Shown: positions 1 to 64,000 of the stretch, in pieces | How the letters are laid out: each line of letters begins with the position of its first letter | Position numbering within the stretch: position 1 is the stretch's first letter | Source: Motilibacter aurantiacus | GTDB taxonomy: Bacteria; Actinomycetota; Actinomycetes; Motilibacterales; Motilibacteraceae | Reading direction: 5' to 3' | DNA: 64,000 nucleotides | Assembly (NCBI RefSeq): GCF_011250645.1 | Contig: NZ_JAANNO010000006.1 | Span: 156,235 to 220,234, forward strand | Made by a program: the position numbers and the translations under genes | The notes under the pieces: model-generated | Seen by the model: the letters and a program-made list of their open reading frames with translations, nothing else | Databases searched by the model: none | Told to the model about the DNA's origin: nothing

Positions 1-771
1 GCCGCCGTCCCGCCGCTCGTGGTCCTCGCGGGGCTGTTCGCGCTCTGGAACGTCCTGGTCCTCGCGCTCAACCCGTCGATCACCAAGTTCCCGGGACCGG
101 CGGACGTCGGTGCGGCCATCTCGGACCAGTGGTCCAAGGGCGTGGTCGTCGAGGCGTTCCAGGGCAGCCTGCAGCGCGGGATCCTCGGCTTCGCCCTGTC
201 GGTGCTCGTGGGCACGGCCATCGGCGTCGTCGTCGCGCAGGTCACGTTCCTGCGCGCCGGCTTCGGCCCGATCCTGTCCGGCCTGCAGGTGCTGCCGTCG
301 GTGGCGTGGGTCCCGGTGGCGATCATCTGGTTCGGCCTGACCGAGAAGGCGATGTTCGCCGTCATCCTGCTCGGCGCGGTGCCCTCGATCGCCAACGGGC
401 TCCTGTCCGGCGTCGACCAGGTCCCTCCGCTGCTGCTGCGGGTCGGGCACGTGCTGGGTGCCCGCGGCTTCCGCGCGATCTGGCACATCGTGCTGCCTGC
501 GGCGCTGCCCGGCTACGTCGCCGGCCTCAAGCAGGGCTGGGCCTTCTCCTGGAGGTCGCTGATGGCGGCCGAGCTGATCGTCCGCAGCAACGACATCGCC
601 CGCGGGCTGGGCGGCTACCTCGACGACGGCCGACAGCTGCAGGACATGCCGATGGTCTTCTCCGGCGTCTTCTTCATCCTGCTGGTCGGCATCGTCATCG
701 AGCTCGCCTTCTTCACGCCGCTCGAGCGGGCCGTGCTCAAGCGCCGTGGGCTGCTGACCGACCGCAACTAG
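1..771 (+). CDS. ssuC: ABC transporter permease, SsuC/TauC-like (5' end outside window)
   Basis: Integral membrane permease of an ABC importer of the nitrate/sulfonate/taurine class. The frame is open from base 1, and the first GTG at 19 falls inside a membrane segment, so the gene begins upstream of the window. At least five hydrophobic segments are visible. The cytoplasmic EAA-type loop follows the residues GARGFRAIWHIVLPAALPG, where the ATPase subunit docks. The C-terminus ends with LERAVLKRRG, as in SsuC proteins. The siroheme synthase downstream supports a role in sulfur assimilation (aliphatic sulfonates), but nitrate or taurine permeases look the same at this level. A strong hairpin follows the stop, so this is the last gene of its operon. 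The family call is firm; the substrate is inferred. Confidence 0.85.
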   Translation, partial: AAVPPLVVLAGLFALWNVLVLALNPSITKFPGPADVGAAISDQWSKGVVVEAFQGSLQRGILGFALSVLVGTAIGVVVAQVTFLRAGFGPILSGLQVLPSVAWVPVAIIWFGLTEKAMFAVILLGAVPSIANGLLSGVDQVPPLLLRVGHVLGARGFRAIWHIVLPAALPGYVAGLKQGWAFSWRSLMAAELIVRSNDIARGLGGYLDDGRQLQDMPMVFSGVFFILLVGIVIELAFFTPLERAVLKRRGLLTDRN

Positions 772-805
772 CGCGACCACCGAGCCACGCTCCGCACCGC
801 CCGAC

Positions 806-840
806 ACCGCCTTGCTCCCCCGACCGGGGAGCAAGGCGGT
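806..840. terminator. Perfect 15-bp hairpin after ssuC
   Basis: Left arm 806-820 pairs perfectly with 826-840 around the loop CGACC. There is no U-tract, as is common in actinobacteria. The hairpin resembles the one at 59375-59416 in its ACCGC start, its CCCCGACCGG centre and its GGCGGT end, which suggests a dispersed intergenic palindrome that also serves as a terminator. Confidence 0.8.
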
Positions 841-976
841 GCGCGTAGGAGCGGGGCGCGTGCCGCAGCCGGGCGACGCCTGCCGGACCGCCGCTCGCTG
901 ACCTGCGACAATCCCCGCCATCGACACCGCATCCGGATACCCGCTGCTGCTCGGCCTGGCCGGGCGCCAGGCCCTC

Positions 977-2149
977 GTGGTCGGCGCCGGCCCGGTCGGC
1001 CTCCGGCGTGCGCGCGGGCTGCTCGAGGCGGGGGCGCTGGTGACGGTCGTCGCCCCGGACGCCATCGGCGACCTGCGCACCCTCGCCGACTCCGGCGCCC
1101 TGACCTGGCACCGGCGGGGGTACTCGCCCGCCGACCTCGAGGATGTGTGGCTCGTCCACACCGCGACCGGCGTGCCGGCGGTCGACGCCGCGGTGGCGGC
1201 CGATGCCGAGGCGGCCCGGGTCTGGTGCGTGCGCGCGGACGACGCCGCCGCCTCCGCGGCCTGGACCCCGGCCGTCACCCGCCGCGACGACGTGCTGATC
1301 GCGGTGTCGGCGGGCCGTGACCCGCTCCGCGCGCGGGCCCTGCGCAACGCCGTGGCCCGCTCGCTCGACGAGGGTGCCCTCCCGTTGCGCAGGCAGCGCC
1401 GCCCCGCGTCCGGGGTCGGCTCGGTCGCCCTCGTCGGCGGCGGGCCCGGTGACCCCGGCCTGCTCACGACGCGAGGGCGCCGGCTGCTCGCCGAGGCCGA
1501 CGTCGTCGTCACCGACCGGCTGGGCCCGACCGCGCTGCTCGAGGAGCTCGACGATGACGTCGTGGTCGTCGACGTGGGCAAGCAGCCCGGCCACCACCCG
1601 GTGCCGCAGCGCGAGATCGGCGAGCTGCTCGTCGAGCACGCGCTGGCCGGCAGGCGAGTGGTCCGGCTCAAAGGGGGCGACCCGTACGTCTTCGGCCGCG
1701 GCCCCGAGGAGGTCGCGGCGTGCCGCGCGGCGGGCGTCCCGGTCGAGGTGGTGCCCGGTGTCACGAGCGCGATCGCCGCGCCCTCCACCGCCGGCATGCC
1801 GGTCACCTCGCGCGGGGTGGCCCGCTCGTTCACCGTCGCCACCGGGCACGACGTCGTCGAGCCCGACACGCTGGAGGCGTACGCCCGGCTGCTGGCGCGC
1901 GGCTCGACCCTCGTCCTGCTCATGGGCGTGACCCACCTCGCCGACGCCGCGAAGGGCCTGCAGGCGGCCGGGGCGCCTGCCGGCCTGCCGGTCGGCATCG
2001 TCGAGTCGGCGTACTCGCCGCAGCAGCGCGTCACGCGCGGCACGCTCGCCGACATCGCCGCGCTGGCCGCGCAGCGGGGTGTGCGCGCCCCCGCCGTCGT
2101 CGTGATCGGGCAGGTGGCGGCCGAGCCGGGAGCTGAGGCCGCCCCCTGA
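977..2149 (+). CDS. cysG: Siroheme synthase: precorrin-2 dehydrogenase/ferrochelatase fused to uroporphyrinogen-III C-methyltransferase
   Basis: Makes siroheme, the cofactor of sulfite and nitrite reductases. The N-terminal third is a Rossmann domain (VGAGPVG) of the precorrin-2 dehydrogenase type. From about residue 150 it is an SAM-dependent uroporphyrinogen-III methylase, with GGGPGDPGLLT, RLKGGDPYVFGRG and VPGVTSAIAAPSTAGMPVTSRG-type motifs (quoted in part). The start is uncertain. GTG 977 cuts into the first beta strand, whereas the open frame continues upstream to a TGA at 899 and encodes a family-like N-terminus (GYPLLLGLAGRQALVVGAG) with no ATG, GTG or TTG available. An ATC near 911-920 or a CTG at 944-956 may be used. 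The upstream sulfonate-type permease fits a sulfur-assimilation locus. Confidence 0.9.
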   Translation: MVGAGPVGLRRARGLLEAGALVTVVAPDAIGDLRTLADSGALTWHRRGYSPADLEDVWLVHTATGVPAVDAAVAADAEAARVWCVRADDAAASAAWTPAVTRRDDVLIAVSAGRDPLRARALRNAVARSLDEGALPLRRQRRPASGVGSVALVGGGPGDPGLLTTRGRRLLAEADVVVTDRLGPTALLEELDDDVVVVDVGKQPGHHPVPQREIGELLVEHALAGRRVVRLKGGDPYVFGRGPEEVAACRAAGVPVEVVPGVTSAIAAPSTAGMPVTSRGVARSFTVATGHDVVEPDTLEAYARLLARGSTLVLLMGVTHLADAAKGLQAAGAPAGLPVGIVESAYSPQQRVTRGTLADIAALAAQRGVRAPAVVVIGQVAAEPGAEAAP

Positions 2150-2284
2150 CCGTTGCGCCCGAATGACGCTCCCAGGCATGGTCCTCCCTCTGCGGGGGGA
2201 GGGTGTGTAAGCGCCGGAGCCCGCGCGCGCGTCGCCGACGCGCGCCGGCCCGGCGGAGAAGCGATGCGAGACGAAAGGGAGAGC

Positions 2285-4389
<2,105 letters not shown>

Positions 4390-4390
<1 letters not shown>

Positions 4391-6864
4391 TGGCGGCTGC
4401 GTCGTCCTCGGAGTCCAGCGGCCGGCACCTGCCCGCCGCTGGCAAGCCGGTCCCGCGCTCGACGTACCGGCTGCAGCTCAACCCGTCGTGGGGGTTCGGC
4501 GACCTCGCCGAGCAGGCGGGCTACCTCGCCGCGCTCGGGGTCTCCCACGCGTACCTCTCCCCGATCCTGCAGGCCGCGCCGGGCTCTCAGCACGGCTACG
4601 ACGTGGTCGACCACAGCCGGCTCAACGAGGAGCTCGGAGGGGCGGCGGCGTTCTCGCGGCTGCGGGAGGCCCTCGGCGAGGCGGGCCTCGGCATGGTCGT
4701 CGACGTGGTCCCGAACCACATGGCGGTGCCGACCCCCGAGACGCTGAACGGCGCGCTCTGGTCGGTCCTGCGCGACGGCCCGCGCTCGCCCTACGCGTCG
4801 TGGTTCGACGTCGACTGGTCGGTCGAGTCGCACGCCGTGCTCATGCCGGTGCTCGGCAAGCGGATCGGCGAGGCGCTCGACGACGGCGAGATCACGCTCG
4901 ACCCGGAGGGCGGGCCCGGCGGCGAGCCGGTGCTGCGCTACTACGACCACGTCTTCCCCGTGCGGCAGGGCACCGAGGACCTGCCGCTGGACCGGCTGGT
5001 CGACCGGCAGTGGTACCGCCTCGCCTACTGGCGGGTCGCGGACGAGGAGCTCAACTACCGGCGGTTCTTCGACATCGACACCCTGGCCGGGCTACGGGTG
5101 GAGAAGGAGGAGGTCTTCGCCGAGACCCACGCCGTCCTCGTCTCGCTGCTGCGCGAGGGCGGCATCGACGGGCTGCGCATCGACCACCCCGACGGGCTGG
5201 CCGACCCGCGCGACTACCTGCGCCGGCTCGAGCGGGCCACGGAGGGCGCGTGGGTCGTCGTCGAGAAGATCACCGAGGGCCACGAGTCCCTCCCCGACGA
5301 CTGGCCCACGGCCGGCACCACCGGCTACGACGCGCTGCTCCGGGCCGGCGGCGTCTTCGTCGACCCGGACGGCGCCCCCGCCCTGCGCACCCTGCACTCC
5401 GAGCTCACCGGGCTCCCCGAGGACTTCTCCGAGGTCGTCGCGGAGGCCAAGCGCTGGGTGGTCGAGCACGGGCTGTACGCCGAGGTCGCCCGCCTGGTCG
5501 AGGTGGCCGCCGCGGTGTGCGCCGACGACGTGCACCTGCGCGACCACACCCGGCGCGGCCTCCGCGAGGCCGTCGTCGAGCTGCTCGTGGCCTTCCCGGT
5601 CTACCGGGCGTACGTCGTGCCCGGCGAGGAGCCGCACCCCGACAGCGTGCGGGTGGTCGAGGAGGCGGCCGCCGCGGCCCGCGAGCAGCTGCCCGAGGAG
5701 CGCCACGCGACGCTCGACCTGGTGCGCGACCTCGTGCTGGGCCGGCTGGGGCGGGGCCGCCGGCTCGACGAGTTCGTCACGCGCTTCCAGCAGACGTGCG
5801 GCCCCGTCATGGCCAAGGGCGTCGAGGACACCGCGTTCTACCGCTGGCACCCGCTCGTCTCGCTCAACGAGGTCGGCGGCGACCCGTCCCGCTTCGGGGT
5901 GGAGGCGCAGGAATGGCACGAGTGGTGCGCGGGGCAGCAGCGCGACTGGCCGCTGGCCATGACCACGCTGTCGACGCACGACACGAAGCGCTCGGAGGAC
6001 GTGCGCGCGCGGCTCGCGGTGCTCAGCGAGCTGCCCGAGGCATGGGCAGGCGCGGTCACGGAGTGGCGGGCGCTGGCCGCGAAGCACCGTTCCGACGTCG
6101 GCTGGCCCGACGCCGCGACGGAGTACCTCCTCTGGCAGATCGTCGTCGGGGCCTGGCCGATCTCGGCCGACCGGCTGACGGCGTACCTCGAGAAGGCCAC
6201 CCGCGAGGCCAAGGTGCACACCACCTGGACCGAGCCGGACGAGCGCTACGACACGGACGTCAAGACGTTCGCCGAAGCTGTGATTGGTGATCCGGGAATC
6301 ACCCAATCGGTCGAGGCGTTCGTCGAGCGGCTCGCGCCGTACTTCCGCGTCAACGTGCTCGGCCAGAAGCTCCTGCAGCTGACCATGCCCGGCGTCCCCG
6401 ACGTCTACCAGGGCACGGAGCTGGTCGACCTCTCGCTGGTCGACCCCGACAACCGGCGGCCGGTGGACTATGCGGCCCGCCGGGAGCTGCTTGCCGCTCT
6501 GGACGACGGGACACCTGCCGAGGGGCTGGACGCCGAGAAGCTGCTCGTGGTGTCGCGCACGCTGCGGCTGCGTGCCGAGCGGCCCGAGTCGTTCGGCGCC
6601 TCCGGCGCCTACACGCCACTGGCCACGACGTCGCCGCACGCCGTCGGGTTCGTACGCGGTGACGATGTCGCGGTCGTGGTGACGCGCCTCGGCGCGGGCC
6701 TCGAGCGCGCGGGCGGCTGGGACGCCGAGACCGCGTCGCTGCCTGCCGGGCAATGGGTGGACCGCCTCACCGGGCGCACCTTCCCGGGCGGGGACGTGCG
6801 CCTTTCCGACCTGCTGGCGAGCCTCCCGGTGGCACTGCTCGCGCGCACTGCGTCAGCAGAATGA
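4390..6864 (+). CDS. treY: Malto-oligosyltrehalose synthase TreY
   Basis: Isomerises the reducing-end maltose of a maltodextrin into trehalose, giving maltooligosyl-trehalose for TreZ. It has 824 residues, a little longer than many TreY proteins. GH13 motifs include DVVPNHMA, GLRIDHPDG (nucleophile Asp265), VVVEKI (Glu292) and STHDTKRSEDVRAR, a sequence diagnostic of TreY. PDVYQGTEL lies in the C-terminal third. ATG 4390 overlaps the glgX stop. The last codons overlap the first of four CGTCA-N6-TGAC sites that precede the RTX genes. TreZ is not adjacent: two RTX genes and ppk2 lie between. Confidence 0.96.
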
Positions 6865-6889
6865 CGGTTCAGGCGTCAGCTTCCTGACG
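6851..6889. promoter_or_regulatory. Paired operator-like sites (CGTCA-N6-TGACG twice) before the first RTX gene
   Basis: Two 16-bp sites, 6851-6866 and 6874-6889, each have the palindromic arms CGTCA and TGACG around six bases, with a 7-bp gap. They start 23 bp apart. The first overlaps the end of treY. The same pair with the same 23-bp spacing recurs at 7701-7739 before the second RTX gene, and the site at 7724-7738 is an exact 15-bp reverse complement of 6852-6866. Inferred: binding sites for one dimeric regulator bound as two copies on the same DNA face. The regulator is unknown. Confidence 0.7.
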
Positions 6890-6913
6890 GACCGGCCGGC
6901 ACGTCGTCCATAG

Positions 6914-6957
6914 CCTCGTTCCCGTGCGCAGCAAGGTGCTGCGCACGGGAACCGAGG
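6914..6957 (+). promoter_or_regulatory. Leader hairpin that could hide the ribosome site of the first RTX gene
   Basis: A perfect 16-bp stem (6918-6933 with 6937-6952, loop AGG) is extended, after one bulged base, by pairing of CCTCG (6914-6918 region) with CGAGG (6953-6957). The 3' arm enters the Shine-Dalgarno GAGGAGG at 6954-6960, five bases before the ATG at 6965. It may serve as the treY terminator, as a translational lock on the RTX mRNA, or both. Confidence 0.6.
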
Positions 6958-6964
6958 AGGACTC

Positions 6965-7657
6965 ATGCGCACCTCTGTCCGTTGGACCGTCGCTTCCGTC
7001 GGCCTGGCCGCCCTGATGTCGGCCGCAGCGCCCTACAGCGCGTCCGCCTCCGTCGGCCACCTGACCGACAAGGGCACGCTCACCTGCGACGGGCTCAAGG
7101 CCACGATCGTGGGCACCTCGAACGCAGAGTTCATCGTCGGCACGCCCGGCAACGACGTGATCGTCGCCTTCGGCGGCAACGACACCGTGCACGGCCTCAG
7201 CGGCTCCGACACCATATGCGCCGGCGACGGCAACGACTGGGTCTACGGCGACAAGCCGTCGCCCGCGGAGTGGGACGGCTCCAACACGATCTTCGGCGGG
7301 GCCGGGCACGACACGGTCTTCGGCGGAGAGAGCAACGACAGCGTCGACGGCGGCCCGGGCAACGACATCGTCCGGGGCGCGGGCGGCTCGGACGCGCTCA
7401 TGGGCGGGATCGGCAACGACCACCTGGTGAACGGCGTCGGCTTCGACTGGGCCGACGGCGGCGACGGCAACGACGTCCTCGACGCGGTGGCCGGCGGTGG
7501 CGCCGACTACGTGGACCTGGTCTACGGCAGCTCCGGCGACGACATCATCTACGCCGACGACGGCTGGGCCAACGACCAGGGCCGGGGCGGTAGCGGCTGG
7601 GACCGGTGCGCCTCGGACTACCCGGAGGCCGTCCTCGACTGCGAGGACTTCGCGTAG
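6965..7657 (+). CDS. Secreted RTX/haemolysin-type calcium-binding protein (copy 1)
   Basis: A 230-residue exported protein. Residues 1-29 form a Sec signal peptide, with likely cleavage after SASA. The rest is rich in RTX nonapeptides of the GGxGxDxUx type, such as GGNDTVHG, GAGHDTVFGG, GPGNDIVRG and GGDGNDVLD, which form a calcium-binding beta roll. Four cysteines (41, 85, 215, 226) bracket the repeats, and the last two are 11 residues apart. The next gene has the same pattern, so disulphides probably close the fold. There is no lipase, protease or adhesin domain and no C-terminal type I secretion signal. It sits between treY and treZ but is not obviously connected with trehalose synthesis. 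Function unknown beyond secretion and calcium binding. Confidence 0.9.
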   Translation: MRTSVRWTVASVGLAALMSAAAPYSASASVGHLTDKGTLTCDGLKATIVGTSNAEFIVGTPGNDVIVAFGGNDTVHGLSGSDTICAGDGNDWVYGDKPSPAEWDGSNTIFGGAGHDTVFGGESNDSVDGGPGNDIVRGAGGSDALMGGIGNDHLVNGVGFDWADGGDGNDVLDAVAGGGADYVDLVYGSSGDDIIYADDGWANDQGRGGSGWDRCASDYPEAVLDCEDFA

Positions 7658-7700
7658 GCGTCACCGCTCCGCGCCCGTGCACGAGTGCCGGGCACCACTA

Positions 7701-7739
7701 CGTCAGCCATCTGACACAGGAAGCGTCATTCTGCTGACA
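7701..7739. promoter_or_regulatory. Paired operator-like sites (CGTCA-N6-TGACA twice) before the second RTX gene
   Basis: Sites 7701-7716 and 7724-7739 have CGTCA and TGACA arms around six bases, again 23 bp apart with a 7-bp gap, as at 6851-6889. The pair ends 80 bases before the ATG at 7820; in the first gene the distance is 75. The conserved layout in otherwise different DNA indicates selection for a regulator site. Downstream, 7781-7795 forms a small GGGGCA/TGCCCC hairpin in the leader. Confidence 0.7.
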
Positions 7740-7819
7740 CTCTGCATCAGACGGCTTCCCGCTGATTCCTGCATTGCGACGGGGCACCGTGCCCCACCCG
7801 AACCCCTGAAGGAGAAACC

Positions 7820-8554
7820 ATGTTCTCGAACTCTGTCCGCTGGACCACGCTCGCCGCCACCGCCATGGGCGCCGCCCTCTCGGTGCTCGCTCCCCAGGCC
7901 GCTTCCGCCGCGGTGCCCCCGCCACCGCTCACGGAGATGCCCGCTCCCCAGTTGCCCGGGCCGGGCGACCTGGTCAACTTCCACTTCTGTGACGGGAAGC
8001 TCGCCACCATCGTCGGAACCGCGGGCATCGACTCGATCCAGGGCACCCCGGGCAACGACGTCATCGTGTCGCTCGGCGGGAACGACTGGGTCTACGGCAA
8101 CGGCGGCGCCGACACGATCTGCTCCGGTTCCGGCGACGACCACGTCTACGGCGACGACACCACGCCGGTCATCGACGGGCTCAACCGCATCTTCAGCGGC
8201 GCAGGCAACGACGTCGTCGTCGGCGGCGGCGGCTCGGACGTCGTCTCCGGAGGCGCCGACCACGACTACATCAACGGCTCCGACGGCGCCGACACGCTCG
8301 TCGGCGACGGCGGGAACGACCAGATCTACGGCGAGGCCGGGTGGGACTACGCCGACGGTGGCGCCGGCGCCGACACCCTCGACGCGGCGAGCAAGGACGA
8401 CGGGTCCTACGACTACGTCTACGGCGGCGCGGACAACGACCTGCTCCGCACGAAGAACGGGGTCGCCGAGGACAGCGGCGACGGCGGCACGGGGCTCAAC
8501 GGCTGCCGGCGTGACGCCGGCGAGTCGCTGACCAACTGCCAGGTGTGGCTCTGA
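7820..8554 (+). CDS. Secreted RTX/haemolysin-type calcium-binding protein (copy 2)
   Basis: A 244-residue paralogue of the preceding gene. It has a Sec signal peptide (residues 1-30, ending QAASA), a short proline-rich linker (PPPPLTEMPAPQLPGPG), then the shared CDGKLATIVGT start of the mature domain and RTX repeats such as GGNDWVYGNGGADTI, GAGNDVVVGGGGSD and GDGGNDQIYG. Cysteines 57, 101, 229 and 240 correspond to 41, 85, 215 and 226 of copy 1. AAGGAG lies six bases before the ATG. A 13-bp hairpin follows. Tandem duplication together with the upstream sites is the simplest origin. Function beyond calcium binding in the exterior or wall is unknown. Confidence 0.9.
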   Translation: MFSNSVRWTTLAATAMGAALSVLAPQAASAAVPPPPLTEMPAPQLPGPGDLVNFHFCDGKLATIVGTAGIDSIQGTPGNDVIVSLGGNDWVYGNGGADTICSGSGDDHVYGDDTTPVIDGLNRIFSGAGNDVVVGGGGSDVVSGGADHDYINGSDGADTLVGDGGNDQIYGEAGWDYADGGAGADTLDAASKDDGSYDYVYGGADNDLLRTKNGVAEDSGDGGTGLNGCRRDAGESLTNCQVWL

Positions 8555-8569
8555 CCGCTCGCACTGCAC

Positions 8570-8600
8570 GGGGCACCCGGCCAGGCCGGCCGGGTGCCCC
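8570..8600. terminator. Perfect 13-bp hairpin between RTX copy 2 and ppk2
   Basis: GGGGCACCCGGCC (8570-8582) pairs with 8588-8600 around AGGCC. The converging genes on both sides make it a likely bidirectional terminator. Confidence 0.85.
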
Positions 8601-8646
8601 TTCCCCGTCGTCCAGCCGCCGGGGCACGCGAAAGGCGGCGTAGAGG

Positions 8647-9513
8647 TCAGCCCGCGGCCAGCAGCCTCGCCCGCTCGGCCGCGACATCGAACGTCGCCGG
8701 CGGCCACCCGAGCCCCAAGCCGTCCAGGTGCTCGACGAGCAGCGCGGTGACGGCCCAGTTGCGGTACCACTTGCGGTCGGCGGGCACGACGAACCACGGC
8801 GCCGTGCGGGTGCCGCAGCGGCGCAGCGCGTCCTCGTACGCCTCGGTGTAGGCGTCCCAGCGGCCCCAGTCGTCGATGTCGTCCGGCGAGAACTTCCAAT
8901 GCTTCTCCGGGGTGTCGAGCCGCGCGAGCAGGCGGCGGCGCGACTCCTCCGGGCTGATGTGGAGGAACACCTTGAGCAGGGTGAGCCCGCGCTCGACGAG
9001 CTGCTCCTCCCAGCGGTTGATGATGTCGAAGCGCGGGCCCCAGGTGCTCTGCGGGACCGAGCCGCGGACCCGCGCGGCGACGACGTCCTCGTAGTGCGAG
9101 CGGTCGAACACGCCGATCGCGCCGGCGGGCGGGAGCCGGCGCTCGACCCGCCAGAGGAAGTCGTGGTGCAGCTCCTCCTCGGTGGGCCGGGCGAAGGCCG
9201 TGATCGACACGCCCTGCGGGTCGACCTGGCCGAGCACGTGCCGGACCGTCCCTCCCTTGCCGGAGGTGTCCATCCCCTGCAGGACGAGCAGGAGGCGGCG
9301 CTCGCCTCCCGTGCGGCCCGAGGCGTACAGCCGCTCCTGCAGCTCGGCCAGCCGCTCGGCCAGCTCCTGCTGGGCGGCGCCGGCCGCGCCCTTGCCGCCC
9401 GAGATGCCGGGGGTGGCCCGCGTGTCCGTGGCCGCCAGGTCGACCCGCTCCCCCGGCGGCAGCCGCAGCAGCTCGCTGACGCTCGGTGCGGGGGTCTTGG
9501 TGTGCTTCGCCAT
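8647..9513 (-). CDS. ppk2: Polyphosphate kinase 2 family nucleotide phosphotransferase
   Basis: Transfers phosphate between polyphosphate and nucleotides in the cytoplasm. The 288-residue length is normal for a one-domain PPK2. Visible motifs are Walker A GMDTSGKGG (80-88), the Walker B-like FDRSHYEDV (136-144), the lid region around RGSVPQSTWGPRFD and EKHWKF, and the terminal WFVVPADRKWYRNWAV, all typical of the family. The first 70 residues are low-complexity and specific to this protein. It is divergent from treZ, with 76 bases between the starts. The sequence does not decide between AMP and ADP/GDP specificity. Confidence 0.93.
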   Translation of the reverse strand: MAKHTKTPAPSVSELLRLPPGERVDLAATDTRATPGISGGKGAAGAAQQELAERLAELQERLYASGRTGGERRLLLVLQGMDTSGKGGTVRHVLGQVDPQGVSITAFARPTEEELHHDFLWRVERRLPPAGAIGVFDRSHYEDVVAARVRGSVPQSTWGPRFDIINRWEEQLVERGLTLLKVFLHISPEESRRRLLARLDTPEKHWKFSPDDIDDWGRWDAYTEAYEDALRRCGTRTAPWFVVPADRKWYRNWAVTALLVEHLDGLGLGWPPATFDVAAERARLLAAG

Positions 9514-9589
9514 GGTCCGATCATCTCGGTCGCAGACGCGCCGAAACCTGGTGGAGTGGCCGGGCCCGGCGCGGGGCAGAGAGTGCGCC

Positions 9590-11329
9590 GTGACGACCTT
9601 CCGTGTATGGGCGCCTCAGGCCACGACCGTCGAGCTCGACCTGTCCGGGCAGCGCAGCCCGATGACCGCCGGGGACCGGGGGTGGTGGTCCCTCGACGTG
9701 CCGGACGCCGGGCACGGGACCGACTACGGCTACGTCGTGGACGGCGAGGGCCCGACCCCCGACCCGCGCTCGCTGTGGCAGCCGGACGGCGTGCACGGCC
9801 CCAGCCGGGTCTACGAGCACGCCGGCTTCGGCTGGACCGACGCGGGCTGGACGGGGCGCCAGCTGGCCGGGTCGGTCGTCTACGAGCTGCACATCGGCAC
9901 GTTCACCTCCGAGGGGACGTTCGACGCCGCGATCGGCCGGCTGGACGAGCTGGTCGACCTCGGCGTCGACCTGGTCGAGGTGATGCCGATCGCGTCCTTC
10001 CCCGGCCGGCACGGGTGGGGCTACGACGGCGTGCACCTGTACGCCGCGCACGAGCCCTACGGCGGCCCGCACGGCTTCAAGCGGTTCGTCGATGCGGCCC
10101 ACGCCCGCGGCCTGGGCGTCGTGCTCGACGTCGTCTACAACCACCTCGGCCCGAGCGGCAACTACCTCGGCCGCTTCGGCCCCTACTTCACCGGCCGGCA
10201 CTCCACGCCCTGGGGTGACGCGGTCAACCTCGACGACGAGGGGTCCGACGAGGTCCGCCGGTTCGTCATCGAGAACGCCGTCAGCTGGCTGCGCGACTTC
10301 CACGTGGACGGCCTGCGCCTCGACGCCGTCCACGCCCTCGTCGACGAGCGCGCGACGCACCTGCTGGCCGAGCTCGCCGACGAGGTGGACCGGCTGTCCA
10401 CCGCGCTGCGCCGGCCGCTGTCCCTCATCGCCGAGAGCGACCGCAACGACGCGATGTTCGTGACCCCGCGCGAGGCGGGCGGCTACGGCCTCACCGCCCA
10501 GTGGGACGACGACGTGCACCACGCGCTGCACACGCTGCTCACCGGCGAGTCCCAGGGCTACTACGCCGACTTCGCCGAGGACCCGAACGAGGCGATCGCG
10601 TCGACCCTCACCGGGGCGTTCTTCCACGCCGGCACCTGGTCCTCCTTCCGCGGCCGCACGCACGGCGCACCGGTCGACCCGCGCGTGCCCGCGTACCGGT
10701 TCGTGGCGTACACCCAGACCCACGACCAGGTCGGCAACCGGGCGACCGGCGACCGGCTCGCGGCGACGCTGTCCGACGGCCGGTTGAAGATCGCGGCGGC
10801 CCTCGTCCTCACCGGGCCGTTCACCCCGATGCTCTTCATGGGCGAGGAGTACGCCGCCTCGACGCCGTGGCAGTACTTCACCGACCACCAGGAGCCCGAG
10901 CTCGCCGAGGCCGTACGCCAGGGCCGGCGCAAGGAGTTCGCCTCCCACGGCTGGGCCGAGGAGGACGTCCCCGACCCCCAGGACGCGGCCACCCGGGACC
11001 GGTCCGTGCTCGACTGGGACGAGCGGGCGAAGGACCCGCGCGGGCTGCTGGCCTGGTACCGGGCGCTCATCGCGCTGCGCCGCGCGCGCCCGGAGCTCAC
11101 CGACCCGCGGCTCGACGAGGTCGCGGTCGAGCTCGACGACGAGGGCGGGCTGCTCGTCGTTCACCGCGGCCCGGTGCGGGTCGTCGTGAACCTCGCCGAG
11201 GAGGCGGCGTCGGTCGTGCTCACCGAGGACGAGCAGGTCCACGTCCTGCTCGAGAGCGGCGGGGTCGCGTACGACGGCGAGGCGCTGGAGATGCCGGCGG
11301 ACTCGGTCGCGGTCGTGGAGCTGCGCTAA
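9590..11329 (+). CDS. treZ: Malto-oligosyltrehalose trehalohydrolase TreZ
   Basis: Releases free trehalose from maltooligosyl-trehalose made by TreY. The 579 residues match the family. The N-terminal beta-sandwich (VWAPQATTVELDL) is followed by the GH13 barrel with DVVYNHLGPSGNYL, GLRLDAVHAL (nucleophile Asp245), LIAESDRND (Glu282) and TQTHDQVGNR. The start is GTG 9590; the frame is open far upstream, but that part is antisense to ppk2. The Shine-Dalgarno is weak. It is separated from glgX-treY by 2.7 kb holding the RTX pair and ppk2, so it probably has its own promoter in the 76-base gap. The stop overlaps the converging methyltransferase by four bases. Confidence 0.96.
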   Translation: MTTFRVWAPQATTVELDLSGQRSPMTAGDRGWWSLDVPDAGHGTDYGYVVDGEGPTPDPRSLWQPDGVHGPSRVYEHAGFGWTDAGWTGRQLAGSVVYELHIGTFTSEGTFDAAIGRLDELVDLGVDLVEVMPIASFPGRHGWGYDGVHLYAAHEPYGGPHGFKRFVDAAHARGLGVVLDVVYNHLGPSGNYLGRFGPYFTGRHSTPWGDAVNLDDEGSDEVRRFVIENAVSWLRDFHVDGLRLDAVHALVDERATHLLAELADEVDRLSTALRRPLSLIAESDRNDAMFVTPREAGGYGLTAQWDDDVHHALHTLLTGESQGYYADFAEDPNEAIASTLTGAFFHAGTWSSFRGRTHGAPVDPRVPAYRFVAYTQTHDQVGNRATGDRLAATLSDGRLKIAAALVLTGPFTPMLFMGEEYAASTPWQYFTDHQEPELAEAVRQGRRKEFASHGWAEEDVPDPQDAATRDRSVLDWDERAKDPRGLLAWYRALIALRRARPELTDPRLDEVAVELDDEGGLLVVHRGPVRVVVNLAEEAASVVLTEDEQVHVLLESGGVAYDGEALEMPADSVAVVELR

Positions 11330-11985
11330 CGCCCGAGCGGCTTGCGCCAGCGGAGCAGGTAGCGCCAGAACAGCAGCCGGCGGGCCTCCGCCCCCGGCAG
11401 CACCTGGCGCGCCTGCTCCCGCACCTCGCGCACGGTCAGGCCCGGCTCGAGCATCGGCATGGCGTCGTGCCCGGGCTCGGGGGCGTACCAGCCGCCGCCG
11501 GACACCGCGCGGCCGAGGCCGAACGCGACGGCGAGGCCGCGCTGGGCCACGGCGGCGGCGAGCTCCACGGGCAGCTCGTGCGGCAGGTCGACCCGAGGAA
11601 GCGCCACGGCCACGAGCACGCCGCCGGGCCGCAGCGCGTCGGCCATGCGCAGCAGCGCCGGCTCGAGCGGCATGTGGTGCAGGGAGCTCATCGACACGAC
11701 CGCGTCGTAGGCCGAGGCCGGCACCTCGTGACGGAGGAAGTCAGCCCGACGGCAGGTCACGTTGGCGGGCACGGCCCGGGCGGCCGCCGCCACCATGCCC
11801 GGGTCCCGGTCGAGCGCGTCCACGTGGCCGGCGCGGGCTGCGAGCTTCGCGGCGAGGGACCCCGCGCCGCATCCCACGTCCAGCACACGCCCCGGCCCCG
11901 GGGGGAGCTGCCGGAGCACCAGCCGGTGGTAGTACGCGTTGTGGTCCCATGCCAGACGCCTCACGGGCCCATCCTGCCGCCGCAT
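11326..11985 (-). CDS. Class I SAM-dependent methyltransferase, substrate unknown
   Basis: A 219-residue Rossmann methyltransferase. SAM-binding motif I is RVLDVGCGAGSLAAKLA (residues 33-49); an acidic loop (ALDRDPGMV) and the post-motif YDAVVSMSSLHHM follow. The C-terminus is basic (LLFWRYLLRWRKPLGR). It resembles the UbiE/Methyltransf_11 group, but nothing points to a substrate. GTG 11964 is an alternative start, giving 212 residues beginning at the conserved RRLAWDHNAYYHR. It is divergent from the small GlsB-like protein with only 11 bases between the annotated starts, which favours the shorter start. Confidence 0.85.
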   Translation of the reverse strand: MRRQDGPVRRLAWDHNAYYHRLVLRQLPPGPGRVLDVGCGAGSLAAKLAARAGHVDALDRDPGMVAAAARAVPANVTCRRADFLRHEVPASAYDAVVSMSSLHHMPLEPALLRMADALRPGGVLVAVALPRVDLPHELPVELAAAVAQRGLAVAFGLGRAVSGGGWYAPEPGHDAMPMLEPGLTVREVREQARQVLPGAEARRLLFWRYLLRWRKPLGR

Positions 11986-11996
11986 ACGCTGGGGCC

Positions 11997-12257
11997 GTGG
12001 ACACCTCGAGCCTGCTCGGCGCCCTGGGGTCGGGCATCCTCGTCGGGCTGCTCGGCCGGCTGGTCGCGCCCGGCGGCAACCCCATCGGCTGCCTCTTCAC
12101 CATCCTCATCGGGGTCGTCGGCGCCGTCGCCGGGCTGTCCATCGGCAACGCGATCGACGCCGGCGGCATCGGCACCTTTGCCATCCAGGTCGTCGTCGCG
12201 GCCGTGCTGGTGAGCCTGGTCAGCGCGCTGGAGCGGTCCCGCCGCAACCGCTGGTAG
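11997..12257 (+). CDS. GlsB/YeaQ/YmgE family small membrane protein
   Basis: An 86-residue protein with three hydrophobic segments and the family pattern of glycines and prolines (ILVGLLGRLVAPGGNPIGC, then TILIGVVGAVAGLSIG). Members of this transglycosylase-associated family are small stress-related membrane proteins of unknown biochemical role. Start GTG 11997 gives MDTSSLLGALGSG; an upstream ATG at 11949 would run through the divergent gene start and is unlikely. A YciI-family gene follows after 12 bases and is probably co-transcribed. Confidence 0.8.
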   Translation: MDTSSLLGALGSGILVGLLGRLVAPGGNPIGCLFTILIGVVGAVAGLSIGNAIDAGGIGTFAIQVVVAAVLVSLVSALERSRRNRW

Positions 12258-12269
12258 GAGAGTTCACGA

Positions 12270-12554
12270 ATGCTGCTTCTGGAGTACGTCCTGGTCGACG
12301 ACTACGTCGAGCGCCGCGCCCCGCTCCGGCAGGAGCACCTGGCCCTCGCCGCGGCGGCCGTCGAGCGCGGCGAGCTGGTCCTCGGCGGCGCGCTGAGCGA
12401 GCCCGCCGATCGCGCGCTGCTCGTGTGGGACGTCCCGGACCGCTCGGTGGTCGAGGCGTTCGTGCAGCAGGACCCGTACGTCAGCCAGGGGCTCGTGCGG
12501 GAGTGGTCGATCAGGCCGTGGACGGTCGTCGTCGGAACCGCGCTTCGCGGATAG
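12270..12554 (+). CDS. YciI-like (YCII domain) protein
   Basis: A 94-residue dimeric ferredoxin-like fold protein of the YCII family. The conserved segments are YVERRAPLRQEHLAL with its histidine, the ALSEPADRALLVWDV strand and the FVQQDPYVSQGLV segment with the conserved Asp-Pro-Tyr. Family members are proposed to catalyse small-molecule reactions using the His-Asp pair, but no general substrate is known. AGGAGAG precedes the ATG. It converges with zapE, with four bases between the stops. Confidence 0.85.
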   Translation: MLLLEYVLVDDYVERRAPLRQEHLALAAAAVERGELVLGGALSEPADRALLVWDVPDRSVVEAFVQQDPYVSQGLVREWSIRPWTVVVGTALRG

Positions 12555-12558
12555 GGCG

Positions 12559-13593
12559 TCAGCCCGCCATGCGGGAGAGGGCGACGAGCCGGCTCACCGC
12601 CCGCAGGTACTTCTTGCGGTAGCCCCCGCGCAGCAGCTCGTCGGGGAAGAGCCGGTCCAGCGGGGCCCCGCTGGTGACGACCGGCACGTCCCGGTCGTAC
12701 ATCCGGTCCGCGAGCGCGACGAGCCGCAGCGCCGCGCTCTGGTCCGGGACCGGCACGACGCCGAGCAGGTGCACGCTGCGCACGCCGTCGAGCAGGGCGC
12801 CGTACCGGCTGGGGTGGACCTTCGCCAGGTGCGCCAGCAGGTCGTCGAACCGGTCCAGAGAAGCTCCCGGCGCCGCCGCCGCCCGCCGCTCGACCTCCTC
12901 GTCGGAGGCGGGCTCGGGCGCGGCGGGAAGGCCGCGGTGGCGGTAGTCCTCCCCGTCGACGCGCACCACCTCGAACCGCGACGAGAGGCCCTGGATCTCA
13001 CGCAGGAAGTCTTGTGCAGCGAAGCGTCCTTCGCCCAAGGCGTCCGGAAGCGTGTTGCTCGTCGCCGCGAGCCGTACGCCGGCGTCGGCCAGGCGCCCCA
13101 GCAGGGTCGACACGAGGACCGTGTCCCCCGGGTCGTCGAGCTCGAACTCGTCGATGCAGAGCAGCTTGTGCCCGGACAGCGCGTCCACCGTGGCGTTGAA
13201 GCCCAGCGCGCCCACGAGGTTGGTCACCTCGACGAACGTCCCGAAGGCCTTCGGGCCGGGCACCACGTGCCACAGCGAAGCCAGCAGGTGCGTCTTGCCG
13301 ACCCCGAACCCGCCGTCGAGGTAGATGCCCGGGCGTCCCTGCGGCGCAGCGGCCCGCCGGAACAGGCCCCGCTTGACCGGCCCCGAGGCCAGCGCGGCAG
13401 CGAACGACCGCAGCTCGGCGACGGCCGCGGCCTGCGAGGGCTGGGCCGGGTCGGGCTGGTACGTCTCGAACCGGACCGCGTCGAAGTGCGGCGGCGGGAC
13501 CAGCTCGGCGACGAGCCGGTCGGCCGGGACGCGCGGCTCGCGCTCGACGAGCCGCAGCGGGCCCGCGGCAGGGTGAGCGGCAGGGGCGGGCAC
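12559..13593 (-). CDS. zapE: Cell division protein ZapE / AFG1-like ATPase
   Basis: P-loop ATPase of the AFG1/ZapE family, 344 residues from GTG 13593. ZapE in Escherichia coli acts at the division ring; AFG1 relatives assist protein turnover in mitochondria. Walker A is GGFGVGKTH (about 94-102), Walker B is LLCIDEFELDDPGD, and the sensor region is LAATSNTLPDALGEGRF, all characteristic of the family. The frame remains open to 13842, but that extension runs over the divergent reductase gene, so the GTG at 13593 is preferred. The role in actinobacteria is not established. Confidence 0.9.
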   Translation of the reverse strand: MPAPAAHPAAGPLRLVEREPRVPADRLVAELVPPPHFDAVRFETYQPDPAQPSQAAAVAELRSFAAALASGPVKRGLFRRAAAPQGRPGIYLDGGFGVGKTHLLASLWHVVPGPKAFGTFVEVTNLVGALGFNATVDALSGHKLLCIDEFELDDPGDTVLVSTLLGRLADAGVRLAATSNTLPDALGEGRFAAQDFLREIQGLSSRFEVVRVDGEDYRHRGLPAAPEPASDEEVERRAAAAPGASLDRFDDLLAHLAKVHPSRYGALLDGVRSVHLLGVVPVPDQSAALRLVALADRMYDRDVPVVTSGAPLDRLFPDELLRGGYRKKYLRAVSRLVALSRMAG

Positions 13594-13637
13594 GAGCTCG
13601 AACTCTACGTCCCGGCCGGCCGCCCGTCCGTGCGAGG

Positions 13638-14423
13638 ATGCGCCGCGTGCGCCGGCTGCTCCCGCTCCCCGCGCAGGACGGGCTGGGCCCGGACGCGCTG
13701 CTCGCGGCGTACGCCTGCCCGCCCGGCCCCTGGGTGCGCGCCAACATGGTGGCCTCGCTCGATGGCGCCGCCACGGCCGACGGCCGGTCCGGAGGGCTGT
13801 CCGGGCCCGCCGACAAGCGGGTCTTCCGGGTGCTGCGCGCACTGGCCGACGTGGTGCTCGTGGGCGCCGGCACGGCCCGTGCGGAGGGGTACGCGGCGGT
13901 GCAGCCGCACGAGACGTACCCCGAGGCCCGGGCTGCGGCAGGGCGGCCGCCGACTGCGGCGATCGCGGTCGTCACCCGCCGGCTCGACCTCGACCTGTCC
14001 TCCGGCCTGTTCGCCGGCCCGGCGCGCACCGTCGTCCTGACCTGCGCGGCCGCCGGGCAGGACCGGCTGGCCGCCGCGCGAGCCGTCGCCGACGTCGCCG
14101 TCGTCGGCGAGACGACGGTCGACGTCCCGGAGGCGCTGAGCGCCCTGCGCGCCCGTGGCCTGGACCACGTCCTCTGCGAGGGCGGCCCGTCGCTGCTGCG
14201 CGACGTGGCGGCGTGCGGCCGTCTGGACGAGCTCTGCCTGACGCTGTCGCCGCAGCTGCGCGCGGGAGGTGCCGCGCGGGTGCTCGTGGGGCCGGCGCTG
14301 GAGCCGCCGCCCCGGATGGTGGTCGTCTCCGTGCTGGAGGAGGACGGCGACCTCTTCCTCCGTTTCCAGGCCGCGCCCGGCGCGTCGGAGCCTGGCTCGA
14401 CGGGGCCATCGGTGGCAGGGTGA
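13638..14423 (+). CDS. RibD C-terminal domain / pyrimidine reductase family protein
   Basis: A 261-residue NADPH-dependent reductase of the dihydrofolate-reductase-like fold, homologous to the reductase half of RibD. Motifs include NMVASLDGAATADGRSGGLSG near residue 35 (substrate and NADPH binding), ADVVLVGAGTARAEGY and CEGGPSLLRDV, the last typical of RibD-C. There is no deaminase domain, and no other riboflavin gene is nearby, so an oxidoreductase role outside riboflavin synthesis is possible. It is divergent from zapE with 44 bases between starts. GTG 13647 is an alternative start. Confidence 0.87.
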   Translation: MRRVRRLLPLPAQDGLGPDALLAAYACPPGPWVRANMVASLDGAATADGRSGGLSGPADKRVFRVLRALADVVLVGAGTARAEGYAAVQPHETYPEARAAAGRPPTAAIAVVTRRLDLDLSSGLFAGPARTVVLTCAAAGQDRLAAARAVADVAVVGETTVDVPEALSALRARGLDHVLCEGGPSLLRDVAACGRLDELCLTLSPQLRAGGAARVLVGPALEPPPRMVVVSVLEEDGDLFLRFQAAPGASEPGSTGPSVAG

Positions 14424-14453
14424 TCAACGTTCGGAGGTAGACGGGGGAGCGTC

Positions 14454-15722
14454 ATGATTCTCACTCTGCGCGGAGCGCCGCCGCGGGCCGCCCTGCCGTC
14501 GGCCGCGGTGCTGACCGCGGTGCTCACGGCGGCGTCGGTGGCGGTGCCGATCGCCCCGGCCACCGCCGGGACAGTTGCCGCGACCATGGTCCCGGCGAGG
14601 GCCGCCGCGTCCGCGGCCCCGGAGGTGGCGTACGGCCGGGTGCCGCTCAAGCCCCCCGTTCCGCCCACCGACTCGGCGCAGGCGCCCACGCTCGCCGAGG
14701 CCCCGGTCGAGCGGGTCTTCGCGTTGGCCGAGACGATGAGCTGGTCGCGCTCGGTGGTGGTCGACGCCGACACCGGCGAGCGGGTCACGACACCTCCCCC
14801 GCCGGGGACGCAGCGCCGGCTGCAGGTCCGCAGCGCCGCCTGGGACGTCCTTGCGCTCGACGCCGAAGGCGGCGGCTGGCGACGGCTCCCCGGCGCCTTC
14901 GGCACCCAGCAGAGCCAGCTCTTCCCCGGGCCCGAGGCGGCCGCGTCGGTGTCGCCCGACGGCCGGAGGCTCGCCCTGGGCGGCACGGCGCAGACGCCCG
15001 CGCGGGTCACCACCCTGCAGGTCGACACGGGCATGCGCGACGGCTACCGGGTGGGCGCCTACGGCACGACCACCAACCTGCAGTTCTCCCCGGACGGTCG
15101 CTACCTCGCGCTGGACCTCGGGGTCAGCCGGCCGGAGGCGCGCCACCTTCCCCACGACCTCGTCGTGGTCGACCTGCGCACGGGCGTCTCGCGCACGGTC
15201 CTGCAGGGCCGGTCCGGGCAGTACGCCTGGAGCCCCGACTCGCGCCGGCTCGCCGTCACCTCCGGCAGCGGGCTGGCCCGGGAGACGACGGGCCGGGCTC
15301 CCCGCCGCACCGTCGTGGTCGACGTCCCCACCGGGCGCACCACCGAGCTGCCGAGGCCGGCCGCCCGCCAGGTCGGGGCCCCGGTCTTCTCCGCCGACGG
15401 CCGGGAGGTGTGGGTCATCGCCGAGGACACGGCGCGCGCGTCGACGGCGACCCAGGTGCTCGTCCGGCTGCCGGTCGACGGCTCGCCGGCGCGCGTGGTG
15501 CCGCTCTCCCCCCGCCCCGGCCGCGTGGACCGCCACTCGATCGTCGGCCGGCGGGGGAACGCGCTGCTCGTGCGCGGCTACGTCAACGGCCCCGGCCCGG
15601 GGCTCCGCGCCGCGCTGCTCGCGCTGTCCCCGCGCACCGGCCGGCTCACACCGTTCCTGCGTGCCCTGCGCTGGTCCCCGCCCGTCGCCCTCACCGTGCT
15701 GGAGAAGGGCCGGCTGAGCTGA
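14454..15722 (+). CDS. Secreted WD40/TolB-like beta-propeller protein, function unknown
   Basis: A 422-residue exported protein. Residues 1 to about 39 are a signal peptide with a long alanine-rich core. After a proline-rich linker come repeated blades with the SPDGRRLAL, SPDGRYLALDL, SPDSRRLAVTS and SADGREVWVIA signatures of TolB/WD40-like (PD40) propellers. No enzymatic motif was seen. Such proteins usually act as binding scaffolds outside the membrane. The 3' end overlaps the converging DoxX gene by 32 bases. Confidence 0.75.
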   Translation: MILTLRGAPPRAALPSAAVLTAVLTAASVAVPIAPATAGTVAATMVPARAAASAAPEVAYGRVPLKPPVPPTDSAQAPTLAEAPVERVFALAETMSWSRSVVVDADTGERVTTPPPPGTQRRLQVRSAAWDVLALDAEGGGWRRLPGAFGTQQSQLFPGPEAAASVSPDGRRLALGGTAQTPARVTTLQVDTGMRDGYRVGAYGTTTNLQFSPDGRYLALDLGVSRPEARHLPHDLVVVDLRTGVSRTVLQGRSGQYAWSPDSRRLAVTSGSGLARETTGRAPRRTVVVDVPTGRTTELPRPAARQVGAPVFSADGREVWVIAEDTARASTATQVLVRLPVDGSPARVVPLSPRPGRVDRHSIVGRRGNALLVRGYVNGPGPGLRAALLALSPRTGRLTPFLRALRWSPPVALTVLEKGRLS

Positions 15723-16095
15723 CGTCGCGCGCCACCGCCGGCGCGCCGAGGACCAGCGGCACCTGCATCGGCAGCCGCACGAGCGTCGCCGCGACGTACG
15801 TGCGGGAACGCCGGTCGCGGACGGCGGCGTACGCCATCTGCAGGTTCGCCGGGTAGACCGCGACGAACAGCCCGGCGGCGGCCAGCGCGGCCCGGCGCCG
15901 CGCCGCCGGACGCGGTGACAGCAGGCCGGCGCCGACGGCCAGCTCGGCGACGCCGCTGCCGAGGACCCACCCGCGCGGGCTGCCGAGCAGCGGAGGCACG
16001 ATCGCCTCGTACACCTGTGGCCGGGCGACGTGGCTGGCCCCGGCGCCCAGCAGCAGCCCGGCGAGGGCCCGCCTGCGCACGGCATCCCTGCTCAT
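15691..16095 (-). CDS. DoxX-family small membrane protein
   Basis: A 134-residue protein with four hydrophobic segments in the DoxX pattern (LAGLLLGAGASHVARP, GWVLGSGVAELAVGAGLL, AALAAAGLFVAVYPANLQMAY, and a final LVRLPMQVPLVLG). DoxX relatives are linked to redox or oxidative-stress membrane complexes; no specific role is visible here. The start ATG 16095 is 18 bases from the divergent ligC start, so promoters must overlap coding DNA or the two genes share a very short control region. Confidence 0.75.
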   Translation of the reverse strand: MSRDAVRRRALAGLLLGAGASHVARPQVYEAIVPPLLGSPRGWVLGSGVAELAVGAGLLSPRPAARRRAALAAAGLFVAVYPANLQMAYAAVRDRRSRTYVAATLVRLPMQVPLVLGAPAVARDVSSAGPSPAR

Positions 16096-16113
16096 GGGTG
16101 CCAGGATGCAGGT

Positions 16114-17178
16114 ATGGACCTTCCGGTCATGCCCCCCGTCTCCCCCATGCTCGCGAAGGCCGTCAAGGAGGTGCCCGACGGTGGCTTCCTCTACGAGCCC
16201 AAGTGGGACGGCTTCCGCTGCATCGTCTTCCGGGACGGCGACGAGGTCGAGCTCGGGTCGCGCAACGAGCGGCCGCTGACCCGCTACTTCCCGGAGCTGG
16301 TCGAGGCGGTCAAGCAGCACCTGCCCGAGCGGTGCGTGGTCGACGGCGAGATCATCATCCCCAACGGCCCGCGGCTCGACTTCGAGGCCCTGCTGCAGCG
16401 GATCCACCCCGCCGTCTCGCGCATCAACCGGCTCGCTGCCGAGACCCCCGCATCGTTCGTGGCCTTCGACCTGCTCGCCCTCGGCGACGAGGACCTCACC
16501 GGCCGGCCGCTCGCCGAGCGACGCGCCCGGCTCGAGGAGGCCCTCGCGGGGGCTTCCGCGCCCGTCCACGTGACGGCGGTGACGCGGGACGTCGCGACGG
16601 CGCAGCGCTGGTTCGGCCAGTTCGAGGGGGCGGGGCTGGACGGTGTCGTCGCGAAGCCGGAGACGTTGACCTACCAGCAGGACGTGCGCGCCATGCTCAA
16701 GATCAAGCACGAGCGCACGGCCGACTGCGTCGTGGCCGGGTTCCGCTGGCACAAGTCCGGCGACGTCGTGGGCTCGCTGCTGCTCGGGCTGTACCAGGAC
16801 GGGGCCCTCCAGCACGTCGGCGTGGCGGCGTCGTTCCCGATGAAGCGGCGGGCCGAGCTCGTCGAGGAGCTGGCCCCGTTCCGGGCCGAGGACCTGAAGA
16901 GCCACCCCTGGGGCGCCTGGGCCGAGGCGTCCGCGCACGAGGCGGACCGGATGCCGGGCGCCCAGTCGCGGTGGAACGCCGGCAAGGACCTGTCGTGGGT
17001 GGCGCTGCGCCCCGAGCTGGTCTGCGAGGTCCGCTACGACGCGATGGAGGGGACGCGGTTCCGGCACACCGCGCACTTCCGCCGGTGGAGGCCGGACCGG
17101 GAGCCGGAGAGCTGCACCTACGCCCAGCTCGAGGTACCGGCGAGGTACGACCTGGCCGAGGTGCTCTCCGGCGCCTGA
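16114..17178 (+). CDS. ligC: ATP-dependent DNA ligase LigC
   Basis: A 354-residue ATP-dependent ligase without nuclease or polymerase domains. The adenylated lysine is Lys30 in YEPKWDGFR (motif I). Motifs III/IIIa (VVDGEIIIP, FVAFDLLAL), IV (LDGVVAKP) and V (MLKIKHERTADCVVAGFRWHK in part) follow, then the OB domain. In mycobacteria LigC enzymes back up end joining and base-excision repair with stand-alone polymerases. A PolDom gene lies 0.9 kb away on the other strand, so both probably serve DNA-end repair. No ku gene is present in the window. The frame extends to 16030, but ATG 16114 is the family start. Confidence 0.93.
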   Translation: MDLPVMPPVSPMLAKAVKEVPDGGFLYEPKWDGFRCIVFRDGDEVELGSRNERPLTRYFPELVEAVKQHLPERCVVDGEIIIPNGPRLDFEALLQRIHPAVSRINRLAAETPASFVAFDLLALGDEDLTGRPLAERRARLEEALAGASAPVHVTAVTRDVATAQRWFGQFEGAGLDGVVAKPETLTYQQDVRAMLKIKHERTADCVVAGFRWHKSGDVVGSLLLGLYQDGALQHVGVAASFPMKRRAELVEELAPFRAEDLKSHPWGAWAEASAHEADRMPGAQSRWNAGKDLSWVALRPELVCEVRYDAMEGTRFRHTAHFRRWRPDREPESCTYAQLEVPARYDLAEVLSGA

Positions 17179-17202
17179 CCGGCTGCCGCTAGCGTTCGAG
17201 GG

Positions 17203-17682
17203 GTGTACACGATCCTGGTGCTGACCGAGGACGCCCTGACCCCCCACGACGTCGAGCGGGTCGCGCACCTGCACGACCCGGAGCCCGTGCAGGCCCACGT
17301 GCTCGTGCCCGTCGACACCCACCGCAACCGGCTGGTCGAGGCGCTGGACGACGTCGCGCTCGGCCGGCTCGCGGAGGCGGTACGGGAGCCGGGGCCGTCC
17401 TCGCCGGACGAAGCCCGCCGCCGCGCGCAGCAGGCGCTGGACGCCTCTGTGACGGCGCTGGCCACGGCCGGCGTCTCCGCGACCGGCGCGCTGACCGGCG
17501 ACGACCCGGTCGACGAGGCGGCGGTCGCCGCGAACGAGCTGGGGGTCGACGAGGTCATCGTCGTGACCGAGCCGCACTTCGTCGAGGAGACCGTGCGCCG
17601 GGACTGGGCGAGCCGGCTGCGTGAGGCCAGCGGGCTTCCGCTGCTGCACGTCATCGCCGGCACCGACCGGGTCGTGAGCTGA
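17203..17682 (+). CDS. UspA-like universal stress family protein
   Basis: A 159-residue cytoplasmic protein of the HUP/UspA fold. It starts MYTILVLTEDALTP, with a long acidic middle helix (DEARRRAQQALDASVTAL), a domain end reading LGVDEVIVVTEP and a C-terminal LPLLHVIAGTDRVVS. The canonical ATP-binding G-2x-G-9x-G(S/T) pattern is not clear, so ATP binding is uncertain. GTG 17203 is 24 bases after the ligC stop, so the two may be co-transcribed. A strong terminator follows. Confidence 0.7.
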   Translation: MYTILVLTEDALTPHDVERVAHLHDPEPVQAHVLVPVDTHRNRLVEALDDVALGRLAEAVREPGPSSPDEARRRAQQALDASVTALATAGVSATGALTGDDPVDEAAVAANELGVDEVIVVTEPHFVEETVRRDWASRLREASGLPLLHVIAGTDRVVS

Positions 17683-17700
17683 AGGCCCCCGCAGACAGCA

Positions 17701-17735
17701 CGAGGGCGGGGCACCTGCTCGGTGCCCCGCCCTCG
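17701..17735. terminator. Perfect 15-bp hairpin after the UspA-like gene
   Basis: CGAGGGCGGGGCACC (17701-17715) pairs with 17721-17735 around TGCTC. It lies between two converging transcription units: the UspA-like gene on + and the possible peptide gene on -. Confidence 0.88.
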
Positions 17736-17765
17736 TCGTGCCTCCGGTCGCTCGCGGCGCCGCAG

Positions 17766-17861
17766 CTACAGCCGGACTCGCTTCGGGTTCGCCACGCCCG
17801 TCGTGGTCGGCTCCTCAGACGTCGTCAGATCCAGCACTGCGTCACGCACTGCGTCCTCCAT
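17766..17861 (-). CDS. Possible 31-residue peptide gene
   Basis: A short frame from ATG 17861 to TAG 17766 with GAGGGGG seven bases before the ATG. About 80% of its codons end in G or C, as in neighbouring genes. The product begins MEDAVRDAVLDLTTSEEP, an amphipathic helix, and ends GVANPKRVRL, a basic tail. An upstream ATG (17876) would add five residues. The bidirectional hairpin 17701-17735 would end the transcript, and the unusually AT-rich stretch with hairpins upstream (17904-17997) could be its promoter and leader. I do not recognise the peptide. It could instead be chance coding in an intergenic region. Confidence 0.45.
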   Translation of the reverse strand: MEDAVRDAVLDLTTSEEPTTTGVANPKRVRL

Positions 17862-17903
17862 CCGTAGCCCCCTCATGGTCACCCGCCTGCTGCAGTATCC
17901 CCC

Positions 17904-17997
17904 GTGCCCGCGATCCCCCTGATCGCAACGGGCACAGGTGCTCGGGGATCACCCGTGCAGCCCAGCGAGCCTATCGTTTCTTGGTTGCCACAACGAT
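17904..17997 (-). promoter_or_regulatory. Structured AT-richer leader upstream of the peptide gene
   Basis: Within the 360-base gap between the UspA-like and PolDom genes. GTGCCCG-CGATC (17904-17915) pairs with GATCG...CGGGCAC (17921-17935). ATCGTT (17973-17978) pairs with AACGAT (17992-17997). On the minus strand GATAGGCT near 17970 could be a -10 element. No known riboswitch class was recognised. Confidence 0.3.
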
Positions 17998-18042
17998 CGT
18001 CAGGCGGAGGGCATTCCGCTATTCGAAACGCCGTCGTGTGAG

Positions 18043-19110
18043 CTACCCCTCAACGGGCTCGGCCTGCTGCTCCCCCGGCTCCCCGCCGCCCGCCGCGGGA
18101 CGGCGTCGCGCCCGGGACGGCTGCACCCGCATCGGCTCGCCGGGCATCTTCGGGTAGTTCGGCGGGTACGGCGCGTCGTCCAGCCCGCGGTCTGCGGCGT
18201 CCCGGTCGGCCCACTCGAGCAGCGGGTCGATGCCGACCGCCACGTCGTCGATGGCGGCGTGGACGTCGCCCAGCTCGGCGAAGCGCGCGGGGACGGTGGC
18301 GATCGTGAAGTCGTGCGGGTCCAGGTGCTCCAGCTCGCCCCACGTGACGGGGGTCGACACCCGACCCTCCGCCGTCGCCCGGACCGAGTAGGCCGAGCGG
18401 ATCGTCCGGTCGCGGGCGTTCTGGTTGTAGTCGACGAACACCTGCTCCCCGCGCTCCTCCTTCCACCACCTGGTCGTGATGAGCTCGGGAGCGCGCCGCT
18501 CGGCCTCACGGGCGAGCGCGAGGGCTGCGCGGCGTACCTCCGTGAAGCCCCACTCCGGGCGGATGCGGACGTAGATGTGCATGCCGCGGTTGCCGCTCGT
18601 CTTGGGCCAGCCGACCCAGCCCAGCTCCTCGAGCAGCGGCCGGATCACGTCGAGCGCGACCCGGCGGGCGTCGTCGAAGTCGGTGCCGGGCTGCGGGTCG
18701 AGGTCGATGCGCAGCTCGTCGGGCCGCTCGGTGTCGGCCCGGCGCGAGTGCCAGGGGTGGAACTCGATCGTCGACATCTGCACGCACCAGATGACGTCGG
18801 CCAGGTGGGTCACGCAGAGCTCGTCGGCGTGTCGGCCGCTGGGGAACTTGACCCGCACGGTCTGCAGCCAGTCCGGGTGCTGCACCGGCACCCGCTTCTG
18901 GTAGACCGCCTCGCCGTCCGCGCCCTCCGGATGACGCTTGAGCATGCAGGGCCGCTCCCGCAGCGCCCGCACGATGCCGTCCCCGACCGCGAGGTAGTAG
19001 TTGACCAGGTCGAGCTTGGTCTCGCCGCGCCGGCTGAAGTAGACCCGGTCCGGGTTCGTGACCTTGACGACGCGGTCCCCGACCTCGATCTCGGTGAAGG
19101 GCGACGGCAT
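18043..19110 (-). CDS. LigD-type polymerase domain (PolDom/PrimPol) protein
   Basis: A 355-residue stand-alone homologue of the LigD polymerase domain, which adds ribo- or deoxynucleotides at DNA ends and gaps. The archaeo-eukaryotic primase catalytic motifs are present: LRIDLDPQ (Asp136, Asp138), PKTSGNRGMHIYVRI (Ser172 to His178) and the later DYNQNARDRTIRSAYSVR. The C-terminal 40 residues are a basic, low-complexity tail. With ligC nearby it forms a two-gene repair locus similar to the PolDom/LigC pairs of mycobacteria. ATG 19110 is the family start (MPSPFTEIEVGDRVVKVTNP). Confidence 0.92.
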   Translation of the reverse strand: MPSPFTEIEVGDRVVKVTNPDRVYFSRRGETKLDLVNYYLAVGDGIVRALRERPCMLKRHPEGADGEAVYQKRVPVQHPDWLQTVRVKFPSGRHADELCVTHLADVIWCVQMSTIEFHPWHSRRADTERPDELRIDLDPQPGTDFDDARRVALDVIRPLLEELGWVGWPKTSGNRGMHIYVRIRPEWGFTEVRRAALALAREAERRAPELITTRWWKEERGEQVFVDYNQNARDRTIRSAYSVRATAEGRVSTPVTWGELEHLDPHDFTIATVPARFAELGDVHAAIDDVAVGIDPLLEWADRDAADRGLDDAPYPPNYPKMPGEPMRVQPSRARRRPAAGGGEPGEQQAEPVEG

Positions 19111-19201
19111 GGCCTCAACCTAGGCCGTCGCGCCGACAGCGGCCAGCAGGCGCCCCGCGGCCGGCCCGCGCGCGCCAACGAGAGACGCCTCGCACGCGCC
19201 A

Positions 19202-19239
19202 AGGCCCTCGGAAGCGCGGTGCCCGCGCCCCGAGGGCCT
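19202..19239. terminator. 10-bp hairpin after the phosphofructokinase gene
   Basis: AGGCCCTCGG (19202-19211) pairs with CCGAGGGCCT (19230-19239) across an 18-base loop that can itself fold. It lies 18 bases beyond the stop of the minus-strand pfp gene. Confidence 0.65.
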
Positions 19240-19256
19240 CCACGTCAGCGCTGCGC

Positions 19257-20492
19257 TCAGTGCGCGGCAGCGACCGCGCCGATGGGCTGGCCGATCGACT
19301 CCATCAGCTCGACGAACCAGGGGACGGTCGTGTCGAACGCCTTGCCGCCCTTGATGCGCTCGAACTCGATCGCCCGCAGGACGTCCCCGCGCTCCTCGTC
19401 ATGGCCGATGACGCCGCCCTCGTGGCGCAGCGCCGAGTCGACCGCGAGGTCGGTGCAGCTCTTGATGAGGCGCAGGTCCTCCGGGTTGGCGGCCGCGGAC
19501 CGGCTGAAGTAGCCGGACTTCTGCACCATCGTCTTCTCGGCGCCGATCTTGCCGGCCATCTGCTTCGCGAACCAGGCGCCGGGGTTGATCTTGTCGATCA
19601 TCACGTGGCCGAAGGGGTCACGCTGGACCTCGGCGCCGCTGGCCTCGAGCTCGGCGACGATCGTCGAGACACCGGCCCCCTCGCTGACGAAGAGGTTCAC
19701 GCCGCCGAGCTCGTCCACGAGCTTGGTGAGGCGCTCGGCCTCGGCGTCGATGTCGAACTCGAGCTCGGGCAGGTAGACCCCGTGCACGTCGAAGCGGCGC
19801 GGGTCCAGGCCGAGGGCAGGGGCGAACTTACCGGCGAGGTCGTCCAGGCGGACCTGGTCGTGGTACGCCTTCGCGGTCGCGGCGGTCAGCCAGCCGCAGT
19901 GCCGGCCCATGACCTCGTGGACGATGAGCATCCGCGGGTTCGACGTCGTCTCGTTGAGGACGTTGCGGGCGAACAGCGCGCCCTGCTCGGCCGCGGTCCA
20001 GGCACCGAGGCTCTGCCGGATCGGGATGACGTCGTTGTCGATCGTCTTGGGCAGCCCGACGACGGTCAGGTCGTAGTCGTGAGTCCTGAGGTACGCCGCG
20101 AGGTCGGCAGCGGTCGTGTTGGTGTCGTCGCCGCCGATCGTGTGCAGGACGTCCACGCCGTCGGCCACGAGCTGGTCGGCCGCGACCTTGAGCGGGTCGT
20201 CGCCCTCCTTGACCAGGCCGCGCTCGACGAGGTTCTTGACGTTGGTGAGCTTCACCCGGCTGTTGCCGATCGGGCTGCCGCCGAAGGCGTGCAGCCGCCC
20301 CGCCTGGGCCCGGCCCTCGGCCGTGACCAGCGTGCCGCGGCCCTCGAGGAGGCCCGCGTAACCGTCGGGGTAGAGCAGGATCTCCACCTCGGGCGCGATC
20401 TCCGTGTAGCGCTCGATCAGGCCGCCGACGGCGGAGGACAGGCAGGGCGCGAGGCCTCCGGCGGTGAGCAGCGCAACACGACGTACGGTCAT
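19257..20492 (-). CDS. pfp: Pyrophosphate-dependent 6-phosphofructokinase
   Basis: Interconverts fructose 6-phosphate and fructose 1,6-bisphosphate using pyrophosphate instead of ATP, so it can work in both glycolysis and gluconeogenesis. It has 411 residues from ATG 20492. Two residue pairs mark the PPi type: GGDD (120-123), where ATP enzymes have GGDG, and PKTIDND (148-154), where ATP enzymes have PGTIDND. MGRHCGW and EGAG motifs also fit. ORF extension upstream to 20582 is not supported. A hairpin lies downstream. It is encoded on the same strand as the nuclease gene but 142 bases from it. Confidence 0.93.
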   Translation of the reverse strand: MTVRRVALLTAGGLAPCLSSAVGGLIERYTEIAPEVEILLYPDGYAGLLEGRGTLVTAEGRAQAGRLHAFGGSPIGNSRVKLTNVKNLVERGLVKEGDDPLKVAADQLVADGVDVLHTIGGDDTNTTAADLAAYLRTHDYDLTVVGLPKTIDNDVIPIRQSLGAWTAAEQGALFARNVLNETTSNPRMLIVHEVMGRHCGWLTAATAKAYHDQVRLDDLAGKFAPALGLDPRRFDVHGVYLPELEFDIDAEAERLTKLVDELGGVNLFVSEGAGVSTIVAELEASGAEVQRDPFGHVMIDKINPGAWFAKQMAGKIGAEKTMVQKSGYFSRSAAANPEDLRLIKSCTDLAVDSALRHEGGVIGHDEERGDVLRAIEFERIKGGKAFDTTVPWFVELMESIGQPIGAVAAAH

Positions 20493-20550
20493 CGAGAAAG
20501 CCTCCGGCAGGTGCTGAACGTGGCGTGGCAAGCGTAGTGGGGCGGCCCGG

Positions 20551-20574
20551 CCGCTCGTGCCCGTGCACGAGTGG
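20551..20574. terminator. Hairpin between the nuclease and phosphofructokinase genes
   Basis: CCGCTCGTGC (20551-20560) pairs with GCACGAGTGG (20565-20574) with one G-U pair and a four-base loop. It lies downstream of the nuclease stop at 20635 and may end that transcript. Confidence 0.5.
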
Positions 20575-20634
20575 GGCCGCACACACGGCGCGTCCCGACA
20601 GCCCGGCTGCCGGGGCGCGCCGCGGATGGAAGGC

Positions 20635-23600
20635 CTAGCTGACGGTCACCGTCGTGGCCGCAGACGCGACGGTCGCTCCGTTGCGCGTCACCCGGACGAG
20701 GACGGGGTAGCTGCCGGCCGCCGTGTAGCGGTGCGAGGCCAGGACCCCCAGCGAGGACGCCGGGCCGGCGAGCGTCGCGGCCGACGTGCTGCCGTCGCCC
20801 CACTCGACCGTGGCGGCGAGGCCGGCCGTGCTCGACACCGCGAAGGGCAGCCGGCCGAGCGTCGCGCTGAACGTCTGGTTCACCCCGGCCGTGAGCGCCG
20901 GGACGTACGCCAGGGCCGGCGCCAGGTCCAGGCCGACGACGACCGGGTCGTGGTCGCTGGCCCGGAACGGGTCGGCGGCGTACAGCGGCCGCGCGTCGGA
21001 CTTGCGCTCGAACGAGGACTCGCCCGCGTCGAGGACGGAGTCGTTGTAGTCCAGCAGCGGCGGCTCGTCGGCGTTGATGTGCCACTCCGCGGCACCGGTC
21101 ACCTGACGGTTCAGCGAGCTGTTGGCCAGCGCGTGGTCGAGGTAGCCGAGCTGGCCGTCGAACACGTAGCTGTAGGCGTCCGGGCCGGCGAAGCGCTCGG
21201 CGAGGTCGACGTAGCCCTTGGCCTCGAACTCCTGGATCGTCCACTCCTGCTTGTAGGAGTTGAGGTCGCCGATGACCAGGACGTCGGGGTCACCGCTGCC
21301 CGTCGGGTCGGTCGCCAGGTAGTCGATGAGCGCGCGGGCCGCGTTGCGCCGGGTGACCGGGCAGTTCCCCTGGCCGTCCCCGAGGTCGGGGTCCCCCGCG
21401 CAGGCGGAGCCCTTGGACTTGAAGTGGTTGGCCGCGATGGTGAGCTTCTCGCCGCTGGACCGCTCGCGGAACGTCTGGATGAGCGCGGGCCGGTTGGCGG
21501 TGTCGACGAAGCGCGGGTCGATCGCGGAGGTCAGCACCTTGTGCGCACCGACCGGCTCGACGACGGCCGGCTTGTAGATCATCGCGACCTTGATGGCGTC
21601 GCCACCGATGGAGCCGGTCTCGAGGCCGGCGTAGGTGCCCGCGCCCAGCGTGGCGTTGAGCGCGTTCACGATGTCGGCCAGCGACCGGCCCGGGTCGTTC
21701 TGGATCTCGTTGAGGCCGGCGACGTCCGGGCTGATCCCGCTGATCGCCTCGACGACCTTCGCCAGCTGTCGCTGGCGCTCGGCCTCGGAGTCCGCGCCGC
21801 GGCAGTCCTGGTTGCCCAGCGGGCCGCAGGGGCCGCTGTTCGACGACGGGGTGGTGTCGACGGTGGTGAAGTAGTTGAGGACGTTGAAGCCGGCGACCGT
21901 CAGCCGGCCGCCCACCTGCGGGGCGGTCGCCGGGCGCGGGTTCTGCGGCGTGAAGGTGTAGTCGACGCCCGCGAGCGGGCGGACGCGCCACGCGTCGGTG
22001 CCGGTGGTCCCGTTGAAGGAGTAGTCCAGGACGCCGGTCAGCCCCGTGATGGAGTCCCCGCCGCGGAAGCGGTTCGTGACCGAGAGCCCGCCCGAGGGAT
22101 AGGGGTAGGGCTCGTTGCTCTGCGCCCCGGTGACCTGGTCGTTCTCGTTGTCGTTGTCGTCGTCGAGGATGATCCGCGTCCTGGCCTGCTCGGCGAGGTA
22201 GGCCGCGTTGCCCGCGACGCTCGGCGCCGAGACATGGGTGAACTGGTACGGGCGGGAGCCCGCCGCCAGCTCGATCTGGCCGTAGCGGGCCAGCTCGAAG
22301 TACTCGGTGACGACGAGCTCGGCCGGGAAGCGGGCGACCATGCCCTCGACCGACTCGTACGCCGAGCGGTCCGTCGTCGCGACGGGGGCCGGGAGCGCGA
22401 CGTCGACCGGCACCGGCAGCGCGAGCCCGGAGCCGCGCACCGAGACCGCCCCGCTCCGGGCGTCGACCTGGGTGAGCCCGAAGTACTCGGTCACGGTGCC
22501 GACGGCCACAGCGCGGTCGCCGGCCGTGAGCCCGGTCGGGCAGGACGCGCCGCAGAAGACGTAGACGCCCTCGGAGGTCGCCGGGTCCCCGTCCACGTCA
22601 GCCGCCTCCTCCTGCACGAAGAAGCCGGCGAGCACGTCGGCGGCCGTCTTGAGCGCCGTGACGACGCCCTCGACCGCCACGGTGCGCCCGGGCATCGGCG
22701 TGGTCGCGCCGCTGCCCTGGACCTGGGAGATCCGGGTGACCTCGAGCACGGAGACCGTGACGTTGCAGGCCGTGGTCTGGGCCGGCGCGTCGGCGGTCGA
22801 GAACGTCACGGTGACCGGGTACGTCCCGGCCGCCGCCGAGGCCGCCACCGTCAGCGCCGCTGTGGCCGGCTGCCCCGCGGCCGCGCTCGGAGCCACCCCG
22901 GTGAGCGAGACCCCCGAAACCGCCGCGGACGTGATCGCGACGGAGGACACGACGCTGTCGGCGTCGGTGGCGCTCAAGAGCGCGGAGCCGCCGCTGCCGG
23001 CGGGCACGGCGAGTGCAGCGGGGCAGCTGGCGGCCGGCGCGGCCGGGCCCTCGCCGCCGGCGCCCGTGACCGAGATGTCGTCGACGCCGGTCATGCTGTC
23101 GCTGCCGGTGGTGTCGGTGGTGATGACGCGGACGTCCACGACGGCCTGGCCGGCAGCGGCGGCCGGCAGCTCGACGGAGACCCGCCGGCTCCAGGGGGTG
23201 CCGTCCGCGGCCGGCGGCTGGGAGGCGTCCGCGACGTAGCCGGCCGGCACGTTGACGTAGCTGCCGCTGCCGCCCACGCGGTACTGCAGCGCGACCTGCT
23301 GGGCGCCCGCGTCGTCGGCGTCGAGGTCGCGCAGCGTGTAGGCCACCTTCACGGTGCTCTGCCCGCGGGTGTCGACGCGGATGACGATGTGCGGCGCCTG
23401 CGCGGTGCCGCTGCCCTGCAGCGCGATGGCGCCGGCCGCGGTCACCTCGTGGACCCCGCCGGCCGTGTTGGCCCCGGTCGACTGGGCCACGACGTTGACC
23501 GGCGTGGAGGCGCCGTCGGCCAGCACGGTCTGCGGGTCGCGGTTGGTCGAGGCGAGGCTGTCGCCGCGGTAGCCGATGATGCTCGGCACCCCGCTCCAGT

Positions 23601-23748
23601 CGTTGTTGGCCACGATCAGGCCGGCGTCGGACCAGTCCTGGGCGAACGGCAGCGTCGAGGCGGTGGTGTCCGCGCTGGCCGGCAGCGCCGGCAGGGCGAG
23701 GAGCAGAGCGGAGAGCGCGAGGGCGCCCGCCGTACGGCGTAAGGGCAT
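20635..23748 (-). CDS. Secreted ExeM/NucH-type endonuclease with PKD domain
   Basis: A 1037-residue extracellular nuclease starting at ATG 23748. Order: signal peptide (1 to about 26, ALPASA), an N-terminal region with Ig-like features, a YhcR-type OB domain (about 345-450, ISQVQGSGATTPMPG), and then the endonuclease/exonuclease/phosphatase domain, with LTVAGFNVLNYF, VAGLNEIQND, IAANHFKSKG, VIGDLNSYKQEW and RASDHDPVVVGLDL supplying the metal and catalytic residues. A C-terminal PKD module follows (VEWGDGS ... HRYTAAGSYPV). The call rests on this domain order. Likely role: degradation of extracellular DNA for phosphate or nucleotides. No LPxTG anchor is seen, so it is probably released. The Shine-Dalgarno is weak. 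Confidence 0.92.
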   Translation of the reverse strand: MPLRRTAGALALSALLLALPALPASADTTASTLPFAQDWSDAGLIVANNDWSGVPSIIGYRGDSLASTNRDPQTVLADGASTPVNVVAQSTGANTAGGVHEVTAAGAIALQGSGTAQAPHIVIRVDTRGQSTVKVAYTLRDLDADDAGAQQVALQYRVGGSGSYVNVPAGYVADASQPPAADGTPWSRRVSVELPAAAAGQAVVDVRVITTDTTGSDSMTGVDDISVTGAGGEGPAAPAASCPAALAVPAGSGGSALLSATDADSVVSSVAITSAAVSGVSLTGVAPSAAAGQPATAALTVAASAAAGTYPVTVTFSTADAPAQTTACNVTVSVLEVTRISQVQGSGATTPMPGRTVAVEGVVTALKTAADVLAGFFVQEEAADVDGDPATSEGVYVFCGASCPTGLTAGDRAVAVGTVTEYFGLTQVDARSGAVSVRGSGLALPVPVDVALPAPVATTDRSAYESVEGMVARFPAELVVTEYFELARYGQIELAAGSRPYQFTHVSAPSVAGNAAYLAEQARTRIILDDDNDNENDQVTGAQSNEPYPYPSGGLSVTNRFRGGDSITGLTGVLDYSFNGTTGTDAWRVRPLAGVDYTFTPQNPRPATAPQVGGRLTVAGFNVLNYFTTVDTTPSSNSGPCGPLGNQDCRGADSEAERQRQLAKVVEAISGISPDVAGLNEIQNDPGRSLADIVNALNATLGAGTYAGLETGSIGGDAIKVAMIYKPAVVEPVGAHKVLTSAIDPRFVDTANRPALIQTFRERSSGEKLTIAANHFKSKGSACAGDPDLGDGQGNCPVTRRNAARALIDYLATDPTGSGDPDVLVIGDLNSYKQEWTIQEFEAKGYVDLAERFAGPDAYSYVFDGQLGYLDHALANSSLNRQVTGAAEWHINADEPPLLDYNDSVLDAGESSFERKSDARPLYAADPFRASDHDPVVVGLDLAPALAYVPALTAGVNQTFSATLGRLPFAVSSTAGLAATVEWGDGSTSAATLAGPASSLGVLASHRYTAAGSYPVLVRVTRNGATVASAATTVTVS

Positions 23749-23930
23749 CGCAGAGGTACCTTCTCGGCTCGTGACGGCAGCAGGCCGGCGCCGTCGGTCA
23801 GCCTTGCACCCAACCGGGTGCGGGCTCCCGAAGTATGTCCCGGCCGTTGCCGGCCGGTGAACCCTGACCGAAGCCTGGGGACGCCCGCCGGCGGCGTGCC
23901 CGGCTGTGGACGGCGACGTACCGTCGGGGT

Positions 23931-24362
23931 ATGGCATCCGGCGTGCAGAACGAGAAGACCTACCCCGTCCAGAAGTCCGAGGCCGAGTGGCGTGCCGAGC
24001 TCTCGCCGCAGGAGTTCCACGTGCTCCGGCAGGCCGGCACCGAGCGGCCCTTCACCGGCGAGTACGTCGACACCAAGACCGAGGGCGTCTACGCCTGCCG
24101 CGCCTGCGGTGTCGAGCTGTTCCGCTCCGAGGCCAAGTTCGAGTCCCACTGCGGCTGGCCGTCGTTCTACGACCCCAAGGACAGCGACGCCGTCGAGCTG
24201 ATCGAGGACCGGTCGCTCGGGATGGTGCGGGTCGAGGCGCGCTGCGCCAACTGCGGGTCGCACCTGGGCCACGTGTTCGAGGGCGAGGGCTACCCCACCC
24301 CGACGGACCTGCGCTACTGCATCAACTCGGTCTCGATCAAGCTCGCGCCCGCGGCGGGCTGA
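23931..24362 (+). CDS. msrB: Peptide-methionine (R)-S-oxide reductase MsrB
   Basis: Repairs oxidised methionine (R-sulfoxide) in proteins. It has 143 residues with both zinc CxxC pairs (Cys56/Cys59 in CRAC, Cys105/Cys108 in CANC). The catalytic Cys130 lies in LRYCINSVS, and GWPSFY and HLGHVFEGEG are family motifs. Cys74 is a candidate resolving residue. It is divergent from the secreted nuclease gene; the 182-base gap holds only a small GCACCC/GGGTGC hairpin at 23806-23821. A hairpin containing inverted DnaA-box sequences follows the stop. Confidence 0.97.
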   Translation: MASGVQNEKTYPVQKSEAEWRAELSPQEFHVLRQAGTERPFTGEYVDTKTEGVYACRACGVELFRSEAKFESHCGWPSFYDPKDSDAVELIEDRSLGMVRVEARCANCGSHLGHVFEGEGYPTPTDLRYCINSVSIKLAPAAG

Positions 24363-24415
24363 CCGCTGCGGCGGCCGGCCCGGCCGGCCCCGTCCCCCGC
24401 TGATCATGTACGTCT

Positions 24416-24455
24416 GGCGAGTTGTCCACAGGCTCGTTGCTGTGGACAACTCGCC
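24416..24455. terminator. 16-bp perfect hairpin containing two inverted DnaA-box sequences
   Basis: Arms 24416-24431 and 24440-24455 pair perfectly around an 8-base loop. Each arm contains TTGTCCACA, the actinobacterial DnaA-box consensus (24422-24430, inverted at 24441-24449). A pair of TGATCA hexamers (24401-24406 and 24465-24470) flanks the structure. It lies between the converging msrB and hemQ genes and most simply acts as their terminator; DnaA binding is possible. Confidence 0.7.
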
Positions 24456-24514
24456 GACTCCGCCTGATCAGCGCGAGAGGGTGAGGGGTGCGCGGGGGCG
24501 AGAGGGTACGTGCC

Positions 24515-25243
24515 TCAGGGCAGGGCGGCGACCAGCTCGCGCAGAGGCATCCGGCGCCCGGTGAAGAAGGGCACCTCCTCGCGCACGTGCCGGCGGGCTG
24601 TCGAGGCGCGCAGGACGCGCATGAGGTCGACGATGCGGTGCAGCTCGTCGGCCTCGAACGCCAGCATCCACTCGTAGTCGCCGAGGGCGAAGGACGCCAC
24701 CGTGTTGGCCCGCACGTCGGGGTAGTCGCGGGCCATGCGGCCGTGCTCGGCGAGCATCGCGCGGCGCTCCTCGTCGGGCAGCAGGTACCACTCGTAGGAG
24801 CGCACGAACGGGTAGACGCAGATGTACTGGCGCGGCTCCTCCTCGGCGAGGAACGCCGGGATGTGGCTCTTGTTGAACTCGGCGGGGCGGTGCAGCGCCA
24901 TCTGCGACCACACCGGGTCAAGCCGCCGCCCGAGCCGGGTGCGCCGGAAGCGCGCGTACGCCTCCTGCAGCACGTCGCTCGTCGGCGCGTGCGCCCAGAT
25001 CATCAGGTCCGCGTCGGCCCGCAGCCCGGCCAGGTCGTACGTCCCCCGGACCACGAGGTCGGACTTCTCGCCCAGCTCGCGGAGGATCTCCTCGGCCTCG
25101 GCCGCCAGCGCGACCCGGTGCGCGTCGTCGCCCAGGCTGTCCCCGACCTTGAAGACGGACCACATGGTGTAGCGGACGACCTGGTTGAGGTCGCGGGCCT
25201 TGAGCTTCGGGGCGGCGTCGGCGGGAGCGGGAGCGTCGGTCAT
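24515..25243 (-). CDS. hemQ: Coproheme decarboxylase HemQ
   Basis: Last enzyme of the coproporphyrin-dependent haem route; it removes two propionate carboxyls from coproheme III using peroxide. It has 242 residues of the chlorite-dismutase fold. [12 protein letters not shown] carries the essential tyrosine, [13 protein letters not shown]-like residues (seen as [16 protein letters not shown]) carry the histidine region, and QYICVYPFV is the core strand. It lies four bases after hemY on the same strand, and hemE follows upstream 4.8 kb away. The ORF extends to 25279, but ATG 25243 matches the family start. All three genes together place this organism on the actinobacterial haem pathway. Confidence 0.95.
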
Positions 25244-25247
25244 GCGC

Positions 25248-26669
25248 TCATTCTTCCTCCCGCGGGGGCCGTTCGGCATCCGCCAGGTGCGCGAGCACCT
25301 GTGCCGCGGCCCGCCGGGCGCTGGCGACGACCGCAGGGATGCCCACCCCGTCGTAGACCGCCCCGGCCACGGCGAGCCCGGGCTGCCCCGCGACCGCGGC
25401 CCGGATGCGCGCCACCCGGCGCAGGTGGCCCACGGCGTACTGCGGGAGAGCGCCGCCCCAGCGGGTGACGCGGGTGTCCACGGGCTCGGCGTCCACCCCG
25501 ATCAGCTCGCGCAGCTCGGCCCGGACCGCGGCGGCCAGCTCCGCGTCGTCGCGCTGGAGGACGGCCTCCTCGCGGTGCCGTCCGACACTCGCGCGGGCCA
25601 GCAGCAGCCCGGGGGCCGCGTCCGCGTACCAGCCCCACTTGCGGGAGGAGAGCGTGACCGCCTTGACGAGCCGTCCCTCCACCGGGGGCACCAGCAGGCC
25701 GCTGCCCTGCGGCGCCCGCCCCGCGGCCTCGAGCGGCCAGGCCAGCGTGACGAGCCCGACGCTCGCGTACTCGACGGCGGCCAGCTCGGCCGCCGCCGCC
25801 GGCACGTCGGGCCCGAGCAGCCGGGCGGCAGGCGCGGCAGGGACGGTCAGCACGACGGCGTCGGCGTCGAACGTGGACGGCGAGCGCGGGTCACCTGCCA
25901 CGACCCGCCACCCGTGCGGCGTCCGGTGCAGCTGCCGGGCCGGGGCCTGCAGGCGCAGGTCGCCACCGCGCCGCACGACCGCGTCGGCGACGGCGAGCGG
26001 CAGGCGCCCGACCCCGCCGACCGGCGCCTCGAAGACCGGGCCGGTGCGCGATGGTGCCGCGTCCCGGGCCCGGCGCGCCGCCGCCATGAGCGACGGCTCG
26101 GCTCCCACGGCGGCGGCCAGCGCGGGGACGGTGGCCTGCAGGGACAGCTCGGCGGCGTGCCCGGCGTACACGCCACCGAGCAGCGGCTCCACCACGCGGT
26201 CGGCGACCGCAGCGCCCATCCGGTCGGCCACGTAGCGGCCGATGGCGACGTCCTCCTGCGGCGGCTCCCCCGGCATCGACTCGTCCAGCGCCGCGCGCTC
26301 CACCTCCTCGGCGGACAGCAGGCCGCTCTGCGCCAGGGACCCGACCGAGGTCGGCACGCCCATGAGGGAGCCTGCCGGAAGCCCGCGCAGCGCGCCCCGG
26401 CTCCACACCGCCGCGGCCGTCGTCGCCGCCGGGCGCAGGTCCGCCCCGAGCCCCACGCGGTGCGCCAGGTCGAGCGCCTCGGGCCGGCGGGCCAGGAGGG
26501 ACTCGGCGCCGGCGTCGACCGGGACGCCCGCGACCTCGGAGACGGACAGCGGGCCGCCCACCCGTGACGCGCCCTCGAGGACGGTCACCCGGGGGGCGGG
26601 GTCGCCGTCGAGCAGGTCCAGCGCGGCCGTGAGGCCTGCGATCCCGGCGCCCACCACCACGACGTGCAT
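25248..26669 (-). CDS. hemY: Coproporphyrinogen III oxidase (CgoX, HemY type)
   Basis: FAD-dependent oxidase that makes coproporphyrin III in Gram-positive bacteria; the older name is protoporphyrinogen oxidase. It has 473 residues. The dinucleotide-binding motif [16 protein letters not shown] (5-20) is followed by the FAD contact [12 protein letters not shown]; the central substrate domain has [16 protein letters not shown]; and the C-terminal FAD motif is [16 protein letters not shown]. Directly upstream of and co-directional with hemQ, so an operon is very likely. It is divergent from the DUF4349 lipoprotein gene (117-base gap). Confidence 0.95.
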
Positions 26670-26786
26670 GGCTGCAGTCTCGCAAGCCGCAACCGAACCG
26701 AGACGTGGGGGCGCAACCGGCCGGCCCGCTGCCGCGTCCCAGGGACGAGCGCCGCAGGAAGCGGCGCCGGACGCGAGGGGGCGGCG

Positions 26787-27740
26787 ATGGCCGGTGGCAG
26801 GACGGGACCGAGGGCACGTCGGCGGACAGGGACGGCGCTCGCGATGCTGGCCGTCGTGACGGTCGCGCTGGCGGCGTGCTCCAGCGACGACAGCGGGAAC
26901 GACAGCGCGACGGCGAGCGTCGCCGCGCCGGCCGCGGCCCCGGCGGCGGGCCGGGACGCCGCGGAGACGGCGGCCCGGAGCGGCGGCTCGACGGGAGCGG
27001 GCGCCGTGCCTGCCGCTCCCGCCGCACCGACTGCGCTGAGCGACCGCGCGCTTCTCGTGACCGTCACGCGCACGGTCCGCGTCGACGACGTGGCCGGCGC
27101 TGCCCGGCGGGCCGCCGAGCTCGCCCGGCAGAACGGCGGCCGGCTCGACGGGGAGGACGGCTCGGGTGACCCCGACGAGCCGGGGCGTGCCCGGGCGGTC
27201 GTCACGCTGCGGGTACCCCCCGAGCAGGTCGACGCCGTCGTGCGCGGGGTGGAGGCGTACGGCGACGTGCTCGCCAGCGGCCGAACCGTCTCCGACGTCA
27301 CCCAGCAGGTCGCCGACGTCGACGCCCGGCTGGCCAACGCCCGCGAGAGCGTCGAGCGGGTCCGCGGGTTCTACGAGCGCGCGACGTCGGTGCGCGACGT
27401 CGTCTCGCTCGAGCGCGAGCTGGCCACCCGGACCGCCGAGCTCGAGTCGCTGGAGGCACGGCAGGCCGCGCTGCGCGACAGCACGGCGTACTCCACCGTG
27501 ACGGTCACCTTCCTGGGCCGGGCGGCCGCGGCGGCCGAGGACGAGGAGGGGTTCGGCGCGGGCCTGTCGGGCGGGTGGAAGGCGCTGACGGCCAGCGCGG
27601 TCGTGGTCCTCACCGGCCTCGGTGCGGTGCTGCCGTTCGTGCCGGTGGCCGCCCTGCTCGCCGCCATCGCGTGGTACGTCCGCCGGGCCCTGCAGCGCAC
27701 GAGCGGGCGGGGCGAGCCGGCGGCTACCGTGCCCGAGTGA
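26787..27740 (+). CDS. DUF4349 lipoprotein
   Basis: A 317-residue predicted lipoprotein. The lipobox is LAAC with Cys31, then a low-complexity Ala/Ser/Gly linker. The DUF4349 core (about 90-255) contains coiled-coil segments (ANARESVERVRGFYERA and LERELATRTAELESLEARQ), and one C-terminal membrane helix (VVVLTGLGAVLPFVPVAALLAAIAWYV) is followed by a basic tail. Family members are envelope proteins of unknown function. GAGGGGG precedes ATG 26787. Its stop overlaps the GTG of the next gene, so both are coupled. Confidence 0.85.
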   Translation: MAGGRTGPRARRRTGTALAMLAVVTVALAACSSDDSGNDSATASVAAPAAAPAAGRDAAETAARSGGSTGAGAVPAAPAAPTALSDRALLVTVTRTVRVDDVAGAARRAAELARQNGGRLDGEDGSGDPDEPGRARAVVTLRVPPEQVDAVVRGVEAYGDVLASGRTVSDVTQQVADVDARLANARESVERVRGFYERATSVRDVVSLERELATRTAELESLEARQAALRDSTAYSTVTVTFLGRAAAAAEDEEGFGAGLSGGWKALTASAVVVLTGLGAVLPFVPVAALLAAIAWYVRRALQRTSGRGEPAATVPE

Positions 27741-28432
27741 GCGACGACGGCCTCGGCTCCGCGCCCGTGCGCCGGGGCGGGGGCGCCGCCACGGTGCTCG
27801 ACCGGCGGCGCGGGGTGAGCGGCGAGCTGGTGCTGCAGGAGCGCGACGGCGTCCTCGAGATCGTGGCCGACGGCACGTTCCTCATGGACACCCGGGACGG
27901 CCGGTCCGAGAGGCTGCTGGTCCGCGCCGCCCTGGCGGCATCGGCCGCCCCGGTCGAGCGGGTCCTCGTCGGCGGGCTCGGCGTCGGGTTCAGCCTGCTG
28001 GAGGCGCTCGGCCACCCGACGGTGACCTCGGTCGTGGTGGTCGAGCTCGAGCCCACGGTCGTCGACTGGCACGCCGGGCCGCTGCGGGCGGTGACCGCCG
28101 GCGCGCTGGACGACCCCCGCGTGGCCGTGGTCGTCGCGGACCTCGCCGACCACCTGGCCGCCGCTCGGGCGGGCGGCTACGACGTCGTCTGCATCGACAC
28201 CGACAACGGGCCGGACTGGCTGGTGCGCCCCGCCAACCGCACGATCTGGTCCCCGCACGGCCTCGCCCTCGCGCGGCGAGCGCTCGCTCCCGCCGGGGTG
28301 CTTGCCGTGTGGAGCGCGGCGTCCTCAGCGTCGTTCGAGGCCAGGCTGCGCGCCGCCGGCTTCGGGACGGTCGACCGGCACGAGGTGCCGGTCGACCGCG
28401 GCGAGCCCGACGTCGTCTGGGTCGCGTCCTGA
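27737..28432 (+). CDS. Spermidine synthase-like methyltransferase-fold protein
   Basis: A 231-residue protein of the spermidine/spermine synthase fold. VERVLVGGLGVGFSLLEAL is the nucleotide-binding glycine loop, VVELEP the acidic second strand, and YDVVCIDTDNGPDW the catalytic-site strand. The aminopropyltransferase signature residues of true SpeE are incomplete, and there is no polyamine gene nearby, so the substrate is uncertain; many actinobacteria have similar orphans. The GTGA overlap with the upstream lipoprotein indicates co-translation. Confidence 0.75.
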   Translation: MSDDGLGSAPVRRGGGAATVLDRRRGVSGELVLQERDGVLEIVADGTFLMDTRDGRSERLLVRAALAASAAPVERVLVGGLGVGFSLLEALGHPTVTSVVVVELEPTVVDWHAGPLRAVTAGALDDPRVAVVVADLADHLAAARAGGYDVVCIDTDNGPDWLVRPANRTIWSPHGLALARRALAPAGVLAVWSAASSASFEARLRAAGFGTVDRHEVPVDRGEPDVVWVAS

Positions 28433-28451
28433 GCGTCGCACCCGGCGGGGG

Positions 28452-29075
28452 TCAGGGCTGCTCGCGCAGCCGCTCCCGGCTCGACAGGTCGACGACCGGC
28501 TGCCCGCCCTCGCCCACCTCGCTCACGTCGACCGGGAAGTGCTCCCCCGTGTCGCTGACGACGAAGTAGTCCTTCGAGTCGTAGGAGTCGCCCGCGTCGG
28601 TGCCGCGCTCGCGCAGCGAGTCGGTGCCGGCCGCGCTGTTGAAGCCGGCGGTGCCGGTGCGCGTGCCCCCGGGGCCGGTGCCGATGGTCACCTCCCCGCC
28701 GTGCGCGCCGGTGAGGTCCCCGGCCTTGAGCGGCAGCTGCGGCCCGCGGCCCAGGTCCTCCCGGCTCACGTCGTAGTAGCTCAACAGCTCGTCGCGCTGG
28801 CCCGGGGTGATGCCCCCGCCGCTCGCGCTGACGTCCGGCGCGCCCTTGACCTGATCGGCCGGCCACGGGACGACCAGCCCGTGCTTGTCCTCGCGGGCCC
28901 CGGCCAGCGGGACGAACGCCTGCTTGGACGAGAGCTGCCCGCGGTTGACGGTGACGAACGCCGGCACCCCGGTCTCGTCGTCGAGGTAGACCTCGGCGAC
29001 CCGTCCGACGAGGGTGCCGTCGTTGCCGTGCACCTCGACACCGGACAACCGCTGGATCAGCTCGCTGTCGGCCAT
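28452..29075 (-). CDS. PRC-barrel domain stress-type protein
   Basis: A 207-residue soluble protein. The N-terminal 80 residues form a PRC barrel (VEVHGNDGTLVGRVAEVYLD, then FVTVNRGQLSSKQAFVPLAG). A glycine-rich linker and an acidic C-terminus follow. PRC barrels are interaction modules found in ribosome maturation and in stress-linked proteins. It is third in a minus-strand operon with the next two genes (5-base gap, then 4-base overlap). An operon of PRC-barrel proteins is often connected with desiccation or osmotic stress, but this is inference. Confidence 0.75.
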   Translation of the reverse strand: MADSELIQRLSGVEVHGNDGTLVGRVAEVYLDDETGVPAFVTVNRGQLSSKQAFVPLAGAREDKHGLVVPWPADQVKGAPDVSASGGGITPGQRDELLSYYDVSREDLGRGPQLPLKAGDLTGAHGGEVTIGTGPGGTRTGTAGFNSAAGTDSLRERGTDAGDSYDSKDYFVVSDTGEHFPVDVSEVGEGGQPVVDLSSRERLREQP

Positions 29076-29080
29076 CCCGC

Positions 29081-29437
29081 TCACCTGCCGCTCTCGCCGG
29101 CGGCGTTGCCCGCCGCGTACCGCTCGCCCTCGGCCCGCCGGGCCCGCTGCTCGTCGTCCAACTGCTCCCCGCCCATCTCGATGTCCACCGCCTGCTGGAT
29201 CTCCTCGCGCGGGGACAGCCCGCCGGTCTGCGCCGGGGTCGGGGCGTCGGGGCTGGGCAGATGACCCTCGTACGCCGGCTGCGAGCCGTCGGTCGGGCGC
29301 GGCTCGGCCGCCTCCCCGCCCAGGGCGGGCTCGTCGCCGCTGATCCTGGTCCCCTGGCCGCCGATGGTCGTCGCCGCGTGCGGCGAGGCCGCGCCGTGCA
29401 GTGCCGGGTCCACGCCGCTCTCGTGCTCGGCGCTCAC
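29081..29437 (-). CDS. Hypothetical protein, mostly disordered
   Basis: A 118-residue, acidic, low-complexity protein without recognised domains, signal peptide or membrane helices. The C-terminal half contains a charged helix (PREEIQQAVDIEMGGEQ, then DEQRARRAEGERYAAG). GTG 29437 overlaps the stop of the PRC-barrel gene upstream by four bases, and the next gene follows after five bases. Its position in a tight operon supports it as a real gene. Confidence 0.6.
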   Translation of the reverse strand: MSAEHESGVDPALHGAASPHAATTIGGQGTRISGDEPALGGEAAEPRPTDGSQPAYEGHLPSPDAPTPAQTGGLSPREEIQQAVDIEMGGEQLDDEQRARRAEGERYAAGNAAGESGR

Positions 29438-29838
29438 AGCGTGACCCCCGGGACGGTCGGCTGCGTGCCCGGCTCGGGCTGGCCCGAGGCGTAGTCCTCG
29501 GCGTTCGGCTGCCCCACCGCGAGGATCGCAGTGCGGTCGTACGGCAGGTCGTAGTGGTCGTAGAGGTCGGCCTCGTTCTGCCGGAAAAGGTGGCCGGCGT
29601 CCGGGTCGAAGTAGGGCGCCGACGCGATCGTGGCGGTCGAGAACGGCACGTGGACCTCGCCGTCGCGGACCTCGGCGGGGAAGACCGGCACGAACCGCGC
29701 CCCCTCCGCCACGTCCACCACGGCCCACTCCGGGCGGCGCGTCTCGTCATCGGCGTAGACCAGCCGCACCGGGCCGACCTCGGTGCCGTCTACCTCGCGC
29801 AACGTCATGCCGGGGACGATCTCGTCCGGCCTGCTCAT
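29434..29838 (-). CDS. PRC-barrel domain protein
   Basis: A 134-residue protein and the first gene of a three-gene minus-strand operon. The PRC barrel fills most of the chain (GMTLREVDGTEVGPVRLVYA, then EWAVVDVAEGARFVPVFP, and VHVPFSTATIASAPYFDPD). It ends with a linker rich in Pro and Gln. GGAGGAACG precedes ATG 29838. The 165-base upstream gap holds a 10-bp-period tandem array (29931-29991). Function unknown; PRC-barrel repeats are seen in actinobacterial stress operons. Confidence 0.75.
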   Translation of the reverse strand: MSRPDEIVPGMTLREVDGTEVGPVRLVYADDETRRPEWAVVDVAEGARFVPVFPAEVRDGEVHVPFSTATIASAPYFDPDAGHLFRQNEADLYDHYDLPYDRTAILAVGQPNAEDYASGQPEPGTQPTVPGVTL

Positions 29839-29930
29839 CCGTTCCTCCTCGCGTCGGTCGCGCCCGACGGCGCGCCTTCGCAGGACCGCTACCCAGCGCG
29901 GCCGGGAGGAACCCCGCCGGATCAGCAGCT

Positions 29931-29991
29931 GGCGGGTGCTGGCGGGTGCTGGCGGGTGCTGGCGGGTGCTTGCGGGTGCTTGGCGGGTGCT
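29931..29991. repeat. Tandem array with a 10-bp period, upstream of the PRC-barrel operon
   Basis: Four exact copies of GGCGGGTGCT (29931-29970), one variant TGCGGGTGCT (29971-29980), one extra T and a sixth copy (29982-29991). It lies 92-153 bp upstream of the PRC-barrel start (minus strand) and 12 bases beyond the hemE stop. The period equals one DNA turn. It is unrelated in sequence to the array at 40091-40270. Confidence 0.9.
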
Positions 29992-30003
29992 GGCCGAGTA
30001 CAG

Positions 30004-31074
30004 CTAGCGGGCCGTCTCGGAGTGCACCAGCTCGACGAGCCGCGCGAGGACGTCGGGGTCCGTCGCGGGCAGCACACCGTGGCCGAGGTTGAACACGTGC
30101 CCCGGCAGGCCGCGCGCCTCGTCGAGCACGCGCCGGGCCTCGCGCTCGACGACCGGCCAGGGGGCCAGCACGACCGCGGAGTCGAGGTTGCCCTGCAGCG
30201 GCCGGTCGCCGCCGACGCGGCGGGCCGCCTCGTCGAGCGGGACCCGGAAGTCCACGCCGACGACATCGGCGCCCGCGGCGGCCATCTCCCCGAGCAGCTC
30301 GCCGGTGCCGACCCCGAAGTGGATGCGCGGGACCTGGCCCTCCAGGCGCCCGAGCACCTGCGCGGACCATGGCGCGACGTGCTCGGCGTAGAGGCGGCGC
30401 GGCAGCACGCCGGCCCAGGAGTCGAACAGCTGCACCGCCCGTGCGCCGGCGTCGACCTGCACCTGCAGGAAGGTGGCGCTGATGTCGGCGAGCCGTCCCA
30501 TGAGCGCCGCCCAGACCGCCGGCTCGCCGAGCATGAGCGCCTTGGTGCGCGCGTGGTCCTTGGACGGGCCGCCCTCCACCAGATAGCTCGCGAGCGTGAA
30601 CGGCGCGCCGGCGAAGCCGATGAGCGGTGTCGTCCCGAGCTCGCCGACCAGGCCCTGCACGGCCTCGGTCACGTACGCGACGTCGTCCGGCTCCAGCGCC
30701 CGCAGGCGCTCGACGTCGGCGGCCGTGCGGATCGGCCGGGCGACGACCGGGCCGACGCCCTGGACGATGTCGAGGTCGAGGCCGACAGCCTTGAGCGGGA
30801 CGACGATGTCGCTGTAGAAGATCGCGGCGTCGACCCCGTAGCGGCGGACCGGCTGCATCGTGATCTCGACGACCAGGTCGGGGCGCGCACAGCTCTCCAG
30901 CATCGGGATCCCCTCCCGGATGCGCCGGTACTCCGGCAGCGAGCGCCCGGCCTGGCGCATGAACCAGACCGGCGTCCAGGCGCCGCGCGTCCCGTGGCAG
31001 GCGGCGAGGAAGGGCGAGGGCTCGGCGGCAGGGCCGGGCGGGGAGGCGGGGGCGTCGGCCACAGAGCTGCTCAC
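30004..31074 (-). CDS. hemE: Uroporphyrinogen decarboxylase HemE
   Basis: Converts uroporphyrinogen III to coproporphyrinogen III, the common haem precursor. It has 356 residues from GTG 31074 ([13 protein letters not shown]). Motifs: [16 protein letters not shown] near residue 38 (substrate-binding arginines), [25 protein letters not shown], and the terminal [14 protein letters not shown]. It feeds HemY and HemQ encoded 3-5 kb downstream on the same strand. It is divergent from a zinc-ribbon protein and DUF3000; the 198-base gap carries a 14-bp direct repeat. Confidence 0.97.
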
Positions 31075-31126
31075 CGGCTCAATGCTCCCAGAGCGCGGGC
31101 GGTGCTGCGAACCGCGGAGCGCGGCC

Positions 31127-31155
31127 GGCGCGACACGCCGGGGCGCGACACGCCG
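31127..31155. repeat. 14-bp direct repeat upstream of hemE
   Basis: GGCGCGACACGCCG occurs at 31127-31140 and 31142-31155, one base apart, 53-81 bp upstream of the hemE start on the minus strand. It may be a regulator site or a chance GC-rich repeat. Confidence 0.5.
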
Positions 31156-31272
31156 CGTGAGCGGGCTGACGGTGTTCTGTCGGTGGTGCGTGCGACCGTG
31201 AGCGGCGTCCGGCGAAGCAACCGTGCGGCCCGACGACAGCTGCCGTCGGCAGCCCGACCGGAGGAGGCAGGA

Positions 31273-31578
31273 ATGGCCAGTGCACCACGTGGAGCGGCTC
31301 GGCGCGCCGTCACCGGCGCGGCGACGGCGGCCGGCACGAGCGCGCTCGTGCTGCTCGACTGCGTCGAGTGCGGCGACCAGCGGGCCTTCGAGTGCCCGCC
31401 GTGCGCCGACGGCCACGCCGACTGCCCCGACCTCGCCTGCATCGACTGCGGGTCGGCGGTCGTCGTGGGGCTGCCCGACCCGGCGCCGGTCGCGACACCG
31501 TTCCGGACGCGCGCTTCATCGCCTCCGCCCTCCGACGAGACGGTCTCCCCATGGTCGACGCTGCCCCGCACCGCCTGA
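31273..31578 (+). CDS. Small zinc-ribbon-like protein
   Basis: A 101-residue protein with a cysteine-rich core (about residues 30-60): CVECGDQ, then CPPC, then [10 protein letters not shown]. This gives up to eight cysteines in CxxC-like pairs, enough for one or two zinc sites. The N-terminal 25 residues are basic and hydrophobic ([17 protein letters not shown]). The C-terminus is Pro/Ser-rich. GAGGAGG and then AGGA precede ATG 31273. The function is unknown. The 3' end overlaps the longest version of the DUF3000 gene by 28 bases. Confidence 0.6.
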
Positions 31579-32231
31579 GGACCGCCTCCCGACCGGCAGC
31601 GGCCATGGCCGGCTCGCGTATCCCCCCGCAGCCGCCGGGCGCGGCCGCCGGCATGTCCGACGAGCAGGCCGCCTGGCTGCAGATCCGCGCGGGCCTGCAC
31701 GGCGTCCGGGTCCGGTCCGAGGTCGTGCTCGAGGAGACGGCCGGGCCGCAGCGGCTCGCGCCCTACAGCGCGGCGCTCACCGCCGACGTGGTCGTGGACG
31801 ACGAGGAGGCGGCGACCGGCCGGCTCGTCCTGCTGCACGACCCGGCCGGGCACGAGGCCTGGCAGGGGACGCTGCGGCTGGTGGCGTACGTCCGAGCCGA
31901 GCTCGAGCAGGAGATGGCGGTCGACCCGCTGCTGCCGCGCGTCGGGTGGGCGTGGCTCGAGGAAGCTCTCGAGGCCTGCGACGCCGGCTGGTCCCACCTG
32001 AGCGGCACCGTCACGAGGGTGACCTCGGAGGGGTTCGGCGCGATGGCCGAGCGGGCCACCGCGCAGCTGGAGCTAAGGGCCTCCTGGACTCCGGTCGACG
32101 TTCCCGCCGTCACCTCTGGGGGCGAGCACCCGTTGCACGCGCACGTCTCGGCCTTCGCGCAGCTGTGCGCGAGCTCGGCCGGGCTGCCGCCGTTGCCACC
32201 AGGTGTCGCTCTCCTGGGTGGTCGTCGCTGA
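31551..32231 (+). CDS. DUF3000 family protein
   Basis: An actinobacterial family of unknown function, 226 residues from ATG 31551. The conserved core is VRVRSEVVLEETAGPQRLAPY, then GRLVLLHDPAGHEAWQGT, RLVAYVRAELEQEMAVDPLLP, and SGTVTRVTSEGFG (shown in part). The start is uncertain: ATG 31653 would give 192 residues close to the usual family start and would avoid overlap with the zinc-ribbon gene. The gene is next to hemE, RNase D and dxs in many actinobacteria, including mycobacteria, so its position here is conserved. Confidence 0.88.
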   Translation: MVDAAPHRLRTASRPAAAMAGSRIPPQPPGAAAGMSDEQAAWLQIRAGLHGVRVRSEVVLEETAGPQRLAPYSAALTADVVVDDEEAATGRLVLLHDPAGHEAWQGTLRLVAYVRAELEQEMAVDPLLPRVGWAWLEEALEACDAGWSHLSGTVTRVTSEGFGAMAERATAQLELRASWTPVDVPAVTSGGEHPLHAHVSAFAQLCASSAGLPPLPPGVALLGGRR

Positions 32232-32361
32232 ACAGCGGCCGAAATCTGGCTTTCTGTCCGATTTGGGGTCCGCTCACTCCGCAGTGATTGCTTCAGCCAA
32301 GCCTTCCGGCCGCCGATGGAGGTGTCAGGAGCTAGGCCTGATTCGATCACGGAGGATCACC

Positions 32362-33021
32362 ATGACGACACTCATCGACCGCACAACCGGCGCACTGCCG
32401 GTCGGGCGGCCGGCCCGGTTCACGGCGCTGGTCGTTGTGGGCAACCCGTTCGCCCGCGAGTCGGTGGCTCGCACGCTGCGCGCGCTCGGCGCCCGCGACG
32501 TGCTCGAGGCCGCCAGCGCGGCCGAGGCGCGCGCCCGCTCGCGCGCCAGCGCCACCCGCGACCTCGCGGTCGTCGCCACGGCCCTTCCCGACGGTGTCGG
32601 CCTGGGCCTGCTGGCCGAGCTGCGCACCGCCGGCTGGCAGCACGGCGTGGTCCTGTCGGGCAGCGCCGACCCGTACGCCGTCCGCGCCGCGCTCACGTCC
32701 GGTGCCCGCGGCTTCGTCGTCTCCGGCGCCGAGCCCGTGTCGGCGGTGCCGTCCGTGCCCGCGCCGCTGACCGGTGGCCCGCTGCGCCCCGTCGACGCTC
32801 GCCCGGCCTCGACGCGAGGCGCCGTCGCGCAGCTGTCCAGCCGGGAGCTCGAGGTGCTCTCGCTGGTCGCGAACGGCCAGTCGAACAAGGACGTCGGCGA
32901 GGCGCTCGGCCTGTCCGCGCTCACCGTGAAGAGCCACCTGGCCCGGATCGCCCGCAAGCTGGGCACGGGCGACCGCGCCGAGATGGTGATGGTGGCGCTG
33001 CGCGCCGGGGCGATCGACTGA
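32362..33021 (+). CDS. LuxR-family response regulator with degenerate receiver
   Basis: A 219-residue protein. The N-terminal 115 residues have the CheY-like fold but lack the phosphorylation residues: the N-terminal acidic pair is replaced by GNP (VVVGNPFARESV) and the phospho-acceptor Asp by Ala in VVATALPDG. After a Pro-rich linker the C-terminal LuxR/GerE helix-turn-helix begins QLSSRELEVLSLVANGQSNKD and continues LTVKSHLARIARKLG. It probably acts without a kinase, either constitutively or through a ligand or partner. There is no kinase gene nearby. GGAGG lies eight bases before the ATG. The gap upstream (32232-32361) is AT-richer and likely holds the promoter. Confidence 0.88.
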   Translation: MTTLIDRTTGALPVGRPARFTALVVVGNPFARESVARTLRALGARDVLEAASAAEARARSRASATRDLAVVATALPDGVGLGLLAELRTAGWQHGVVLSGSADPYAVRAALTSGARGFVVSGAEPVSAVPSVPAPLTGGPLRPVDARPASTRGAVAQLSSRELEVLSLVANGQSNKDVGEALGLSALTVKSHLARIARKLGTGDRAEMVMVALRAGAID

Positions 33022-33041
33022 GCCCGCTCGCGGCAACGCGA

Positions 33042-33090
33042 CGGCCCGCCCGCCCCTCCTCCGCGACCGGTGGAAGGGGCCGGCGGGCCG
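33042..33090. terminator. Branched hairpin after the LuxR gene
   Basis: CGGCCCGCC (33042-33050) pairs with GGCGGGCCG (33082-33090), and inside it GCCCCT (33052-33057) pairs with AGGGGC (33075-33080). It lies 20 bases after the stop. Confidence 0.7.
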
Positions 33091-33157
33091 CTGCGCGTAC
33101 GTCGCTGCCGGAGCGGCGTGCCACGGCCTGCGCTCGCCAAGTCGTACGGTTCGGTCC

Positions 33158-34429
33158 ATGACTTCACGTGCCGAGACGGGTCCGAGCAGCGAGGAGGAGG
33201 CCGCCCCGTTCCTCGAGCCGCGCGACGGCGTGCCCGCGCCGCTCGAGGCCGGCTCCCAGCTCGAGGAGGCCGTGGCGGCCTTCGCCGCGGGCAGCGGCCC
33301 GGTCGCCATCGACGCCGAGCGGGCCTCCGGCTACCGCTACTCGGCCCGGGCGTACCTCGTGCAGCTGCGCCGCGCCGGGGCCGGCACCGCGCTGGTCGAC
33401 CCCGTGGCCCTGCCCGACCTCAGCTCGCTGGGGGCGGCTCTCGCGGACACCGAGTGGGTGCTGCACGCGGCGAGCCAGGACCTGCCCTGCCTGGCGGAGG
33501 TGGGGATGCGCCCCTCCCGCCTCTTCGACACCGAGCTGGCCGGGCGACTTCTCGGGATGCCGCGCGTCGGCCTCGGCGCGATGGTGCTCGACGTGCTGGG
33601 CTACACCCTGGAGAAGGGCCACGCCGCGGCCGACTGGTCGACGCGCCCGCTGCCCGAGCCGTGGCTGCGCTACGCCGCGCTGGACGTCGAGGTCCTGGTC
33701 GAGCTGCGCGACGTGCTCGAGGAGCGCCTTCGGCAGGCCGGCAAGCTCGAGTGGGCGTACGAGGAGTTCGCGGCCCTGGCCGCGGCGCCCCCTCCCGCGC
33801 CGCGGGTCGACCCGTGGCGGCGTACCTCGGGGATGCACCGGGTCCGCAAGCGGCGCCAGCTCGCCGTCGTCCGCGAGCTCTGGCAGGCCCGCGACACCGT
33901 CGCCCGTGACCGGGACACGGCGCCCGGGCGCGTCCTGCCCGACGGGGCCATCGTCGAGGCGGCCCTGGCCTCGCCGCGCAGCGTCGCCGACCTGCTGGCG
34001 CTTCCGGTGTTCAACGGCCGGGCCACGCGGCGCCGGGCGGCGCTGTGGGTGGACGCGATCCGCCGCGGCCTGGACACCCCGGACTCGGCGCTGCCGGAGG
34101 TCTCCCCACCCCACGACAGCCCGCCGCCCGCCCGGTCGTGGCCCGACCGCGACCCGGCCGCGGCAGCGCGGCTGGCCGCAGCCAGGGCGGCCGTCGGCGC
34201 GCTGGCCGACGAGCACGAGCTGCCGGTGGAGAACCTGCTCACCCCGGACACCGTCCGACGGCTCGCCTGGTCGCCGCCCCCGGTGGCCGACGTCGCCACC
34301 GTCGCCGAGTTCCTGCGCCGGCACAACGCCCGTGAGTGGCAGGTGCGGCTCACCGCGGGGCCGCTGGCGGGAGCGTTGGAGCGCGCCGGGCGGGAGGCCC
34401 CCGCGGCAGCCGAGCCGGGCGGCGCCTGA
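33158..34429 (+). CDS. rnd: Ribonuclease D (DEDDy 3'-5' exonuclease with HRDC)
   Basis: A 423-residue exoribonuclease that trims tRNA and other RNA 3' ends. The DEDDy residues are seen in AIDAERAS (motif Exo I), HAASQDLPCL (Exo II) and LRYAALDVEVL (Exo III, with the tyrosine). The HRDC helices follow (KRRQLAVVRELWQARD), and the C-terminus is Pro-rich. ATG 33158 gives an acidic N-terminal leader (SSEEEAAPFLEPRDG) common in actinobacterial homologues. The neighbouring DUF3000, hemE and dxs genes make this a conserved block. Confidence 0.95.
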   Translation: MTSRAETGPSSEEEAAPFLEPRDGVPAPLEAGSQLEEAVAAFAAGSGPVAIDAERASGYRYSARAYLVQLRRAGAGTALVDPVALPDLSSLGAALADTEWVLHAASQDLPCLAEVGMRPSRLFDTELAGRLLGMPRVGLGAMVLDVLGYTLEKGHAAADWSTRPLPEPWLRYAALDVEVLVELRDVLEERLRQAGKLEWAYEEFAALAAAPPPAPRVDPWRRTSGMHRVRKRRQLAVVRELWQARDTVARDRDTAPGRVLPDGAIVEAALASPRSVADLLALPVFNGRATRRRAALWVDAIRRGLDTPDSALPEVSPPHDSPPPARSWPDRDPAAAARLAAARAAVGALADEHELPVENLLTPDTVRRLAWSPPPVADVATVAEFLRRHNAREWQVRLTAGPLAGALERAGREAPAAAEPGGA

Positions 34430-34431
34430 CC

Positions 34432-34458
34432 GAGCGCTCGCGCCCGCCCGGAGCGCTC
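34432..34458. terminator. 7-bp hairpin between rnd and the DUF2945 gene
   Basis: GAGCGCT (34432-34438) pairs with AGCGCTC (34452-34458). The right arm overlaps the stop of the converging gene. Short but well placed. Confidence 0.45.
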
Positions 34459-34669
34459 AGTCGTCCTTCGTGAGCGCCCCGGGCTTGTGCACCGCCTCGC
34501 CCCCGCTCTTCTCCGAACGGACGAGGTACTGCGAGTCCTCCTTGCTGGCGCGCACCGTCCGGCCCGCGGCGTGCGTGTCCTCGGTGATCTTCTTCTCCAC
34601 GGTCCCGACGGCCTCGCCGCCGTGGGACTTCCACGTCACCTTGTCGCCCTTGTGCAGGTCCTCGGCCAC
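34457..34669 (-). CDS. DUF2945 (Tudor-like) small protein
   Basis: A 70-residue protein of the DUF2945 family: KGDKVTWKSHGGEAVGTVEKKITEDT, a Tudor-like fold (quoted in part elsewhere), then SQYLVRSEKSGGEAVHKPGAL. It is related to the C-terminal Tudor domain of fungal hypervirulence-associated proteins. The bacterial function is unknown; it is often near stress genes. Start GTG 34669, with GGACGAC and AGGGAGG upstream. It converges with rnd. Confidence 0.8.
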   Translation of the reverse strand: MAEDLHKGDKVTWKSHGGEAVGTVEKKITEDTHAAGRTVRASKEDSQYLVRSEKSGGEAVHKPGALTKDD

Positions 34670-34853
34670 GGTCGTCCTCCCTCTGCGGTTCGTGCGCCCT
34701 GTCCTACCCGAGGCGCGTCTGCCGATTCGCGCCGGTCACTGCGTACGTCCCGGGACGAACGGTCTGGGCCGGCGGAGTGGACCTCGTCCGCGGCCCTCGC
34801 TATCGGCGCCCTCACCGGCGACCATGACTGCGACGCGCAGGGAGGAACCACCG

Positions 34854-35762
34854 ATGAGCACCGTCTACCGGGCCTGGGGCAGGAGCGGCAGCGCCGGGTC
34901 GCGCCGGCCGGGCCTGCACCGCGCCGCCGACGACGGCGCGCGGGGGGCGGCCGGCGCCGAGCGCGTGTCCCTCACCACCCTGTTGCTGGGCCTGGACGCG
35001 ATCCCGGCCCGCCGGCCGGTCGCGGCGCACGTCATCGCGCTGACCGACGACCCGAACGTCTCCGCCGCTGGTCTGGCCGGGGTCCTCGGCGCCGACGCGC
35101 CCCTGACCGCACGGCTCATGCGGCTGGCCAACTCGGCGTACTACGGCCTCTCCGGCCGGGTCCGGACGGTTCCCTTCGCGGTCACCGCCGTCGGGTTCTC
35201 CACCGTGCGCAGCCTCGCCGTCGTCGCCGCGGCCGGGCTCGACGACGTGGAGACGCTCCCCCCGGGCTTCTGGCAGCGCTCGACCGCGACCGCCGTCACG
35301 GCCGGCGAGCTGGCCCGTCGCTTCGGCCTCCCGTCCCCGGACACCTTCTGCCTGGGGCTGCTCGCTCTCGTGGGCCAGGCGCTGCTGAACCAGCACGACC
35401 CGGAGTACGCCGGGCTGCTCGCCGCGGCGTCCGGACGGGCCGCGCTCCTGCAGGCCGAGCAGGCCCGCTACGGCATGGGGCACACGCAGGTGTCGTCGGC
35501 GGCTCTCGCCGCCTGGTCGTTCCCCGTCGAGATGCCGCAGGTCCTCCGGGCGGTCGACGACGCGGCCGCCGGCCCCGCCGCGCCGGCGGCGGTCTGCGTG
35601 CGTCTCGCGCTGGAGATCGGCGAGCGGCTCACCAACCCCGAGCACGAGGCCACCCCGCTGGAGCGGCTGTCGCGCGGGCGCATCGACGACGAGGACATCG
35701 CGCCCCTGCTGCCCCGCCTCGCCCAGGCCGCCGCCGACCTGGAGGAGGCGGTGACCGCCTGA
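34854..35762 (+). CDS. HDOD domain protein
   Basis: A 302-residue protein of the HDOD group, non-catalytic relatives of HD phosphohydrolases used in signalling. The core helices are SAAGLAGVLGADAPLTARLM, RLANSAYYGLSGRVRTVP and FAVTAVGFSTVRSLAV, typical of HDOD. The metal-binding HD pair is absent, as usual. The N-terminus is basic and Gly/Ser-rich. GGAGG precedes ATG 34854. Single gene with 184 bases upstream that show no other feature. Targets unknown. Confidence 0.85.
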   Translation: MSTVYRAWGRSGSAGSRRPGLHRAADDGARGAAGAERVSLTTLLLGLDAIPARRPVAAHVIALTDDPNVSAAGLAGVLGADAPLTARLMRLANSAYYGLSGRVRTVPFAVTAVGFSTVRSLAVVAAAGLDDVETLPPGFWQRSTATAVTAGELARRFGLPSPDTFCLGLLALVGQALLNQHDPEYAGLLAAASGRAALLQAEQARYGMGHTQVSSAALAAWSFPVEMPQVLRAVDDAAAGPAAPAAVCVRLALEIGERLTNPEHEATPLERLSRGRIDDEDIAPLLPRLAQAAADLEEAVTA

Positions 35763-35858
35763 CACCCGCTCCGGCACCGTGCTGGTGACCGCACGCGTAG
35801 TGCCGTGATCAAGGGGTAAGCACCGGCGGAAGGCGGCGCGGGGGCGGAAGGAGTTGCG

Positions 35859-36092
35859 ATGGAGCAGCAGCGACGGAAGGGCCAGCGGCTCAGCGGCGAC
35901 GAGCGCAAGGAGCTCATCGGCGTGCTCGTGGAGGAGTACCGCGCGGGCAAGAGCATCCGCGACCTGGCCGTCCAGCACTCGCTCAGCATCGGGCTCAGCC
36001 GCAACCTGCTGGTCGAGAGCGGGATCCCGCTGCGCAGCCGGGGCGGCTCCACGAGGGGCAGGCGGCCCGCGAGCGGGCAGCCGACCGGCTGA
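35859..36092 (+). CDS. Small helix-turn-helix protein
   Basis: A 77-residue, very basic protein. Residues 14-60 form a helix-turn-helix (ERKELIGVLVEEYRAGKSIR, then LAVQHSLSIGLSRNLLVESG). The C-terminal RSRGGSTRGRRPASG is an arginine/glycine tail. Small actinobacterial proteins of this type, related in sequence to the C-terminal DNA-binding part of Lsr2-like or transposase HTH segments, are common. AGGAG precedes the ATG. Its target is unknown; the stop lies seven bases before the converging methylase gene. Confidence 0.75.
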   Translation: MEQQRRKGQRLSGDERKELIGVLVEEYRAGKSIRDLAVQHSLSIGLSRNLLVESGIPLRSRGGSTRGRRPASGQPTG

Positions 36093-36098
36093 GCCGGG

Positions 36099-36974
36099 TC
36101 AATAGGTCAGCAGCAGGCGGTCGACGACCCCTTCGCCCCGCAGGTCCTGCCCCGGCATCTGGAACCGGCGGAGCATCGAGCGGCCGACGTTCACCAGCAC
36201 CTCGCGCTCGAACAGCCCCGGGGGCACGGGCACGTCGCAGAGCACGTCCCCCGACTTCTTGCTGCCGTCGATGCTCAGCGCCACGCGGGCACCGCGCCGC
36301 TTGGCCGCCGCCACCTCGGCGAAGAGCTCCTCGAGCCGGAAGGCCTGTGCGCCGTAGAGGATCGCCTGGGTGTGCGTGTAGGGCGGGTCGCAGTAGACGA
36401 CGTCGCCGGCCCCGGCGAGCGCCAGCGCCGCGCGGTAGTCCAGGTGCTCGAAGGCCGCCCCCGCCGTCCGTTCCCGCCACAGGTCGACGCGCGCGGCGAA
36501 CGCCGCCGGCGGGATCGGCCGGTGCACGCCGCAGGGGGTGGACATGTGGCCGTCGGCCTTGCGGAACCGGACGACGCCGCCGTAGCAGGAGCGCGACAGG
36601 AACAGCAGGTCGGCCGGGTTCGGTGCGGCGTTGTACGCCGCCTTGATCTCCTCGTACGCGGTCACCCGGTCCGGCGCCTCGGTGCAGCGCTGCCAGCGGT
36701 CGGCGTACCAGCCCTTGAGGGCCTCGGGGTCGGCGGCGAGCGCTTGCCAGATGCCGACGAGCGGGCCGAAGGCGTCCGAGGCCACGGCGCGCGGCGGGGC
36801 GAGCGTCGCGAGGACGGCCCCGCTGCCCAGGAAGGGCTCGAAGTACGTCCCGTCCCCCAGCGCCGGCAGCTGGGCCGCGATCTCGTGCGCGAACCGCTGC
36901 TTGTTGCCCACCCATTTGAGCAGCTGGGCGCGCAACGGGCGCACCGGAGCCCCGGGGTCCTCGGTGCCGGCCAT
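36099..36974 (-). CDS. D12-class N6-adenine DNA methyltransferase (Dam-like)
   Basis: A 291-residue methylase of the alpha/D12 class. It begins with the family sequence LLKWVGNKQRFAHEI (17-32), then motif I FEPFLGSGAV (45-54), RSCYGGVVRF, and catalytic motif IV DPPY (196-199). ATG 36974 is preferred because the extension to 37286 runs into the divergent gene. No restriction endonuclease or specificity gene is adjacent, so it may be a regulatory orphan. The recognition sequence cannot be read from the protein; GATC is usual for Dam, but other targets occur. Confidence 0.92.
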   Translation of the reverse strand: MAGTEDPGAPVRPLRAQLLKWVGNKQRFAHEIAAQLPALGDGTYFEPFLGSGAVLATLAPPRAVASDAFGPLVGIWQALAADPEALKGWYADRWQRCTEAPDRVTAYEEIKAAYNAAPNPADLLFLSRSCYGGVVRFRKADGHMSTPCGVHRPIPPAAFAARVDLWRERTAGAAFEHLDYRAALALAGAGDVVYCDPPYTHTQAILYGAQAFRLEELFAEVAAAKRRGARVALSIDGSKKSGDVLCDVPVPPGLFEREVLVNVGRSMLRRFQMPGQDLRGEGVVDRLLLTY

Positions 36975-37058
36975 CGGTGAGGAGGCTAGTTCACCCGTGC
37001 GAGGGGTCCCCTGGACGGACCGCGGCCGTTCGGGGCGGGGCGGGCTAGCCTCGTCCGC

Positions 37059-37925
37059 GTGCAGCGGCTGCCCGGTACGGAGGCGCTCCGGCAGCTGGCG
37101 CTGGCCGTGAGCGTGCTCGACGGCGTCGAGCTCGAGCCCTTCGGCGCCGGCCTGGTGCTGCGCGACGGGCGCCCGCTGGAGGTCTCGTGGGACGAGGCCG
37201 CCGCTGCGCTGGGCGCGGACGGCCTGCCCGACGTGCTCGACCTGGACGACACGTCCTCGCCCGCTCGGCGCCGGCTCCGCCGCCACCTGCAGCTGCGCCG
37301 CGCCCTCGACGAGCCGGGCGCCCCCGACCGCGTACGAGCACTGGCCCTACCGACCGGCTCGGCCGCCGCTCCCGGGCCGGGCTGGGCGCGCACCCGGGTG
37401 CTCGGCGGAGCGACGGAGGTCGGGCCCGGGCTCCTCGGGCTGCTGCCCGGGCCGGAGGTGGTGCCGCTGTCCCCCGTCGCGCTGGCGGCCTCTGGGCGCG
37501 GCGGCGACGTCGACGCGGTATGGGCCGACGCGCTCGTCCACGCCGAGGCCATGGGTGAGCTCGCCGGCGAGCGCCTGCTGCGCGAGCCGCGCGTCCTCGT
37601 CCCCGTGGGCCACGCCGACGTGGTGACGCTGCTGTCGAGCCGGTCGTTCCGCAGCGCGCTGGCCGCCGGGTGCCCCACCGGCATGCGGGCGGTCGTCGTC
37701 CCCATGCGCCGGCGCGGCTGGGTCGACCCGTCGCACCTGGACCCGGCCTTCGTCGGGTCCGTCGCGGCCTTGGTCGAGGAGGACGACCGTGCCTTCCCCC
37801 GCCCGCTGCTCGTCACCGCGGACGAGCTGGTGCTCGTGCGGGCAGGTGGGCGCCCGGAGCGCCTCGCGCTCGACGGCATCAGCCCGCGCCCCCAGCGGGT
37901 GCGGGCCGAGCGTCCGACCGACTGA
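37059..37925 (+). CDS. Conserved hypothetical protein next to dxs
   Basis: A 288-residue soluble protein without recognised domain. It starts at GTG 37059 (MQRLPGTEALRQLALAVSVL). Middle region: ALALPTGS, then GATEVGPGLLGLLPGPEVVPL. The C-terminal part has VLVPVGHADVVTLLSSR and GMRAVVVPMRRRGWVDPSHL. No catalytic motif, membrane helix or signal peptide is seen. It is divergent from the methylase (84-base gap) and converges with dxs across a short hairpin. Codon use matches the neighbours. I do not recognise the family. Confidence 0.6.
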   Translation: MQRLPGTEALRQLALAVSVLDGVELEPFGAGLVLRDGRPLEVSWDEAAAALGADGLPDVLDLDDTSSPARRRLRRHLQLRRALDEPGAPDRVRALALPTGSAAAPGPGWARTRVLGGATEVGPGLLGLLPGPEVVPLSPVALAASGRGGDVDAVWADALVHAEAMGELAGERLLREPRVLVPVGHADVVTLLSSRSFRSALAAGCPTGMRAVVVPMRRRGWVDPSHLDPAFVGSVAALVEEDDRAFPRPLLVTADELVLVRAGGRPERLALDGISPRPQRVRAERPTD

Positions 37926-37939
37926 CAGGGTGCGCGTCC

Positions 37940-37959
37940 GGCCGAGCCCTCGCTCGGCC
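37940..37959. terminator. 7-bp hairpin between converging genes
   Basis: GGCCGAG (37940-37946) pairs with CTCGGCC (37953-37959) around CCCTCG. It lies between the hypothetical gene and dxs. Confidence 0.5.
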
Positions 37960-37988
37960 TGACGCGGCGCGCGACCAGGACGGCCCGG

Positions 37989-39902
37989 TCAGCCCCGGCC
38001 GGCGGAGGCGCCGGCCTCCGGCGAGTAGGCCTCCGGCAGCCCGGCGACCGCCTCGATCACCTGGCGGCTCACCTCCTGGGCCGTGAGCCCGATCTCCGCC
38101 TGCACCTCGGCCCGCTTGGCGTGGTCGAGGAAGCGCTCCGGGACGCCGAAGTCGCGCACGGGCGTGGGGATGCCGGCATCGCGCAGCGCCTGGGCGAGCC
38201 GGGAACCGACCCCGCCGGTGCGTACGCCGTCCTCCACGCTGACGAGCAGCCGGTGGCGGCCCGCGAGCGCGACGAGCTCGGGGTCGACCGGCTTGACCCA
38301 GCGCGGGTCCACGACCGTCACCCCGACGCCCTGGGCGACGAGCCGGCCGGCGACCTCGAGGCAGAGCTCGGCCATGGCACCGACCGACACCAGCAGCACG
38401 TCCTCGTCGCCCTCGCGGCGCAGCACGTCGCCGCTGCCGACGCGCCCGGTCGCCGGGATGTCGGCCGGGATCTTGCCCTTGGGGAACCGGACCACGGTCG
38501 GTGCGTCGTCCACGTCGAGCGCCTCACGCAGCTCGGCGCGCAGGGTGGAGGCGTCCCGCGGCGCGGCCAGCCGCAGGTTGGGGACGACCTGAAGCATCGA
38601 CAGGTCCCACATGCCGTTGTGGCTCGGGCCGTCGTCGCCGGTGATGCCGGCCCGGTCGAGGACGAAGGTGACCCCGCACTTGTGCAGGGCCACGTCCATG
38701 AGCACCTGGTCGAACGCGCGGTTGAGGAAGGTCGCGTAGACGGCGACGACCGGGTGCAGGCCGGCAGTGGCCATGCCGGCCGCGCTGGTGACAGCGTGCT
38801 GCTCGGCGATGCCCACGTCGAAGACCCGGCCGGGGTAGGCCCGGGCGAAGGAGTCGAGCCCGACGGGGATGCACATCGCGGCGGTGATGCCGACGACGTC
38901 GGTGCGCTCGGCCCCGACGGCGACCATCTCGTCGGCGAACACGCTGGTCCACGACGTGCCGGACGCGGCGAGCGGCTCGCCGGTCTCCGGGTCGATGACG
39001 CCGACCGCGTGGAACAGGTCGGCCTCGAAGGCCTCGGCGGGCGCGTAGCCCCGCCCCTTCTGGGTCAGCGCGTGCACGATGACCGGCCCGCCGAAGCTGC
39101 GGGCCAGGCGCAGGGCGCGCTCGACCTCCTCCACGTCGTGCCCGTCGACCGGGCCGATGTACTTGAGGCCGAGGTCCTCGAACATCCCCTGCGGGGCGAC
39201 GATGTCCTTGAGCCCCTTCTTGACCCCGTGCAGCGTGTCGTAGATCGGCGCGCCCACGACTGGGGTGCGGCCGAGGACGTGCTTGCCCCACTCGAGGAAG
39301 CGCTCGTAGCCGCGGGTCGCCCGCAGCGTCGCCAGGTGACGGGCGAGGCCGCCGATCGTCGGGGCGTACGACCGCTCGTTGTCGTTGACCACGACGACGA
39401 CGGGGCGGTCGCTCGCGGCGATGTTGTTGAGCGCCTCCCAGGACATGCCGCCGGTCAGCGCGCCGTCGCCGATGACCGCGACCACGGTGCGGTCCGAGCG
39501 TCCCTGCAGCTCGTACGCCTTGGCCAGGCCGTCGGCGTAGGACAGCGCGGTCGAGGCGTGGCTGTTCTCCACCAGGTCGTGGGGCGACTCGTCCCGGCAG
39601 GGGTAGCCGGACAGGCCGCCCTTCTGGCGCAAGGTGGCGAAGCCGTCGCGGCGGCCGGTCAGCAGCTTGTGAACGTAGGACTGGTGGCCGGTGTCGAACA
39701 CGATCGGCTCGCGCGGGGACTCGAACACGCGGTGCAGCGCGATGGTCAGCTCGACGACGCCGAGGTTGGGGCCGAGGTGGCCGCCGGTCCGGGAGACCGA
39801 GGAGATGAGGAAGGCCCGGATCTCCGTCGCCAGCTCGTCGAGCTGGGCCCGGTCGAGCGACCGGAGGTCACGCGGCCCGCGGATCGAGTCGAGCAGACCC
39901 AC
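37989..39902 (-). CDS. dxs: 1-deoxy-D-xylulose-5-phosphate synthase
   Basis: First enzyme of the MEP isoprenoid pathway; it condenses pyruvate and glyceraldehyde 3-phosphate with thiamine diphosphate. It has 637 residues from GTG 39902 ([16 protein letters not shown]), the usual length. Motifs: [18 protein letters not shown], the TPP motif [16 protein letters not shown] (145-160), [18 protein letters not shown] with the catalytic Glu, and the transketolase C-terminal domain. The ORF continues to 40433 but through the tandem repeat array, so it is not coding there. AAGCGGGGA precedes the GTG. Possible control: the 10-bp array 188 bp upstream. Confidence 0.97.
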
Positions 39903-40090
39903 GCACGTCCCCGCTTCCCGGGCTCGTAGCCCGACTACGCCCCCGCAGGGGCCCGTGCCCCCGGTTCGACCGCCTCGTCTTCGGCAGGGTTGATGGTACG
40001 CGGCGGCACCCCGTGCGGCATGGTTTGCGCGGCGGAAGCCCCGGGTGGCGTGCCGGGCAGGCGCGGGCCGCCCCCCGCGCACCGGGCCCG

Positions 40091-40270
40091 CCCGGAGTCG
40101 CCCGGAGTCGCCCGGAGTCGCCCGGAGTCGCCCGGAGTCGCCCGGAGTCGCCCGGAGTCGCCCGGAGTCGCCCGGAGTCGCCCGGAGTCGCCCGGAGTCG
40201 CCCGGAGTCGCCCGATGCCGCCCGATGCCGCCCGATGCCGCCCGATGCCGCCCGACGCCGCCCGACGCCG
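40091..40270. repeat. Tandem array with a 10-bp period, upstream of dxs
   Basis: Twelve exact copies of CCCGGAGTCG (40091-40210), four of CCCGATGCCG (40211-40250) and two of CCCGACGCCG (40251-40270), all in register: 180 bp, 18 units. It lies 189-368 bp upstream of the dxs start and ends about 100 bp before the LacI-type operator of the sugar transporter. The 705-base gap between dxs (39902) and the binding-protein gene (40608) holds this array, a small CGGGCT/AGCCCG hairpin (39919-39933), the operator and a promoter, and no credible gene: all frames through the array are open only because the repeat has no stops. Confidence 0.97.
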
Positions 40271-40371
40271 CCCTCAGGGCGCCCGGGGGCAGCTTCGGTC
40301 GCCCGGGCCGGGCCGGGACGTGCCGCTTGCGCGGAGCCGCCCGACAGGAGCACTCTCTGTTTCGGAAGCAG

Positions 40372-40437
40372 TGACAACACGGCCGAACTGACAACGTTGT
40401 CTTGCTTGCCCGAAAGCAGAACGCTTCGTTCACGAAG
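40372..40437. promoter_or_regulatory. LacI-type operator region of the sugar transporter
   Basis: GACAACGTTGTC (40390-40401) is a perfect 12-bp palindrome with the central CG typical of LacI-family operators. It is preceded by T and by another TGACAAC half-site at 40372-40378. CTTCGT-TC-ACGAAG (40424-40437) is a second palindrome. All lie in a stretch of lower GC upstream of the binding-protein gene. The regulator is not encoded in the window. Confidence 0.65.
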
Positions 40438-40473
40438 GTGGATCACGGTTGAGTTGCGGTCGAGGGTGTTCGA

Positions 40474-40503
40474 TTGACCGTCAACTGGACCAGGCTCTTA
40501 ACT
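40474..40503 (+). promoter_or_regulatory. Probable promoter of the sugar transporter operon
   Basis: TTGACC (40474-40479) and TTAACT (40498-40503) are spaced by 18 bases and match sigma-70-like -35 and -10 elements, the second less well. The -35 lies in the small palindrome TTGACCGTCAA (40474-40484). The start codon follows about 100 bases later. Confidence 0.5.
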
Positions 40504-40607
40504 AACGCGCAACACTGAACTTCCGGTGGCCGCGCCCCGCTGGCGTGTGCTACCTCCCCTGGCGGCGGTCGCCCCCAGGTCTCGGAACATCACGGAGGCA
40601 AAGCGGC

Positions 40608-41927
40608 ATGCGACGACTCTCGCTCGTTGCCGGCATCGCTGCGCTGGGGCTCGCCCTGGCCGGATGCGGCGGAGACGGCTCGGACACCTCGGCCGGCGAC
40701 ACCGGTAGCAACTCGGGCAGCGGCACCGAGGCCTCCGGCGAGGTCGAGGTCTTCACCTGGTGGACCGAGGGCGGCGAGAAGGCGGGGCTCGACGGCCTGG
40801 TCAAGGTCTTCGGCGAGAAGTACCCGAACCTCAAGTTCGTCAACGGCGCCGTCGCCGGGGGCGCGGGCAGCAACGCCAAGGCCGTGCTCGCCTCGCGCCT
40901 GCAGACCCAGGACCCGCCGGACACGTTCCAGGGCCACGCGGGCGGTGAGCTCTCGGACTACATCAAGGCCGGCCAGCTCGAGGACCTCTCCGACCTGTAC
41001 CAGTCCGAGGGCTGGTCCGACATCTTCCCGAAGACGCTGATCGACGCGATCACGTACGACGGCAAGCTCTACTCGGTGCCCGCGAACGTCCACCGGGCGA
41101 ACGTCGTGTGGGCGAACCCGACCGTGCTGGAGAAAGCCGGCGTCGACCCGACCGCCGCGCCGGAGTCCATCGCCGACTGGATCACCGACCTGGACAAGGT
41201 GAAGGCCAGCGGCGTCGAGAACCCGCTCTCGATCGCGACCGACTGGACGCAGGTCCAGCTGCTCGAGACGGTCCTGATCGCCGACCTCAAGGCCGAGGGC
41301 TACGCCGGCCTGTGGACCGGCGACACCAAGTGGGACTCCCCCGAGGTCACCGCGGCACTGAACGACTACGCCAAGCTCATGAGCTACACCAACAGCAACC
41401 GGTCCAGCCTCGACTGGCCGGACGCGGCGAACATGGTCCGCGACGGCAAGGCCGGCTACAACGTCATGGGTGACTGGGTCGCCGCCAACTGGCAGGGCGA
41501 GAAGCTCGAGGAGGGCAAGGACTACGTCTACATGCCCGTCCCCGGCTCGCAGGGCATCTTCGACTTCCTCTCCGACTCGTTCACGCTGCCGGTCGGCGCC
41601 AAGAACCCCGAGGGCGCTAAGGACTGGCTGCGCGTCGTCGGCAGCGCCGAGGGCCAGCAGTCCTTCAACACGGTCAAGGGCTCGATCCCGGCGCGCACGG
41701 ACGCGGACGCCGCGGACTACCCGGCCTACCAGCAGTCGGCCATCAAGGACTTCAGCTCCGACACGATCGTCCCGTCGCTCGCCCACGGCGCCGCGGCCTC
41801 GATCGCGTGGCTGAACGACATCACCTCGGCCGTCGGCAAGTTCGGCACGTCGAGCTTCGACTCCGGTGCGGTCTCCGAGCTGCAGAGCGGCCTCGTGCAG
41901 GCAGCGTCGAACAACCTGCAGAGCTGA
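40608..41927 (+). CDS. Sugar ABC transporter substrate-binding lipoprotein
   Basis: A 439-residue lipoprotein that captures sugar outside the membrane. Signal peptide with lipobox LAGC (Cys20), followed by a Gly/Ser/Asp linker. The mature domain starts VEVFTWWTEGGEKAGLDGLV, which resembles glucose/mannose-binding proteins of the CUT1 class; later WDSPEVTAALNDYAKLMSY and GIFDFLSDSFTLPVGAKNP fit. GGAGG lies nine bases before ATG 40608. It is followed by a hairpin and two permease genes. No ATPase gene is present, so a shared ATPase of the MsiK type, encoded elsewhere, would drive it. Glucose or another hexose is the likely substrate, by homology only. Confidence 0.9.
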   Translation: MRRLSLVAGIAALGLALAGCGGDGSDTSAGDTGSNSGSGTEASGEVEVFTWWTEGGEKAGLDGLVKVFGEKYPNLKFVNGAVAGGAGSNAKAVLASRLQTQDPPDTFQGHAGGELSDYIKAGQLEDLSDLYQSEGWSDIFPKTLIDAITYDGKLYSVPANVHRANVVWANPTVLEKAGVDPTAAPESIADWITDLDKVKASGVENPLSIATDWTQVQLLETVLIADLKAEGYAGLWTGDTKWDSPEVTAALNDYAKLMSYTNSNRSSLDWPDAANMVRDGKAGYNVMGDWVAANWQGEKLEEGKDYVYMPVPGSQGIFDFLSDSFTLPVGAKNPEGAKDWLRVVGSAEGQQSFNTVKGSIPARTDADAADYPAYQQSAIKDFSSDTIVPSLAHGAAASIAWLNDITSAVGKFGTSSFDSGAVSELQSGLVQAASNNLQS

Positions 41928-41961
41928 TCGTCCCCCGGCAGCTCCGACCGGACCACGCCAG

Positions 41962-41990
41962 GGCGGGGTCAGCCAACGGCTGGCCCCGCC
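41962..41990 (+). terminator. Intercistronic hairpin after the binding-protein gene
   Basis: GGCGGGGTCAGCC (41962-41974) pairs with 41978-41990 with one G-U pair and the loop AAC. It lies between the binding protein and the permeases and may attenuate transcription so that the binding protein is made in excess. Confidence 0.7.
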
Positions 41991-42043
41991 TCGGCGCGGA
42001 AGGGTGACGGGCGGCCGGGCATCCCGCCTCTTGGAGTCACCTC

Positions 42044-42934
42044 GTGCGTCACACCGGAATTCGAAGATGGGGGCCTGGCCTTCTGGTCATGACCCCCTCG
42101 ATCGTCGTCATCGCCGTCTTCGTGTACGGGCTGATCGGCTGGACGGTCAACACGTCCCTGACCGACCGGACGACCGCGCTGCCGGCCGATGGCTACGTCG
42201 GGCTGGAGAACTTCACCAAGCTCTTCCAGGACGACCGCTTCATCCATTCGCTGAAGAACCTCGGCGTGCTGACCGTCGTCTTCATCGTCGGCACCATGGT
42301 TCTCGGGTTCCTGTGGGCCCTCCTGCTCGAGCGTGGGTTCAAGGGTGAGGGCGTCTTCCGCTCGATCTACCTGTTCCCGATGGCCGTCTCGTTCATCGCC
42401 TCGGGTGTCGTGTGGCGCTGGCTGCTCAACAGCGCGGAGGGCGACGACGCCGGTGGCCTGAACAAGCTCTTCGACAGCCTGCACCTCGGATTCCTGCAGA
42501 ACCCGTGGTGGAACGACCCGGACTGGGGCATGGCCGCCATGGCCCTCCCGGCGATCTGGCAGCTGTCGGGGTACGTCATGGCGCTCTTCCTGGCCGGGTT
42601 CCGCGGCATCCCGGCCGAGCTGCGCGAGGCGGCGCGGGTCGACGGGGCGTCGGAGTTCCAGCTCTACCGCCACGTGATCTTCCCGCAGCTGTCCCCCGTG
42701 GCGCTGTCCGCACTCATCATCGTCGGCCACATGTCGATGAAGATGTTCGACCTGATCATGGCGGTCTCGGGCGCCCAGTACCTCACCGAGGTCCCGGCGG
42801 TCTACCTGTGGACGACGCTGCTGGGCTCGAACTACGCCAAGGCCTGCGCCATCGCCGTCGTGCTGCTGCTGGTCGTCGCCGTCGTCGTCGTGCCGTACCT
42901 GGTGTCCAACGCGCGGGCGGAGAAGCGCCGATGA
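42044..42934 (+). CDS. Sugar ABC transporter permease (first subunit)
   Basis: A 296-residue CUT1-type permease (MalF/UgpA-like) with six membrane helices. The EAA loop for the ATPase is EAARVDGASEFQLYRHVIFPQL. The start is GTG 42044 (VRHTGIRRWGPGLL); the Shine-Dalgarno is weak. Its stop overlaps the next permease (ATGA), so both are co-translated. It functions with the binding protein above. Confidence 0.92.
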   Translation: MRHTGIRRWGPGLLVMTPSIVVIAVFVYGLIGWTVNTSLTDRTTALPADGYVGLENFTKLFQDDRFIHSLKNLGVLTVVFIVGTMVLGFLWALLLERGFKGEGVFRSIYLFPMAVSFIASGVVWRWLLNSAEGDDAGGLNKLFDSLHLGFLQNPWWNDPDWGMAAMALPAIWQLSGYVMALFLAGFRGIPAELREAARVDGASEFQLYRHVIFPQLSPVALSALIIVGHMSMKMFDLIMAVSGAQYLTEVPAVYLWTTLLGSNYAKACAIAVVLLLVVAVVVVPYLVSNARAEKRR

Positions 42935-43806
42935 GCAGTGCAGCCGTCGCAGCCGGCTCCGCCCGGCCGCGCAAGAAGAAGCCCGGCCCGCGCTCCACGA
43001 CCGCGCGCACGGCGCGCTTCGTGCTCCTCGTCCTGTTCCTGCTGCTCGTCCTGCTCCCGGCCTACGTCCTCTTCGTGACGAGCTTCAAGCCGTCGGCGGA
43101 GACGTCGGCCGACCGGGCGTGGCTGTTGCCCCAGAACTGGACCACCGAGGGCTGGAGGACCGCGTGGGACAGCCTGAGCCCGTCGCTCTGGCGCACGTTC
43201 CAGCTGGCCGTCCCGGCCGCGCTCATCTCCGCCTTCATCGGGTCGGTCAACGGGTTCGTCCTCTCCCGGTGGCGCTTCCCCGGGGCGGACGTCCTCTTCA
43301 CGCTGTTCCTGTTCGGCATGTTCATCCCGTACCAGGCCGTCGTCATCCCGCTGCGGCAGCTGACGGTCTGGATCGGGCTGCCGAACGGCATCCCGACGCT
43401 GATCTTGGTGCACATCATCTACGGCATCCCGATCTGCACGCTGATCTTCCGCAACTACTACGCCTCGGTGCCGCACGAGCTGGTCGAGGCGGCCCAGGTC
43501 GACGGCGCGGGCATGATCCGAACGTACGCCTCGATCATCCTGCCGCTGTCGGGCCCCGGCTTCGTGGTCACGATCATCTGGCAGTTCACGTCGGCCTGGA
43601 ACGACTACCTGTTCGCGATCTTCCTCTCGAACACCAGGAACGGGCCGATCACCATCGCGCTGAACGCGTTGGCCGGCGGGCAGTTGACGAACTACTCGGC
43701 GTCCATGGCCGGTGCCATGATCGCCTCGATCCCGACGCTCGTCGTCTACGTCGTCCTCGGCCGCTACTTCGTCGGCGGCCTCATGGCCGGGTCGGTGAAG
43801 AGCTGA
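42931..43806 (+). CDS. Sugar ABC transporter permease (second subunit)
   Basis: A 291-residue CUT1-type permease (MalG/UgpE-like) with six membrane helices. Features: VLFVTSFKPSAE after the first helix, FNGFVLSRWRFPG-like GSVNGFVLSRWRFPGADVLF, the EAA loop EAAQVDGAGMIRTYASIILPL, and the terminal YFVGGLMAGSVKS. The basic N-terminus (RPRKKKPGPRS) is cytoplasmic. ATG 42931 overlaps the upstream stop. A hairpin 20 bases downstream ends the operon. No ATPase gene follows. Confidence 0.92.
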   Translation: MSSAAVAAGSARPRKKKPGPRSTTARTARFVLLVLFLLLVLLPAYVLFVTSFKPSAETSADRAWLLPQNWTTEGWRTAWDSLSPSLWRTFQLAVPAALISAFIGSVNGFVLSRWRFPGADVLFTLFLFGMFIPYQAVVIPLRQLTVWIGLPNGIPTLILVHIIYGIPICTLIFRNYYASVPHELVEAAQVDGAGMIRTYASIILPLSGPGFVVTIIWQFTSAWNDYLFAIFLSNTRNGPITIALNALAGGQLTNYSASMAGAMIASIPTLVVYVVLGRYFVGGLMAGSVKS

Positions 43807-43825
43807 CGCCCGTTGCCGTACTCCG

Positions 43826-43857
43826 ACGGCGGGCTGCCCTCACGGGTGGCCCGCCGT
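43826..43857. terminator. Hairpin at the end of the sugar transporter operon
   Basis: ACGGCGGGC (43826-43834) pairs with GCCCGCCGT (43849-43857), with an inner CCC/GGG pairing in the loop. It lies 20 bases beyond the stop. Confidence 0.75.
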
Positions 43858-43955
43858 TCGCGTGAAGCGGGCCGCGGGCTGGGGGAGCCGGCGTGGGACG
43901 CCAGGGGCGGCGGCACCGGCCGGTCACGTCGCACCGGCGCCGGCCGCACCGACGC

Positions 43956-44339
43956 CTACAGCCGCTGGGTGAAGCGCTTGCCGCGCAGCGCTTCCTCGAC
44001 GAGCGCCACTGCGCGCGCGGCCGCGACGAGCCGCGCCCCCTCGCGCTCGTACGCCACGAGCGCCGCCTCCACGGCCTGCGGCGGGACGGCGCCGCGCAGG
44101 TCGTCGCGGGCCGTCGAGAGCCCGCGGCGCGACGCCTCGATGCCCGCGGCCACCGCGTACGAGGCGAACCGTGCGAGCACGACGGGGTGCCGGCGCAGCA
44201 CCTCGTGCAGCCGGTAGTCCGGCGGGCAGAGGTCGAAGAGCCAGGCGACGGCGGTCTTCTCCCAGTCCGGTGCCCCGGGGGGCCGCACCTCCACCGGCCA
44301 TCCGGGAGGCGCGAAGCCCTCCCGTCCGCCTGCCGCCAT
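43956..44339 (-). CDS. Conserved actinobacterial hypothetical protein
   Basis: A 127-residue, mostly helical protein. The strongest segment is WLFDLCPPDYRLHEVLRRHP, followed by VVLARFASYAVAAGIEASRRG and a C-terminal VALVEEALRGKRFTQRL. I believe similar proteins occur widely in actinobacteria next to various genes, but I do not know a function. No membrane helix or signal. The start ATG 44339 is 23 bases from the annotated start of the divergent GT9 gene. Confidence 0.65.
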   Translation of the reverse strand: MAAGGREGFAPPGWPVEVRPPGAPDWEKTAVAWLFDLCPPDYRLHEVLRRHPVVLARFASYAVAAGIEASRRGLSTARDDLRGAVPPQAVEAALVAYEREGARLVAAARAVALVEEALRGKRFTQRL

Positions 44340-44362
44340 GCCTGCCACCGTAACCTCGCCCG

Positions 44363-45526
44363 GTGACAGAGCACGTCTTCGCACAACGCCTGAACAACGC
44401 GCCCGGGGCGACGGTGACGCCTCGGCTCCCCCCGCGGGCCGGGCTCGGGCCACTGGTGCCTGACGTGCAGCGGCTCGCGGTGCTGCGCTCGGGTGGCCTG
44501 GGCGACCTCGTGGGCGCCGAGCCGGCCGTCGCCGCGCTGCGGGCGGCGTACCCGGACGCGGAGATCACCCTGCTCGGCGCGGAGCAGATGCGCCCGCTGG
44601 TCGAGGGGCGGCCCGGGCCGTGGGACCGGTTCGAGGCGGTGCCGCTGGTGCCGGGCGTACGCGGGGGCGCTGGCCCGGACGCCTCCCCGGAGGAGGTGGA
44701 GCGGTGGGCGGCAGCCCGCCGGGAGGACGCCTTCGACCTCGCGGTGCAGCTGCACGGCGGTGGCGGCAACGCGAACCCGCTGCTGCGCCGCGTCGGCGCG
44801 CGGGTCACCGCCGGGCCTGCCGCCCCGGACGCGCCGAAGCTCGACGTGACGGTCCCGTGGACCCCGTTCCAGCCGGACGCCCTGCGCTGGCTGGAGGTCG
44901 CGGCCGCGCTCGGCGCTCCCCCGCTCCGGCTCACCCCGCGGCTCAGCGTCACCGAGGAGGACCGCGCCGCCGCCGCGTCTGCGCTGGCGGGCCTGCCCGC
45001 GGGCCGGCCGCTGGCCGCCCTGCACCTGGGGGCCAGCGACCCGCGCCGCTGCTGGCCGGCGGAGAAGTTCGCCGCGGTGGCGGACGCGCTGGCCGACGCC
45101 GGCGCGACGGTGCTGGTCGTCGGCTCCGCGGCGGACGCGGGTCGCGCCGACCGGCTGCTCGCCGCGGCCAGCCACTCCGGGTCGGTGGTCCCGCTGGTGG
45201 GGCGGGTCGGCCTCGACGGGCTGCTCGGGGCGCTCGAGCGCTGCGCCCTGCTGGTCGGCAACGACTCCGGCCCGCGCCATCTGGCTGCGGCGATCGGGAC
45301 CCCGACCGTCGGGGTGTTCACGAGCGCCAACCTCGTCGACGTGGCTCCGCTGGCGCGGGCCTGGCACCGGGTGGCGGTGTCGTGGACGCCGCGCTGCGCG
45401 CGGTGCGGGCGGGGCTACCTGCAGGGCGACTGCGGCCACGGCGAGACGGCGCTCGACGACGTCCGGGCCGAGGAGGTCGTCGGGCTGGCACTGGAGCTGT
45501 GGGAGCAGTCGCTCGCCACCCCCTGA
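44363..45526 (+). CDS. Glycosyltransferase family 9 (heptosyltransferase-like)
   Basis: Up to 387 residues. GT-B fold of family 9: LAVLRSGGLGDLVGAEPAV near the start binds the phosphate donor; the C-terminal half has LAALHLGASDPRRCWPAEKF and LVGNDSGPRHLAAAIGTPTVG, the family motif. A CARCGRGYLQGDCGHG segment near the end contains three cysteines. Actinobacteria lack LPS, so the acceptor is probably another wall or exopolysaccharide. The start is uncertain: GTG 44456 (VPDVQRLAVLR) fits the family better and would leave 116 bases for divergent promoters, whereas GTG 44363 leaves 23. Confidence 0.85.
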   Translation: MTEHVFAQRLNNAPGATVTPRLPPRAGLGPLVPDVQRLAVLRSGGLGDLVGAEPAVAALRAAYPDAEITLLGAEQMRPLVEGRPGPWDRFEAVPLVPGVRGGAGPDASPEEVERWAAARREDAFDLAVQLHGGGGNANPLLRRVGARVTAGPAAPDAPKLDVTVPWTPFQPDALRWLEVAAALGAPPLRLTPRLSVTEEDRAAAASALAGLPAGRPLAALHLGASDPRRCWPAEKFAAVADALADAGATVLVVGSAADAGRADRLLAAASHSGSVVPLVGRVGLDGLLGALERCALLVGNDSGPRHLAAAIGTPTVGVFTSANLVDVAPLARAWHRVAVSWTPRCARCGRGYLQGDCGHGETALDDVRAEEVVGLALELWEQSLATP

Positions 45527-45543
45527 GACCCCTGCCGCACGCG

Positions 45544-45587
45544 AGAAGGCGCCCTTGTGACGGCCTACCGTCAGAAGGGCGCCTTCT
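45544..45587. terminator. Extended hairpin between GT9 and acnA
   Basis: AGAAGGCGCCCTT (45544-45556) pairs with AAGGGCGCCTTCT (45575-45587), and inside TGACGG pairs with CCGTCA. It lies between the two converging genes and is probably bidirectional. Confidence 0.9.
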
Positions 45588-45623
45588 GCCCATGCGGGCA
45601 CGCGGCGGCCGGAGCCGCGGGCG

Positions 45624-48464
<2,841 letters not shown>

Positions 48465-48546
48465 GAGCGCTCTCCTCCCAATGCGTCCCGGTGCGGGACC
48501 AAGGCAATCTCGCTCATCCTGCCCCGCTCCCGCCTCCGTCAGGCAG

Positions 48547-48565
48547 TAAGGCGAGGCTTACCTGG
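48547..48565. promoter_or_regulatory. IdeR/DtxR-like iron box between acnA and cbiX
   Basis: TAAGGCGAGGCTTACCTGG matches 13 of 19 positions of the IdeR/DmdR consensus TTAGGTTAGGCTAACCTAA, including the AGGCT-ACCT core. It lies about 12 bp from the palindrome at 48577. The match is suggestive only; the proposed link is an iron-sulfur enzyme (aconitase) and a chelatase under iron control. Confidence 0.5.
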
Positions 48566-48576
48566 ACCTGACGATA

Positions 48577-48594
48577 TATCTCGACGTCGAGATA
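48577..48594. promoter_or_regulatory. 18-bp perfect palindrome in the acnA/cbiX control region
   Basis: TATCTCGACGTCGAGATA is a perfect palindrome. For cbiX it would lie between CTGACG (48568-48573) and TACTTT (48593-48598), a possible -35/-10 pair with a 19-base spacer. On the minus strand TATATC (48574-48579) could be the acnA -10. The form resembles MarR-family sites; the MarR protein TamR is known to act on aconitase in Streptomyces coelicolor. Whether this is a TamR-type site is inference. Confidence 0.7.
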
Positions 48595-48630
48595 CTTTCA
48601 CTGTAGCCGCCGCCGGGTCACACTGTCGCG

Positions 48631-49638
48631 GTGTCCGTCACTGCCGTCGTCCTTCCGCCCCCCTCGACCGCCACCACCTCCCGGCCCCCACTGCTGATCG
48701 TGGGTCACGGGACGCGCGACGCCGCCGGGGTCGAGCAGTTCACGGGCTTCACCCGCCGGGTCGCCGCCCTCATGGCCGGACGCGGCGTCGCGGTCGGTGG
48801 CGGGCTGATCGAGCTCGCGCCTCCCCCGCTGATGGACGCCGTGGCCGGCCTGGTCGGGGCCGGCCACCGCCATCTCGTCGCCGTGCCGCTGATGCTCGTC
48901 GCCGCGGGCCACGCCAAGGGCGACATCCCCGCGGCGCTCGACCGGGAGCGGGAGCGCCACCCCGCGATGACGTACGCGTACGGCCGCCCGCTCGCCGCCG
49001 ACCCGCGCATCCTCGACGCGCTGGACGAGCGGCTGTCGGCGGTGCTCGACGACGCCGAGCGGGCCGGGACGCACGTCGTCCTCGTCGGGCGTGGGTCGAC
49101 CGACCCGGACGCCAACGCCGAGGTCTTCCGGGCCGGCCGGCTCTTCGAGGAGGGGCGCGGCCTGGCGGGCGTCGAGTCCTCGTTCATCAGCCTGGCCAGG
49201 CCCGGCGTCCCGGCCGCGCTCGAGCGCTGCCGCATGCTCGGCGCCGCGCGGGTCGTGGTGCTGCCGTACTTCATGTTCGCCGGCGTGCTGCCCGACCGGA
49301 TCGTCGCGCAGGCGCAGGCCTGGGCGGCCGAGCACCCGGAGGTCGACGTCCGCTGCGCGGGCCTGATCGGGGACTGCGACCAGCTCGCCGAGGTGGTGAT
49401 CTCCCGGTACGAGGAGGCGGTCGCCGGCGGCATCAGGAACAACTGCGACACCTGCATGTACCGCATCGCGATGCCGGGGCGCGAGGCCAAGGTCGGCCTC
49501 CCGCAGGCCCCGCACGATCACCCGGACGACCCGGCGCACCCGCACGGCCATTCCCACGACCACGGGCACCCGCACGGCCATTCCCACGACCACGGGCACC
49601 CCCACCCGCACGGGCATCCCCACGCGCACGCCCACTGA
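48631..49638 (+). CDS. cbiX: CbiX-type sirohydrochlorin chelatase with histidine-rich tail
   Basis: Inserts cobalt (cobalamin) or iron (siroheme) into sirohydrochlorin. It has 335 residues: a class II chelatase repeated twice (HGTRDAAGVEQF ... VPLMLVAAGHAKGDIP, then VLVGRGSTDPDAN ... VVLPYFMFAGVLPDRI). A CDTCMYR motif with two cysteines follows, and the last 40 residues are histidine-rich (HGHSHDHGHPHGH in part), a metal-storage tail common in cobaltochelatases. GTG 48631 lies 37 bases after the palindrome. cobK and cobF at the end of the window suggest cobalamin; cysG at the start suggests siroheme. The metal is undecided. Confidence 0.92.
   Translation: MSVTAVVLPPPSTATTSRPPLLIVGHGTRDAAGVEQFTGFTRRVAALMAGRGVAVGGGLIELAPPPLMDAVAGLVGAGHRHLVAVPLMLVAAGHAKGDIPAALDRERERHPAMTYAYGRPLAADPRILDALDERLSAVLDDAERAGTHVVLVGRGSTDPDANAEVFRAGRLFEEGRGLAGVESSFISLARPGVPAALERCRMLGAARVVVLPYFMFAGVLPDRIVAQAQAWAAEHPEVDVRCAGLIGDCDQLAEVVISRYEEAVAGGIRNNCDTCMYRIAMPGREAKVGLPQAPHDHPDDPAHPHGHSHDHGHPHGHSHDHGHPHPHGHPHAHAH
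49541..49600 (+). repeat. Two exact 30-bp direct repeats in the CbiX histidine tail
   Basis: The unit 49541-49570 recurs at 49571-49600 without change and encodes ten residues of His/Gly/Asp/Pro. Perfect identity suggests a recent slip duplication that lengthened the metal-binding tail. Confidence 0.85.
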
Positions 49639-49659
49639 GCCGAGGAGCACGCGGCGCCG

Positions 49660-49947
49660 ACCGCCGCCATCACCGCCGCGACGCGCGCCGCGTACGACGA
49701 AGACGCGGCTCAGGACGTACGGGCTGGCGTCGAGCCCGCGGGCGACGGCGAAGCCCGCCGGGCGGCCGGCCGGCGTCCGGACCCACGCCGCACGGCCCGG
49801 GCCCGTCGAGGCCTGCTGCAGGCGCTCGTCGCGGTACCTCCCGTCGACGACGGAAGCACAGGTCGGTAGTCCGCCAGGTCGTGCTGGACGAGCTGCCAGA
49901 GCCTGCCGCAGGTCCCGGTCCTCGCGGGAGGCCCGGCGCAGGGTCAT
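49660..49947 (-). pseudogene. Decayed GNAT acetyltransferase
   Basis: This 340-base gap (49639-49977) holds remains of an acetyltransferase. From ATG 49947 the frame reads MTLRRASREDRDLRQ; the next conserved part, LWQLVQHDLADYRPVLPSSTG, is in another frame; then YRDERLQQASTGPGRAAWV and RPAGFAVARGLDASPYVLS return to the first. The N-terminal half thus has two compensating frame changes. After VVRGARRGG the acetyl-CoA-binding C-terminus is missing. The remainder abuts the end of cbiX. The family is recognised from the DERL and GF-VRGLD-S patterns of a common actinobacterial GNAT group. Confidence 0.6.
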
Positions 49948-49977
49948 ACCGTCCGACGCCGCGCCCACGACGCGAGC

Positions 49978-50874
49978 CTAGGCCTGCCCCAGCTTCGCCG
50001 GCGCCAGGACGATGTCGACCCGCGTGACGCGCCCGTCGACGACGGTCAGCGCGGCGACCGAGCTCAGCCGCCCCTCCGCGTAGAACGCGAGCCCCGGCCC
50101 GCCGTTGACGAGAATCGCCTCGACGCGGTCGCCTGCCCCCCACTTGCGCTTCTGCGCGACCCCCAGCAGGAAGCGGGCCACCCGCTCGGCGCCGGTGACC
50201 GGCCGGCGGGCCGCGTTGACGACCCCGCCGCCGTCGCTCGTGAGGACGACGTCGGGGTCGAGCAGGGACACCAGCCCGGCGAGGTCGCCGTTGCCCGCCG
50301 CCTCGAGGAAGGCCGACACCGTCTTCCCGTGTGCGCCGGCGGGCACGTCCATCCGAGGCGCCCCCGCCTTGACGTGCGCCCGCGCCCGCACGGCGAGCTG
50401 CCGGACGGCCGCCGGGGTCCGGCCGACCACGTCGGCCACCTCCGACAGCGGCATGCCGAACACCTCGTGCAGCACCCAGACCACGCGCTCGGCCGGCGAC
50501 AGCGTCTCCAGCACGACCATGAGCGCGTAGCTCACCGAGTCGTCGAGCGTGACGCGGTCCGCGGGGTCACCGACGCCCGACGACGGCTGTGCAGGCGCGT
50601 CGAACAGGGGCTCGGGCAGCCACGGCCCGACGTACGCCTCGCGCTGGACCCGCGCCGACCGCAGCACGTCGAGCGCCCGGCGCGACACGGCCACCACCGA
50701 CCACGCCTCGACGTCGCGCACCGCCTCGTCGGCATCGGCGGCCACGAGCCTCAGCCAGCAGTCCGAGACGACGTCCTCGGCCTCCGCCACCGTGCCGACG
50801 ACGGCGTACGCGATGCCGACCAGCCGGGAGCGGATGCGCGTGTAGTCCGCGGCCAGCTCCTCGGGCCTCGTCAC
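49978..50874 (-). CDS. sigJ: ECF41-group sigma factor (SigJ-like) with SnoaL-like C-terminus
   Basis: A 298-residue extracytoplasmic-function sigma factor. Sigma region 2 is AYAVVGTVAEAEDVVSDCWLRL and region 4 is LSPAERVVWVLHEVFGMPLSEVADVVGRTPAAVRQL. The C-terminal 120 residues form a SnoaL-like domain with TSDGGGVVNAARRPV, the DGGG motif known to control ECF41 activity in place of an anti-sigma factor. GTG 50874 overlaps the stop of the NmrA-like oxidoreductase, the usual ECF41 partner. Matching promoters (TGTCACA-N16-CGTC) lie before that operon and face the divergent gene, so autoregulation is expected. Confidence 0.93.
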   Translation of the reverse strand: MTRPEELAADYTRIRSRLVGIAYAVVGTVAEAEDVVSDCWLRLVAADADEAVRDVEAWSVVAVSRRALDVLRSARVQREAYVGPWLPEPLFDAPAQPSSGVGDPADRVTLDDSVSYALMVVLETLSPAERVVWVLHEVFGMPLSEVADVVGRTPAAVRQLAVRARAHVKAGAPRMDVPAGAHGKTVSAFLEAAGNGDLAGLVSLLDPDVVLTSDGGGVVNAARRPVTGAERVARFLLGVAQKRKWGAGDRVEAILVNGGPGLAFYAEGRLSSVAALTVVDGRVTRVDIVLAPAKLGQA

Positions 50875-51623
50875 GGGCGGCCACCGCTCGTGGCGAGGAG
50901 GTACTCGTCGTACGTCTGCTTCGCGTGCACGAAGTCACCTTCGGGCAACAGGCCACCGCCCGACAAGGCCCTCCCGGTGGCACCGGGGACGGGGACGGGG
51001 ATGACGAGCCGGCGCGAGCCCTGCGCACTCAGCAGCCGGCGCACCATCTCCGGCATCATCAGCTGCTCCGGCCCGGCGATGGGCGTCGCCATCCCCTGCG
51101 GCTCCCGCTGCACGAGCCGGACGAGCTCGGCGGCGACCTCGCGGGCGGCGACCGGTCGGCTGAGCATCCGGGGCACGGGGACGAGCGGCCCGCGCACCCC
51201 GCTGAGCAACTGCCCGGCGAACTCGTGGAACTGCGTGGCACGCAGCACGGTCCAGGGGCCCCCGCCGGCCGCGAGCAGCTCCTCCTGCCGGAGCTTGCCG
51301 GCGTAGTAGCCGAGGCCGACCCGGTCGACGCCCACCACCGAGAGCGCGACGAGGTGGCGGACGCCGGCGCGGGCCGACGCGTCGAGCAGGTGGCTGGTCG
51401 CCGTCCCGAAGTAGCCCAGCGACCGGGCCCGGCTCGTCGTCGTCACGTTGCCCACGTCGACCACGGCGTCTGCCCCGTCCAGCGCCGCGTCCAGGCCGCG
51501 CCCCGTCGTCAGGTCGACCCCGTGCGACCGGGAGAGCACGACAGGCGTGCAACCACTGCTGCGTAGTTCCTGAATCACGAGTCGTCCCATGAGGCCCGTC
51601 CCGCCCGCCACCGCGATCGTCAT
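50871..51623 (-). CDS. NmrA-like NAD(P)-binding oxidoreductase, ECF41 partner
   Basis: A 250-residue atypical short-chain dehydrogenase. Rossmann motif MTIAVAGGTGLMGRLVIQEL, then VVDVGNVTTTSRARSLGYF and HLVALSVVGVDRVGLGYYAGKL, with the active-site Tyr-x3-Lys-like YYAGK. ECF41 sigma factors commonly control such oxidoreductases. Start: ATG 51623 is chosen because the ECF41 promoter (51644-51670, minus strand) would place the transcript start near 51636, making the longest start at 51671 impossible; ATG 51636 is also possible. The stop overlaps the sigma gene by four bases. Substrate unknown. Confidence 0.88.
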   Translation of the reverse strand: MTIAVAGGTGLMGRLVIQELRSSGCTPVVLSRSHGVDLTTGRGLDAALDGADAVVDVGNVTTTSRARSLGYFGTATSHLLDASARAGVRHLVALSVVGVDRVGLGYYAGKLRQEELLAAGGGPWTVLRATQFHEFAGQLLSGVRGPLVPVPRMLSRPVAAREVAAELVRLVQREPQGMATPIAGPEQLMMPEMVRRLLSAQGSRRLVIPVPVPGATGRALSGGGLLPEGDFVHAKQTYDEYLLATSGGRP

Positions 51624-51643
51624 CCCGTTCGTCATGCCGGATG

Positions 51644-51670
51644 GACGGGCGAGGGCGCGCAGGTGTGACA
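51644..51670 (-). promoter_or_regulatory. ECF41 promoter of the oxidoreductase-sigma operon
   Basis: Read on the minus strand: TGTCACA (51670-51664), 16 bases, CGTC (51647-51644). This agrees with the published ECF41 promoter (TGTCACA and CGTC separated by about 14-16 bases). The transcript would begin close to the start codon. Confidence 0.85.
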
Positions 51671-51690
51671 TCAGGAGGGCGAGGCGGCCA

Positions 51691-51717
51691 TGTCACACGC
51701 CGCGGCAGTGTCCCGTC
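51691..51717 (+). promoter_or_regulatory. ECF41 promoter facing the NADH dehydrogenase gene
   Basis: TGTCACA (51691-51697), 16 bases, CGTC (51714-51717): the same elements and spacing as the opposite promoter, 20 bp away. The gene starting at 51770 has GGAGGG before the ATG. Inferred: the sigma factor also controls that gene. Confidence 0.82.
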
Positions 51718-51769
51718 CTCGTGGTGAAGGCGCCCATCAGGGACGCCGGAAGCCCGCCAGGAGGGCACC

Positions 51770-53430
51770 ATGAGCAACGGTCGGAGGCGCATCGTCATCG
51801 TCGGCGGAGGGTTCGCGGGGTTCTACGCCCTGCGCCACCTGCAGCGGCACCTGCCGCGCGGGCGGGCCGAGCTGGTCCTCGTCAACCCGACGGACTACCT
51901 GCTCTACAGCCCGCTCCTACCGGAGGTGGCCACCGGGTCGTCGAGGCACGGCACATCGCTGTCTCGCTGCGCCGCGCGCTGCCGAAGGCCCGGCTCGTCC
52001 TCGGCCGCGTGTCCGCCGGGGACCTGTCCGGCCGGACCGTCACGGTCCGCTCGATCGACGCGAACGGCGAGGAGCGGGACGAGGCCCTGCACTGGGACCG
52101 ACTGGCACTCACGCCCGGGTCGGTCACCCGGCAGTTCGCGATCCCCGGCGCGCCGGACCACGCCCGCGGGCTCAAGACGCTCGTCGAGGCGGTCTACCTG
52201 CGTGACCACCTGCTGCGCCAGCTCGACCTGGCCGATGCGCTGCCCGACACGGCCGAGGGCCGCGCCGAGCGGGCCGCACTGCTCACGGTGGTGGCGGTCG
52301 GCGCCGGCTACACCGGCACCGAGGTCGTCGCGCGGACCCAGCGCTGGCTGCGCCGGATCGAGCGGCGGTGGAGCCGGACGAACGCGCGCGACGTGCGGTG
52401 GGTGCTCGTGGACGTCTCGCCGACGGTCCTGCCCGAGCTCGGACCGAGCCTGGGCCGGCGGGCGCTGCGCCTGCTGGAGAAGCGCGGCGTCGAGGTGCGG
52501 CTGGGCGTCTCGGTCGCCGCGGGCGACGAGCGGGCCGTGCGGCTGACCGACGGCACCGCGGTCGCCACGCGCACCCTGCTCTGGGGAGCCGGCGTCGCCC
52601 CCAGCCCGTTGATCGAGAGCCTCGGCCTGCCCACCCGCCGCGGGCGCCTCGTCGTCGAGCCGGACCTGTCGGTCCCAGGCCTGGCCGGTGTCTGGGCCGC
52701 GGGCGACGCGGCCGCGGTCCCCGACCTGACCGCCGCGAAGCTCGACGGGGAGCGTCCGGCGACCCCGCCCACCGCCCAGCACGCGCAGCGCCAGGGCACC
52801 GCGCTCGGCCGGAACATCGCGGCGAGCCTCGGGGTCGGCACGCCCCGGGCGTACAAGCACAAGGACCTCGGCCTCGTCACGGACCTCGGCGGCTGGGACG
52901 CCGTGGCCAAGCCGCTCGGCGTGCCGCTCACCGGGCCGCTCGCCAAGGTGGTCACGCGGGCCTACCACCTGTACGCCCTCCCGGCCATGGCGAACCGGCT
53001 GCGCGTCGCTGCCGACTGGCTGTGGCAGAGCGTGCTCCCGCCGGAGTCGACGCAGCTGTGGGTCGTCCGGTCGGAGGACGCGCGGCTGGCGGTCGCCCAG
53101 GGGACCGGGATCTACGGGCCGCCGGCGCACGCCGGGCGGCGGACGAGGCGGCCCGGGCACCGGGCCTTCAGCCGCTACAGCCGGACGAGGGGGCCGGTGT
53201 CCCTGGTCAGGGCGAGCAGCAGCTCGCGGGCGCGGCGCAGCTGGTCGACGTCGTACCCGCCCTCGTACAGCCCGGCGACCGCGGTGCCGTCGGCCGCCCG
53301 CACGACGAGGAAGGTGCGCTGGGGGTCCAGCCCGTCGGCCGACAGGGCGGCGTCCCACCGCTGCTGGTCCCGGCGCATCGCCTCGGTCACGCCGGGGACG
53401 GAGGACAGCGCGGCGACGAGCAGGACGTAG
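51770..53430 (+). pseudogene. ndh: Type II NADH dehydrogenase, frameshifted
   Basis: Membrane-surface FAD enzyme that passes electrons from NADH to quinone. From ATG 51770 the first 55 residues (RRRIVIVGGGFAGFYALRHL, then DYLLYSPLLPEVATG) are intact. At the GGG of 51935-51937 one base is missing: the frame continues to a stop at 52546, while the rest (EARHIAVSLRRALPKARL onwards, with TVVAVGAGYTGTEVVA and GVWAAGDAAAVPD) is in another frame. The downstream part runs without stop to 53430, over most of the converging tetR gene, beyond the expected end near 53130, so the native stop also seems lost. Either a decaying gene or an assembly error in a G-run. Its ECF41 promoter remains intact. Confidence 0.75.
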
Positions 53431-53747
53431 TCCACGTCGAGCGTGTCCTCGATGAGGGCGTCGAACGTCACGCGCACGTACGCCCGGGCCAGCCGGCCCG
53501 GAGCACGGTCGGCCGGGTCGACGGCGCTCTGCACGGCCTGGAAGAACTGGTCGGCCTGGTCGTTCGCGACCTCGAGCAGCAGGGCGTCGCGGGAGCCGAA
53601 GTGGTGCAGCAGGCCGCCCTTGGAGACGCCGGCGTGCCGGGCCACGACGTCGAGGCTCACCCCTGCCCCGTGGGCGACGACCGCGCGCGCAGCGGCGTCC
53701 AGCACCGCACGTCGGGTCCTCGCCGTGTCCCGCTCGCGTGGTGGCAC
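53175..53747 (-). CDS. TetR-family regulator of the adjacent MFS transporter
   Basis: A 190-residue repressor. The N-terminal helix-turn-helix is ARTRRAVLDAAARAVVAHG, then VSLDVVARHAGVSKGGLLHHF, typical of TetR. The C-terminal ligand domain contains a tyrosine/aspartate-rich helix (LIEDTLDVDYVLLVAAL). GTG 53747 is used, with GGGAGGG four bases before it; the longer ORF runs under the MFS gene. It is divergent from the transporter with 85 bases between starts that hold two CCGACC-N4-GGTCGG-type sites. Its own 3' end overlaps the frameshifted NADH dehydrogenase frame. Confidence 0.92.
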   Translation of the reverse strand: MPPRERDTARTRRAVLDAAARAVVAHGAGVSLDVVARHAGVSKGGLLHHFGSRDALLLEVANDQADQFFQAVQSAVDPADRAPGRLARAYVRVTFDALIEDTLDVDYVLLVAALSSVPGVTEAMRRDQQRWDAALSADGLDPQRTFLVVRAADGTAVAGLYEGGYDVDQLRRARELLLALTRDTGPLVRL

Positions 53748-53783
53748 CGCGCCCTCCCGTGCACCGAGTTGGCTCCAGCATAG

Positions 53784-53820
53784 CCGACCAGATGGTTTGC
53801 AGTGCCGACCGAATGGTCGG
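53784..53820. promoter_or_regulatory. Two TetR-type operator sites, 21 bp apart
   Basis: CCGACC-GAAT-GGTCGG (53805-53820) is a perfect inverted repeat, and CCGACC-AGAT-GGTTTG (53784-53799) an imperfect one with the same arms. Both lie between the divergent tetR and MFS starts; the first is 12 bases before the MFS ATG. Autoregulation with repression of the transporter is inferred. Confidence 0.75.
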
Positions 53821-53832
53821 TACGGTGCGAGC

Positions 53833-55380
53833 ATGGCGGAGCTCTCCACGGTCACTGACGCACACCCGGAGCAGCAGCGAGTGACAGCGCGCCAGTGGGG
53901 CGCGCTCGCAGCGCTGACGCTCGCGGTGACGCTGCTCGCGGTCGACGGGACCGTGCTGGCCCTGGCCGTCCCGGCGCTCACCGCGGACCTCGCGCCGACC
54001 ACCAACCAGCTGCTCTGGATCGGCGACGCGTACTCGTTCGTGCTCGCCGGGCTGCTGCTCAGCATGGGCACGCTGGCCGACCGGATCGGCCGCAGACGAT
54101 TGCTCCTGCTCGGGGTGGCCGGCTTCGGCGGCGCATCGGTCCTCGCGGCCTTCGCGACCAGCCCCGAGTGGCTTCTCGCGGCCCGCGTGCTGCTCGGCGT
54201 CGCCGGCGCCACGCTCATGCCGTCGACCCTGTCGATCGTGCGCAACGTCTTCCCGGACCCCTCCCAGCGCACCCGGGCGGTCGCGATCTGGTCGGCCGGC
54301 GCCTCCGGCGGCGCCGCGCTCGGGCCACTGGTCGGCGGGGTCCTGCTCGAGCACTTCTGGTGGGGCTCGGTCTTCCTGGTCAACGTGCCGGTCATGCTGG
54401 TCGTGCTCGTCGCGGTTGCCGCGCTGGTGCCGGAGTCGCGGGACCCCCGGCCGGGCCGGTTCGACCTGCCGAGCGCAGCTCTCTCGATCGCCGCGATCGT
54501 GCCGCTGGTGTGGGCGGTCAAGCACACCGCGAAGGAGGGCCTCGACCCCGCCGGCGTGCTGGCCGCGGTGGTCGGCACGGCGGCGGGCGCGGGATTCGTA
54601 CGCCGCCAGCGGAGCCTGGCGGCCCCGCTCGTCGACGTGACGCTGTTCCGCAACCGGTCGTTCAGCGGGACCGTCATGGCATCGCTCATCGCCATCTTCG
54701 CCTTCAGCGGCCTGCTCTTCTTCTTCTCGCAGTACCTCCAGCTGGTCCGTGGCTACTCCCCGCTCCAGGCCGGCCTCCGTGAGCTGCCCATCACCCTGGC
54801 CTCCATCGCGGTCGCGGCCGTCGCGGCCGGGCTCATCGGCCGGCTGGGCGTCGGGCGCGCACTGGCCGCGTCGCTGCTGGTCGCCGCTGCCGGGCTCGCC
54901 GTCCTGGCCGTCATGGAGGGCCGTCCGGGGTACGCCGGGATGGCCGTCGGGCTGGTCGTCATCGGGCTCGGGGTCGGCGTCGCCTTCACCGCGTCGACCG
55001 ACGCGATCCTCAGCGCCGTGCCACGTGAGCGGGCGGGGGCGGCCTCGGCCATCTCCGAGATGTCCTACGAGCTGGGGGTGGCGCTCGGCATCGCGCTGCT
55101 CGGGACGCTGCACACCCTGCTCTACCGCTCCGCGCTGCCCGACCTGTCCGGCGTCTCGGCCGGCACGCGCGAGGCCGTCACCGAGTCGCTCGCCATGGGC
55201 GCGCAGCAGGCCGCCGCGACCGGTGAGGGCGGCGCCGGCCTGCTCGACGCGGCCCGGCACGCCTTCGCCGAGGCGATGCAGCTGAGCTCGGCGGTCGCCG
55301 CCCTGCTCCTCGTGGCGGCGGCGGTGGTCGCGTGGAAGGTCGTCCCGGCCACCGCTCGCGCCGTTGCACCGGACACCTGA
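53833..55380 (+). CDS. MFS transporter, DHA2 family, 14 helices
   Basis: A 515-residue drug/proton antiporter of the EmrB/QacA type. Motif A LADRIGRRRLLLLG lies between helices 2 and 3; motif C-like GGAALGPLVGGVLLEHFWWG lies in helix 5; and 14 hydrophobic helices span the chain. The N-terminus TVTDAHPEQQRVTARQW is cytoplasmic. ATG 53833 follows the TetR operator directly. Export of a toxic compound sensed by the TetR partner is likely; substrate unknown. Confidence 0.93.
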   Translation: MAELSTVTDAHPEQQRVTARQWGALAALTLAVTLLAVDGTVLALAVPALTADLAPTTNQLLWIGDAYSFVLAGLLLSMGTLADRIGRRRLLLLGVAGFGGASVLAAFATSPEWLLAARVLLGVAGATLMPSTLSIVRNVFPDPSQRTRAVAIWSAGASGGAALGPLVGGVLLEHFWWGSVFLVNVPVMLVVLVAVAALVPESRDPRPGRFDLPSAALSIAAIVPLVWAVKHTAKEGLDPAGVLAAVVGTAAGAGFVRRQRSLAAPLVDVTLFRNRSFSGTVMASLIAIFAFSGLLFFFSQYLQLVRGYSPLQAGLRELPITLASIAVAAVAAGLIGRLGVGRALAASLLVAAAGLAVLAVMEGRPGYAGMAVGLVVIGLGVGVAFTASTDAILSAVPRERAGAASAISEMSYELGVALGIALLGTLHTLLYRSALPDLSGVSAGTREAVTESLAMGAQQAAATGEGGAGLLDAARHAFAEAMQLSSAVAALLLVAAAVVAWKVVPATARAVAPDT

Positions 55381-55444
55381 GAATCACAGCGAACGTCCAG
55401 GTAGCGCCCAGTCAGGCGGCAGGCAGGCCACGAACAGTGAACTC

Positions 55445-56419
55445 GTGCCCTCCGACCTCGCCTTCGAGTCCCCCGCCCGGCTGTGGGCGTTCGCCGGCCT
55501 CGCGCTGGCGGCGCTGGCAGCCGGCCTAGTCCTCCGGCGGCGCCGCACCGCCGAGCAGTACGCCGACGCCGCTCTCCGCCCGTCGCTGGGCGCCGCGCGC
55601 ACCGGCTGGCGCCGACGGGTCGCCGCGGCCGGGCTGGCCCTCGGCATCGTGGCGCTCACGACGGCGTTCGCCCGCCCGTCCGTCGTCGCGACGACGAAGG
55701 ACCAGCGCGCGGTCGTCGTCATCGCCCTCGACGTGTCCACCTCGATGCAGGTGAACGACGTCGCGCCGAACCGCTTCACGGTCGCGAAGCAGACCGCCCA
55801 GCAGTTCGTCCGCGAGCTGCCCGACGACATCGACGTGGGGCTGGTGGCGTACAGCGCCGGCGCCCGCCTCGTCGCGGCTCCCACCGCCGACCACGAGTCG
55901 GTCGCCGCCGCTGTCGACACCCTCACGATGGACGGCGGCACCGCGATGGGCAGCGCGCTGCAGCTCTCGCTCGACGCCGCTCTGCGGTCCCTGGACCTGA
56001 CGTCTGCCACCGCCGCGGCGGGGAGCCCGCCCGCCGCCCGGCTCGTCCTGCTCTCGGACGGTGACAGCACGACCGGGACGCCCGTCGAGCAGGCGGTGCA
56101 GGCGGTGGCCGACGCACAGATCCCGGTCTCGACCATCGGCCTCGGCACGGAGTCAGGCGCCGGGCAGGTGTTCGACGGCCGGCAGGTCACGGCGCCGGTC
56201 AACTTCGCCCTGCTGCAGCAGATCGCCGACGGGACGGGCGGCACCGCCTACCGCGCCGCGGGCGCCGCCGAGCTGCAGGACGTCTACACCGACATCGGCG
56301 AGCAGATCATCCCGCGGACCGAGCGCAGGGACGTCTCCGACGAGGTCGCCGGCGTGGGCCTGGTCCTCCTCCTCGGGACGGCCGTCCCGTCCCTCCTCTG
56401 GTTCGGCCGTCTCGCCTGA
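55445..56419 (+). CDS. VWA domain membrane protein (BatA/BatB-like), first copy
   Basis: A 324-residue membrane protein. Two N-terminal helices (LWAFAGLALAALAAGLVL; VAAAGLALGIVALTTAFA) are followed by a von Willebrand A domain with the MIDAS motif VIALDVSTS (Asp96, Ser98, Ser100), and a last helix before the C-terminus. GTG 55445 is the likely start. It begins the operon VWA-MoxR-DUF58-VWA; MoxR ATPases with VWA partners act as chaperones for metal or cofactor insertion or envelope stress. A second, similar VWA gene ends the operon (58400-59353). Confidence 0.85.
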   Translation: MPSDLAFESPARLWAFAGLALAALAAGLVLRRRRTAEQYADAALRPSLGAARTGWRRRVAAAGLALGIVALTTAFARPSVVATTKDQRAVVVIALDVSTSMQVNDVAPNRFTVAKQTAQQFVRELPDDIDVGLVAYSAGARLVAAPTADHESVAAAVDTLTMDGGTAMGSALQLSLDAALRSLDLTSATAAAGSPPAARLVLLSDGDSTTGTPVEQAVQAVADAQIPVSTIGLGTESGAGQVFDGRQVTAPVNFALLQQIADGTGGTAYRAAGAAELQDVYTDIGEQIIPRTERRDVSDEVAGVGLVLLLGTAVPSLLWFGRLA

Positions 56420-56466
56420 CGGCGGCGCGCACTTCTCAACACCCGCAGAGAGATTCAGGAGTATTC

Positions 56467-57480
56467 ATGCACCCCACCGAGCCGACAGAGACCAGCCACC
56501 TGCTCGAGCAGGTGCTGATGGAGATGAAGAAGGTCATCGTCGGGCAGGACCGGATGATCGAGCGGATGCTCGTCGCGCTGCTGGCCCGCGGCCACGTCCT
56601 GCTCGAGGGCGTCCCAGGCGTCGCCAAGACGCTCGCCGTCGAGACCCTCGGCACCGTCGTGGGCGGCACCTCGGCCCGCCTGCAGTTCACCCCCGACCTC
56701 GTTCCGTCGGACATCGTCGGGACCCGCGTCTACCGCCCGTCCAGCGAGCGCTTCGACGTCGAGCTCGGGCCGGTCTTCGCCAACCTCGTCCTCGCCGACG
56801 AGATCAACCGCGCCCCCGCGAAGGTGCAGTCCGCACTGCTCGAGGTCATGGCCGAGCGTCAGGTGTCGATCGGCGGCCTGACGTACCCGCTGCCCAAGCC
56901 GTTCCTCGTGCTGGCCACCCAGAACCCGATCGAGAGCGAGGGCGTCTACCTGCTGCCGGAGGCGCAACGCGACCGGTTCCTGCTCAAGGTCGACGTGCCG
57001 CACCCGAGCATGGGCGACGAGCTGGAGATCGTCCGCCGCATGTCGGTCCGCCCGCCGCGTGCGGAGCAGGTGCTCGACACCGACCAGCTGCTGGCCGCCC
57101 AGGCCGAGGTGGACGAGGTCTTCGTGCACCACGCGGTGTCCGAGTACGCCGTCCGCCTCGTCATGGTCACCCGCGACCCGGCGGCGTGGCAGGCGCCCGA
57201 GCTGGCCCCGCTCATCGCGAGCGGCGCCTCGCCCCGCGGCTCGCTGGGGCTCGTGCAGGGCGCGCGAGCGCTGGCCCTGCTGCGCGGCCGCCGATACGTG
57301 CTGCCCGCGGACGTCTCGGACCTGGCGGTCGACGTGCTCGCGCACCGCATCGTGCTGACGTACGACGCGCTGGCCGACGCCGTGCCGGCCCGCTCGATCG
57401 TCGAGAAGGCGCTCGCGGTCGTCCCCCCGCCGATGGTCGCCCCGGCCCAGGGGGCCGTCGCCGACGCGAGCGCCGCGTGA
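56467..57480 (+). CDS. MoxR-type AAA+ ATPase
   Basis: A 337-residue AAA+ ATPase. Walker A GVPGVAKT (48-55), Walker B LVLADEINRAPAKVQSALLE, sensor 1 LVLATQNPIESEG, and arginine-finger region LLPEAQRDRFLLKV. The C-terminal lid ends with RSIVEKALAVVPP. GAGAGATTCAGGAG lies upstream of ATG 56467. The stop overlaps the GTG of the DUF58 gene. It is expected to work with the two VWA proteins. The target is unknown. Confidence 0.95.
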   Translation: MHPTEPTETSHLLEQVLMEMKKVIVGQDRMIERMLVALLARGHVLLEGVPGVAKTLAVETLGTVVGGTSARLQFTPDLVPSDIVGTRVYRPSSERFDVELGPVFANLVLADEINRAPAKVQSALLEVMAERQVSIGGLTYPLPKPFLVLATQNPIESEGVYLLPEAQRDRFLLKVDVPHPSMGDELEIVRRMSVRPPRAEQVLDTDQLLAAQAEVDEVFVHHAVSEYAVRLVMVTRDPAAWQAPELAPLIASGASPRGSLGLVQGARALALLRGRRYVLPADVSDLAVDVLAHRIVLTYDALADAVPARSIVEKALAVVPPPMVAPAQGAVADASAA

Positions 57481-58400
57481 CCGAGCTCCCTCCCCCGCCA
57501 CTGGTGCCGCCGGGTACCGTCCGCCGGCTGTCGATGACGGTGACCCGCCGCCTCGACGGGCTGCTGCAGGGCGACCACCTCGGCTTCCTGCCCGGCCCCG
57601 GCGGCGAGGCGGCCGACGCCCGGGCGTACGCGGCCGGGGACGACGTCCGCCGCATCGACTGGGCGATCACCGCCCGCACCGGCGAGACGCACATCCGCAC
57701 CACGGTCGCCGAGCGCGAGCTGGAGACGACGCTGCTGCTGGACCTGTCGTCCTCGATGTCGTTCGGCACGGCGACCGCGGAGAAGCGCGACGTGGGCATC
57801 GCCGTCGCCGCCGCGTTCCTCCACATGGCCAAGGGGCCCGGCGACCGGGTGGGCGCGCTGCTGCTCGGGAACGACGGCATCCGCGCGCTGCCGCCGCGGT
57901 CCGGCTCCGCCGGGGCGTACGCGACGCTGAGCGCGATGCTCCGGCAACCGCGGCAGACGGGGCCGTCCGATGACCGGCTGGCCGCCGGGCTCCGGGCCGT
58001 GGCCGCCCGCCAGCGGCGCCGCGGGCTGGTCGCGGTGGTCAGCGACCTGCTCGAGCCCGTGGAGCAGTGGCAGCGCCCGCTGCGCCTGCTCGCTGCCCGG
58101 CACGACGTCGTCGTGGCCCAGATCGTCGACCGGCGCGAGCGCGAGCTGCCCGCCGTCGGCGTGCTGCGCCTGGTCGACCCGGACACCGGACGCGAGGTCG
58201 ACGTCCGCACGACGCCGCGGGCCCGCGAGCGGTACGCCGAGGCGGCGGCGGCCCGCGCCGAGGAGCAGCGCCTGGCTGTGCGCGCGGCCGGCGCCGACCA
58301 CGTGGTGGTGCGCACCGAGGACGACTGGCTCCCCCAGGTCGCCCGTTACCTGACCCGCCGCCGGCGTACCCGCGCCGTCGTCGCCGCCGGGAGGGCCTGA
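57477..58400 (+). CDS. DUF58 family protein
   Basis: A 307-residue protein regularly encoded with MoxR and VWA genes. DUF58 core: YAAGDDVRRIDWAITARTGE (about 51-70), followed by a VWA-like fold (TLLLDLSSSMSFG) with a MIDAS-like DLSSS. The C-terminal part is rich in arginine. GTG 57477 overlaps the moxR stop, and the stop overlaps the next ATG (TGATG), so translation is coupled through three genes. Function unknown; partner of the MoxR chaperone system. Confidence 0.9.
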   Translation: MTELPPPPLVPPGTVRRLSMTVTRRLDGLLQGDHLGFLPGPGGEAADARAYAAGDDVRRIDWAITARTGETHIRTTVAERELETTLLLDLSSSMSFGTATAEKRDVGIAVAAAFLHMAKGPGDRVGALLLGNDGIRALPPRSGSAGAYATLSAMLRQPRQTGPSDDRLAAGLRAVAARQRRRGLVAVVSDLLEPVEQWQRPLRLLAARHDVVVAQIVDRRERELPAVGVLRLVDPDTGREVDVRTTPRARERYAEAAAARAEEQRLAVRAAGADHVVVRTEDDWLPQVARYLTRRRRTRAVVAAGRA

Positions 58401-59353
58401 TGACCGGACTCGGGTTCGACGAGCCCGTCCGCCTGTGGCTGCTGGCCGGCGTCGCCGCGCTCGCCGTGGCGTACGTCCTCCTGCAGCGCCGCCGCTCGGC
58501 GGAGGCCGTCCCGCTGCCGGGCCTGGGCCTGGTCGCGGCATCGCTGCCCCGGCTCGGGTGGCGCAAGCACGTGGCGGCGGCGTTCATGCTCCTCGCGCTC
58601 GGCACGACGACGGCGGCGTTCGCGGCGCCGACGGCCGAAGTGCAGGTCGCACGTGAGCGCGCCACGGTCATCGTGGCCCTGGACGTGTCGCTGTCCATGG
58701 CGGCCGAGGACGTGAGCCCCGACCGCATCACCGAGGCGAAGGCGGCGGCCCGGGAGTTCGTCGCGGGCCTGCCGGAGAAGTTCAACGTCGGGCTGGTCGC
58801 GTTCTCCGGCTCGGCGGCGACCGTGGTCGAGGCGACGCAGGACCACGCGGCGGTCGAGGCGGCGATCGACACGCTGCAGCTCGGCAACGGCACCGCGATC
58901 GGCGAGGCGGTCTTCTCCGGCCTCGACGCCGTCGCGGGCGTGCCCGGCGCGGCCGGGCAGTCCGCCGCTCCGGCACGGCTGGTGCTGCTGTCGGACGGCG
59001 CCAACACGACCGGGCGCTCGCTGGTCGAGGCCGCCGAGCAGGCCAAGGCCGCGGGGGTGCCGGTGTCGACGATCGCCTACGGCACCGAGAGCGGGGTCGT
59101 CAGCACGGCGCAGGGCGTGGTCAACGTCCCGGTGGACGCGCCGTCCCTGGCGGCTCTCGCGCAGGAGACCGGCGGCCAGGCCTACGAGGCGGCCAGCGGC
59201 AGCGAGCTGCAGGGCGTCTACGCGGACATCGGCAGCCAGGTCGGCTACACGACGGAGCGGCGCGGGGTCGCCGCGGGTGTCGCGGGGCTGGGGCTGCTGG
59301 CCGCCGTCGCCGCCGCGGGCAGCGCGCTCGCCTGGTCGCCGCGCCCGGTCTGA
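58400..59353 (+). CDS. VWA domain membrane protein (BatA/BatB-like), second copy
   Basis: A 317-residue paralogue of the first gene of this operon. Two N-terminal helices (RLWLLAGVAALAVAYVLL; HVAAAFMLLALGTTTAAFA), the VWA domain with MIDAS VALDVSLSM (Asp95, Ser97, Ser99), and a C-terminal helix (GVAGLGLLAAVAAAGSALAW). Both copies share STIAYGTESG/STIGLGTESG and the ELQDVYTDIG/ELQGVYADIG ending, so they arose by duplication. ATG 58400 overlaps the DUF58 stop. A hairpin follows after 21 bases. Confidence 0.88.
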   Translation: MTGLGFDEPVRLWLLAGVAALAVAYVLLQRRRSAEAVPLPGLGLVAASLPRLGWRKHVAAAFMLLALGTTTAAFAAPTAEVQVARERATVIVALDVSLSMAAEDVSPDRITEAKAAAREFVAGLPEKFNVGLVAFSGSAATVVEATQDHAAVEAAIDTLQLGNGTAIGEAVFSGLDAVAGVPGAAGQSAAPARLVLLSDGANTTGRSLVEAAEQAKAAGVPVSTIAYGTESGVVSTAQGVVNVPVDAPSLAALAQETGGQAYEAASGSELQGVYADIGSQVGYTTERRGVAAGVAGLGLLAAVAAAGSALAWSPRPV

Positions 59354-59374
59354 CGGCCGCCGCTGCCACGTGCC

Positions 59375-59416
59375 GGCACCGCTTCGCACCCCCGACCGGA
59401 GGTGCGAGGCGGTGCC
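59375..59416. terminator. 16-bp hairpin at the end of the MoxR operon
   Basis: GGCACCGCTTCGCACC (59375-59390) pairs with 59401-59416 with one G-U pair and the loop CCCGACCGGA. It has the same plan as the hairpin at 806-840. Confidence 0.8.
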
Positions 59417-59454
59417 ACAGGACGCAGAGCGCCCCCTCCGGGACATGGGGCAGG

Positions 59455-60309
59455 TCAGCGCGGCTCCGCCTGCCCCGGGCTCGCCTCGCCTGGGACGTCT
59501 CCCCCCTCGCCCGCGACGACCCGGTCGGCCGGGCCGAGGCCGTAGTAGCGCTTGAGCCAGCGCGCGAGCCCGTCCAGCCCGGGGAAGAGCATCCGCTCGG
59601 TCACGTTGTCCTGGTCGAGCTTGTCCCGGACCTCCCACTTGAGCGTGGCCGGGATGATGACGCGCGACCACAGGTCGGGGTGGGCCTCGAGGAAGCGTGC
59701 GATCGACAGGCTCGCGCCCGGCATCACCGACATCGCCGCGGCTTGGTTGATGATGCGCGCGTCGAGCGAGGGCGGCTCGAAGAAGAGGGCGAACTCCCCC
59801 TCCTCCGCATAGGCGTCAAGCTCCTGCAGCGACCGGATCCCCGACAGCATCTCCACCGAGAAGTAGAACGCGCTCTCGCGGTCGAGGATGTCGCGCAGCC
59901 TTCCCGGCAGCAGCTCGCGCGCGCGGACGACGTCGACGCACCAGATCGCCCCGTCGCAGTCGTACTTCTGCTCGTCCGAGGTCGCGAAGTGCGCGGCGAC
60001 CCGCGGGGCGAGCGTCCAGTCGAGCAGCCGGGTGGGCACCCCGTGGTGCTGGGCCAGGGAGAGCGTCATCCAGAGCGAGTCGGCGGCGAGCGATCCCGGC
60101 TCGGCGTACTTGCGGAAGCTGCGCAGCAGCGGCTCCTCGACGTCCCGGTGGTGCGGCCCCATGCGCACCAGGCTCGTCTCCAGGCTCCAGGAGCTGTCGC
60201 ACACGCCACGGTAGAGCAGGCTCGACCGGTACCTGCCCAGGCTGGTCTGCGGGATGTCGTAGAGCGCGTCGATCAGCTCCACCCAGCTGCTCACCTCGAC
60301 GTCGGCCAT
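59455..60309 (-). CDS. FRG-domain protein
   Basis: A 284-residue cytoplasmic protein. The FRG domain starts SSLLYRGVCDSSWSLETSLV (30-49), with the Tyr-Arg-Gly signature, and continues with LAQHHGVPTRLLDWTLAPRV, then AIWCVDV. The FRG family has conserved Arg, His and Asp residues that suggest an enzyme, but no activity is established. Its genes are found in defence-rich or mobile contexts in many bacteria; here no other defence or mobility gene is adjacent. The C-terminal 25 residues are disordered. GAGGGG lies before ATG 60309. The ORF extension to 60369 is not supported. Confidence 0.82.
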   Translation of the reverse strand: MADVEVSSWVELIDALYDIPQTSLGRYRSSLLYRGVCDSSWSLETSLVRMGPHHRDVEEPLLRSFRKYAEPGSLAADSLWMTLSLAQHHGVPTRLLDWTLAPRVAAHFATSDEQKYDCDGAIWCVDVVRARELLPGRLRDILDRESAFYFSVEMLSGIRSLQELDAYAEEGEFALFFEPPSLDARIINQAAAMSVMPGASLSIARFLEAHPDLWSRVIIPATLKWEVRDKLDQDNVTERMLFPGLDGLARWLKRYYGLGPADRVVAGEGGDVPGEASPGQAEPR

Positions 60310-60555
60310 CCCCGGTCCCCTCGCGCCCGTCCCACGCCGGCTCTCGATACCCCTCGACGCCCCCGGCACACCGGCGGAAGGTGATCGACGCGGGCGTCGC
60401 TCCGGCTCGGGGTGCGAGCTTCGCTGATGTCACGTTCAGGAACTGCAGGTCCCTCCTGCCAAGAACCGCACAGCCGCGGCTCACTCGGCGCACATCCGAC
60501 GGGCGCAGCCTCGAAGAAGCGGCCCCGACCGGGGGCCTGGAGGAGAGGAGACGTC

Positions 60556-60849
60556 ATGGGTACGAGGATCGCGAACGGCAGGAGGTACGCCGCAGGCCTC
60601 GGCCTGTTGGCCGCAGGCGTCGTGGCCGGCGGTGTGCTCACCGGCACGCTCAGCGCCAGCGCGGCGACGACGACGCCCACGCCGTCGTCGGGCTACTCGG
60701 CGGACGTGTCGCCCGGAGGGGCGGCGCGCGGCGTCGCCGACGGCCGGCGCGCTGACTGCCCGGAGGACGCGGCGACGGGCGGCGGCGGGACGGGCGGCGG
60801 CACGACGGCGCCCGAGGGCGCGGAGCCGGCGGAGTCCTCGGCCGTCTGA
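60556..60849 (+). CDS. Small secreted protein of unknown function
   Basis: A 97-residue protein with signal peptide (residues 1 to about 36: RRYAAGLGLLAAGVVAGGVL, then SASA). The mature part is disordered, Gly/Thr/Pro-rich, with one cysteine (ADCPEDAATGGGG). GGAGAGGAGA precedes ATG 60556. The 246-base gap upstream contains a GGCCCC/GGGGCC hairpin (60521-60537) before the ribosome site and no recognised promoter. No family recognised. Confidence 0.65.
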   Translation: MGTRIANGRRYAAGLGLLAAGVVAGGVLTGTLSASAATTTPTPSSGYSADVSPGGAARGVADGRRADCPEDAATGGGGTGGGTTAPEGAEPAESSAV

Positions 60850-60862
60850 GCCCACACCTCGG

Positions 60863-60898
60863 GGAGCGCTGCGCACGGCACGGCGTGCGCAGCGCTCC
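60863..60898. terminator. Perfect 14-bp hairpin after the small secreted protein
   Basis: GGAGCGCTGCGCAC (60863-60876) pairs with 60885-60898 around an 8-base loop, 14 bases beyond the stop. Confidence 0.85.
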
Positions 60899-60947
60899 GC
60901 CCGTGCCTGCAGGTGGCGGGACGGCGGCCGCGGGGAAGGACCGGCGC

Positions 60948-61718
60948 ATGGCACGCGTCCTCGTCACCGGCTCCAGCGACGGCCTCGGCCTGCTGGCGGC
61001 CCGCCTCCTCGCCGAGCAGGGCCACCGGGTCACGCTCCACGCCCGCAACGACCGACGCCGGGACGACGCGGAGCGTGCGCTCCCCGAGGCCGAGGCGGTC
61101 GTAGTCGGTGATCTGTCCAGCCTCGCCGAGACCCGCGACGTCGCGGCCCAGGCGAACGGCCTGGGCCGGTACGACGCGGTGATCCACAACGCCGCGGTCG
61201 GCTACCAGGAGCAGCGCCGGGCCCAGACGGAGGACGGGCTGGCCCAGGTGTTCGCGGTCAACGTGCTGTCGGCGTACCTGCTCACCGCGCTGGTCCAGCG
61301 CCCCGACCGCCTGGTCTACCTCGGGTCCGGGATGCACCGCGGCGGCGACCCCGACCTGTCGGACCTGCAGTGGGAGCGCAAGCGCTGGAACGGCTCCCAG
61401 GCGTACGCCGACAGCAAGCTGCTCGACGTCGTCCTCGCGCTCGCGGTGGCGCGGCGCTGGCCGCAGGTGCGGTCGAACGCGGTCGACCCCGGCTGGGTGC
61501 CGACCCGCATGGGCGGGCGGGGCGCCCCCGACGACCTGCGGCTCGGCGCCGTGACGCAGGCCTGGCTGGCCGCGGGCGGCTCCGGCGAGCTCACCGGGGC
61601 GTACCTGCACCACCAGCGCCGGCAGCAGCCGCACCCCGCGGCGTCCGACGAGCGCGTGCAGGAGGAGCTGCTCGCCCGCTGCGCGCAGCTGACGGGGGTC
61701 GAGCTGCCGGCTCCGTGA
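60948..61718 (+). CDS. Short-chain dehydrogenase/reductase
   Basis: A 256-residue NAD(P)-dependent oxidoreductase. Cofactor motif VTGSSDGLGLLAARLL (6-21), the NNAG-equivalent HNAAVGY, the catalytic serine in LVYLGSGMH, and the YxxxK-type active site YADSKLLDVVLAL (Tyr with Lys four later). Only a small number of hydrophobic residues separate it from light-dependent-reductase-like SDRs. GGGGAAGGA precedes ATG 60948. It converges with the AHSA1 gene (7 bases). Substrate unknown. Confidence 0.9.
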   Translation: MARVLVTGSSDGLGLLAARLLAEQGHRVTLHARNDRRRDDAERALPEAEAVVVGDLSSLAETRDVAAQANGLGRYDAVIHNAAVGYQEQRRAQTEDGLAQVFAVNVLSAYLLTALVQRPDRLVYLGSGMHRGGDPDLSDLQWERKRWNGSQAYADSKLLDVVLALAVARRWPQVRSNAVDPGWVPTRMGGRGAPDDLRLGAVTQAWLAAGGSGELTGAYLHHQRRQQPHPAASDERVQEELLARCAQLTGVELPAP

Positions 61719-61725
61719 CGGCTCG

Positions 61726-62235
61726 TCAGGGCGTTGCTGCCTCCGGCACCGGGTACGCGTCCTTCAGCGCCGGGTAGTACGGCTCGAAGTCGGCCGCCGG
61801 CTCGGCCCCGCGGACCGTGGCGTCGAGCCGGTCGAGGTAGTACTGCCAGCCCGGGCCGATCGCGCTCGCGTCGTAGGGCTCGGCCAGCTCGTGGACGAAC
61901 GTCAGCTCGGTGCGCCCGCTCTGCTCGCGCAGCGTCGCCGTCACGGGCCACGGGCCGTCGCCCGTCGCCATCTCCAGCTGCAGCACGTGCGGCGGCTCGC
62001 AGCGCACGATGCGCACCGGCTCGGGCTGCACGTCGCCCTCGCTCGTCATGGCGAACAGCACGTTCCCGGACGCGGGGTCGCCGGTCCAGGTGCCGATCCA
62101 GCGCTCCATCCGGTCGGGCTCGGTGAGCGCGGACCACACGTCCTCGACCGGCGCGTCGAAGGTGCGGACGAACTGGAGGCGCACGCCGTCGCGGTCGCGC
62201 AGGACGCGGCCGAGCGGGGTGGTCGCTGTGGTCAT
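61726..62235 (-). CDS. SRPBCC/AHSA1-family protein
   Basis: A 169-residue protein of the START-like SRPBCC fold. FVRTFDAPVEDVWSALTEPDRMERW, the family start (quoted in part), then VRIVRCEPPHVLQLE and ELTFVHELAEP, and GPGWQYYLDRLDATV at the end. Such proteins bind hydrophobic ligands. It follows the ArsR-type regulator with a four-base overlap, a very common pair in actinobacteria; the regulator probably controls both. Confidence 0.9.
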   Translation of the reverse strand: MTTATTPLGRVLRDRDGVRLQFVRTFDAPVEDVWSALTEPDRMERWIGTWTGDPASGNVLFAMTSEGDVQPEPVRIVRCEPPHVLQLEMATGDGPWPVTATLREQSGRTELTFVHELAEPYDASAIGPGWQYYLDRLDATVRGAEPAADFEPYYPALKDAYPVPEAATP

Positions 62236-62564
62236 GGGGTCCTCCTGTCCCGGCGTCCCCGCCGGATCTCGGTGTCGAGGGCGTCGAGGCGCTGCGCCCA
62301 GAAGCGGCGGTAGCGCCCGAGCCATTCGTCGATCTGTGCGAGCGGGCCCGCGTCGAGGGCGTACAGCCGGCGGGCCCCCTGGGGCCGGACGCTGGCGAAC
62401 CCGTTGTCGCGCAGCACGCGCAGGTGCTGCGACACAGCGGGCTGGGAGATGCCGAACTCCTCCTGCACCACGGCGGTGATGTCGCCGGAGGAGAGCTCGC
62501 CGTCGGCGAGCAGCTCCACGATCCGGCGGCGGACCGGGTCGCCGAGTACCTCGAACGCGTGCAC
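62232..62564 (-). CDS. ArsR-family regulator
   Basis: A 110-residue winged-helix repressor. FEVLGDPVRRRIVELLADGE, then FGISQPAVSQHLRVLRDNGF is the DNA-recognition helix, and RRLYALDAGPLAQIDEWLGRYR the C-terminal wing and dimer helix. No metal-binding cysteine motif (ELCVCDL type) is present, so the signal is not a thiophilic metal. GTG 62564 is the start. A 12-bp palindrome (62587-62598) lies 23 bases upstream. Co-transcribed with the AHSA1 gene. Confidence 0.93.
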   Translation of the reverse strand: MHAFEVLGDPVRRRIVELLADGELSSGDITAVVQEEFGISQPAVSQHLRVLRDNGFASVRPQGARRLYALDAGPLAQIDEWLGRYRRFWAQRLDALDTEIRRGRRDRRTP

Positions 62565-62586
62565 GCGGGCAAAGGTAGTAGCGTTC

Positions 62587-62598
62587 GCTTATATAAGC
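62587..62598. promoter_or_regulatory. ArsR-type operator overlapping the end of cobK
   Basis: GCTTATATAAGC is a perfect 12-bp palindrome with an AT-rich core, 23-34 bases before the arsR start. On the minus strand its TATATAAG also fits a -10 element. The cobK stop (TAA, 62591-62589) is inside it. Confidence 0.7.
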
Positions 62599-63338
62599 AA
62601 GGCCGAAACCCAAGCGGCCGCCGCGTCCACCGACTCCGCCCGAGCGACGGGCGGCAGCACCGGCCGTTCGACCATCACCACGGGCAGCGCGAGCGCCCGG
62701 GCAGCGGCGAGCTTGGCGGCGGTGGAGGTGCCGCCGCTGTCCTTCGTGACGACCACGTCGACCGCCTCGGACCGCAGCAGGCCCAGCTCGCCGTCGAGCG
62801 CGTAGGGGCCACGGTCCCGACGCAGCCGGAACCTCGCCGGCAGCGGCACCGCCGGCGGGTCCACGGTGCGGACGAGCACGTCGAGCCCCCCCCAGGACGG
62901 GTGCCCGATGAACGTCTCGAGCCCCTGCCGGCCGGTGGTGAGGAACGGGCGTCGCCCCAGGGACGGCGCCAGGTCGGCGGCGGCGGCGAGCGACGGCACG
63001 CGGTGCCAACGGTCGCCCGGCTCCTGCGTCCAGCCCGGGCGCTCCAGCCGGAGCAGGGGAAAAGCGTCGCCGTCGGCGGCCGTGGCCGCGGCCCGGCTCA
63101 CCGCCTCCGCGAAGGGGTGCGTGGCGTCGACGACCGCGGCCGGGGAGTGCGCGGCGACCCAGGCGCGCAGCCCGTCGGCCCCGCCGAGCCCGCCGACGCG
63201 TACGTCCCCGGCGGGCAGGTGCGGGGCAGCGGTGCGCCCGGCCAGCGAGCTCACGACGCGCACCCCCTCGGCCCGGCCGAGCCGCTCGGCCAGATCGCGC
63301 GCCTCGGCGGTGCCGCCGAGCAGCAGGACCGTCAGCAC
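62589..63338 (-). CDS. cobK: Precorrin-6A reductase CobK
   Basis: Reduces precorrin-6A to dihydro-precorrin-6B in the aerobic cobalamin route. It has 249 residues from GTG 63338 (VLTVLLLGGTAEARDLAERL). Family motifs: VVDATHPFAEAVSRAA, LLRLERPGWTQ, GRRPFLTTGRQGLETF, and VVTKDSGGTSTAAKLAAA near the C-terminus. It follows cobF with a 5-base gap on the same strand. Its stop lies within the ArsR operator. Confidence 0.93.
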   Translation of the reverse strand: MLTVLLLGGTAEARDLAERLGRAEGVRVVSSLAGRTAAPHLPAGDVRVGGLGGADGLRAWVAAHSPAAVVDATHPFAEAVSRAAATAADGDAFPLLRLERPGWTQEPGDRWHRVPSLAAAADLAPSLGRRPFLTTGRQGLETFIGHPSWGGLDVLVRTVDPPAVPLPARFRLRRDRGPYALDGELGLLRSEAVDVVVTKDSGGTSTAAKLAAARALALPVVMVERPVLPPVARAESVDAAAAWVSALLI

Positions 63339-63343
63339 GCCGG

Positions 63344-64000
63344 TCAGGAGCGGCGGCGCAGCAGGTAGGTGTCCATGATCCAGCCCTTGCGGGCACGGGC
63401 CTCCTCGCGGGCCGCGTCGATGCGCGGCGCGACCTTCTCGAGCGGGCCCGCGAGCAGGATCTCGTCGGGGGTGCCGACGTAGGCCCCCCAGTAGACGTCG
63501 ACGCCCTCGGCGGGAAGCCGGGTCATCGGGCGCACGTCGAGCATGACCGCCACGTCGTCGACGTCGGCGGGGAAGCCCGCGGACATGCGCCGGCCGGTCG
63601 TGACCTGCACGCCGCCGCCGACCCGGTTGAGCACCGTGCGGTGCCGGGCGGCCAGCGCCGACACGCTGCTGATCCCGGGCACGACCTCGTAGTCGAGCTC
63701 GACGTTCCCGCGGGCCGCGATGTCCTCGACGATCCCCAGCGTGCTGTCGTACAGCGAGGGGTCGCCCCACACGAGGAAGGCGCCGGTCCCGCCGTCGGGT
63801 AGCTCGTCCAGGATCATCCGCTCGCAGACGTCGGCCCGGCGCCGCCGCCAGTCCTCGACGGCCTCGGCGTACGGCCCCGCGGAGACGTCGCGCTCGGGGT
63901 CGCGGGCCGAGACGACCCGATGGTCGCGCTCGACGTGCCGCCGCAGGATCTCCTCGCGCAGCGCCACCAGGTCCTGCTTGGCCTCGCCCTTGTCCAGCAC
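63344..64000 (-). CDS. cobF: Precorrin-6A synthase (deacetylating) CobF, 5' end outside window
   Basis: SAM-dependent C1 methyltransferase of the aerobic cobalamin pathway; it methylates precorrin-5 and removes the acetyl group. The 218 residues present cover most of the protein (usual length about 250). FLVWGDPSLYDSTL is the CobF signature; VVPGISSVSALAARH and GRRMSAGFP follow; the end is KGWIMDTYLLRRRS. The gene runs off the right edge of the window, as the frame is open at 64000. It forms an operon with cobK. No cobalamin riboswitch is visible because the upstream part is absent. Confidence 0.93.
   Translation of the reverse strand: MLDKGEAKQDLVALREEILRRHVERDHRVVSARDPERDVSAGPYAEAVEDWRRRRADVCERMILDELPDGGTGAFLVWGDPSLYDSTLGIVEDIAARGNVELDYEVVPGISSVSALAARHRTVLNRVGGGVQVTTGRRMSAGFPADVDDVAVMLDVRPMTRLPAEGVDVYWGAYVGTPDEILLAGPLEKVAPRIDAAREEARARKGWIMDTYLLRRRS

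Follow-up and report, generated by a model that had tools for sequence, protein, structure and literature searches.

The spacer between dxs and a divergent ABC transporter gene in Motilibacter aurantiacus holds a tandem decamer array, and the locus raises the question of whether this array serves the control of either gene or is a repeat that the spacer tolerates. In the window (the whole 64,000 nucleotide stretch analysed, GC content 74%), the array was found at 40090–40269 as 18 exact head-to-tail units in perfect register and with no indel. It comprises three blocks, to which no strand was assigned, namely 12 perfect copies of GCCCGGAGTC (block A, 40090–40209), four of GCCCGATGCC (block B, 40210–40249) and two of GCCCGACGCC (block C, 40250–40269), and a partial unit (GCCC, 40270–40273) carries the decamer pattern on past block C. 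An initial annotation had described 18 units with an exact 10 bp period, made up of 12, four and two copies of three decamers in strict register. The array and its blocks were as counted there, but the coordinates given, 40091–40270, were one base too far to the right. TRF and a pattern scan agreed on the array, and a two-unit pattern gave 17 in-register matches within it but matched none of 100 dinucleotide shuffles. When 1.66 Mb of the 4.59 Mb genome was sampled, it had the top score of all tandem arrays with periods of 4–25 bp (159 versus 87 for the runner-up), and it was the longest and most perfect in this sampled 36%. No decayed unit was present in any block, which fits a recent origin but also constraint on the unit. 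Imperfect inverted repeats (18–26 nt, 73–79% complementary) were seen at and adjoining the edges of the array.

The host assembly is a draft of 62 contigs, presumably built from short reads. In a 1.26 Mb sample of the same genome, seven of nine N gaps adjoined tandem repeats, one of them an 11 bp array (flanks judged by eye, some with only two copies visible), and the copy number of the array is therefore provisional. An assembly artefact, affecting either the existence of the array or its copy number, is nevertheless highly improbable, as there is no N at the array, both flanks are non-repeat sequence, the three variant blocks are ordered and the two detection methods were concordant. The array itself appears secure, but its length is uncertain.

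The dxs gene (37989–39902, minus strand, GTG start at 39902) encodes 1-deoxy-D-xylulose-5-phosphate synthase and includes the DXP_synthase_N domain (Pfam PF13292, E = 7.7e-112). The gene on the other side (40608–41927, plus strand, ATG start at 40608) encodes an extracellular solute-binding protein of an ABC transporter (SBP_bac_1, Pfam PF01547, E = 1.6e-27) and is followed downstream by two BPD_transp_1 permeases. The divergent spacer is 705 bp long and the array lies 188 bp from the start codon of dxs, in agreement with its earlier placement between dxs and a sugar transporter, though sugar is only the probable substrate.

The closest relative examined and sole congener, Motilibacter deserti (genome G001, presumed to be this species), has a dxs gene 95% identical to that of the host and the same dxs and ABC transporter arrangement, but its spacer is 568 bp and includes no array. 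When the two spacers were aligned, identity was high next to each gene and almost nil mid-spacer. From the dxs end, identity was 49/50 in the start of the coding sequence, then 26/28, 40/55 and 16/25, followed by 31/79 before the array and 22/180 across it, with 138 gaps. Beyond the array it was 51/111 and rose to 17/20 over the GACAACGTTGTC palindrome; the stretches after the palindrome gave 35/60, 60/70 and 66/77, and the solute-binding protein gene 51/53. In 40 unrelated 190 bp pairs from the two genomes, 51% of aligned columns were identical, and because identity falls below this value the mid-spacer is effectively unalignable. The whole array lies inside this unconserved middle (40011–40380, no strand), with the 31/79 and 51/111 stretches on its two sides. 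With one congener for comparison, the difference fits loss in M. deserti as well as gain in the host.

Conserved sequences were found on both sides of this region. The 12 bases GATGGTACGCGG (39992–40003, no strand), most of which fall in the 16/25 stretch, match M. deserti exactly, and when read by eye on the minus strand they hold TACCAT, a possible candidate for the −10 of dxs. Upstream of the transporter, a palindrome (GACAACGTTGTC / TGACAACGTTGTC, 40390–40401, no strand) is kept in M. deserti, and we take it to be a putative operator resembling those of the LacI family. The half-site TGACAACA precedes the TGACAACGTTGTC palindrome within 40372–40401. The block before the transporter gene (40461–40607, plus strand), which includes the 60/70 and 66/77 stretches, is presumed to be the promoter and leader of the transporter. 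A sigma-70 promoter scan of 39850–40650 gave no match, and the same region contained one terminator-like site, on the minus strand at 40437–40424 (0.4 expected). The array is outside the conserved blocks, approximately 92 bp from the putative −10 and 120 bp from the putative operator, both as located by eye.

The position upstream of both genes and a period near one helical turn would suit a regulatory array, in which phased binding sites or intrinsic curvature tune the dxs promoter, the transporter promoter or both. The initial annotation had supposed that any bound protein or curvature would be phased along one face of the DNA. Modelled curvature was indeed high. In a wedge model using Bolshoy values, in which an A-tract included as positive control showed the expected strong bend, none of 1500 genomic windows was as bent as the 60 and 120 bp pieces of the array, and the full array of 180 bp exceeded 99.3% of genomic windows. 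However, 13.5% of 800 random genomic decamers bent at least as much as the array when repeated in tandem. Assuming 10.5 bp per turn, the register of a 10 bp unit drifts by approximately −17 degrees with each copy, which amounts to −291 degrees after 17 steps, and the decamers therefore remain on one helical face over only a few copies. By eye, the only dyad symmetry in the block A unit is CCGG, and the conserved blocks are located elsewhere in the spacer. The array is also absent upstream of the M. deserti dxs orthologue, and of 396 genomes searched the host alone had the exact unit family. The supposed phasing is thus not borne out, and a regulatory array of this kind is improbable.

On the strand with the dxs sense sequence, where the commonest unit is GACTCCGGGC, the array reads (G3N7)18 and contains four consecutive canonical G-quadruplex (G4) motifs. 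A G4 element could act on transcription or replication, as a block or an insulator, or could promote the expansion itself. The array packs four tandem motifs of the G3N7 type into 180 nt, compared with an average of 0.24 per kb across the 1.26 Mb sample, a G4Hunter magnitude as high was seen in only 0.65% of 180 nt windows, and G-rich tandem repeats of other bacteria are reported to form G4s in vitro (PMC4692102). Yet 41.5% of 20,000 random genomic decamers produced a canonical G4 motif once placed in tandem. The mean G4Hunter score was merely 0.61, the loops contain C and are at the 7 nt limit, and the best RNA fold was the same with quadruplexes allowed. The known G4 repeats are moreover reported to be under-represented between divergent ORFs (PMC4692102). 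As strong bending and G4 motifs are both common in random tandem decamers, they need only a repeated GC-rich decamer, and we regard a G4 element as very unlikely here. A structured RNA was also considered and rejected: there was no Rfam match at E ≤ 1 in 35000–46000, the dxs-strand RNA folded worse than its shuffles (z = +5.0) and the other strand was ordinary (z = −0.9).

No stop interrupts any of the six frames across the array, and the dxs frame runs for 817 codons between stops, as might be expected if the array were coding, either for additional N-terminal residues of Dxs or for some other repeat protein. However, a 10 bp unit that is stop-free in its three registers leaves every frame open, the open dxs frame in M. 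deserti is only 661 codons, and the identity lost stepwise upstream of the GTG at 39902 (26/28, 40/55, 16/25) is down to 31/79 beside the array. A coding role is scarcely credible. As the open dxs frame (37989–40433, 814 aa) crosses the array, automatic annotation may over-extend Dxs, and a stop-free decamer array is a warning in that it can lure gene callers into extending dxs upstream. Elsewhere in the window, overlapping 30, 18 and 12 bp repeats were seen at 49509–49630, where one frame read by eye as Pro/His/Asp/Gly, possibly a segment of a His-rich metal-binding protein.

The distribution of the unit was examined in other genomes. A degenerate pattern of three units was matched exactly in one of 396 genomes of the phylum, that of the host, where all 16 matches fell inside this array, and a 241 bp query containing the array had a single match in its own genome. 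When three mismatches were allowed in a search of five genomes of the family, matches outside the array were found at four places in the host (a fifth overlapped the array edge), one in M. deserti, none in G002 or G003 and two in G004, compared with one, one, none, none and one, respectively, for reversed-pattern controls. Judged by eye, these places included short decamer arrays of approximately three copies each at C5, C7 and C18 in the host and of approximately three copies in M. deserti. In G004, a genome of the same family, a decamer like ACCCGGGGCC, unlike the unit reported here, was present in approximately six copies (C1:888795; L241, around 995–1055). Using TRF with a looser cut-off, two weak period-10 arrays were found in M. 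deserti and two in the Streptomyces dxs loci. The upstream DNA of 80 dxs loci (named genomes, mostly Streptomyces, with M. deserti included once) was free of period-10 arrays at a TRF score of at least 50, over 800 bp or, in some loci, the shorter length available.

Within the window, a second decamer array, apparently intergenic, was found at 29928–29994 (6.6 copies of GCTGGCGGGT) and is absent from the corresponding place in M. deserti. The initial annotation had proposed a search for other 10 bp arrays in the genome, and by all routes six more places were found, with other, partly similar GC-rich units. GC-rich decamer arrays are thus found repeatedly in the family, though the places and the units differ. 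When the units were compared after rotation, no clear unit common to the decamer arrays of the family was found. Six other period-10 arrays detected without the pattern (four in the host, two in M. deserti) matched the unit at 6, 7, 8, 8, 7 and 9 of 10 positions. The two Streptomyces arrays scored 6 and 7, and three arrays found with the pattern (9, 7 and 7) were excluded. Since 14.4% of random genomic decamers reach at least 8, three of six arrays at this level is a weak excess.

Two unguided scans of the own-genome sample, with TRF applied to the earlier part of the sample, revealed nine arrays with non-triplet periods. Eight, namely the reported array and those at C6 18496, C6 94120, C6 186162, C2 15016, C1 229664, C3 210299 and C5 209153, were compared with M. 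deserti, leaving out the period-11 array at C4 161279. For seven of the eight, including the reported one, there was no array at the corresponding M. deserti place, and such arrays therefore come and go between species. The exception was C3 210299, where a degenerate 20 bp repeat of partly similar sequence was found at the corresponding place. In the host genome, six of eight non-triplet arrays had a period of 10 or 11, or four of six when the two in the window, which was picked for this finding, are set aside. In comparison DNA (G001–G004 and 79 dxs loci, 1.88 Mb), five of 20 non-triplet arrays had a period of 10, 11, 20 or 22, and none had a period of 10. The apparent excess of periods 10–11 in the host genome is mild.

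A further reading is that decamer and undecamer arrays are selectively retained in regulatory spacers of the host as elastic, phase-preserving spacers, perhaps also as G4-prone insulators. As the unit is approximately one helical turn, slippage would shift the distance between divergent promoters with little rotation and, if this were so, the length of repeat units would be tied to a helical constraint in promoters. We consider this quite improbable. Two other arrays were seen in the course of the searches. An 11 bp array of GCGGCAGGAAC (9.5 copies, L014:14120–14224) ends in an assembly N gap, and none was found at the corresponding M. deserti place. In G004, an 8 bp AGCCTGTG array of approximately 57 copies (L228:4499–4952, equivalent to G004:C4:44499–44952) is 454 bp long, longer than the reported array.

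Taken together, the array is very likely an intergenic VNTR of recent origin that expanded by slippage, is neutral or almost neutral and is tolerated between conserved control blocks. The starting point would have been a lone decamer resembling GCCCGNNGNC, doubled by chance within a weakly constrained, GC-rich spacer. Growth would then have come from either unequal recombination or slipped-strand mispairing, with a few point mutations arising between rounds. Rounds of expansion separated by point mutations would lead to the homogeneous blocks of 12, four and two copies. These blocks, and the M. deserti spacer with no array at the same place, agree with the stepwise expansion that the initial annotation had read from the block-wise variants. 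Its location, with a conserved control block of one of the divergent genes on either side, would allow the array to be tolerated, and lengthening of the spacer is likely to be its only effect. We infer slippage as the mechanism and near-neutrality as the outcome; no observation requires the array to have a function. Its main value is as a clear instance of a tandem repeat that expanded recently, in an actinobacterial window with 74% GC, and as a candidate marker for strain typing.

No paper on this array was found amongst the literature matches listed, which for some queries were part of all matching papers. The GGGNATC heptamer repeats of Xanthomonas and Nostoc, which form G4s (PMC4692102), are likewise intergenic and tandem with regular G3 tracts. 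However, the unit of this array is neither GGGNATC nor GGGGA(C/T)T, the loops are 7 nt, the array has no second genomic copy and is not dispersed over the genome, and its setting is between divergent genes. Promoter-proximal rheostat or phase-variation repeats such as the T-tract of Helicobacter pylori sabA (PMC4081817) are similar in that this array is upstream of putative promoters and its length could alter spacing. Unlike such repeats, it lies at a distance from the putative core promoters of both genes and overlaps none of the conserved blocks, a change of one unit is approximately one turn and would nearly keep helical phase, and there is no sign of switching. The closest likeness is to bacterial intergenic VNTR or short tandem repeat loci (PMC3899988), for which strand slippage and recombination are given as the two models of expansion, and short tandem repeats (units of 1–9 bp were covered) are reported to be enriched at indel sites across bacterial species (PMC12699852). 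The array differs from the VNTR loci in its GC-rich 10 bp unit and in being known here from one genome. It shares with them perfect head-to-tail units repeated beyond chance, stepwise block variants, an intergenic position and a lineage-specific locus gained or lost between relatives, as in minisatellite-like repeats, and repeats of this sort are termed intergenic VNTRs.

Follow-up and report, generated by a model that had tools for sequence, protein, structure and literature searches.

Divergent ECF41-type promoters between a sigma factor operon and a type-II NADH dehydrogenase gene in Motilibacter

In Motilibacter aurantiacus, two divergent promoters of the ECF41 type, P1 and P2, lie between the operon of an ECF41-group (SigJ-like) sigma factor and ndh, which encodes an accessory type-II NADH dehydrogenase (NDH-2). 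Judging from the sequence, this one sigma factor probably uses both of them. A wider proposition appears almost evenly balanced to us, with doubt slightly prevailing: that ECF41-type promoters have repeatedly captured respiratory, quinone-linked enzymes, namely NDH-2, in Motilibacter and in a separate event in Pseudonocardia, as well as an accessory complex III cytochrome b, and that in the case of the Motilibacter ndh they stand where sister genera have an RsrR-type [2Fe-2S] regulator. If true, ECF41 factors would serve a respiratory or redox regulon that extends beyond a self-loop on a single operon, and ndh would exemplify a gene that answers to a repressor-type regulator in one lineage but to a sigma factor in another. 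We know of no signal or purpose that has been assigned to the widespread ECF41 sigma factors. A conserved second target with a respiratory function, whose counterpart in sister genera adjoins the gene of an apparent redox regulator, would provide a testable hint, the NADH/quinone state.

The sigma factor operon and ndh

The window analysed here is a stretch of 64,000 nucleotides of the M. aurantiacus genome; the features of the region are listed in the table. P1 and P2 correspond exactly to the ECF41 promoter as defined by Wecke et al. (TGTCACA, 16 +/- 1 bases, CGTC), a consensus that 5' RACE and reporter fusions had established for two other members of the group (PMC3426412). The two -35 elements are separated by 20 bp. 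The initial annotation had described two facing ECF41 promoters with a 16-base spacer, 20 bp apart; sites and spacing proved exact, but the orientation is divergent, back to back. P1 reads into the gene of an NAD(P)H-binding protein and then into the sigma gene, while P2 reads into ndh, where transcription would start near position 51724. A simple scan of positions 51550-51800 revealed no sigma-70-like promoter.

Features of the region between the sigma factor operon and ndh (positions in the window)
Feature	Position	Strand	Details
ECF41/SigJ-type sigma factor, 298 aa	49978..50874	-	NCBIfam SigJ, 303.7 bits (cut-off 271)
NAD(P)H-binding, epimerase-type protein, 254 aa (COE partner of ECF41)	50871..51635	-	Pfam NAD_binding_10 5e-11, Epimerase 1e-4
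P1, ECF41-type promoter	51644..51670	-	-35 TGTCACA 51670-51664, 16-base spacer, -10 CGTC 51647-51644; exact consensus; 51670-51644 reads TGTCACACCTGCGCGCCCTCGCCCGTC
P2, ECF41-type promoter	51691..51717	+	-35 TGTCACA 51691-51697, 16-base spacer, -10 CGTC 51714-51717; exact consensus; 51691-51717 reads TGTCACACGCCGCGGCAGTGTCCCGTC
Ribosome-binding site of ndh, GGAGGG	51760..51765	+	Sequence; 4 bases upstream of ATG
ndh, accessory type-II NADH dehydrogenase (NDH-2)	51770..53430	+	Pfam Pyr_redox_2; 3' limit taken from the second frame's stop

The assignment of the minus-strand site to the head of the sigma operon held. The NAD(P)H-binding gene, which starts either at ATG 51635, leaving the transcript nearly leaderless, or at ATG 51623, precedes the sigma gene, whose GTG start overlaps the preceding stop by 4 bases. 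The NAD(P)H-binding protein is 80% identical to its counterpart in Motilibacter deserti and 48-56% identical to proteins encoded next to ECF41 sigmas of other actinobacteria. In the sigma factor, Pfam detected r2, r4_2 and SnoaL_2, the last being a weak match (9e-5) under its cut-off, and the linker between sigma2 and sigma4 contains the WLPEP motif defined in PMC3426412 (YVGPWLPEP in the translation). Together, sigma2/sigma4 with a C-terminal SnoaL_2-like extension, the WLPEP linker and the COE neighbour place the protein in the ECF41 group. It shares its NCBIfam subfamily and domain order with SigJ of M. tuberculosis, an ECF41 factor. According to Hu et al. 2004 (as cited in PMC8103513), a sigJ mutant is sensitive to hydrogen peroxide; the literature searched yielded no link between SigJ and NDH-2. 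A Pfam analysis of flanking genes revealed no gene for an anti-sigma factor among those examined. One gene on the plus strand nearby (48631-49638) encodes a CbiX-type sirohydrochlorin chelatase-like protein with a long histidine-rich repeat tail (HPHGHSHDHGHPHGHSHDHGHPHPHGHPHAHAH), possibly a metal store.

The proposal that the divergent gene encodes an NADH dehydrogenase was supported by its intact M. deserti homologue, which matched solved NDH-2 structures down to 2e-41 (9mqy, residues 3-415). The M. deserti protein combines full-length similarity with FAD- and NAD(P)H-binding Rossmann folds and an AQ..Q stretch; the latter is part of a quinone-site stretch, PPTAQ..Q.G, that aligned with YjlD. 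Two further NDH-2-like genes, 37-40% identical, occur in the genome of the window, and we therefore regard the copy at 51770 as accessory. In this assembly, a one-base frameshift near 51934, overlooked in the initial annotation, splits the FAD-binding N-terminus of ndh from the remainder, and so the window strain may make no ndh product. Thus, P2 might be a genuine promoter in front of a pseudogene, a reading to which the presence of the two other NDH-2-like genes lends some weight but which we consider rather doubtful. Apart from the frameshift, the reading frame is uninterrupted, and comparison of the window with M. deserti gave a dN/dS of 0.17 for ndh, close to the 0.13 of the sigma gene, indicating either a recent lesion or an error of sequencing or assembly; moreover, relatives carry intact copies.

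Two separate promoters and their use

Within the window, TGTCACA-N-CGTC with spacers of 14-18 bases was matched only by P1 and P2, with 0.24 matches expected. In the whole genome of 4.59 Mb (spacers 15-17), four exact sites including P1 and P2 were obtained, compared to three for the reversed pattern as a control. A single site could therefore be due to chance. The third site (C2:258451-258477) is located about 65 bp upstream of an ammonium-transporter-like gene and the fourth (C7:250283) lies within a gene on the opposite strand; since the reversed control is equally frequent, both are probably chance matches and were not taken as real promoters. The same counts would allow P1 to be the only promoter, the match on the ndh side being fortuitous and ndh being transcribed by another holoenzyme, and this would also fit the ndh orthologues outside the genus, which lack an ECF41 site (see below). 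We consider this improbable, as the site on the ndh side is positioned 20 bp from P1, is appropriately spaced with respect to ndh, and is preserved in M. deserti far better than its spacer.

Pairs of sites behaved differently from single ones. The twin pattern GACG-N15-17-TGTGACA-N0-30-TGTCACA-N16-CGTC was matched in 9 of 395 genomes of the Actinomycetes, the genome of the window counted, and in 20 of 329 genomes from one other family, whereas its reversed control was matched in none of either set. Given these controls, we rejected a chance pairing of P1 and P2 as improbable.

Within the genus, the comparison comprised one relative, M. deserti (locus L025), in which the gene layout is the same and both motifs occur (5172+ and 5127-). 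The outcome that the initial annotation had named as speaking against its proposal, relatives that keep only the minus-strand promoter, was thus not observed in M. deserti. In each promoter, M. deserti retains all 11 bases of the elements; spacer bases counted by eye are identical at only 7 of 16 positions on the ndh side and at 9 of 16 on the other side. The gap between the -35 elements is 44 bp in M. deserti versus 20 bp in the window, with each CGTC still at a distance of 16 bases. The preservation of both sites while the spacers diverged and the gap changed indicates two separate promoters and not one palindromic operator. An operator for a transcription factor had to be considered since TGTGACAT-N18-ATGTCACA (51664-51697) forms a perfect 8-base inverted repeat, for which 0.02 occurrences are expected in the window. 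However, a dimer operator would keep the spacing of its arms, and the gap between the sites of other twin loci varies as well, ranging between a few and about 30 bp. With the distance between the arms being variable, we rejected the palindromic operator as highly improbable.

The motif was further counted from known sigma positions. Of the loci that carry the nearest relatives of the sigma factor (about 49-67% identical), 40 were scored, and TGTCAC[AG]-N15-17-CGTC was present at a distance of up to 1 kb from the sigma gene in 36 of them, compared to one of 40 for the reversed control. At more distant sigma loci the motif was found in 7 of 40, or in 19 of 40 if TGTC was allowed, and the reversed control in none. 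On the basis of these sequence comparisons, the ECF41 motif travels with this sigma clade.

By analogy with the ECF41 factors that have been studied, the sigma factor would be activated through a conformational change of its SnoaL_2-like C-terminal domain. From P1, RNA polymerase carrying it would then read leftward through the NAD(P)H-binding gene into the gene of the sigma factor itself, resulting in positive feedback, and from P2 it would read rightward, by which ndh would be co-induced. The ndh product, where intact, is predicted to transfer electrons from NADH to quinone without proton pumping. Polymerases at P1 and P2, with 20 bp separating the -35 elements, may occupy the region simultaneously or compete with each other. 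Another sigma homologue of the SnoaL_2 type (32% identical) might share the sites.

This arrangement resembles the ECF41 loci described previously (PMC3426412; >COE> >ECF> and <ECF< >COE>) with respect to TGTCACA-N16-CGTC, an epimerase- or Pyr_redox-type partner, and WLPEP together with a C-terminal extension. Loci of the type <ECF< >COE> (55, 15%) often have the motif before both genes of the divergent pair, and Pyr_redox/_2 flavoproteins were counted among the ECF41 partners (PMC3426412). Partners of this kind and divergent double promoters were thus already known. The initial annotation had taken a second, divergent target as a widening of the regulon; NDH-2 does stand beside an epimerase-type operon, but the claim was overstated, as a divergent oxidoreductase falls within the known range. 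The Motilibacter locus differs in that its sigma factor has two classes of partner, a cotranscribed epimerase-type gene and a divergent NDH-2. Wecke et al. concluded that an ECF41 factor generally controls one gene or operon, and observed no activation at motif matches away from the ECF41 locus (PMC3426412). Wider ECF41 regulons are nevertheless already on record, since a factor of Azospirillum is described as controlling motility and lateral flagella (Dubey 2020, as cited in PMC8999054). We regard as new the addition of NDH-2 to an epimerase-sigma operon, the change in control of ndh between lineages, and the motif upstream of an accessory cytochrome b.

Control of ndh and of cytochrome b in other lineages

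Outside Motilibacter, none of 28 loci with ndh orthologues has an ECF41 motif upstream of the gene, and we therefore rejected the notion of an upstream ECF41 site as a common property of ndh genes. The closest ndh genes, 77% identical, occur in two genomes of sister genera (G001 and G004), and in the phylogenetic tree the Motilibacter ndh groups with them (100/99). In these genomes, ndh is situated downstream of a gene for an NmrA-like NAD(P)H-binding protein, and an Rrf2 gene is oriented divergently (L015 919-3443, L016 41-2757). The RsrR-like Rrf2 protein carries E8, H12, C90 and C110, residue numbers which we take to be those of the RsrR ligands as well. Cys, Glu and His are given as ligands of the [2Fe-2S] cluster in S. 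venezuelae RsrR (Volbeda 2019, as cited in PMC9338935). The intergenic region between the Rrf2 gene and the NmrA-like/ndh genes contains two CGGACA-N5-TGTCCG repeats, which resemble the operator sequences shown for rsrR/sven6562 in PMC5015018. With their RsrR-like gene and these repeats, the sister-genus loci are thus similar to rsrR/sven6562 of Streptomyces venezuelae (PMC5015018). In contrast, neither Motilibacter genome has a match to the sister-genus Rrf2 protein at E<=1e-15, and ECF41 promoters precede ndh instead; conversely, no ECF41 sigma was detected at E<=1e-60 in either of the Rrf2-bearing sister genomes. The likeliest reading of these sequences is that the control of ndh differs by lineage, exerted by an RsrR-type regulator in one and by ECF41 in the other; the change may have gone in either direction.

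A second NDH-2 gene with an ECF41 motif was found in Pseudonocardia alaniniphila (L024), where a second, divergent motif is adjacent. In the tree, this gene is placed in a different clade, among genes without the motif. As it is separated from the Motilibacter ndh, NDH-2 has been captured by ECF41 motifs at least twice independently.

Another respiratory gene emerged from the twin-pattern search. In one genus (g79), a stand-alone, QcrB-like cytochrome b gene is divergent from a gene that encodes a conserved, approximately 150-aa protein (L200-L206 and L213-L221; for example, L204 6451-8674). All nine members of this cytochrome b clade have the motif upstream, including one that was found independently of the pattern, and the divergent second motif occurs in all eight loci with enough upstream sequence. 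Among other QcrB paralogues, only one of 21 had a match, which was weaker. ECF41-like sigma genes are located about 0.6-4 kb away in three of seven cytochrome b loci (L201, L204 and L206), and at L204 an NDH-like/sigma operon with a motif of its own adjoins the cytochrome b locus. This case independently supports respiratory targets, the motif alone pointing to a dependence on ECF41. The partner protein of about 150 aa gave no Pfam match; an assignment as YceI-like was discarded, since Pfam lent it no support at E values of up to 5.

The initial annotation had suggested a redox or membrane signal for the sigma factor. A redox theme is plausible in view of the Rrf2 gene beside the sister-genus ndh and of the motifs upstream of cytochrome b, both of which support, without proving, a role connected to redox or quinone. 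A signal tied to redox, that is, to the NADH/quinone state, is accordingly no more firmly held than as a tentative suggestion, one we put somewhat short of even.

Other partners were observed as well. Shorter flavoproteins of about 390 aa, which form a separate clade, are the ordinary oxidoreductase neighbours of ECF41 sigmas. Among the twin-pattern loci, the commonest divergent partners of the sigma gene are MMPL transporters (11 loci: L033-L038 and L195-L199), a partner type outside the set of carboxymuconolactone decarboxylases, oxidoreductases and epimerases; in those loci examined closely, the twin promoters are 6-24 bp apart.
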